From the IMG/VR virus record IMGVR_UViG_3300046010_013930, positions 1-23,573 of that record: 23,573 bases of DNA. One strand, given 5' to 3'. Below are positions 1 to 23,573 of this stretch, in pieces. The DNA is from a virus. Position 1 is the stretch's first letter, and each line of letters starts with the position of its first letter. A program made the translations under genes and the position numbers. The notes beneath the pieces were generated by a model. That model searched no databases. It was not told where the DNA came from and saw only the letters and a list, made by a program, of their open reading frames with translations.

Positions 1-109
1 GAGAAAAGTGAAGGGCTTCCCTCACCGGCTCGACGCCGTGGAGCTTGGCCAGATAGGCCAGGTGCCCGGCGATCAGGTGGATCTTTCCGTCGAAGGGCAA
101 CGTGGTCAT
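1..109 (-). CDS. Hypothetical protein, 3' end outside window
   Basis: The first 36 codons are visible, starting MTTLPFDGKIHLIAGHLAYL and running off the left edge. The ATG overlaps the TGA of the preceding gene as ATGA, the junction style of the whole operon, which is the main support for this start. I do not recognise the family; the visible part looks like an amphipathic helix. Confidence 0.6.
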   Translation of the reverse strand, partial: MTTLPFDGKIHLIAGHLAYLAKLHGVEPVREALHFS

Positions 110-633
110 GCGGCGAGCTTGAGGGTGACGAGGGCGGCGGTGACGTCCTCGGGGAGTTCGATGGCTTTGGCTTTGCCGCCGAAGGTCTGGATGAACTTGT
201 TGCGGCGTTGGATGGCCGCGTTGAGGATGGACATGCAGACGACCTTGTATTTGCGGGAGCGCTTGTGCTGAGCCACGCAGTTGAGGATGTCGGTGTTGAA
301 GGCCGCGATGTAGGCGTCGGGGACTTTGACCGGGTCACAACTCCAGCGGATGAGTTCGCCGACTTCGATGTAGTTCTCCGGACAGGACCGGCGCACATAG
401 TTTTGGTGCCTGCTGGTTGAGTTGGACCGGCGCTCGGAGGTGTTGATCAGGAAGATCCGTTGCTCAGGGTACCAGCGGGCCAGGGGAAAGTGTGTGCCGT
501 AGGAATACAACGTGTGTCCGTGGGCCCGGAGGTTGGAGCCATAGACATTAAGACACGGGTTGATCGGGCTGTACTTGGTCACGCGATCGAACCACGTGTC
601 GACAGTTTGCCGGTTGTCGAATCGTAGTTTCAT
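106..633 (-). CDS. Conserved phage-type protein of unknown function (175 aa)
   Basis: Residues 41-54 read TLYSYGTHFPLARW, followed by an Asn near residue 64 and an Arg/Thr-rich TSRHQ stretch. This order (SYGxHFPxA, then N, then T..HQ) resembles small proteins I associate with many phages and plasmids, where the function is unknown. The C-terminal third is basic and probably helical (KHKRSRKYK region, then AIQRRNKF), so nucleic-acid binding is possible but unproven. Start and stop are both ATGA overlaps with the neighbours. Confidence 0.75.
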   Translation of the reverse strand: MKLRFDNRQTVDTWFDRVTKYSPINPCLNVYGSNLRAHGHTLYSYGTHFPLARWYPEQRIFLINTSERRSNSTSRHQNYVRRSCPENYIEVGELIRWSCDPVKVPDAYIAAFNTDILNCVAQHKRSRKYKVVCMSILNAAIQRRNKFIQTFGGKAKAIELPEDVTAALVTLKLAA

Positions 634-839
634 AATTCGTAGGTGGCGTCGAGGTCGTCGACGTAGGTCCTCATGGAGTTGTTGAGTTGCGTGGGGTCGG
701 TTGCGGCATGCATGGCCCGGACGTAGGGGTCGCCCTCGGGCTGGTACATGCAGAAGACGTTGAAACCGGAGAGCTGCGCGCCCAGGGTGAAGAGGCGCAG
801 TCCGATCCAGTGACAGATGTTGGTGTATAGTTTTTCCAT
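630..839 (-). CDS. Hypothetical small protein (69 aa)
   Basis: Unrecognised. The N-terminus (residues 1-35) is rich in hydrophobic and aromatic residues, including LFTLGAQLSGFNVFCMY, and the C-terminus is acidic. It is one of the few genes in this operon not coupled by an ATGA overlap: 20 bases separate it from the upstream stop, and an AGGTGACCACCACC element ends 4 bases before the start codon. The 3' end overlaps the next gene as TTATGA. Confidence 0.65.
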   Translation of the reverse strand: MEKLYTNICHWIGLRLFTLGAQLSGFNVFCMYQPEGDPYVRAMHAATDPTQLNNSMRTYVDDLDATYEL

Positions 840-843
840 AAAT

Positions 844-858
844 GGGTGGTGGTCACCT
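844..858 (-). promoter_or_regulatory. AGGTGACCACCACCC element upstream of the 69-aa gene
   Basis: Read on the minus strand this is AGGTGACCACCACCC, a partial inverted repeat (GGTG/CACC). It sits in one of the few intergenic gaps of the left operon, 4 bases before a start codon. The same motif occurs at 7820-7834, 20718-20732 and 22496-22511. It may be an operator. AGGTGA also matches part of the Shine-Dalgarno complement, but 14 bases separate it from the ATG, which is long for a ribosome site. Confidence 0.4.
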
Positions 859-859
859 G

Positions 860-1522
860 TTAGCGAACTAAAGCGCCGTCCTCGTCGAACTCGTAGTCGT
901 TGGCGACGAGATGCTCGGCGATGGCTTCGTCGGAGGTGAGGTACTCGTATTCTTTTTCGAGATCTTTATAGAGGTCGTCGGCGTGGTCGCGGCAGATCTC
1001 GTTGGCCAGATCTTCGAAGTCTTGGCCCCAGAGTTTATTGATCAGGGCGTTGGCTTCTTGCTGCAGCTCTTCGTCCTCACCAGCGTCGTAGTCTTCGATG
1101 CGGTAGTTGTCGTAGGACGTAACCCCCATGGAATGGCTGTGGTAGTAATGCCCGCTGTGTTTGACCACGGCGTTGTAACTCAGCTCGATCAGCGGGAGAC
1201 CGCGCAGTTTGGCCTTGGCGTTGAAGGCGACGAGTTCCTGACGGAGTTCGTCTGGCATGATGTTGACGATGAGCAGATGCTCCGGAATCTTAATGAATCC
1301 CTCGAAGCACGCGCCGTCGCCCTGGCACCAGAAACCGGAGAAGTAAATCTTCTCGACTTGTATGCCGTGGGCCTTCATGTCCTCGGTGAAGAAGTCGTAG
1401 ACTCCGTCCCACCAGTCGTAGGACAGGTAGCCGTCGCTCTCTCGCGTCTTCTGGATGGCGCGCTCTTTGGCTTCGGGCGATAGCTCGTCGAAGCCATATA
1501 GGTTTTTGGTGATGGTTCTCAT
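860..1522 (-). CDS. Conserved phage protein with FSGFWxQGDGAxFEG motif (220 aa)
   Basis: The N-terminus reads YGFDELSPEAKERAIQKTRE (residues 9-28). FSGFWCQGDGACFEG follows at residues 61-75, and the C-terminus is long and very acidic. This combination marks a family I know from many tailed phages and some plasmids; its role is not established. The last 50 residues are rich in Glu/Asp and probably helical. The ATG overlaps the stop of the DUF6915 gene. A DNA-mimic or host-takeover role is possible given the acidity, but that is speculation. Confidence 0.85.
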   Translation of the reverse strand: MRTITKNLYGFDELSPEAKERAIQKTRESDGYLSYDWWDGVYDFFTEDMKAHGIQVEKIYFSGFWCQGDGACFEGFIKIPEHLLIVNIMPDELRQELVAFNAKAKLRGLPLIELSYNAVVKHSGHYYHSHSMGVTSYDNYRIEDYDAGEDEELQQEANALINKLWGQDFEDLANEICRDHADDLYKDLEKEYEYLTSDEAIAEHLVANDYEFDEDGALVR

Positions 1523-1914
1523 TGGGTCAATTTGATTTTCTTTTTACTGACAACTCGGCCCGTGGATTGCTGGGCAATCTCAGCGTCGGTGTGTTGCGGG
1601 ACGCGGTGCATCCACGGCTCGGCTGTCATGGTCGAGAGCCAGTCCTGCAGAGATGGGATGAAACCGATGTCCTCGTTGACATGTTGCTCGCCGATGTAGC
1701 GGACAGGCAACGTGCGTCCGTCGGAGTTGGTCAAGGTTTTGCCAAACACTCGTTCGCACTCGTAAATACCCTGGGCATGGTGGCGCAGGGCCCGATGGCG
1801 GAAGTTGGCATAGAATTCTTTGGACGCATCAAACCAGTGGTGGATGTCGAGGTAATCCTCGGGCTTGCCGCCAAACTTTTTGGCGCTGGAGAGGGCGTGG
1901 TGGTAGGGGTGCAT
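1519..1914 (-). CDS. DUF6915 family protein (131 aa)
   Basis: The start chosen is the ATG of MHPYHHALSSAKKFGG, because this is where the family normally begins and because it lies one base after the stop of the DUF6878 gene; the open frame extends further upstream but there runs antiphase to that gene. Family hallmarks are DYLDIHHWFDASK, FRHRALRHHAQGI and VRYIGEQHVNEDIGFIPS. The His-rich N-terminal half (HH, HHW, RHRALRHH) could bind metal. DUF6915 occurs on phages and plasmids; function unknown. The C-terminus ends in a lysine-rich KKKIKLTQ tail whose final CAATGA overlaps the next start. Confidence 0.85.
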   Translation of the reverse strand: MHPYHHALSSAKKFGGKPEDYLDIHHWFDASKEFYANFRHRALRHHAQGIYECERVFGKTLTNSDGRTLPVRYIGEQHVNEDIGFIPSLQDWLSTMTAEPWMHRVPQHTDAEIAQQSTGRVVSKKKIKLTQ

Positions 1915-1915
1915 A

Positions 1916-2404
1916 TTATTGGACAGAGAAACGAAACTCGTCGTCGAGCTTAAGGGACGCGCCATCTCCGTCTCGCGCTTCCAGCTCATACCAATAGGAG
2001 CTGATGTCGATTTCGAGAGTGTTGAGGTCGATGGAGATTTTGCCGCCGCCGCCTTCGTTGTTATACCAGTCGGTCGTGACGTGTTCATTGAACAGGTCGA
2101 GTAACTGGTCGGAGAAGTCTGCGGGATCTTCGATCTCGCCCGGCACATCGACTGCTTTTTGTGCGGCGTTGTCCCACGTTTTGCTGGGGCGTTTCATACT
2201 CCGGTCACGCGCGGTGAGATAGTCGATGTCGTCGATATCGCCGCTGTCGCCGGAGCCACGGAACGTGACTTCAACTTGGCGAACGCCTTGGCTATACAGT
2301 GCGGCCAAAGACGTGAGTAAAGACGCGTTCTCGCCGTTGAGTTTGGCTGCAACGAGCAGCGGATTGAGTTTGGGTTGTTTTTTGGAAGTGGGTTTCTTTT
2401 TCAT
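1916..2404 (-). CDS. DUF6878 family protein (162 aa)
   Basis: The central part reads VEVTFRGSGDSGDIDDIDYL near residues 45-64, and WYNNEGGGGKISIDLNTLEI lies near 113-132. This GSGDSGxI plus YNNEGGxG arrangement is what I associate with DUF6878, a family of accessory proteins on plasmids and phages. The basic N-terminus (MKKKPTSKKQPK) is probably disordered. It lies directly upstream of the DUF6915 gene with a one-base gap, so the two are likely made together. Function unknown. Confidence 0.82.
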   Translation of the reverse strand: MKKKPTSKKQPKLNPLLVAAKLNGENASLLTSLAALYSQGVRQVEVTFRGSGDSGDIDDIDYLTARDRSMKRPSKTWDNAAQKAVDVPGEIEDPADFSDQLLDLFNEHVTTDWYNNEGGGGKISIDLNTLEIDISSYWYELEARDGDGASLKLDDEFRFSVQ

Positions 2405-2559
2405 TGGGTCATGGATTCAAGGAGGTTGAGGAACTTGGCATAGAGCCATGGCTCGACGTGCAGGACGGTGTATTTGTCGGTGCTTTGCTCTTCCACGTAA
2501 TCGGCGTTGAGGACGATGTGGGTGGAGATGGTATGCAGGTCGGTGAGTCGGGTGTTCAT
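2401..2559 (-). CDS. Hypothetical small protein (52 aa)
   Basis: The start MNTRLTDLHTISTHIV was chosen because its ATG overlaps the TGA of the zinc-ribbon gene; the longer open frame upstream runs across that gene in another phase. The 3' end (ESMTQ, then TGA) overlaps the DUF6878 start. The sequence is mixed alpha/beta in character with no recognisable motif. Confidence 0.7.
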   Translation of the reverse strand: MNTRLTDLHTISTHIVLNADYVEEQSTDKYTVLHVEPWLYAKFLNLLESMTQ

Positions 2560-2768
2560 GGCTTCTGTATGCTGTCGTCGGGGTAACAAAGAGCACCGCA
2601 TTCGGGACACTCCCCGGACGGCACGATTCCTCCGGCGCTGACGCGCATGAAGAAGTCTTCGATGCCGACAAGCTCGGCGAATGACCAAGTCATGCCGCAT
2701 CCGTCGCAAGTATGATGACCTGCGTCGGCCAGTATGGGTTTGTCTGAGATGTATTTTTGGGTGTTCAT
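2556..2768 (-). CDS. Small zinc-ribbon protein (70 aa)
   Basis: Two Cys pairs are visible: HTCDGCGMTW near residues 18-27 and GECPECGALCY near residues 52-62. A four-cysteine zinc ribbon is the natural reading. Similar GHHTCxxCG...SGECPECGALC proteins are, to my knowledge, found beside other small accessory genes on plasmids and phages. It may be a nucleic-acid or protein adaptor. It overlaps both neighbours by ATGA. Function unknown. Confidence 0.8.
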   Translation of the reverse strand: MNTQKYISDKPILADAGHHTCDGCGMTWSFAELVGIEDFFMRVSAGGIVPSGECPECGALCYPDDSIQKP

Positions 2769-2977
2769 CGGTTCAGGGTGTGGGCTGCATGGCGGGCCAT
2801 GGCGGAGTTGGGGTCGGGGACGAAGGCGATCTCGAAGCCCAGGTGCTGCAGGTTGCGCAGGTCGGGCATGTCGAGGGTCTTGCGTCCGGTCAGGGCTTGG
2901 AGGATCGGACCCTCCTCGCCGGTCGGATAGATGGTGCTGCGTCCGTAGACGTGGCGTTCGTAGACTTGGAGTTTCAT
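2765..2977 (-). CDS. Small conserved accessory protein (70 aa)
   Basis: The N-terminus is KLQVYERHVYGRSTIYP, followed by a helix-forming segment (ILQALTGRKTLDMPDLRNLQHLGF). I have an impression of similar short proteins beginning KLxVYExxVYGxxxIYP in phage and plasmid accessory clusters, but I cannot name the family. It is coupled to both neighbours by ATGA overlaps. Confidence 0.7.
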   Translation of the reverse strand: MKLQVYERHVYGRSTIYPTGEEGPILQALTGRKTLDMPDLRNLQHLGFEIAFVPDPNSAMARHAAHTLNR

Positions 2978-3264
2978 TTTTTTAAGCGTTGGTATGATTC
3001 TTTAACAAAGTCGGGCCAGAGTTCCTGTGGGACATCGGTGATGGAGAACTCGCGGTCTTCGCCGCTGGCCAAGTGGAAGGTCATGCGCATCTCACGGGGT
3101 CGGAACAGGTTTCCGGCAACGGAGGTGTGGCACGGGCCGTGCTCGAAAGCGTCGGGCATGAAAGCCTTGATGGCTAACGAACGGCTCAACTTGTCCAGTA
3201 ACCTGTCACGTTCGGCCGTGAGTTCTTTCGTCCGTTGGATCAGGGTTTGGATCTTTTCGTTCAT
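2974..3264 (-). CDS. Hypothetical protein with N-terminal coiled coil (96 aa)
   Basis: Residues 1-32 (MNEKIQTLIQRTKELTAERD onward) have the heptad pattern of a short coiled coil. The rest is mixed beta (REMRMTFHLASGEDREFSIT). No family recognised. It follows its upstream neighbour after a 4-base gap and overlaps the next gene by ATGA. Confidence 0.7.
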   Translation of the reverse strand: MNEKIQTLIQRTKELTAERDRLLDKLSRSLAIKAFMPDAFEHGPCHTSVAGNLFRPREMRMTFHLASGEDREFSITDVPQELWPDFVKESYQRLKK

Positions 3265-3268
3265 TGGT

Positions 3269-3712
3269 TCAAAAGGACCAGAGGTCCATGAGTGACTTGA
3301 GATATTTCTTGGAGACGATGCGGCTCTCGGGCGTGGCTCCGGTCGGAGCGCCGTAACGGCGGTGCGGCTCGGGAACCTCAGCCATGAAGGCCAGGTGGTA
3401 GACGTGCACGCACTTCATCTTGCGCTTGATGCGTTTGCTATTGCGCCACGTGTCATAGGTGTAGTCGATGACCGGCGGCTTGAAGGGCAGCGAGGGCAGG
3501 CCCGCAGCGGGGATGACGTAGTCGCCGCTGTCCTCATCAACCTCAGCCCAGCAGTTGTCGCTGTCGGGCTCGAACTGGAAGTGCTGGTCATCAGGTCCCT
3601 CCTGCCACATGTAGTAGATCGGGACGTAGATGTGCCCCTCGTCGGGGCGGGTGTCGTGGTATTTCTCGGAGGAGCGGATGATCAGCTCCATGTAGAATGG
3701 TTTGGTTTTCAT
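3269..3712 (-). CDS. Hypothetical acidic/aromatic protein (147 aa)
   Basis: Unrecognised. It is rich in Asp, Glu, Tyr and Trp in the first two thirds, including HIYVPIYYMWQEGPDDQHFQ and a DEDSGDYVIP stretch. A strongly basic segment (SKRIKRKMK) lies near residue 95. The start is an ATGA overlap with the gene to its right. The acidic body is compatible with a protein-binding or DNA-mimic role, but nothing in the sequence proves this. Confidence 0.72.
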   Translation of the reverse strand: MKTKPFYMELIIRSSEKYHDTRPDEGHIYVPIYYMWQEGPDDQHFQFEPDSDNCWAEVDEDSGDYVIPAAGLPSLPFKPPVIDYTYDTWRNSKRIKRKMKCVHVYHLAFMAEVPEPHRRYGAPTGATPESRIVSKKYLKSLMDLWSF

Positions 3713-4050
3713 ATATGTGATCCTTCGATGAGGGAGCTGATGCAGAGGCCGAAGTCGTCGAGCGGGATATCCTCGAAGATGTAGCGTTCATTGACGACGA
3801 GGTCGCCGCGCAGGTTGGTTTTGTCCGAGCCGAGCACGTAAGCGACCGTGCACATGGCGTCGATGATGTTGTGTGCGGCGTAGCCGTCGCAGTCGAAAGC
3901 CCCGAGCGAGTAGACCGCGTGGTCGACCATGGCATGGTTCAAGCTCGGGTAGTTGTCGGATTGGTAGAGCTGTCCGCCGACCTTGTAGATTTCGATGTTG
4001 CTTTTGAAGGGACGCTGCTCTTGCGGCATCCCGATGGTGCAGGATTTCAT
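3709..4050 (-). CDS. Hypothetical protein (113 aa)
   Basis: The start MKSCTIGMPQEQRPFK is set by the ATGA overlap with the upstream gene; a longer open frame exists but its extension lies on top of the two preceding genes. The middle part (AVYSLGAFDCDGYAAHNIID) is fairly conserved-looking, with three Cys in the whole protein. No family recognised. Confidence 0.65.
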   Translation of the reverse strand: MKSCTIGMPQEQRPFKSNIEIYKVGGQLYQSDNYPSLNHAMVDHAVYSLGAFDCDGYAAHNIIDAMCTVAYVLGSDKTNLRGDLVVNERYIFEDIPLDDFGLCISSLIEGSHI

Positions 4051-4223
4051 GGTGTGTCGAGTAGAGGCAGGGTAAGTTGCGGATCGGCCGCTTCCTTGCG
4101 GGCCAGTTGGACTTGGTGGGCATGGCGCAGCACGAGCGATGATAATTGCAGCGCGGCGTCCATGTCGTAGTCGTGGATGGCGTTGAAGTGGGCTGCGGTT
4201 TGGATGATGAGTGGATTGTTCAT
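4047..4223 (-). CDS. Hypothetical small helical protein (58 aa)
   Basis: MNNPLIIQTAAHFNAIHDYD opens a mostly helical protein with several His. The start is chosen from the ATGA overlap with the gene upstream, and the stop also overlaps the next ATG. Family unknown. Confidence 0.6.
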   Translation of the reverse strand: MNNPLIIQTAAHFNAIHDYDMDAALQLSSLVLRHAHQVQLARKEAADPQLTLPLLDTP

Positions 4224-4378
4224 GGTTTCGGAAACGCCTTGGCCAAGGAGACCAGAGGCTTGGGTTTGTGGTCGGCATGGAAGCCGAAGAAGAGGTTGCG
4301 GTATTGTCTGGCCTTCTTGCGGGAGTCGATCGGGCCTAGGGCCAGAACGCGCCGCACGTAGGTCTTGAAGGAGGTCAT
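4220..4378 (-). CDS. Hypothetical small basic protein (52 aa)
   Basis: A short, strongly basic protein (MTSFKTYVRRVLALGPIDSR, then KKARQYRNLFFGF). The N-terminal helix plus high Arg/Lys content would suit nucleic-acid binding, but there is no recognised motif. Both ends are ATGA overlaps. Confidence 0.6.
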   Translation of the reverse strand: MTSFKTYVRRVLALGPIDSRKKARQYRNLFFGFHADHKPKPLVSLAKAFPKP

Positions 4379-4806
4379 GAGCGGACGTAGTAGTCGGTGC
4401 CTTGGTAGGTGACGGTGGTGAAGTCCATGGCCAGCTCGTTGGCGGCGTGATCCCAGTCGATGCAGGTGGCGGGCCAACTTGAGAAGTCTGCGATGGCTCC
4501 GGTGTCTTCGGCATATTGCAGGGCGTACGCCTCGAAGTCGGAACAGGGGATCAGGGTTTCACCGGAGTTCCATTCGGAGATCTGGTCGGCCAAGGCGTCG
4601 AGTTCCTTGAGTTCCTCGGCCTCTTCGTGACCGAACTCCAGTTCGGCATCGGACAGGCGTTCTTTGACCGCTTCGATTTTCTCAATGTCCTCTTCGGACA
4701 TCCCTTCTTGGCGGTATATTTCGCGGGCCTCGTCGAGTTCGTCTTTGAGAACTTGCAGTTCTTGGCGGCGCTCTTCGAGGTCGCGGGTGTCTAGGTAATT
4801 GCTCAT
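4375..4806 (-). CDS. Conserved phage protein with coiled-coil N-terminus and IDWDxAA domain (143 aa)
   Basis: Residues 8-75 form an acidic coiled coil (Glu/Leu-rich). The C-terminal domain contains LIPCSDFEAYALQYAEDTGA, WPATCIDWDHAANEL and FTTVTYQGTDYYVR. This last arrangement (IpxxxFxxYAxxxAxDxGa, then WPxxxIDWxxAAxxLxxDxtxvxxxGxxYxxR) is common in tailed phages and sometimes annotated as antirestriction-like; I regard the function as unknown. ATGA overlaps at both ends. Confidence 0.82.
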   Translation of the reverse strand: MSNYLDTRDLEERRQELQVLKDELDEAREIYRQEGMSEEDIEKIEAVKERLSDAELEFGHEEAEELKELDALADQISEWNSGETLIPCSDFEAYALQYAEDTGAIADFSSWPATCIDWDHAANELAMDFTTVTYQGTDYYVRS

Positions 4807-5099
4807 TGGTTTAGAATCTTGTTGATGTTGCGCATCATCTCGAAGCGTTCGGGGTCGTTGCTCAGATACTCATCGAAGCAGAGCGGCACGTCGTGGTAGG
4901 CCGCGCCGTTGTCGCGCGCCCATTTCTTGATGAGTGGGGTCTTCGGTGTGCCCGGCACGCGGATCTCTTCGAGCAGCTCGAAGGCGTAGGCCAGGGCGCT
5001 GTTGAGTTCGCGGGTTTGTTGTGCGACCGGCACGTTCTCGTCGACTAAGTAGGCGAGCTTGTGCAGGGCGCGGTAGAGGGCTTCGGTTTCGTCGTTCAT
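4803..5099 (-). CDS. Hypothetical protein (98 aa)
   Basis: MNDETEALYRALHKLAYLVD begins a helical N-terminal half, followed by PGTPKTPLIKKWARDNGAAY and a C-terminal helix. The start was chosen from the ATGA overlap with the upstream gene. The 3' end reads KILNQ with CAATGA overlapping the next start. Family unknown. Confidence 0.65.
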   Translation of the reverse strand: MNDETEALYRALHKLAYLVDENVPVAQQTRELNSALAYAFELLEEIRVPGTPKTPLIKKWARDNGAAYHDVPLCFDEYLSNDPERFEMMRNINKILNQ

Positions 5100-5311
5100 T
5101 GGATGACGTATTCCCAGTCGCGGGTTTGTTCGTTGAATTTCTGTATCTCGTCGCGGAGTTCGAGCGGGCCTTGGTCGACGCACTCGCAGTCGTCGCTGAA
5201 GGTGCCGTCTTCGAGTTTGGCCGAGACGATGGCCTTGGCTTCTTCGAGTGAGTCGGCTTCGACTTCGAGCGCGAGGATCTCCTCGAAGGTTGCGGTGAAG
5301 TTGTATTTCAT
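5096..5311 (-). CDS. Small protein resembling DpnD/PcfM-like family (71 aa)
   Basis: The pattern MKYNFTATFEEILALEVEAD, followed by SLEEAKAIVSAKLEDG, is a beta strand, then an AdSxEEA helix. It is reminiscent of DpnD/PcfM-like small proteins, which have KYxVxxxExxxxxVxVeAxSxEEA. The similarity is by eye only. ATGA overlaps at both ends. Confidence 0.6.
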   Translation of the reverse strand: MKYNFTATFEEILALEVEADSLEEAKAIVSAKLEDGTFSDDCECVDQGPLELRDEIQKFNEQTRDWEYVIQ

Positions 5312-5589
5312 GAGCGGGTGGCCTGTTGGATGACGGCAGCAGCGGCCAGGGCGTGGATGGAACAGACGGCGTCGCGGCCGGTCTTGTCGCCCAAGGTGTT
5401 GTTGACCACGCCGCGCAGGGTTTTCTCGCAGCAGCGCAGGGCTTCGAGGAGTTTGGGGGCGGCAGCGATGAGATAGGCATCGTCGTCGCCTTGGTAACAG
5501 CGGGCCACGGCTTTGCCTTTGCTATTGCGGACGGTGGCGGTCATGGACTCGTCATCCACGTGCCAGGGACCAGGGGTGCAGGGGTTCAT
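5308..5589 (-). CDS. Conserved phage protein, 'APkLLEAL' type (93 aa)
   Basis: It begins MNPCTPGPWHVDDESMTATV and continues with GDDDAYLIAAAPKLLEALR. The combination TPGPWxv...(n/d)AxLIAaAPxLLEAL is one of the most widespread small protein types in tailed phages; its function is unknown. Start from the ATGA overlap with the gene upstream. Confidence 0.8.
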   Translation of the reverse strand: MNPCTPGPWHVDDESMTATVRNSKGKAVARCYQGDDDAYLIAAAPKLLEALRCCEKTLRGVVNNTLGDKTGRDAVCSIHALAAAAVIQQATRS

Positions 5590-5915
5590 AGGTCTTCGAG
5601 TTTGGAATTGATGAGGGCGTGAACGTCCGGTTCGATCTTGGCGAAAGCCAAACGCAGGCTCTTGGGCAGTTGACCGGGCGGCGGTCCGTCGTCGAAACAG
5701 TCGACGCGGTTGCGGGAATACCGGATGCACCCCTCTTCGAAGGGGCCGACGAACGGCGAGCGGTTGGCGTCTTCCCGATAGACGCGGAGCAGATATTCCT
5801 CGTCGGTCGGCATGACCGCGTAGATGTCGCAGTCAACGTAGCCGTCGCAGTTGATGATGGCCCAGTCGAAGCGTATGCCGGTATCTGGATCTGTGAATGT
5901 TTGTTCTTTGTTCAT
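5586..5915 (-). CDS. Hypothetical protein (109 aa)
   Basis: It starts MNKEQTFTDPDTGIRFDWAI. The following segment (NCDGYVDCDIYAVMPTDEEY) resembles a small beta domain; Cys residues are scattered. No family recognised. The start codon overlaps the stop of the 28-residue membrane protein gene, which supports both calls. Confidence 0.65.
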   Translation of the reverse strand: MNKEQTFTDPDTGIRFDWAIINCDGYVDCDIYAVMPTDEEYLLRVYREDANRSPFVGPFEEGCIRYSRNRVDCFDDGPPPGQLPKSLRLAFAKIEPDVHALINSKLEDL

Positions 5916-5998
5916 GGTGTCGGAATGAGCCGGTCGACCAGTTGCATGAAGGCAAACAGGGCCAGCGCGGCGATGAGGAGTTGGTTGTGGAGGTTCAT
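5912..5998 (-). CDS. 28-residue predicted membrane protein
   Basis: Reads MNLHNQLLIAALALFAFMQL and then VDRLIPTP. Residues 6-21 form one hydrophobic helix long enough to span or insert into a membrane. Support for a real gene is positional: its ATG overlaps the upstream TGA and its TGA overlaps the downstream ATG, matching the rule of this operon. Without it there would be an unexplained gap here. It could be a tiny holin-like, membrane-stress or superinfection factor; none of these is shown by the sequence. Confidence 0.65.
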   Translation of the reverse strand: MNLHNQLLIAALALFAFMQLVDRLIPTP

Positions 5999-6201
5999 AC
6001 GTCTGCGAGGTCGGCGATTTGGGACATCTGGTCATGGGCCATAGACCAGTCCATGTCGTCTTCGATGATGCCGGAGATCTCCGCCCAGGCGTCGCCCTCT
6101 TTCTGGTCGAACATGTCGGCCGTCCAGTAGGCGAGGACGATGTCCTTCACGCCTTCTTTCTTGGCGTCGCGCAGCATCTTGATGGCGTCGTTGATGTTCA
6201 T
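5995..6201 (-). CDS. Hypothetical acidic protein (68 aa)
   Basis: It begins MNINDAIKMLRDAKKEGVKD and continues IVLAYWTADMFDQKEGDAW, ending in an acidic helical tail. The phrasing 'I...AYW.ADMF...eGD.W' is similar in style to small phage proteins, but I cannot assign a family. Start and stop are ATGA overlaps. Confidence 0.68.
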   Translation of the reverse strand: MNINDAIKMLRDAKKEGVKDIVLAYWTADMFDQKEGDAWAEISGIIEDDMDWSMAHDQMSQIADLADV

Positions 6202-6440
6202 TCGTCGCGCTCCAGTAGCTCCTGGATGATCTCGATGTGAGGCACCGTGGGGTTGTTGAAGAACTCGTTGAACTCCTTGGACAAGACCTTGAACTCGCGG
6301 CTGTCGGGCTGGATGCCTTCGGCTTGGAGTTGCTCGACGATGTCCATGGTCCCCGCGTTCCAGTTCCACTGGTCGCAGAGATCCTTGGCCCACTTGCGCA
6401 GCTCGGGCTTGCTCATGTTGTGCGGGTTGACTTGGTTCAT
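6198..6440 (-). CDS. Hypothetical helical protein (80 aa)
   Basis: It starts MNQVNPHNMSKPELRKWAKD; an alternative start is the second Met (MSKPEL). The protein is mostly helical (LCDQWNWNAGTMDIVEQLQA) with no recognised motif. The longer ATG is preferred because it makes the usual ATGA overlap. Confidence 0.65.
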   Translation of the reverse strand: MNQVNPHNMSKPELRKWAKDLCDQWNWNAGTMDIVEQLQAEGIQPDSREFKVLSKEFNEFFNNPTVPHIEIIQELLERDE

Positions 6441-6733
6441 GAGCGGCACCAGCCTCCGATGAGCCAGAACTTCACGCCCTCTTCGTTGAACGAGACGGCG
6501 ACTGGCGGGTTCCATTTTTCTTTGTGGTTGTCGGAGATAAAGTCACTGGCCTCACTTCGTGAAGGCAGCGACGCGTCATGCCACTCGATGTTCCCGCGCA
6601 ACATGCCGATGTCGCCGGAGTAGGAATGACCGTGGTCGTGGCGAGACTGCTCGCACAGATCGTCCCATATTTTGACGATGACATCTTTGCCGAGGTGATC
6701 GGCGAAGAGCCGGTGGTTGAGTGATCCTCCCAT
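6437..6733 (-). CDS. Conserved phage protein with HGHSYSGDIG motif (98 aa)
   Basis: HDHGHSYSGDIGMLRGNIEW lies near residues 32-51, and it ends VKFWLIGGWCRS. A eHGhxYSGxIgxlxg motif with a C-terminal GGWCss is shared by small phage proteins of unknown role that I recognise by eye. The His/Asp cluster (HDHGH) could hold a metal. It starts 4 bases after the preceding stop rather than by overlap. Confidence 0.78.
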   Translation of the reverse strand: MGGSLNHRLFADHLGKDVIVKIWDDLCEQSRHDHGHSYSGDIGMLRGNIEWHDASLPSRSEASDFISDNHKEKWNPPVAVSFNEEGVKFWLIGGWCRS

Positions 6734-6737
6734 GGTG

Positions 6738-6956
6738 TTAAGCGAGCGGATCGCCGGTCACGACCTTGGCGAAGAGTTCGATGGTGGCCTCGTTCAACGT
6801 GGCTCCGAGGGCCAGGTAGCGGCCGACCGAGAGCTTCCACGGGATGGAGGTGTTGCTGCGTTCTTCGGCGACGACTTGTCCGTCGCGGAAATGTTTCGGC
6901 GCGACAGGTGTGATGGAATAGTGGCGGCTGACGCCACGACGATGCGGAGTTTTCAT
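6738..6956 (-). CDS. Hypothetical protein (72 aa)
   Basis: The start chosen is MKTPHRRGVSRHYSITPVAP, as in-frame Met codons further upstream lie in a region with hairpins and no coding look. The C-terminal half (VGRYLALGATLNEATIELFA) is helical. Family unknown. It is preceded by about 100 bases without a gene. Confidence 0.6.
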   Translation of the reverse strand: MKTPHRRGVSRHYSITPVAPKHFRDGQVVAEERSNTSIPWKLSVGRYLALGATLNEATIELFAKVVTGDPLA

Positions 6957-6973
6957 GATGTGCTTTTGTGGTT

Positions 6974-6991
6974 GGGGTGCCAACACACCCC
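6974..6991 (-). other. Perfect 6-bp hairpin in leader of the 72-aa gene
   Basis: GGGGTG, six-base loop, CACCCC, located 18 bases before the start codon of the gene at 6738-6956. There is no T tract, so it is more likely a leader or mRNA-stability structure than a terminator. A second loose pair (TTGCGGT / ACCGCAA) lies just to its right. Confidence 0.4.
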
Positions 6992-7057
6992 GATTTGTTT
7001 TGCGGTTATGGCTTGCGGGTGTTGGTCACCGCAAGGAAAAAATACACGCAGGAGTAA

Positions 7058-7177
7058 TTACCCGCGCGACATGCGTTTCTGTCCGGGACGCCAGACGTAT
7101 TGGGTCTTGCGCTCGGGTTTGGGGTCGGCCTGCTCGATGCGTAGCCGGGTGACCGGCGTCGTCGAGATGAAGGCCAT
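7058..7177 (-). CDS. Hypothetical 39-residue protein
   Basis: Reads MAFISTTPVTRLRIEQADPK and then PERKTQYVWRPGQKRMSRG. It is basic and probably partly disordered. A GTG ten codons upstream in frame (GTGAACACACCG) would give a 49-residue form and cannot be excluded. The gene fills what would otherwise be a hole between the 116-aa and 72-aa genes. Confidence 0.5.
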   Translation of the reverse strand: MAFISTTPVTRLRIEQADPKPERKTQYVWRPGQKRMSRG

Positions 7178-7257
7178 GGTGACGGGTGGTTTGTTCGGTG
7201 TGTTCACGATGTGTGTATGTAGCTGGGTTGTGCTGACAGAGGGTCAGCGGGAAAGGT

Positions 7258-7608
7258 TCAGTGATACTCGGGGCCGCTGTATCCGGGGCTGGCTGTCGAG
7301 GGGTGGCAGTCCCAGCAGCGCTTGTTCAATGCGCGGACTTTGGCTATGACCTCGCTGACTGCGGCGAAGCTCAGGTGGCCGAGCACGTCGTTGCACACGG
7401 CGGTGTCGTAAACGAGCTGTCCGGTGTCCGCGTTCATCACGCCGACCTCGAAGTTGCCGCTGTCTCCTCCGTAGCTGTGCTGGTGTGATACGATGGACAC
7501 GGCGTAACCGTTGTCAAAGTCGATGCGCCGGAAGTAGGCCCCGCACTTGCCGTAATAGTGCTTTGCCTCTTCGTAGGGAATTCCGTGGGATGTGGTTGGT
7601 GTTTTCAT
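7258..7608 (-). CDS. Conserved phage protein with NGYAVSIVxHxxSYGGDxGxFEV motif (116 aa)
   Basis: Residues 33-55 contain NGYAVSIVSHQHSYGGDSG followed by FEVGVMN, and YDTAVCNDVLGHLSF follows near residue 67. This (G)fgaSIvxxxxSYGG..glxEvAVl ... YDTpitnDVlGyL pattern is a familiar small phage protein of unknown function. The C-terminus has a short CWDCH motif. The start lies 2 bases after the stop of the 49-aa gene. Confidence 0.8.
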   Translation of the reverse strand: MKTPTTSHGIPYEEAKHYYGKCGAYFRRIDFDNGYAVSIVSHQHSYGGDSGNFEVGVMNADTGQLVYDTAVCNDVLGHLSFAAVSEVIAKVRALNKRCWDCHPSTASPGYSGPEYH

Positions 7609-7610
7609 GG

Positions 7611-7760
7611 TTAAAGATTCAGAAAATCGAGAGCCCTACGTTCGGCGGCACGTTTGGTCAGGCCGAAGGCCATCAAGATGCGGACGCAGAGAAGGAACTT
7701 GTCATTGAGTTCGCGGGACTGGCGAAGACCGGCGAAGCGGTCGGGTGTATTTGGATTCAT
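7611..7760 (-). CDS. Hypothetical 49-residue protein, first gene of the left operon
   Basis: Begins MNPNTPDRFAGLRQSRELND and continues KFLLCVRILMAFGLTKRAAE. It is basic, helical and compact, with a possible small DNA-binding fold. It ends 2 bases before the start of the 116-aa gene and appears to be the first gene of the minus-strand left operon, so a promoter should lie in 7761-7834. I found no convincing sigma70-type promoter there. Confidence 0.6.
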   Translation of the reverse strand: MNPNTPDRFAGLRQSRELNDKFLLCVRILMAFGLTKRAAERRALDFLNL

Positions 7761-7817
7761 GAGTCAGGGATTCAGGGGATTAGGGATTGGTTGTTGCAGG
7801 GGAACAGGGGATCGGGT

Positions 7818-7836
7818 ATAGGTGATGGTCACCTAT
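7818..7836. promoter_or_regulatory. 19-bp perfect palindrome over the start codon of the HTH gene
   Basis: ATAGGTGA, TGG, TCACCTAT: two 8-base arms, perfect. The right arm includes the A and T of the ATG at 7835. The left arm contains AGGTGAT, which matches the 3' end of 16S rRNA and is 8 bases from the ATG. In RNA the hairpin would hide both ribosome site and start codon; in DNA it is a good dimer operator, possibly for the encoded HTH protein itself. Related elements lie at 844-858, 20718-20732 and 22496-22511. Confidence 0.55.
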
Positions 7837-8344
7837 GGGACAAGGCCCGAACATCCCCAAGGAAACTTGGGACGCAATCAAAGTTGCCTATCTGGCAGGC
7901 ATGACTCCGAAGGAGATTGCTACGAGGTTCAAGATGGAGGAGCAAACTGTGGCTACGAAGGTGTGTAAAGCAGGTTGGAACAAGATAATTAGAGAGTCAT
8001 GCAAGTCAGTAACGCCTGATACTACGATACTTGAGAAGACCGCAGAGATTTTAGAAACAGAGTGGAAAACAAAAGGGGCTGGACACAGGTCTGTCGTGTT
8101 CCGCATGGCGCATGACGCGCTGAAGAAAGCGAAGCTGCCGACGCCGCGAACGTGGAAGGACGCGCAGATCGCGGACAACATGGCTCGGAAGGCGGTCGGA
8201 CTCGACGAGGAGCGCGGCAGCACATCGGTCATCAATGTGGGATTCATGCACCAGACAGCCGGTGCGGTCGTGTCTCGCATTGATAATGATGTCGTGGATG
8301 CCGAATTCGAGGCCGAAACTGACAGGGAAACAGGGTCGGACTGA
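7835..8344 (+). CDS. Helix-turn-helix DNA-binding protein, possible small terminase subunit (169 aa)
   Basis: Residues 8-48 form an HTH: PKETWDAIKVAYLAGMTPKE then IATRFKMEEQTVATKVCKAG. The central part (WKTKGAGHRSVVFRMAHDAL, KTWKDAQIADNMARKAVGLD-like segment) and length suit a small terminase, which uses an N-terminal HTH to recognise packaging sites. Against this, it is far from the large terminase within the window, and a palindrome over its start suggests an autoregulated regulator. It is the only plus-strand gene in the left half and stands divergent to the left operon. Confidence 0.7.
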   Translation: MGQGPNIPKETWDAIKVAYLAGMTPKEIATRFKMEEQTVATKVCKAGWNKIIRESCKSVTPDTTILEKTAEILETEWKTKGAGHRSVVFRMAHDALKKAKLPTPRTWKDAQIADNMARKAVGLDEERGSTSVINVGFMHQTAGAVVSRIDNDVVDAEFEAETDRETGSD

Positions 8345-8370
8345 CTTTCTACTGAGTAGAGCCATGGGGT

Positions 8371-8559
8371 TTAGGACTCAACAGAGGCCGCTTTAGCGGC
8401 TTTGCGGGCGAGTCGCCGGGTGTCCAGATCCGGGTTGTAAGACCAGTTGCGATCATGCCAGCGATCGAACTTCCGAAGGAAGGCCATCGAGGTCACGTGA
8501 CGAGTGTTGCCGCAGATAGGCCTGCGGCTTTTGCATTGGTTGCCAGTGTGTGCTGCCAT
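8371..8559 (-). CDS. Hypothetical Cys/Arg-rich small protein (62 aa)
   Basis: It begins MAAHTGNQCKSRRPICGNTR and continues HVTSMAFLRKFDRWHDRNWS, ending in an Ala/Lys helix. His6, Cys9, Cys16 and His21 could bind a metal. Composition and the Cys-x6-Cys N-terminus look like a small phage nucleic-acid-binding protein, but I cannot name a family. It is convergent with the HTH gene; the two stops are 27 bases apart. A GCCGC/GCGGC pair followed by TTT at 8387-8403 lies inside its 3' end. Confidence 0.5.
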   Translation of the reverse strand: MAAHTGNQCKSRRPICGNTRHVTSMAFLRKFDRWHDRNWSYNPDLDTRRLARKAAKAASVES

Positions 8560-8566
8560 ACTGCGA

Positions 8567-8584
8567 CGCTCCCCGAAGGGAGCG
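8567..8584 (-). other. Hairpin with UUCG tetraloop between two minus-strand genes
   Basis: On the minus strand this reads CGCTCCC TTCG GGGAGCG, a perfect 7-bp stem closed by a C(UUCG)G loop, an exceptionally stable RNA element. It lies in the 44-base gap between the genes at 8604-8972 and 8371-8559. There is no T tract after it, so it is more likely an intercistronic stability or processing element than a terminator. The loop identity favours minus-strand transcription. Confidence 0.5.
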
Positions 8585-8603
8585 CCGAGTGTATGACCGC
8601 TGA

Positions 8604-8972
8604 TTAGGCGACAGCGACCGAGCGGCGGCGCATCAGCTCCGCCTCAATCTCCTCGATCGAGAGCGTGGAGAGCGCGACCTTGCGGTTGCTCGCCTTCGAG
8701 GGAGGTGTGAGGGTGATGTGCATACGGCCAGACTTGCTGATCGTTTGCTTCAGGAACGTGTAGCCGCGACGCACGGCTTCGTTCGTGTTGGCGAGGGCCA
8801 CGGCTTGCTCACCTTTCAAGCGGGCGTTGACGGCCTCGCGGATCTCCTTCTTCGACATGCCGGGGTTGGCCGCGACCAAGCTCTTGCGGAGCAAGGACGC
8901 GGAGAATCCGCCAGCGTCGTCGATGGTGGTGTTGATGATGCGGGTTTCGGTAACGGGGATGATGCTATTCAT
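8604..8972 (-). CDS. Hypothetical protein (122 aa)
   Basis: The start MNSIIPVTETRIINTTIDDA is chosen because upstream codons lack coding character and cross a palindrome at 9041-9059. The protein has a central helical part (SKKEIREAVNARLKGEQAVA) and a basic C-terminal region (GRMHITLTPPSKASNRKVAL), ending in a helix with MRRR. Gene order and composition suggest a small DNA-associated phage protein, but no family is recognised. The ATG follows an A/C-rich leader without a Shine-Dalgarno site. Confidence 0.68.
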   Translation of the reverse strand: MNSIIPVTETRIINTTIDDAGGFSASLLRKSLVAANPGMSKKEIREAVNARLKGEQAVALANTNEAVRRGYTFLKQTISKSGRMHITLTPPSKASNRKVALSTLSIEEIEAELMRRRSVAVA

Positions 8973-9040
8973 ATGATCTGTGTTTCTCTGATGTGTTATT
9001 GATTCGAGTTCAAGCCACCCAAGGGATGACCTGAACTGAA

Positions 9041-9059
9041 CCAACAGCAACGCTGTTGG
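9041..9059. promoter_or_regulatory. Perfect 8-bp-arm palindrome upstream of the 122-aa gene
   Basis: CCAACAGC, AAC, GCTGTTGG. It lies 68 bases before the start codon at 8972 and is not followed by a T tract on either strand, so an operator is more likely than a terminator. No copy was noticed elsewhere in the window. Confidence 0.4.
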
Positions 9060-9456
9060 AACAGGTTAAGGGTTAGGTGACGCGGTGTGCGTCTTGGTGT
9101 AGGTCATGCGTCGGTGTGTCGGCTCGGGTTGGCATATGGCCCGCATGGATTGCTACCGCATAACTTTCATCCGTTTTTCCGGCACGGAAGGAGACATCTT
9201 GCTCCGGCTGCCAGCAGAAACTCTGTCGCTACACAGAGACTCCAAACTGCCTTGGCCCTTGGTCGTGAGACCGCCGTTTACACCGCCGCTTTTTCTGTCG
9301 CTGACAAGCCACGTCACCCACCCACTTGGTTGGCCAGACGCTCTTGTCAGAAGCATTGGTTGGAATGTTAAAGATCAGATCCGAGGATCGTCGCCCTCTG
9401 CCGAGAGCCGCTCCGACATCGCCGAAGCTGCCTTAACTACCGAAACCCAAGCCCTC

Positions 9457-9640
9457 GTCTTTCCTGCGCATTATGCGCGCGAAGACCGTGCGCGCTGCGA
9501 TCGCGCTACGCGTAGGGGTTATGGCGACAGAGGCTACGTGCGCGTAGGTAACGCGGCGCGGTGCGCTGCGCTGCGGATCACGCGGCCAGCGTCACAGGGG
9601 TCGGTCTTTCCTGCGCATAATGCACGCGAAGACTGCGCGC
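9457..9640. repeat. Imperfect 38-bp direct repeat in two copies, with small palindromes
   Basis: Copies at 9457-9494 and 9604-9640 both start GTCTTTCCTGCGCAT and continue ATGC.CGCGAAGAC; they differ by two substitutions and a two-base gap. The first contains the palindrome GCGCAT T ATGCGC. Between them lie CTACGCGTAG (9506-9515) and CTACG/CGTAG (9534-9547). No transposase accompanies them. Role unknown. Confidence 0.5.
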
Positions 9641-9909
9641 CCAGGCACCCACCACGCGGGTGGGGGTGGGCGGGGGCGTTCGAGCGGCCGTGCCACATAT
9701 ATACCCCCTCAGAGAAAAAATTTTTCGGATTTTTGACCTGGGGGTCCCGAGCGGGTATAGGCGCGTCGGGGCCACCCTGTAGGCGCTCAAAAAAGATCCC
9801 GAGCGGGTGTATTGGTCCCCTGGCCCAGCTAAGCGACATTAACCCCACTTAGTGTGCCATGAAGTAGACATTCTGCCCCCTGGTCCAACTCACAACCAAC
9901 CCCGAAACC

Positions 9910-9941
9910 TTGTAAGAAAAAGGCCCCTGTTTTTCTTACAA
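9910..9941. repeat. Perfect inverted repeat, 12-bp arms, 8-base loop
   Basis: TTGTAAGAAAAA, loop GGCCCCTG, TTTTTCTTACAA. The arms are perfect and AT-rich with A5/T5 runs next to the loop. It is unlike an ordinary intrinsic terminator because the stem itself carries the A/T tracts. The loop holds half of the CCCCTGG repeat motif. It could be a cruciform, a single-strand initiation site or a protein-binding site within the origin region. Confidence 0.6.
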
Positions 9942-10043
9942 CCCCTGGACCAGATTCCCGCTGCATACTAAACACGCGGTAGTTCAAGCGTGCTTCAACT
10001 ATCGGGCAAAATGTATGCCCCTGGTCCCCTAGCCCAGTTACCT

Positions 10044-10081
10044 CAAACCGTAGGACCTTGGATACAAAAGCATACGGTTTG
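10044..10081. repeat. Perfect inverted repeat, 9-bp arms, 20-base loop
   Basis: CAAACCGTA at 10044-10052 and TACGGTTTG at 10073-10081. It lies between two iteron-like copies. An imperfect 22-base palindrome (TAGTTCAAGC GT GCTTCAACTA, one mismatch pair) lies nearby at 9980-10001. Confidence 0.5.
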
Positions 10082-10237
10082 CAACAAGTAGGGTGAAAAC
10101 TATCCCCTGGCCCAAAGACCCTAGATCCATAACCTCACGTTACCAAATAACCCCAAAAACCCTCGAAACAGGGGTCCAGGGGGTCATTTGATCAGGGGAT
10201 TATCACAGGGGGTGGGGTTTTTTTGACCCGGAGCAAT

Positions 10238-10279
10238 CCCCACCCCCTCCTCTACAGAGTAAAGGGGTGGGGTTTTTTT
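10238..10279 (+). terminator. Intrinsic terminator reading rightward
   Basis: CCCCACCCC (10238-10246), 17-base loop with a small inner CTCT/GAG pair, GGGGTGGGG (10264-10272), then seven T. The stem plus T7 is a strong rho-independent terminator for plus-strand transcripts. The same GGGGTGGGG-T7 block also occurs at 10209-10224, and could pair alternatively with the C block. No plus-strand gene precedes it closely, which implies an untranslated plus-strand transcript in this region. Confidence 0.55.
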
Positions 10280-10338
10280 CGGGGGGTGGGGATTGTTTTT
10301 TGCGCAAAGTGCTTGTCCATAAGGGGTTTAACCCCGAT

Positions 10339-10479
10339 GGGGTGGGGTAGGGTGGGGTTTCTACTTTTATTTAGATAGAATTATAATAAAAGGGGAAAAT
10401 CCCCGCGCCGCTGGGCCCGAATGGCGTTTTCCGCCAATAAAACTTTGGAAACCCCAACCCCACCCCACCTCCCCACCCC
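10339..10479. other. Candidate replication origin core: G-quadruplex motif, AT-rich segment, C-rich tract
   Basis: The plus strand has GGGGTGGGGTAGGGTGGGG at 10339-10357, which fits a four-run G-quadruplex. An AT-rich segment follows at 10358-10394 (TTTTATT...AATAAAA as an internal inverted pair). Then 10452-10479 has five C4 runs, a quadruplex motif on the minus strand. Quadruplex motifs on opposite strands flanking an easily melted segment, next to iteron-like repeats and the primase/helicase gene, suggest an origin. This is inference from layout; no known initiator gene product is identified. Confidence 0.45.
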
Positions 10480-10613
10480 AGGGGGCCTAAGACTCAGGGA
10501 ATCAGGGGTTTACCAAACACTGTGTCATAAAACAATCCCCACCCCTATAAGACATCCTCGAGAATCACAGATCAAACGGGCCCACGGCGACCTTCCCAAA
10601 GTAATTAAATGAC

Positions 10614-10657
10614 GCGTTAATAGGAACCAGGGGACCAAGGGTCTGTGCTATTAACGC
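10614..10657. repeat. Perfect inverted repeat, 10-bp arms, 24-base loop
   Basis: GCGTTAATAG at 10614-10623 and CTATTAACGC at 10648-10657. The loop contains ACCAGGGGACC, the reverse complement form of the iteron-like motif, as in the 9910-9941 hairpin whose loop holds GGCCCCTG. Confidence 0.5.
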
Positions 10658-10723
10658 TCCCATAGCTTATTCCCTACGCTATTGGTGTAACAGTCCGCCC
10701 CGTGGCCTAGGGTTTGAAAAGTA

Positions 10724-10795
10724 CCGGGGACTGAGGACTGGTTAGCGCACCGCCTCCCCAGACGGTTTGTTATTAACTTTGGTCCCAGTCCCCGG
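10724..10795. repeat. Perfect inverted repeat, 10-bp arms, 52-base spacer, just after the primase gene
   Basis: CCGGGGACTG at 10724-10733 and CAGTCCCCGG at 10786-10795. The right arm ends 8 bases before the primase stop codon (minus-strand transcripts enter here), so it may help end or protect the replication mRNA. No T tract follows, and the spacer is long, so it is not a standard intrinsic terminator. Confidence 0.45.
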
Positions 10796-10803
10796 CTAAA
10801 TCT

Positions 10804-12945
10804 TTACCAGTGTTCCTTGTCCTCGACCGAGATGATGTACTTACTGATGTTACCTTTCTTGGAGTGCTTGAGCACGCGGGTCCCGCCCCTTTGGGCCAGG
10901 GTCCTTAGCTCGCGGCCCAGCCGCACCGGGGTGTACCGGCCAATGAAGGGTTTGAGGTTCCCCTCGTCCACCCCCATCAGGCTCGAATAGAGCTGGGTCG
11001 TGGTCCCCTTCCACTCGGCCACCGACTTGCTGTCGCGCCGCATCGAGGCCGCCCACATGTCGACCACCTCGATCAGCTTGGTTGCTGGGTTGTCTTCCAC
11101 GGCGGTGTGCAGCATCTCCGGGTGGTGGTAGGGCTTGACGCCGAAACGCTTGTTCTCCTCCCAGACCACCTCGTCAGGCGGCGAATAGGCCATTAACCAC
11201 CGCAGAAAGTGCGGTAACTCCTGGGCGATAACCTCCTCGACCTCCGAGTTCTTGCCGAACGGGTGCTGGTAGTCGGTCAGTTTGAAGAGCATGATCTTGT
11301 CCGCGACCGCATTGTCCATCGGGGGCAGGACCGACAGGGATTGCGGGTCGGTGTTGCAGGTCATCAAAAGCCGCCCGTACCAAGGGATCTCGATCGAGTC
11401 CTTGTGTTTCGGGTGGTAGCTGACGCGCGGGTTGGCCACGTGGGCCTTGATCGCCTCGCCGAACACCTTGTGCTTGTCGTAGTCCACCTGGCCGGTCGGG
11501 TCGTCGATACTCCAGACCGGATGTTCGGCCGCTGTCTTGTTGAAGCTGGTCTTGCCCTGCAGGTACGGCGTGGCATCGGCAAATCCGCCCAGGGCCGCGC
11601 CCACCACCCGCCAGTTAAGCAGCGTCTTGCCCTGACTCGGGCCTCCGGCCACCACGACCACCTGGCCCTGGGTCGGCTCGTTGTTGATCGCCCCCGCGTA
11701 GAACCGCGAGAACCAAGCCAGGAAGTACGGCAGTTGCTCGTCGCCGAAGACCGGCCAGAGCCAGCTCTTCAAGTAGGGCCACAGGATTTCACTGCCGTCA
11801 TCGGCGGGCTCGATGGGCTTGCGGAAATTGGTGTTGAGGAAACGGTCGTTGCCGATGTCCACGATCTCCTCCTCGGTGAAGAGGATCGGCACGGCGGCGT
11901 CCACCCGCTGGTGGGTCTGGATGGCGTCGACGACGCGGTCGAGTTGCGACGCGCCCTTCTTCGAATCGGTCTTGATCCCGTTGACTCGCAGCTTCCGGCT
12001 CACGTCCTCGACCTTGTAATCGTACCACCGGTTGGTCCCGTTCTTGCGCCAGTAGGCGCGGCCGTCATAGAAGAACTCCATCACGGCGCGGCCGATGACC
12101 TCCTCGCGGAACTTCTCGACAAAGGCGTTGCCGAGCAGCTCGCCCCAGGTGACGAACGCTTTGCCTGCGCGGTCGGTGTAACAGACCATCCCGTGGTCCC
12201 CGACCTGGCAGCCCACGCGGTCCACGCCGTCCTGAAGCCAGAACGTCGGCCCCCTCGCCCCGAGTTTGAATTCCCCCGGCCACCGGCCCGGCCAGCGCGC
12301 TTCCACCTCGGCCGCGATCTTGTCGATCGGGATCTCGGTGTCGGTCTCGCCGACCTTGTTCCAGTTGACCTTGTTGCCTGCTTCCACCAAAAGGTCTCCG
12401 AGAACATCTTCGCGCACTGCCGTAGAACCCGGCACGAGCTGCCAGTCATACCCGATCTCGAAAAGTTGGTTGGTGCGGAAGGTGCACTCGTCCAGTCCCG
12501 GCAGGATCTTGGCCAGCTTGAACTTGCGGGCCATCTCCTTGAGGACTGACTTGGTCATCTCCGGGCAGTCCACCGCGATCGGGCGGTCGAACTCCCAGAC
12601 GATGCGGGCATTGCCGCTGAAAGTCTTGCTGATCGCCACCGGCAGCGCGTCGGGGTTGCAGCGCTCGACCAGCTCGTTCAGATCAAAACTGTCGGGCAGC
12701 TTCGCGTCATAGTCGGCCACCAGCCCGTGCATCCAGCGCGCCGGGTTCTCCAGGCTGATACGTCGGTGCGGGTTGAGTCCCTCGAACGCGGTGTAGAAAC
12801 AGTGGTCGGTGTCCTTGTCCTTGATCCACTTCTCGTACTCTTCCTTGGTCTTGACCGGATAAGGGTCGACTGTCGCTTTCCATGGGTCGATGGGCAACGG
12901 TTTGACATCCGATGCGGACATGTTGGGGAGGTAAAATGCTTTCAT
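10804..12945 (-). CDS. Primase-polymerase/SF3 helicase fusion (713 aa)
   Basis: The N-terminal part looks like an archaeo-eukaryotic-type primase (PrimPol): motif I is GLVADYDAK with D78 and D80, then SKTFSGNARIVWEF and TFRTNQLFEI. The C-terminal part is a superfamily 3 helicase of the DUF5906/D5 kind: Walker A GGPSQGKT at 434-441, Walker B VWSIDDP with D481/D482, and motif C LLMTCNTDP. Such proteins prime and unwind at phage and plasmid origins. It is the last gene of the minus-strand replication operon, overlapping the 64-aa gene by ATGA and bordering the origin-like region. The second primase motif lacks the usual SxH His (GNAR), so primase activity is less sure than helicase activity. Confidence 0.88.
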   Translation of the reverse strand: MKAFYLPNMSASDVKPLPIDPWKATVDPYPVKTKEEYEKWIKDKDTDHCFYTAFEGLNPHRRISLENPARWMHGLVADYDAKLPDSFDLNELVERCNPDALPVAISKTFSGNARIVWEFDRPIAVDCPEMTKSVLKEMARKFKLAKILPGLDECTFRTNQLFEIGYDWQLVPGSTAVREDVLGDLLVEAGNKVNWNKVGETDTEIPIDKIAAEVEARWPGRWPGEFKLGARGPTFWLQDGVDRVGCQVGDHGMVCYTDRAGKAFVTWGELLGNAFVEKFREEVIGRAVMEFFYDGRAYWRKNGTNRWYDYKVEDVSRKLRVNGIKTDSKKGASQLDRVVDAIQTHQRVDAAVPILFTEEEIVDIGNDRFLNTNFRKPIEPADDGSEILWPYLKSWLWPVFGDEQLPYFLAWFSRFYAGAINNEPTQGQVVVVAGGPSQGKTLLNWRVVGAALGGFADATPYLQGKTSFNKTAAEHPVWSIDDPTGQVDYDKHKVFGEAIKAHVANPRVSYHPKHKDSIEIPWYGRLLMTCNTDPQSLSVLPPMDNAVADKIMLFKLTDYQHPFGKNSEVEEVIAQELPHFLRWLMAYSPPDEVVWEENKRFGVKPYHHPEMLHTAVEDNPATKLIEVVDMWAASMRRDSKSVAEWKGTTTQLYSSLMGVDEGNLKPFIGRYTPVRLGRELRTLAQRGGTRVLKHSKKGNISKYIISVEDKEHW

Positions 12946-13136
12946 TGTTGTGTGGGTATGTAGGTTTTTCCGTCGATGACGGAGGTGGGTAGGTTCAAAA
13001 TCCAGGGGTCGTAATCCAAAAAGGCGACCACGCCGTCCTCTTCGTGGACGCAGCGCAGTACTAAGCAGCCGGTGCGATTGACATAGTGGTCAAGCGGCTC
13101 CCAGCCACCCAGGGCCTTGAGGACGTCTTCAACCAT
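12942..13136 (-). CDS. Hypothetical protein (64 aa)
   Basis: It begins MVEDVLKALGGWEPLDHYVN, with TGCLVLRCVHEEDGVVAFLD following. It is mixed alpha/beta with two Cys and no recognised motif. It overlaps the upstream gene by 8 bases and the primase start by ATGA (CAACAATGA), so it is probably co-translated with the primase. Confidence 0.65.
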   Translation of the reverse strand: MVEDVLKALGGWEPLDHYVNRTGCLVLRCVHEEDGVVAFLDYDPWILNLPTSVIDGKTYIPTQQ

Positions 13137-13362
13137 CTTGCCGGGCTTCTAGTTGTTTGATCTGCAGTTGCAGTTGTTCGATGTGGTCAATGATCGCGTT
13201 CATCCATGCCTTGACCATTTCCGGGTCGGCTCCGGCCGCCCACGGAGTGGTTGATGTCGTCCATGTCGGCGAAGACACGCTTGACCCGAACGATTGGCTG
13301 TACCCGACAGTTCCGGTTCCAGCGCTAGTGGCCCACGTGGTCATTTCTTCGGGCTCGCTCAT
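13129..13362 (-). CDS. Hypothetical protein with Ser/Thr-rich N-terminus and coiled coil (77 aa)
   Basis: It starts MSEPEEMTTWATSAGTGTVG; about 50 residues are Ser/Thr/Gly-rich and probably disordered. It ends in a helical coiled coil (AWMNAIIDHIEQLQLQIKQL). The start is set by the ATGA overlap with the upstream gene; the frame is open further but crosses that gene. It may be an oligomerising tail; function unknown. Confidence 0.62.
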   Translation of the reverse strand: MSEPEEMTTWATSAGTGTVGYSQSFGSSVSSPTWTTSTTPWAAGADPEMVKAWMNAIIDHIEQLQLQIKQLEARQDG

Positions 13363-13571
13363 CGTTTCACAAACACGCGGTCGCCCAGATGCAGGTATTG
13401 CAGATGGTCCACGTGACTGTCCTCGTTGTGTACGGTCCAAAGAAACGCGTTGGCGTCGCCGGTCCTGATGTCCTCTTCAATCGTGACATAACCGCCTTCG
13501 TCGTGCTCGAAGTTGGACTTTTCTTTCCACCCGCTGAGCTTCTCAAAAACTTGTACGGTTTTGGGGCTCAA
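13359..13571 (-). CDS. Hypothetical protein with TTG start (70 aa)
   Basis: The start codon is TTG within TTGA, overlapping the TGA of the 47-residue membrane protein gene. No in-frame ATG lies close enough to save the N-terminus (SPKTVQVFEKLSGWKEKSNF). The body is beta-rich and acidic and ends LHLGDRVFVKR. No family recognised. The helicase gene at 18204-19790 uses the same TTGA junction. Confidence 0.62.
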   Translation of the reverse strand: MSPKTVQVFEKLSGWKEKSNFEHDEGGYVTIEEDIRTGDANAFLWTVHNEDSHVDHLQYLHLGDRVFVKR

Positions 13572-13711
13572 GGGATCTCCTCCTGCCCGCTCGGGAGCTG
13601 ATGGTTCCTGTGTTCATCGAGCTTCAGACCGGTCCAAACGAACAGGAATGACATAGCCAGTATGACAACAAAGAAGGCCAGCAGGTCCCAGTTTTCTCTG
13701 GGGTTGTTCAT
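13568..13711 (-). CDS. 47-residue predicted membrane protein
   Basis: Begins MNNPRENWDLLAFFVVILAM, with one hydrophobic helix at about residues 9-29 ending FLFVWTGLK, then a polar tail ending SGQEEIP. The short charged N-terminus and basic residue after the helix suggest a single-pass protein with a cytoplasmic C-terminus. Its start and stop overlap the neighbouring genes (ATGA and TTGA), which supports translation. A membrane protein inside a replication operon may tether or regulate replication, or exclude other phages; this is speculative. Confidence 0.65.
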   Translation of the reverse strand: MNNPRENWDLLAFFVVILAMSFLFVWTGLKLDEHRNHQLPSGQEEIP

Positions 13712-14013
13712 TTCCAGTCCCCCCTATGACACAGAAGCCCGATGACCCCGTAGTTGGCGATGTCCAGCCACGTGTCGCTGACTTTTTCATGCTCTGGGTG
13801 TTTGTCACCCCAGACCAAAGTTTTCAAGCGCTCGACTTTGTCGTTGAGCCGCACAATCACACCCTTCTCGCCGAAGGCACTAATGTTCCCTGGACCATAG
13901 TCCCGGTTCTTCTGGTCCAGCAGCACCGCGCATTCGCAGAAGACTTCGAAGGATTTGCGGCCCAGCGGCGTGGTTAGTCCGAGCGAGTCGGCCAGTTGAT
14001 TGATTTTTTCCAT
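13708..14013 (-). CDS. DUF1599 / nucleotide modification associated domain 1 protein (101 aa)
   Basis: The core reads LLDQKNRDYGPGNISAFGEK then GVIVRLNDKVERLKTLVWGD (about residues 31-70), and DTWLDIANYGVIGLL follows near residue 81. The KNxDYG...FGexGvxvRlxDKxxRL and DTxlDixNY signatures fit DUF1599, named for association with phage nucleotide-modification loci and related in fold to all-alpha NTP pyrophosphatase-like proteins in my judgement. It could act on a dNTP during replication. It starts 4 bases after the polymerase stop, so the two are transcribed together. Confidence 0.8.
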   Translation of the reverse strand: MEKINQLADSLGLTTPLGRKSFEVFCECAVLLDQKNRDYGPGNISAFGEKGVIVRLNDKVERLKTLVWGDKHPEHEKVSDTWLDIANYGVIGLLCHRGDWK

Positions 14014-14017
14014 AAGT

Positions 14018-15772
14018 CTATTTTTCGTATTTCTTGGTTATCTTGGCTTCGGCCGCCAGCGGCAGCGTCTTGGCCCATTCCGGCGGCGTCGACATGACGT
14101 CCAGAATAAATTCTTTGGCCTCCTCGGCCCGGTCTTCGCGGACGCAGACAACGACTTCGTCGTGCACGCGCATGATGACATTCAAGTCGACCTCGCGGAT
14201 CTTGCGCACGCATTCCATGAAAACATCCCTGGCCATGGCTTGAACGAGGTTTTCTGTCAGGCTCCCGCCCCACCACTTCATCCGCATGTATTTGCCGCCG
14301 CGTACGATCTCGGCCGAAAGGTGCCCCTCGTTGTTGTTCGGGTTGCGGTAAGCCAGCTTCCGCCCGCTCGGCAGTTCAACGTAGAACATATCATCGTTGC
14401 GGATGACCGAGGCGCGCAGGTTGTTCTCCAGCACCTTCCACAGTTCCCCGACCTTAGGGTTCTTCTTGCGGTAAAGGTGAACGAGCCGGGTCGCCTCTTC
14501 CTTGGGCAATCCGGTCACGTCACCGAAGCGCGTGATTCCCATGCCGTAACCCAGTCCGAGGTTGAGCTGCTTGACCAGATGCCGGATGCCAGTGGTGTCG
14601 GTGCGCAGCGATTCGGGCTTGTCCCAGAACCCCCAGGCCCTGGCTTGTGCTTCATAAAGATCGGAGCTGTTCTTGATGAACTCCAGCATCTCGGCGTCCT
14701 TGGCCAGGTAAGCCAGGCACCTCGGTTCGATCTGCGCCAGATCCGCCACGACCAGCGTCTTGCCCTCCGGAGCTTCGATCAGCCCGCGCACGTTGACGCC
14801 GTAGCTTTCCGCACGCTGCAGGTTCTGCATGTTGAGGCCCGCGTCCCCTGAATCCCTGCCCGTGGTGGCCCCGAAATACTTGAGTCCGTAGCCCATCCAT
14901 CCGTCGGGCCGGGTGCGCTCTTCCATTGTCTCCAACTTCCGCAACAGTGCGTTGCATTTGCGGAACTGGCGCATGGCCGAGACCCACGGATAACGGTCGC
15001 CGTATTCTTTTTCCCACGCTTCGCACTCTTGACTGTCCTCAGCCAGGGACGGCGGGGGCGTGATGCCGACCTTGCGGCATTCCTCGGCCAGGGCCAGAGG
15101 GGATAAAGTCTTTTTCTCTTCCTGAACCCACGGGAGTTTCTGCTCCGCCTCCCAGAGGAGGACTTTCAAGTGCTCGATGCGGTCTCGAATGACCGTCTTG
15201 TTGACCGGCACGCCCTGCAGACACATGCGCGTGGTCTCCTGTGAAAGCCACTGCTCCTGCTCGGACCACTGGTTGCCGTATTTCTCCCAGATCTCCAGGC
15301 AGTAATCGGCGTCCTTGATGGCATAATCCTCGACTTCGCGCCGGAATGCCTCGTCCATGTCCTCCCAGCGCTTGCCTTTCATCTTGTTGCGCGTGTCCTT
15401 GGACATCTGGGCCTGCAAAAGCGTCTCCGAAGCCCCCTTGAGGTTGCGCGGCGCGGCCAAAAAGGCGCTCAAATCGGCCGTACAGTCCCAAACGTGCGGA
15501 AAATGCGGGGGAACTTTGCCTTTCTCGACAATGCTCTCGTAGACCGGCTTGTCGAAGGACCGGTTGTGACTGACCCAGCGCCAGTTGGGCCCGGAAATGG
15601 CCGACCAGTCGAAATTTTCCGGTCGTCCGCAGTATTTCTGGCCCGTGGAGGTGGAGATCGTCACCAAGTAGGCATCGAATTCAGGGTGTCGGCAGTAATG
15701 CCACACACCCTGGCTGTCGATGCCCACGTCCTTCGAGTAGTAGGTCTCGAAGTCGACTGCTGCGGTTTGCAT
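14018..15772 (-). CDS. Family A DNA polymerase with 3'-5' exonuclease (584 aa)
   Basis: The N-terminal proofreading domain has D7/E9 (AVDFETYY), N70/D74 (HNRSFD) and Y150/D154 (DYAIKDADY). The polymerase domain has motif A VADLAQIEPR (D344, E349), motif B RHLVKQLNLGLGYG (R397, K401, Y409) and motif C VHDEVV (D538). All catalytic residues are present, so this is the replicative polymerase. No 5'-3' exonuclease domain. The residue matching E. coli Pol I Phe762 is Leu405. Motif A has Leu-Ala where Pol I has Tyr-Ser. It follows the 254-aa gene after 138 bases; the start after CCCCTTTT is the only ATG that keeps the exo I motif. Confidence 0.95.
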   Translation of the reverse strand: MQTAAVDFETYYSKDVGIDSQGVWHYCRHPEFDAYLVTISTSTGQKYCGRPENFDWSAISGPNWRWVSHNRSFDKPVYESIVEKGKVPPHFPHVWDCTADLSAFLAAPRNLKGASETLLQAQMSKDTRNKMKGKRWEDMDEAFRREVEDYAIKDADYCLEIWEKYGNQWSEQEQWLSQETTRMCLQGVPVNKTVIRDRIEHLKVLLWEAEQKLPWVQEEKKTLSPLALAEECRKVGITPPPSLAEDSQECEAWEKEYGDRYPWVSAMRQFRKCNALLRKLETMEERTRPDGWMGYGLKYFGATTGRDSGDAGLNMQNLQRAESYGVNVRGLIEAPEGKTLVVADLAQIEPRCLAYLAKDAEMLEFIKNSSDLYEAQARAWGFWDKPESLRTDTTGIRHLVKQLNLGLGYGMGITRFGDVTGLPKEEATRLVHLYRKKNPKVGELWKVLENNLRASVIRNDDMFYVELPSGRKLAYRNPNNNEGHLSAEIVRGGKYMRMKWWGGSLTENLVQAMARDVFMECVRKIREVDLNVIMRVHDEVVVCVREDRAEEAKEFILDVMSTPPEWAKTLPLAAEAKITKKYEK

Positions 15773-15802
15773 AAAAGGGGAGTGTCTGGCCGGAGCTTTG
15801 TT

Positions 15803-15904
15803 TCACACAGGGCACACAACGTAGTGAGCGCCCACACAAAGCGCCCCCCGCATTACTTCCTGCCCGCAGGATCTCCCTGCGTAGCATACGCCCCGACCAG
15901 ACAT
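15803..15904 (-). CDS. Possible 33-residue Cys-rich protein
   Basis: Reads MSGRGVCYAGRSCGQEVMRG and ends LCVGAHYVVCPV, with Cys at 7, 13, 22 and 31. It begins 7 bases after the stop of the 254-aa gene and fills most of the only sizeable gap in this part of the operon. Four Cys could make a zinc knuckle. The case rests on position and Cys content; it may be chance. Confidence 0.33.
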   Translation of the reverse strand: MSGRGVCYAGRSCGQEVMRGALCVGAHYVVCPV

Positions 15905-15910
15905 GATTTG

Positions 15911-16675
15911 TTACTGCGTGTTGGCTACGAGTGACTCGAAGAACGCCGCATCCTCTTTGGAGTGCAGCCCGTCGAACTTGGCCTCGGGAATGTACCAAGT
16001 TCCCTTGGCCCCCTTGGTCAGTGAACTCGTGAGTTGCCACTTGCCGGTCCAGAGTCCGTTGGACAACTGGTTGTATCCGGCGGTGATGATCTTCTTACCG
16101 AGCGAGGTGAAGGCACTCGACGCCACGGTGTAGACCGCCAGCGTGTATTGCTTGCCCGCGTGCTCGCGGTAGAAAAACGCCGCGAACTCCTCTTTGAGGT
16201 TGGCCGGTTTCTCGATGGCCAGCGACAGGTGCGCAATCTCCTGGAAGTAGTTCGGCTCGCCCCATTTGAGGCTGCCTCCGTTGGCGATGACTTGCTCCTG
16301 CTTGTCATAGACCTGGGGCATGGACTGGTCCCCTTGTTCCAGTTTCTGCCGGTATTGCTTGTGCAGGCGCAGGACCGTGATGTTCAGCGGCGTTTTGCCG
16401 TCCGAAAGCATCGCTTCCTTGTTGAGCATGAAGACGCCCGGTGTCAGGCCCGAGTCAGCGAGTTCCCCGATCTTCTGGACCAGGTTGACGCGGGGCAGTT
16501 GGATGTCGCGCATCGTGATCTCGCCCGTGATGCCGCGCGCAGCGGGCACCGTCATGGCCTCAGACTTGGTTACCGCCACGGGGTGACTGTCACCTGCGGG
16601 CACGATTTGAGTCTCCGTCGCCGGAGCCTTACTGACGGCTTCGGGAGCCGTTTCTTTGAATGATACAGTTGCCAT
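15911..16675 (-). CDS. Putative phage single-strand DNA-binding or recombination protein (254 aa)
   Basis: The start MATVSFKETAPEAVSK is taken from the only ATG after the preceding stop that is close to the shared leader CCAAATAACCAA. Residues 1-45 are Ala/Thr/Val-rich and likely disordered. GITGEITMRDIQLPRVNLVQ (48-67) begins a beta-rich body; LRLHKQYRQKLEQGDQ and WGEPNYFQEIAHL follow. I do not recognise a named domain. The place between a RecB-like nuclease gene and polA is where other phages carry a single-strand-binding protein (for example DUF2815 types), so that role is inferred from context only. Confidence 0.7.
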   Translation of the reverse strand: MATVSFKETAPEAVSKAPATETQIVPAGDSHPVAVTKSEAMTVPAARGITGEITMRDIQLPRVNLVQKIGELADSGLTPGVFMLNKEAMLSDGKTPLNITVLRLHKQYRQKLEQGDQSMPQVYDKQEQVIANGGSLKWGEPNYFQEIAHLSLAIEKPANLKEEFAAFFYREHAGKQYTLAVYTVASSAFTSLGKKIITAGYNQLSNGLWTGKWQLTSSLTKGAKGTWYIPEAKFDGLHSKEDAAFFESLVANTQ

Positions 16676-16703
16676 ATATTTGGTTATTTGGATTATTGGT
16701 TTT

Positions 16704-17579
16704 TTAGGTTTTCTTTTTTCGGAGTTGGTAGGAAATGCCTTCATCTTGAAGGACTCCCAGGTCCCGCAGCTTGCCCTCCAACGCAAGCCGGGTCTTTGCT
16801 TTCGAGCCCCGAGGGGCTTTTTCGGCAAAAAGCTCTTCCAATTTCGGATAGGAAACTTTGTCCACGCAGGTGAGGAAGTCGCGCAGCTCGACCGCGTCCT
16901 GCACGGCCTCGAAGGCTCCGAGGGCACTGGTGATGGAACGCGGCTTGGACTGCTCGATGACTTTGTAGCCCGGCAGCTCCAACCCCTGGTCCACGGCCAT
17001 CTCGGTCGCGCGCTTGCGCACCCCGGTCGCCCAGGACTCGATGATCGGGACAAGGGTCATCAGGGCGGCGACCTTTGCCGGGTCGTCCTGCTCGCTGCCG
17101 TGCACGGAGTCCGGGATCGGCAGTCCGTCCTCTTGGTACCGTTGGGCGATTGTCAAAACTTTGGTCGCCAGCGCGGGACATTTCGCCTGATAGGCGCAGT
17201 AATCGCACACTCCCGCTTGCGGATTGAAACCCCCACCGGCCTCAGCCCGCTCGATGACTGTCGAAACACGTAGTCGGACGGTAGACATGTCATCCCTGGT
17301 GTAGGTGTGCGTACTAACCTCGTCCCGCGCTGGGACCAAAAACCACATGGTGATTTCTTTGACGTGGGGAAATTTCTGGAAGAGCCCGAGGACGTAGGCC
17401 TGCCCTTGGATGTTGATCTCCGCGTCGTCGATCGCGCCGTAGCCGGTCTTGTAGTCGATGGCGTCGGCGGTGTTGTCCGCGTAAATAATAAAGCGGTCAC
17501 ACGTTCCAAAAGTGGAACGTCCCGAGCCCAGGTCGATCTTGACCCGGATCTCGCGCAGGTCTTTGGCGATGGTTGTCAT
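16704..17579 (-). CDS. C-terminal half of a split RecB/Cas4-like Fe-S nuclease (291 aa)
   Basis: TFGTCDRFII holds D28, AIDYKTGYG holds D42 and K44, and INIQGQAY (Q58, Y62) follows: motifs II to IV of a PD-(D/E)XK nuclease. GVCDYCAYQAKCP gives C125-x2-C128-x5-C134, the same spacing as the last three Fe-S ligands of Cas4 and AddB. The usual N-terminal half (SxxxxxxxCP and GxxxH) is absent. A TAA directly before the ATG (TAAATGA) excludes an extension. The missing motifs are found at the end of the helicase at 18204-19790. The last 130 residues resemble the tail of DUF2800-type phage nucleases. ATGA overlap with the gene upstream. Confidence 0.85.
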   Translation of the reverse strand: MTTIAKDLREIRVKIDLGSGRSTFGTCDRFIIYADNTADAIDYKTGYGAIDDAEINIQGQAYVLGLFQKFPHVKEITMWFLVPARDEVSTHTYTRDDMSTVRLRVSTVIERAEAGGGFNPQAGVCDYCAYQAKCPALATKVLTIAQRYQEDGLPIPDSVHGSEQDDPAKVAALMTLVPIIESWATGVRKRATEMAVDQGLELPGYKVIEQSKPRSITSALGAFEAVQDAVELRDFLTCVDKVSYPKLEELFAEKAPRGSKAKTRLALEGKLRDLGVLQDEGISYQLRKKKT

Positions 17580-17905
17580 TTAGAAGCGGCCTCCTCCCGG
17601 TAAGCGAAACATGCCGTTTTCCAGTTTTTGGCTTCGATTTGCGCGTCACCCAACTCACGGCGCAGTTTTTTAGCTTCGACTTTCAGGGCCTCGAAATAGG
17701 AGTTCATCAGGTCGCGCCCCCGCTCCGCTTTTTGGGCACGAATCGTCAGGTCTTTGATCTCTTTCTCACACTCGTAAACGTTCCGCTCTAGTTTGCGGGC
17801 AAAGTTGGCGCTGACCGTTCCGGTTTTGTTAGTGAAGTGCCTGCCCAGCTTGCTGATCGACAGAAAGCTCGTTAGCTGGGCGTCTGTTAAGGGCGTGTCA
17901 CTCAT
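17576..17905 (-). CDS. Hypothetical coiled-coil protein inserted between the nuclease halves (109 aa)
   Basis: It begins MSDTPLTDAQLTSFLSISKL. From about residue 33 to 98 it is a continuous charged helix (ARKLERNVYECEKEIKDLTI, then RELGDAQIEAKNWK), probably a coiled coil. The N-terminal MSDTPLTDAQ style is common in small phage proteins that have an N-terminal 'TPLTDA' and a helical body. Function unknown. It overlaps both neighbours by ATGA. Confidence 0.72.
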   Translation of the reverse strand: MSDTPLTDAQLTSFLSISKLGRHFTNKTGTVSANFARKLERNVYECEKEIKDLTIRAQKAERGRDLMNSYFEALKVEAKKLRRELGDAQIEAKNWKTACFAYREEAASK

Positions 17906-18207
17906 GAGGCGCTTGCTCCTTCGGGTAAGACCTGTTGTATCGCCTCAAACGCATACTCGCCGCCTCCCATTTGCACCGCCGCTTTGCCCTGCCACGCTTC
18001 GCACACCCAATCGAAGCGCACCGTCCACGCGAGCAAATCCTTATCCCAAGCCACTCGACCGCGAGCCATTGGGACATCGGCCACGGGCAGCGGCTTAGTC
18101 TGGTCAACCACCCACACGCCACCCGCCTCCCGCACCCGCTCGTAGCGTTGAGCGTAAACCAGCACCGTGTCGCCTTCGGCCAATGCGTTTCCGTGAATGT
18201 CTTTCAT
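17902..18207 (-). CDS. Hypothetical SH3-like small protein inserted between the nuclease halves (101 aa)
   Basis: MKDIHGNALAEGDTVLVYAQ opens a beta-barrel-like domain (DxxGxxLxxGDxVxV, typical of SH3-like or YorP/YopX-type small folds). WDKDLLAWTVRFDWVCEAWQ follows, and it ends GGGEYAFEAIQQVLP. The start is an ATGA overlap with the helicase stop; the longer frame runs across the helicase gene. No function is known to me. Together with the 109-aa gene it separates the two parts of the nuclease. Confidence 0.72.
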   Translation of the reverse strand: MKDIHGNALAEGDTVLVYAQRYERVREAGGVWVVDQTKPLPVADVPMARGRVAWDKDLLAWTVRFDWVCEAWQGKAAVQMGGGEYAFEAIQQVLPEGASAS

Positions 18208-19790
18208 ACGCCCGTTTTCCTCCGGATGATTTGCCCGACATACCCCTGCATGGCCTCGTAGATCGCCCGCTCGCCGTCGTTGGCGCACTTGGACGGGTCG
18301 TCCTTTTCCATGGCCTCATGGATGCGGTCTCCCTTGTCCGAGGCCCAGTTGGACCCCTCGCGGTTCTGCCAGGAAGGGCAGATTTCCTTGTACTTAAGGG
18401 AAGAGGGTCCGTGCTTGGCGTGGGCCGGTTCAGCAGCCGAGGGCACAACCGGTTGTGAGGCGGGCGGTGTCATTTGTGCCGTCAACACTACGGAACCTGT
18501 TATGGGTGTCAAGTCACCTTTGTGTAGCTCGGATAAATTTTTTAATTTCTGCTTGACGGAGGCCTCCACTTTCTCTTCGACCGTCCCGGCCGCGAACAAG
18601 ATACGTTGCACCGAGTTTGTCATAGATCCGGCACGGTCGACGCGCCCGAGAGTTTGCAGAAGATCCTTGGCGTTGAACGTCGGCGAGATCAGCGCGGTGC
18701 GCGGCCTCACACCTCGCTGGTCATGTAGCGAAACTCCGAGTCCTCCGGCCGCGATGTTGCAGAGGACGACGTGATCAACATCGCTTGAAAATCGGTCCAC
18801 GACCAACTGTCGCTCTTCGGCTTTCTGACCGCCTTTGATCGTGCCGTAGTTGGCTTTGAGCCGTTGCCCAATCGCTTCAATCGTCGCCTCAAAGTTGACG
18901 AAGACGGCCACCGAGTTCCCCGCGTGGAGTTCGTCTTCGATGAGTTCAACCGTCGCAGGTACTTTTGCAAGTTCGACTGCTTGTCGCGCTCGGAGCTGGG
19001 CGACGAGTTTTTGCGCTGCTTTGTTTTTGCTGTCGCTTTGCATCCGCTGTTCGAGGGCGGACAATTCTTGGTCCATTTCGTCATAAAGTTTCTGGATTGA
19101 CCCCTTGTCCCCGAAGTCGAGGGGGTCGGTGATAACGCGCGTCTCCTTGAAGTGTTCGGCGAGCATGATCCGTGTCATACGGTCGCCGTGCTCGGGGTAG
19201 AGTTCGTAGTTGATCTTGTCCAAGGCCCACGACTCGCGGTGCTTGAACTCAAGCTGGCCCCACGGATTGATCACGCACCCGTGGGCTTTGGCCCAGTTGT
19301 AGAAATTCGAGAGCGAGTGCAGCCCGAGAAGGAATCCGCTGGCCCGCATCTCGGTCGGGTCTTCCGCTGCCGAAGCCGAGAGCAAAAGATTCCGCCAGGG
19401 TTTGGCCGCGATGAGCATCTTCGCGTTCTGACTCCACATCCCCTGGCACCTGTGCACCTCGTCCCAGACAATCAAACAGTCGTTTGGAATCTTCCACTCG
19501 AACTGTTTGCCGCTCCAGTGCCCGAAGCGCGTCTTGCCGGTGCGCAGCTTCTCGTAGTTAAGGATTCCAAGGGCCTTGGTACCCTGCTCCGCGCAGGTGC
19601 GTTCCCAGGAGGGGATGACAATCTTCGGACAGACGACGAAGATGGAAGCACCGAGCCGCTTGGCTGTCTCGATGGCGCAGACAGTTTTGCCTGTGCCCGT
19701 CTCGGACGAATCCAACGCGGCCCGGTGCTTTTGTAGCGCGTTAACCAACCGGTTAACGTGCTCCTCTTGAGCGGCGTAGAGGGTCTTCAA
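18204..19790 (-). CDS. SNF2/DEAD-type helicase fused to the N-terminal half of a RecB/Cas4-like nuclease (528 aa)
   Basis: The start is taken as TTG in TTGA, overlapping the resolvase stop; Met440 is another in-frame start that would release the C-terminal part alone. The helicase part has Walker A ETGTGKT (30-36), DEVH (110-113), SAS (138-140) and QTLGRVDRAG (motif VI), as in SNF2-like phage helicases. After a Pro/Ala linker (about 440-458) comes SSLKYKEICPSW with C471 and GDRIHEAME with H491, the N-terminal motifs of RecB/Cas4/DUF2800 nucleases. The frame ends at GYVGQIIRRKTGV, just where the nuclease should continue with its D and DxK motifs. Those are in the gene at 16704-17579. Confidence 0.88.
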   Translation of the reverse strand: MKTLYAAQEEHVNRLVNALQKHRAALDSSETGTGKTVCAIETAKRLGASIFVVCPKIVIPSWERTCAEQGTKALGILNYEKLRTGKTRFGHWSGKQFEWKIPNDCLIVWDEVHRCQGMWSQNAKMLIAAKPWRNLLLSASAAEDPTEMRASGFLLGLHSLSNFYNWAKAHGCVINPWGQLEFKHRESWALDKINYELYPEHGDRMTRIMLAEHFKETRVITDPLDFGDKGSIQKLYDEMDQELSALEQRMQSDSKNKAAQKLVAQLRARQAVELAKVPATVELIEDELHAGNSVAVFVNFEATIEAIGQRLKANYGTIKGGQKAEERQLVVDRFSSDVDHVVLCNIAAGGLGVSLHDQRGVRPRTALISPTFNAKDLLQTLGRVDRAGSMTNSVQRILFAAGTVEEKVEASVKQKLKNLSELHKGDLTPITGSVVLTAQMTPPASQPVVPSAAEPAHAKHGPSSLKYKEICPSWQNREGSNWASDKGDRIHEAMEKDDPSKCANDGERAIYEAMQGYVGQIIRRKTGV

Positions 19791-20233
19791 ACTAACCCCC
19801 GATGGGCAGCGTGGTAAATGAGTAATGCGTCCGCAGTTGCCAATGTTATCGGGCACTTGGGGTAGAGCTGCTGGGCCTTGTTCTTGAGCTTGTTCTTCCA
19901 CTCGGTCTTCGACATGCCGTTGGAGTTGCCCAAGCTCAGGGCTTTCTGCCACTTCTGCGGAGTCACCTCGCGCAGTTCCAGGCCATGCATGTAGGTTATC
20001 GCTTCGAGGTGACCAACACCCTTGCCGAAATTAAACATGGCCGAGCCGGGCGCTCCCCGGCCTCCGGCGTAGCCGCCGACCTTTTCGAGGTAGACGACTC
20101 CGCCGGAGGGGAATTGGCGTAGTAGAGCGGCCAGGTCACCGAGAGTCTCCGGCATGTTGCAGATTTCGGGTGCGGAAATGTCTGCGCCGAAGGCAAAGCC
20201 TCCTGATTTACCTGGGTCGATGGCGATGATCAT
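19787..20233 (-). CDS. RuvC-like Holliday junction resolvase (148 aa)
   Basis: Residues 1-15 read MIIAIDPGKSGGFAF with catalytic D6; VVYLEKVGG carries E50; the C-terminal TLATADALLIYHAA carries D135, with H141 close by. This is the acidic triad order of the RuvC/RNase H fold. Length fits phage resolvases, which cut branched DNA before packaging. The start chosen makes the ATGA overlap with the HTH gene and begins at the first beta strand; the longer frame adds a non-conserved N-terminus that overlies that gene. Confidence 0.85.
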   Translation of the reverse strand: MIIAIDPGKSGGFAFGADISAPEICNMPETLGDLAALLRQFPSGGVVYLEKVGGYAGGRGAPGSAMFNFGKGVGHLEAITYMHGLELREVTPQKWQKALSLGNSNGMSKTEWKNKLKNKAQQLYPKCPITLATADALLIYHAAHRGLV

Positions 20234-20562
20234 GCTGCGAGAAGCCGTGCCCTGCAGCGGCGGGCCGAAGCGGTGAGTCCCGACTCGATCCATTGCTGGA
20301 TGTCGGACTCCCGGAATCTGACCTTGCCGCCGATCTTGTAGAAGGGCAGAGGGTTCTTATCCTGACGCATCAGAGCGCGGACTTGTCGTGGCGTGGTTTG
20401 GAGCCGGTTGGCAGCGCTACGCACGTCGTAGATCGGATCTCGATCATCGTGCATAAGCTGCCCCGGCTCCACGTCCTCCATGTCGATGCGCATCCGTCCG
20501 TCGGGCAACATCGTCAGGCGGACGCTATTCCCTGCCTCAAGCGTTAGCCGGTTCAAGCGCAT
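20230..20562 (-). CDS. Excisionase-like helix-turn-helix protein (110 aa)
   Basis: Residues 44-95 (YDVRSAANRLQTTPRQVRAL, then PFYKIGGKVRFRESDIQQWI) are a typical HTH_17/MerR-like excisionase domain, with the IGgkvRFresDIxxW signature. A 40-residue beta-rich segment precedes it. Such proteins bend DNA and set the direction of integrase, or act as repressors. It lies near the integrase in the same orientation and overlaps the preceding RHH gene by 26 bases. Confidence 0.83.
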   Translation of the reverse strand: MRLNRLTLEAGNSVRLTMLPDGRMRIDMEDVEPGQLMHDDRDPIYDVRSAANRLQTTPRQVRALMRQDKNPLPFYKIGGKVRFRESDIQQWIESGLTASARRCRARLLAA

Positions 20563-20683
20563 CTAATTCTGCTTTCAGGCTTTCACTGATGAGAGCGTCT
20601 CTCGTCGTGCCTCGCTCAGCGGCGAGTTGATCAAGTTTGATTAGGGTTTCATGGTCGATTTCTATAAGTACTTCTTTGGGCAT
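20537..20683 (-). CDS. Ribbon-helix-helix (CopG-like) regulator (48 aa)
   Basis: It starts MPKEVLIEIDHETLIKLDQL and continues AAERGTTRDALISESLKAEL. A beta strand followed by two helices and a GTTRDALI turn is the classic ribbon-helix-helix fold, which binds DNA as a dimer. It starts after CCAAATAACCAAGACCT. A perfect palindrome at 20722-20741 lies 38 bases upstream and could be its operator. Confidence 0.72.
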   Translation of the reverse strand: MPKEVLIEIDHETLIKLDQLAAERGTTRDALISESLKAELDALEPANA

Positions 20684-20717
20684 AGGTCTTGGTTATTTGG
20701 TTGTTATTGTGGGGTTT

Positions 20718-20741
20718 AGGTGGTAGTCACCTCGGACTACC
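20718..20741. promoter_or_regulatory. Operator-like palindromes upstream of the RHH gene
   Basis: GGTAGTC, ACCTCG, GACTACC at 20722-20741 is a perfect inverted repeat with 7-base arms. Overlapping it, 20718-20732 reads on the minus strand AGGTGACTACCACCT, a copy of the element at 7820-7834. Two nested palindromes in the only gap between the two RHH genes suggest a regulatory site. On the minus strand the arm also encodes a 16-codon open frame (20693-20743) that I did not call. Confidence 0.5.
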
Positions 20742-20776
20742 ATTTTGATGGGGGATGGCGAGCGAGATGTTAATAT

Positions 20777-21055
20777 CTAGAGAGTTTTTTTATACCTCTC
20801 CAGCCGGTTCTGCAGCGTCCGCTCTTTACTGAGCTTGTTTTTTTGTTTGGCTTCGAACTCCTGCCGCTCTTTTTTGATCTCGGCGCGTTCTTGCGGTGAG
20901 AGAGTCACGTCCTCTGTTATTTTCTCTACGTGAGTACGGACGATGTCCGCCACGTTTGTCTTCTTTCGTTGGGCCAGTTTGGTCAGCCGTTGGTACGTCT
21001 CTCGGTCTAGATAGACCCCGAGAATACGTTTATTTTTGTCGCGTTGGTTAGCCAT
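20777..21055 (-). CDS. Ribbon-helix-helix type DNA-binding protein with coiled tail (92 aa)
   Basis: KRILGVYLDRETYQRLTKLA then QRKKTNVADIVRTHVEKI (about residues 9-46) is beta strand, helix, helix, as in CopG/Arc-like proteins. The remaining charged helix (QERAEIKKERQEFEAKQKNK) may allow oligomer formation. It follows integrase after 33 bases that include a GT-repeat and an A/C-rich leader. It is probably a regulator of the int/xis region. Confidence 0.75.
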   Translation of the reverse strand: MANQRDKNKRILGVYLDRETYQRLTKLAQRKKTNVADIVRTHVEKITEDVTLSPQERAEIKKERQEFEAKQKNKLSKERTLQNRLERYKKTL

Positions 21056-21088
21056 GGTGTGTTCTGTGTGTGTGTGCTGTTGTGTTGG

Positions 21089-22264
21089 TTAATAAAGTTT
21101 CTCGAAGATCTTCTGGGTGTCAATCACCTTGAACCACTCTTCGGCTATCGTTTTGGAACTAAGGCCTTTGTACGTGGCCTGAATTTCGCTGGCTGAGTTG
21201 CCGCACTGCTCGGCGATCTCGTTGGCGTTGCGGGTGATGGCCATGGCGTAGGAGATGTAGGCCTTGCGATTGCCATTCTTTTTGTGAGCGACCCCCGCCG
21301 CTTCACGCAATTTACTCACCCGCTTGTTGATGTTGCCATGAACGAGCTTGGTAAACTTGCGCGCCTCGGCGTGTTTGGCGATTCGCATCAGGCCGTCTTT
21401 CACCGTGGGCGGGAAGTAGGCGTAGCGCCGGTTGGTTGTCTTGGTGATTTCCGTCCTGAGCACAAAGGCCCCCTCTTCCCAGTCGACGTCCGACCACTTG
21501 AGTCGGGCAATCTCGGCCAGGCGAATGCCGCTGTAGTTGGCCGCGATGAGCCACGGAACCATGGTCCAGTGGGCCTCTTCGAAGAGGCGGCTAAGTTCGT
21601 CGGGCGTGTAGAAGTTCGGCGTTTTCTTGAAGTGCTTCGAAGAGATCTTCTTGGTCCCGTCGGCCACGGTGCCTTTGTACTCCGGCATGAAGCTCGTATA
21701 CCCCTTGGTCAAAGCCCATTGGTACATGGCTTTGATGTTGACGCGGTTGTTGTGTCGCGTGCGCAGGTCTTCGAACGAGCCGAGGTAGTTGTTGAGATCA
21801 TCGACGGTGATGGTCTTAAAGGCCTTGTTGCGGAAGTAATCGGCGAACTTCCCAACGTGGTACTTGATCGTGGCCAGCGTGTCTTTCTGGATCGGATCTC
21901 GGCGCTTGACGGCGAGAAACTCTTCGGTGACAGTCACCGCAGACACCGACGGCATCAGGTTGTGGTGTTGCGCGTAGAAGCGCAGCACGTCCTCTAGCTT
22001 AGTGCCCTTCAAAACATGTTTCCATTTGTCGACGCCCTTAGTTGCCGGTTGCGGCGTTTCGCCTTTCTCGAAGGCGGAAAGGACCTGCGCTGCACGGTCC
22101 AGCGCGTCGTCGAGATCGTTGCGCGTTTCGCGGATGCGGTTTTTACCCAGCCGGTAGGTCACCGTGTAGGTGTATTCGCCGTCCCGGAGTTGGCGGTAGA
22201 TGGTGGCTTTGCCGTAGCGGTTCCGCTGGACCAGCGGCCACGAGATTTTGCGTGTAGTGCTCAT
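21089..22264 (-). CDS. Tyrosine integrase of the divergent Verrucomicrobiota-like type (391 aa)
   Basis: Residues about 105-195 are a SAM-like core-binding domain (VTVTEEFLAVKRRDPIQKDT...NYLGSF). The catalytic part has R248 (YSGIRLAEIARLKW), K275 (TEITKTTNRR), R333 (GNRKAYISY) and Y365 (EIQATYKGL). In this family HxxR is replaced by NxxR (N330) and the LGH box by CGNS (N355-356 region), followed by a Trp-Phe motif (AEEWF). I associate this 'RxSFiSY...GNS...Y' pattern mainly with Verrucomicrobiota. It catalyses site-specific integration at the att site. It lies next to the candidate attP; N-terminal arm-binding domain at residues 1-70. Confidence 0.9.
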   Translation of the reverse strand: MSTTRKISWPLVQRNRYGKATIYRQLRDGEYTYTVTYRLGKNRIRETRNDLDDALDRAAQVLSAFEKGETPQPATKGVDKWKHVLKGTKLEDVLRFYAQHHNLMPSVSAVTVTEEFLAVKRRDPIQKDTLATIKYHVGKFADYFRNKAFKTITVDDLNNYLGSFEDLRTRHNNRVNIKAMYQWALTKGYTSFMPEYKGTVADGTKKISSKHFKKTPNFYTPDELSRLFEEAHWTMVPWLIAANYSGIRLAEIARLKWSDVDWEEGAFVLRTEITKTTNRRYAYFPPTVKDGLMRIAKHAEARKFTKLVHGNINKRVSKLREAAGVAHKKNGNRKAYISYAMAITRNANEIAEQCGNSASEIQATYKGLSSKTIAEEWFKVIDTQKIFEKLY

Positions 22265-22281
22265 TTTGTGTGGTGTCTAAC

Positions 22282-22530
22282 TTGTCAGTTGGCTGACAAC
22301 TTTTGTCAAATTCAAGGTGACAACAACCCACACCAGATGCAAGAAATACTTTTATCAATGCGCGCAAATTTTGGCATAAAATGTTGATCCTACAGAGACG
22401 AAAAATTTTTTCAGACAAGGTGTTTGTCACTTTGAGAACCGACTTCGAATCCCCATGGCTCCACTCCTATCTTACTGTAAATCAAGGAGTTACAGAGGTG
22501 AATAGTCACCTACTGACAAATCGCTGACAA
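22282..22530. other. Candidate attP: tRNA-Ala/tmRNA-like core with TTGTCA/TGACAA arm sites
   Basis: 22444-22463 is TTCGAATCCCCATGGCTCCA: a T-loop, T-stem strand, acceptor strand and discriminator base of a tRNA-like 3' end. With a 5' partner GGGGCCA it would have the G3-U70 pair of tRNA-Ala and tmRNA. Sequence 5' of it does not form the T-stem, as expected of an attP core. Around it are TTGTCA/TGACAA sites at 22282, 22294, 22303, 22318, 22424, 22514 and 22525, mostly 10-11 bases apart. A perfect inverted pair TTGTCAG...CTGACAA is at 22282-22299. Integrase arm sites are the best reading; repressor operators are the alternative. Confidence 0.6.
22496..22511. promoter_or_regulatory. AGGTGA-ATAG-TCACCT palindrome upstream of terL
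   Basis: Six-base perfect arms with a 4-base spacer, 23 bases before the terminase start. It is related to the elements at 844-858, 7820-7834 and 20718-20732 but has a spacer one base longer. It could be an operator for the late or packaging genes. Confidence 0.45.
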
Positions 22531-22534
22531 ACTC

Positions 22535-23573
22535 ATGCCAGCGAAAAAGAAAGCACTAGCCGCGCCGCGCACCGTCTCGATTTATGGCGAGCAGTGGCCG
22601 ACGGACATCACGATGGCCACCGTCGAGCTAACTTGTTTGATAAAACCGCCCAGAAATTCTCCGGGCCAAATGCACCACTTCAAGGAGGTTGTGGACCACC
22701 TGTGGAACCACCCGGACTCCCGCAATCGTGTGGAGTGGACGCCGTGGCTGGAGCGCATGATCGAGGCGGCCTTCGAACACAAGTATCTGGCGGTGGCGGG
22801 TTGCGCCTCATCGGGAAAATCCCAGGCCTACGCGCTATGGGCCATCGTGCAGTTTCTTTGCTCGCCCTGGAACACGCTGGTCCTCGTCACCTCGACCTCT
22901 TTGAAAGAATCCCGCAAACGTATCTGGGGCGCGATCACCGACCTGTGGCGTGCGGTGCCGGGGCTGCCCGGCAAGCTCGTGGATTCCGTCGGCATGATTC
23001 GCTTCGATGACGGCAGCGGAAAGCAGTTCGGCGACCGCTGCGGCATTTCGTTGATCGCCGCCGAGCGCAAGAAGGAGCGCGAAGCCATCGGCAAGCTGGT
23101 CGGTATCAAGCAGCAGCGGGTCATTTTCATCGCCGACGAGTTGCCCGAACTGGGCGAGTCGATCCTGGAGGCGGCCTACACCAACCTTTCCAACAACCCA
23201 CATTTTCAACTCATCGGCATCGGCAACCCCGCCTCCTACTATGACCCGTTCGGCCAGTTCGCCACACCCAAGAATGGATGGGGCTCGATCACGGTCAATG
23301 ATGAGGAGTGGGAAACAGAGCGCGGGTACTGCCTGCACTTCGACGCCCACAAGTCGCCCAACATCCAGGCAGGACACATCATCTATCCGTGGATGATCAC
23401 TCCACAAAACCTTGCCGAAAGTGCCAGTAAACTGGGGGAGAACAGCCCTGGCTACTGGCGCATGTATCGCGGGTTCTGGTGCCCGACCGGTTCGGAGGAC
23501 TCCATCTACTCGGAGGCCGACATCATCCGCCACGGGGCCGACCAGACGGTAACCTGGCTGGAACCTCCGATCT
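22535..23573 (+). CDS. terL: Large terminase subunit, N-terminal ATPase part, runs off window
   Basis: Starts MPAKKKALAAPRTVSIYGEQ; 346 codons visible. Walker A is GCASSGKS at 89-96; Walker B is RVIFIADELPE with D201/E202; motif III-like LIGIGNPASYYDPFG follows near residue 230. This is the ATPase that drives DNA into the capsid; the nuclease domain should lie to the right of the window. No Shine-Dalgarno site precedes the ATG. It is transcribed opposite to the replication operon, with attP between, and probably opens the packaging and structural genes. Confidence 0.9.
   Translation, partial: MPAKKKALAAPRTVSIYGEQWPTDITMATVELTCLIKPPRNSPGQMHHFKEVVDHLWNHPDSRNRVEWTPWLERMIEAAFEHKYLAVAGCASSGKSQAYALWAIVQFLCSPWNTLVLVTSTSLKESRKRIWGAITDLWRAVPGLPGKLVDSVGMIRFDDGSGKQFGDRCGISLIAAERKKEREAIGKLVGIKQQRVIFIADELPELGESILEAAYTNLSNNPHFQLIGIGNPASYYDPFGQFATPKNGWGSITVNDEEWETERGYCLHFDAHKSPNIQAGHIIYPWMITPQNLAESASKLGENSPGYWRMYRGFWCPTGSEDSIYSEADIIRHGADQTVTWLEPPI

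Follow-up and report, generated by a model that had tools for sequence, protein, structure and literature searches.

A putative phage helicase-nuclease encoded in two chains, with a DUF2800-type nuclease divided inside its fold and probably reassembled in trans

Several phage enzymes are encoded by genes in pieces. The nrdA gene of Aeromonas phage Aeh1 is split by mobE, the topoisomerase gene 39/60 of T4 is split by mobA, and the DNA polymerase of Aeromonas phage 25 is divided into gp43A and gp43B; for NrdA and gp43, the two chains were reported to form an active enzyme (PMC2988022). The inserts of these genes are homing endonucleases or untranslated spacers. The DUF2800 / PHROG 69 exonuclease of phages is normally one separate, intact gene, and a duf2800-gp2.5-polA module has been described (PMC8093625). 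In AdnAB and AddAB, an SF1 motor is followed by an unbroken RecB-type nuclease at the C-terminus. Four cysteines are a feature of the Cas4 family, which occurs in fusions or operons with helicases; these partners are UvrD-like or YprA-like and no split is mentioned (PMC5704561). The locus described here, which belongs to a family of uncultured phages, shares features with all of these systems. It resembles Aeh1 nrdA, T4 39/60 and gp43A/43B in having one enzyme gene in two coding regions with extra sequence between them, the DUF2800 exonuclease in its sequence family and its place ahead of a putative SSB gene and polA, AdnAB and AddAB in the order of motor and RecB-type nuclease, and Cas4 in its PD-(D/E)XK fold and four cysteines. 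It differs from the DUF2800 exonuclease in carrying the N-terminal lobe of the nuclease on a helicase, and from AdnAB and AddAB in its SF2-type motor and its split nuclease; by sequence, its nuclease appears nearer to DUF2800 than to Cas4.

The window that we analysed is the whole of a 23,573-nt stretch of viral DNA (IMG/VR record IMGVR_UViG_3300046010_013930, positions 1 to 23,573). A replication and recombination operon on its minus strand runs from 20562 to 14018. It contains, in order, an excisionase-like gene, a RuvC-like Holliday junction resolvase (19787..20230; PHROG 1770, 1e-18), a 528-aa helicase gene with a TTG start (19790..18204) that overlaps the RuvC-like gene by TTGA, two small genes of 101 aa (17902..18207) and 109 aa (17576..17905), a 291-aa nuclease gene (16704..17579), a 254-aa protein (15911..16675) and a family A DNA polymerase (14018..15772; Pfam DNA_pol_A, 1.3e-29). 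The 254-aa protein, which matches Pfam Pam3_Gp34 at the cut-off of that family (4.9e-6), stands in place of the Gp2.5-like single-strand binding protein and is a putative SSB, judging by its position as described in PMC8093625; the nuclease, putative SSB and polA follow the order of the published module. The window also encodes an integrase (22264..21089), which suggests that the phage is probably temperate. Prokaryote genome contigs were scanned for relatives and none was found, so that neither a host nor a prophage copy was identified. Elsewhere on the minus strand, positions 4375-4806 gave a weak match to anti-restriction PHROG 2059 (E 3.3e-5), and positions 10804-12945 encode a protein of 713 aa that has a DUF5906 domain and matches primase PHROGs weakly, likely a primase-helicase.

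Three regions can be distinguished in the helicase gene. Residues 1-420 (18531..19790, minus strand) form an SF2 motor of the ResIII/Helicase_C, SNF2-like type, based on Pfam (ResIII, 1.1e-7; Helicase_C, 4.8e-9), on the DNA helicase family PHROG 62 (5.9e-40) and on an AF2 model. Residues 421-456 (18423..18530, minus strand) are a flexible linker. The last 72 residues, 457-528 with the stop codon (18204..18422, minus strand), are in register with the N-terminal lobe of unsplit orthologues and include C471 (codon at 18380-18378) and H491 of the GDRIH motif (codon at 18320-18318). This tail alone had no match in Pfam or in isolated phage genomes and was detected only with a profile of intact relatives. 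The 291-aa product carries the motifs TCD28, D42YK44, Q58GQAY62 and C125DYC128AYQAKC134 (CX2CX5C) and matches DUF2800 (PF10926; 1.4e-23, 84.1 bits against a gathering cut-off of 21), PDDEXK_1 (1.8e-9) and the PHROG 69 exonuclease (4.8e-31). Its matches begin only at profile position 117 of DUF2800 and position 112 of PDDEXK_1; an intact relative, L061, covers DUF2800 from position 1. The match to a PADLOC Cas4 profile is weak (15.7 bits, E 0.0034), and the genomic context is a phage replication module.

Exactly two matches in the window were obtained with a profile of 26 intact nucleases: profile positions 3-83 fall on the helicase tail (E 3.7e-31), and positions 80-374 on the 291-aa gene (E 4.3e-107). 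Each of five other split records gave the same two matches, and with this profile we found no second nuclease in these six records, one of which is 70.8 kb long and which may be fragments. Ten residues (C22, H42, D102, D116, K118, Q132, Y136, C199, C202 and C208) are invariant in the 26 intact relatives. The four-cysteine pattern of the Fe-S nucleases Cas4, AddB and AdnA, with one cysteine at the start of the nuclease and three at its end, is found across the two pieces (C471 with C125/C128/C134), as are all of the RecB-like PD-(D/E)XK motifs (H, D, DxK and QxxxY). Moreover, in L007 and L050 a single open frame of 814 aa spans both window genes end to end; the helicase gene aligns to its residues 1-524 (73% identity) and the 291-aa gene to residues 526-813 (78% identity). 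The original prediction had assigned the helicase tail and the 291-aa gene to one nuclease on the basis of C471, GDRIH, the D/DxK/QxxxY motifs and CX2CX5C, and it had noted three ATGA junctions. All of these are present as stated, the tail matches the N-terminal part of intact nucleases rather than an unrelated domain, no complete nuclease was found elsewhere in the six split records, and the unsplit version sought in related phages exists. As these unsplit orthologues show, the two pieces are the parts of one DUF2800 / RecB-Cas4-type nuclease.

Relatives collected by scanning IMG/VR with nuclease, helicase and tail alignments fall into three architectures. A helicase gene and an intact, separate nuclease gene are found in 26 contigs, and one fused helicase-nuclease gene in 33. 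Ten of the fused contigs are close to the window: they encode one chain of about 810-820 aa whose helicase domain is 71-75% and whose nuclease is 76-78% identical to those of the window. In the third architecture, the nuclease is split with its N-lobe on the helicase; it comprises nine contigs, namely the window and 3300042507_006171, 3300042475_003805, 3300042556_002431, 3300046011_009513, 3300046010_013256, 3300032294_001518, 3300042335_000815 and 3300042452_001289. Only this group has an interrupted nuclease, and its nuclease match always begins at residue 77-78. The spacing of the module in the split group is regular: RuvC and helicase genes are always at -4, the SSB and polA genes are 131-166 apart, and the nuclease and SSB genes are separated by 18-28 bp, except in L039 (176 bp). 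Because these are metagenome contigs, an assembly artefact or frameshift error might be suspected; however, the same split point recurs in independent contigs with different inserts, and nine contigs from several metagenomes carry it, which contradicts such an error and leaves it a practically negligible probability.

In the helicase-domain tree, the split group forms one clade (95/89) that is sister to the close fused genomes, with the separate architecture outside (98/95). The nuclease tree is compatible with a single split clade with weak support (62/70) and is disturbed by long branches. The simplest history suggested by these trees is that separate genes were fused and that the fused gene was split again at a new place, inside the nuclease; the first step is oriented by midpoint rooting, and its direction is less certain than that of the step from fused to split. 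This refines the original prediction, in that fusion of the nuclease to the helicase appears to have preceded its division. Further scans of IMG/VR did not reveal an intermediate that is split but has no insert. Among genomes with separate genes, L060, L061 and L152 have 0.6-1.6 kb of other sequence between helicase and nuclease, and it seems that genes are also taken up at the helicase/nuclease boundary in this architecture.

We then considered the selection acting on the pieces. Pairwise dN/dS within the split genomes (Nei-Gojobori), which averages over the time since each pair parted and describes regions rather than single residues, was 0.07-0.16 for the helicase, 0.08-0.16 for the N-lobe and 0.08-0.14 for the C-terminal part, and mostly 0.26-0.74 for the linker. 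Values in the fused genomes were similar, which indicates that the split has not relaxed the constraint on the N-lobe. Gene fission can come before gene loss, and the split could in principle mark a nuclease that is decaying into two pseudogenes. Such a decay is extremely improbable: it is contradicted by the dN/dS values, nine contigs keep both reading frames open and under purifying selection, ribosome-binding sites precede the starts, and all catalytic and cysteine residues are retained. The split thus proves stable, as had been proposed from its ATGA overlaps.

The AF2 model of the intact L050 nuclease (mean pLDDT 86.6; pTM 0.65, which is moderate) has its best structural match in the nuclease domain of AdnA (Z 15.7, rmsd 2.8 over 200 residues), and this match covers model residues 9-211, that is, both pieces. 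Further matches were to the Argonaute-associated Cas4-family ACE1 (Z 11.6), SSO0001 (11.2), RecE (11.0), AddA/AddB (about 10.7-10.9), RecB (8.7) and Dna2 (8.5), with Cas4-family chains at about 10-11.6. In the intact nuclease, the split point lies after helix 56-73 and before strand 78-92. In the model of the window helicase, the motor is ordered to about residue 420, the linker (421-459) has pLDDT below 50, and the tail forms helices 482-496 and 505-526, which correspond to helices 33-47 and 56-73 of the intact nuclease (offset 449). The region of Cys471 has a pLDDT of about 54-74 here against about 84 in the intact model, although the underlying alignments differ; the poor order predicted for this stretch is as expected of a lobe modelled without its partner.

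It is conceivable that the 291-aa part is functional as a minimal PD-(D/E)XK nuclease that needs neither the first cysteine nor the histidine, the tail being kept for another purpose such as recruitment. The part does contain D, DxK, QxxxY and three of the four cysteines, and it matches PDDEXK_1 by itself. We nevertheless consider this unlikely: the conserved residues of the tail (C, G, H and AxE) are nuclease residues that are invariant across fused and separate nucleases, they lie in a region with dN/dS of 0.08-0.16, and the predicted fold without the tail misses its first three helices. It is mainly the purifying selection on the N-lobe, together with the invariance of C471 and H491, that argues for assembly in trans.

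The position of the split is identical in all nine contigs. The N-terminal piece ends in RRKTGV or RRTGK and the C-terminal piece starts with MTTI(A/T/V)KD, MTTIARD or MTHIAKD; in the window, ...RRKTGV* / MTTIAKD... stands against ...MRGK-QVTRD... in the unsplit form. Relative to the fused form, no residues were lost and a few were added, and the turn at this point varies in length among relatives (alignment columns 77-80). The pieces of the window are 624 bp apart and its three internal junctions are all ATGA, the one between the helicase and the 101-aa gene lying at 18204..18207 (minus strand) with a CGGAGG ribosome-binding site upstream; the gene for the C-terminal part has its own GGGAGGAGG ribosome-binding site. 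Across the split genomes, wherever cargo meets the helicase or nuclease gene, the junction is ATGA or GTGA. The fused genomes L050, L052 and L048 have an in-frame GTGAC exactly where the split genomes have their ATGAC start. This would fit an insertion at a pre-existing GTGA, which we offer only as a suggestion because L051, L047 and L058 have no GTGAC at this position.

The cargo itself is highly variable. Inserts span 322 to 1006 bp with unrelated content between genomes, and at least six different gene sets occupy the split: genes of 101 and 109 aa in the window, 109 aa in L040-L042, 110 and 154 aa in L039 and L008, 71 and 156 aa in L046, a 124-aa gene, a 154-like gene and a zinc ribbon in L043, and genes of 99 and about 74-87 aa, a 78-aa helix-turn-helix protein and a zinc ribbon in L044. 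The 101-aa gene has no detected homologue and is unique to the window among the split genomes. The 109-aa gene, which encodes a helical protein without a confident family match, is common to the six closest split genomes (window included) and behaves in evolution like a genuine gene (dN/dS 0.10-0.11). Comparison of the cargo with Pfam, PHROGs and PADLOC gave no match to an endonuclease family, and there was no confident match to defence or homing genes, save for the helix-turn-helix protein of L044 and a match to PHROG 18663, of unknown function, in L043. The original prediction was that insertion of the 101-aa and 109-aa genes had divided the nuclease. The split inside the nuclease stands, but these two genes need not have caused it, since a single site holds different cargo in different genomes, and the 101-aa gene occurs in the window only. 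The placement of an insert exactly within one enzyme might also suggest that the pieces are rejoined by RNA splicing, inteins or translational bypassing. This is very improbable, however, given that positions 16500-18700 had no Rfam match to an intron or structured RNA, the insert is fully coding with ATGA overlaps, the inserts differ in content over their range of lengths, and the flanks run on as nuclease sequence and leave no space for an intein.

A zinc-ribbon gene offers a possible clue to the origin of the split. In most fused genomes, this gene, which encodes about 90 aa, stops where the helicase gene begins; it lies 88 bp before the helicase in L050 (4349-4618) and 1.7 kb away in L051. 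In L043 (7340-7597), L044 (6328-6510) and L046 (6584-6799), the split nuclease contains a homologue with 50-58% identity to the copies of the fused genomes, and the RuvC gene adjoins the helicase. The zinc-ribbon gene thus sits on the other side of the helicase, which suggests that the helicase with its N-lobe exchanged order with an accessory block that includes this gene. It is plausible that this exchange caused the split; the cargo of the window itself arrived later or replaced the zinc-ribbon block. The switch of sides also led us to consider a tandem duplication followed by complementary loss, which would explain the order, and no remnant of a second copy was found.

Very likely, in our view, the two chains encoded at the locus make up one helicase-nuclease that reassembles in trans. 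The best model that we infer is an AdnA/Cas4-like Fe-S nuclease on a helicase tether, with obligate reassembly. An ancestor would have fused an SF2 helicase to a DUF2800 nuclease of the RecB/Cas4 type with a four-cysteine Fe-S site, and the fused gene would then have been cut at the turn where the last helix of the N-lobe gives way to the first strand of the catalytic sheet, with small accessory genes filling the cut. Chain 1 would consist of the helicase, the flexible linker and the N-lobe with the first Fe-S cysteine and the active-site histidine, and chain 2 of the sheet (D, DxK and QxxxY) and the other three cysteines. Both would be made from one operon through coupled ATGA starts, each with a purine-rich ribosome-binding site upstream. 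The C-terminal part would capture the tethered N-lobe in trans, so that the fourth cysteine completes the Fe-S site and H491 the active site. The helicase may then carry the reassembled nuclease along DNA and resect ends for phage recombination and replication, beside the RuvC-like resolvase, the putative SSB and PolA; this role is suggested by the family and the neighbouring genes. More doubtfully, the split may be more than an accident that is tolerated: it may be a standing docking site where the clade takes up and swaps accessory genes, and nuclease activity may require that the pieces assemble with the helicase, or may require the cargo genes whose translation falls between them.

The locus belongs with the known split enzymes of phages. 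As in other phage genes in pieces, relatives have an unsplit orthologue and both pieces are retained; a homing-endonuclease insert, which is true of Aeh1 nrdA and T4 39/60 but not of all cases, was not found in the split clade. In comparison with Aeh1 nrdA, T4 39/60 and gp43A/43B, what is new is that fusion preceded fission, that the cargo varies between genomes and has no endonuclease likeness, and that the division runs through both Fe-S ligands and active site, which would be shared between the two chains. We found no split Cas4/RecB nuclease in the literature searched, which is not proof of absence; as far as that literature shows, this is the first split Fe-S nuclease of the RecB/Cas4 type. 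One phage group shows all stages, with helicase and nuclease separate, fused and split elsewhere, and with relatives of each kind to compare. Its split site gathers changing accessory genes instead of a homing endonuclease, and the locus, which would offer a natural split nuclease carried on a helicase, makes it testable how an enzyme survives a cut through its own active site.
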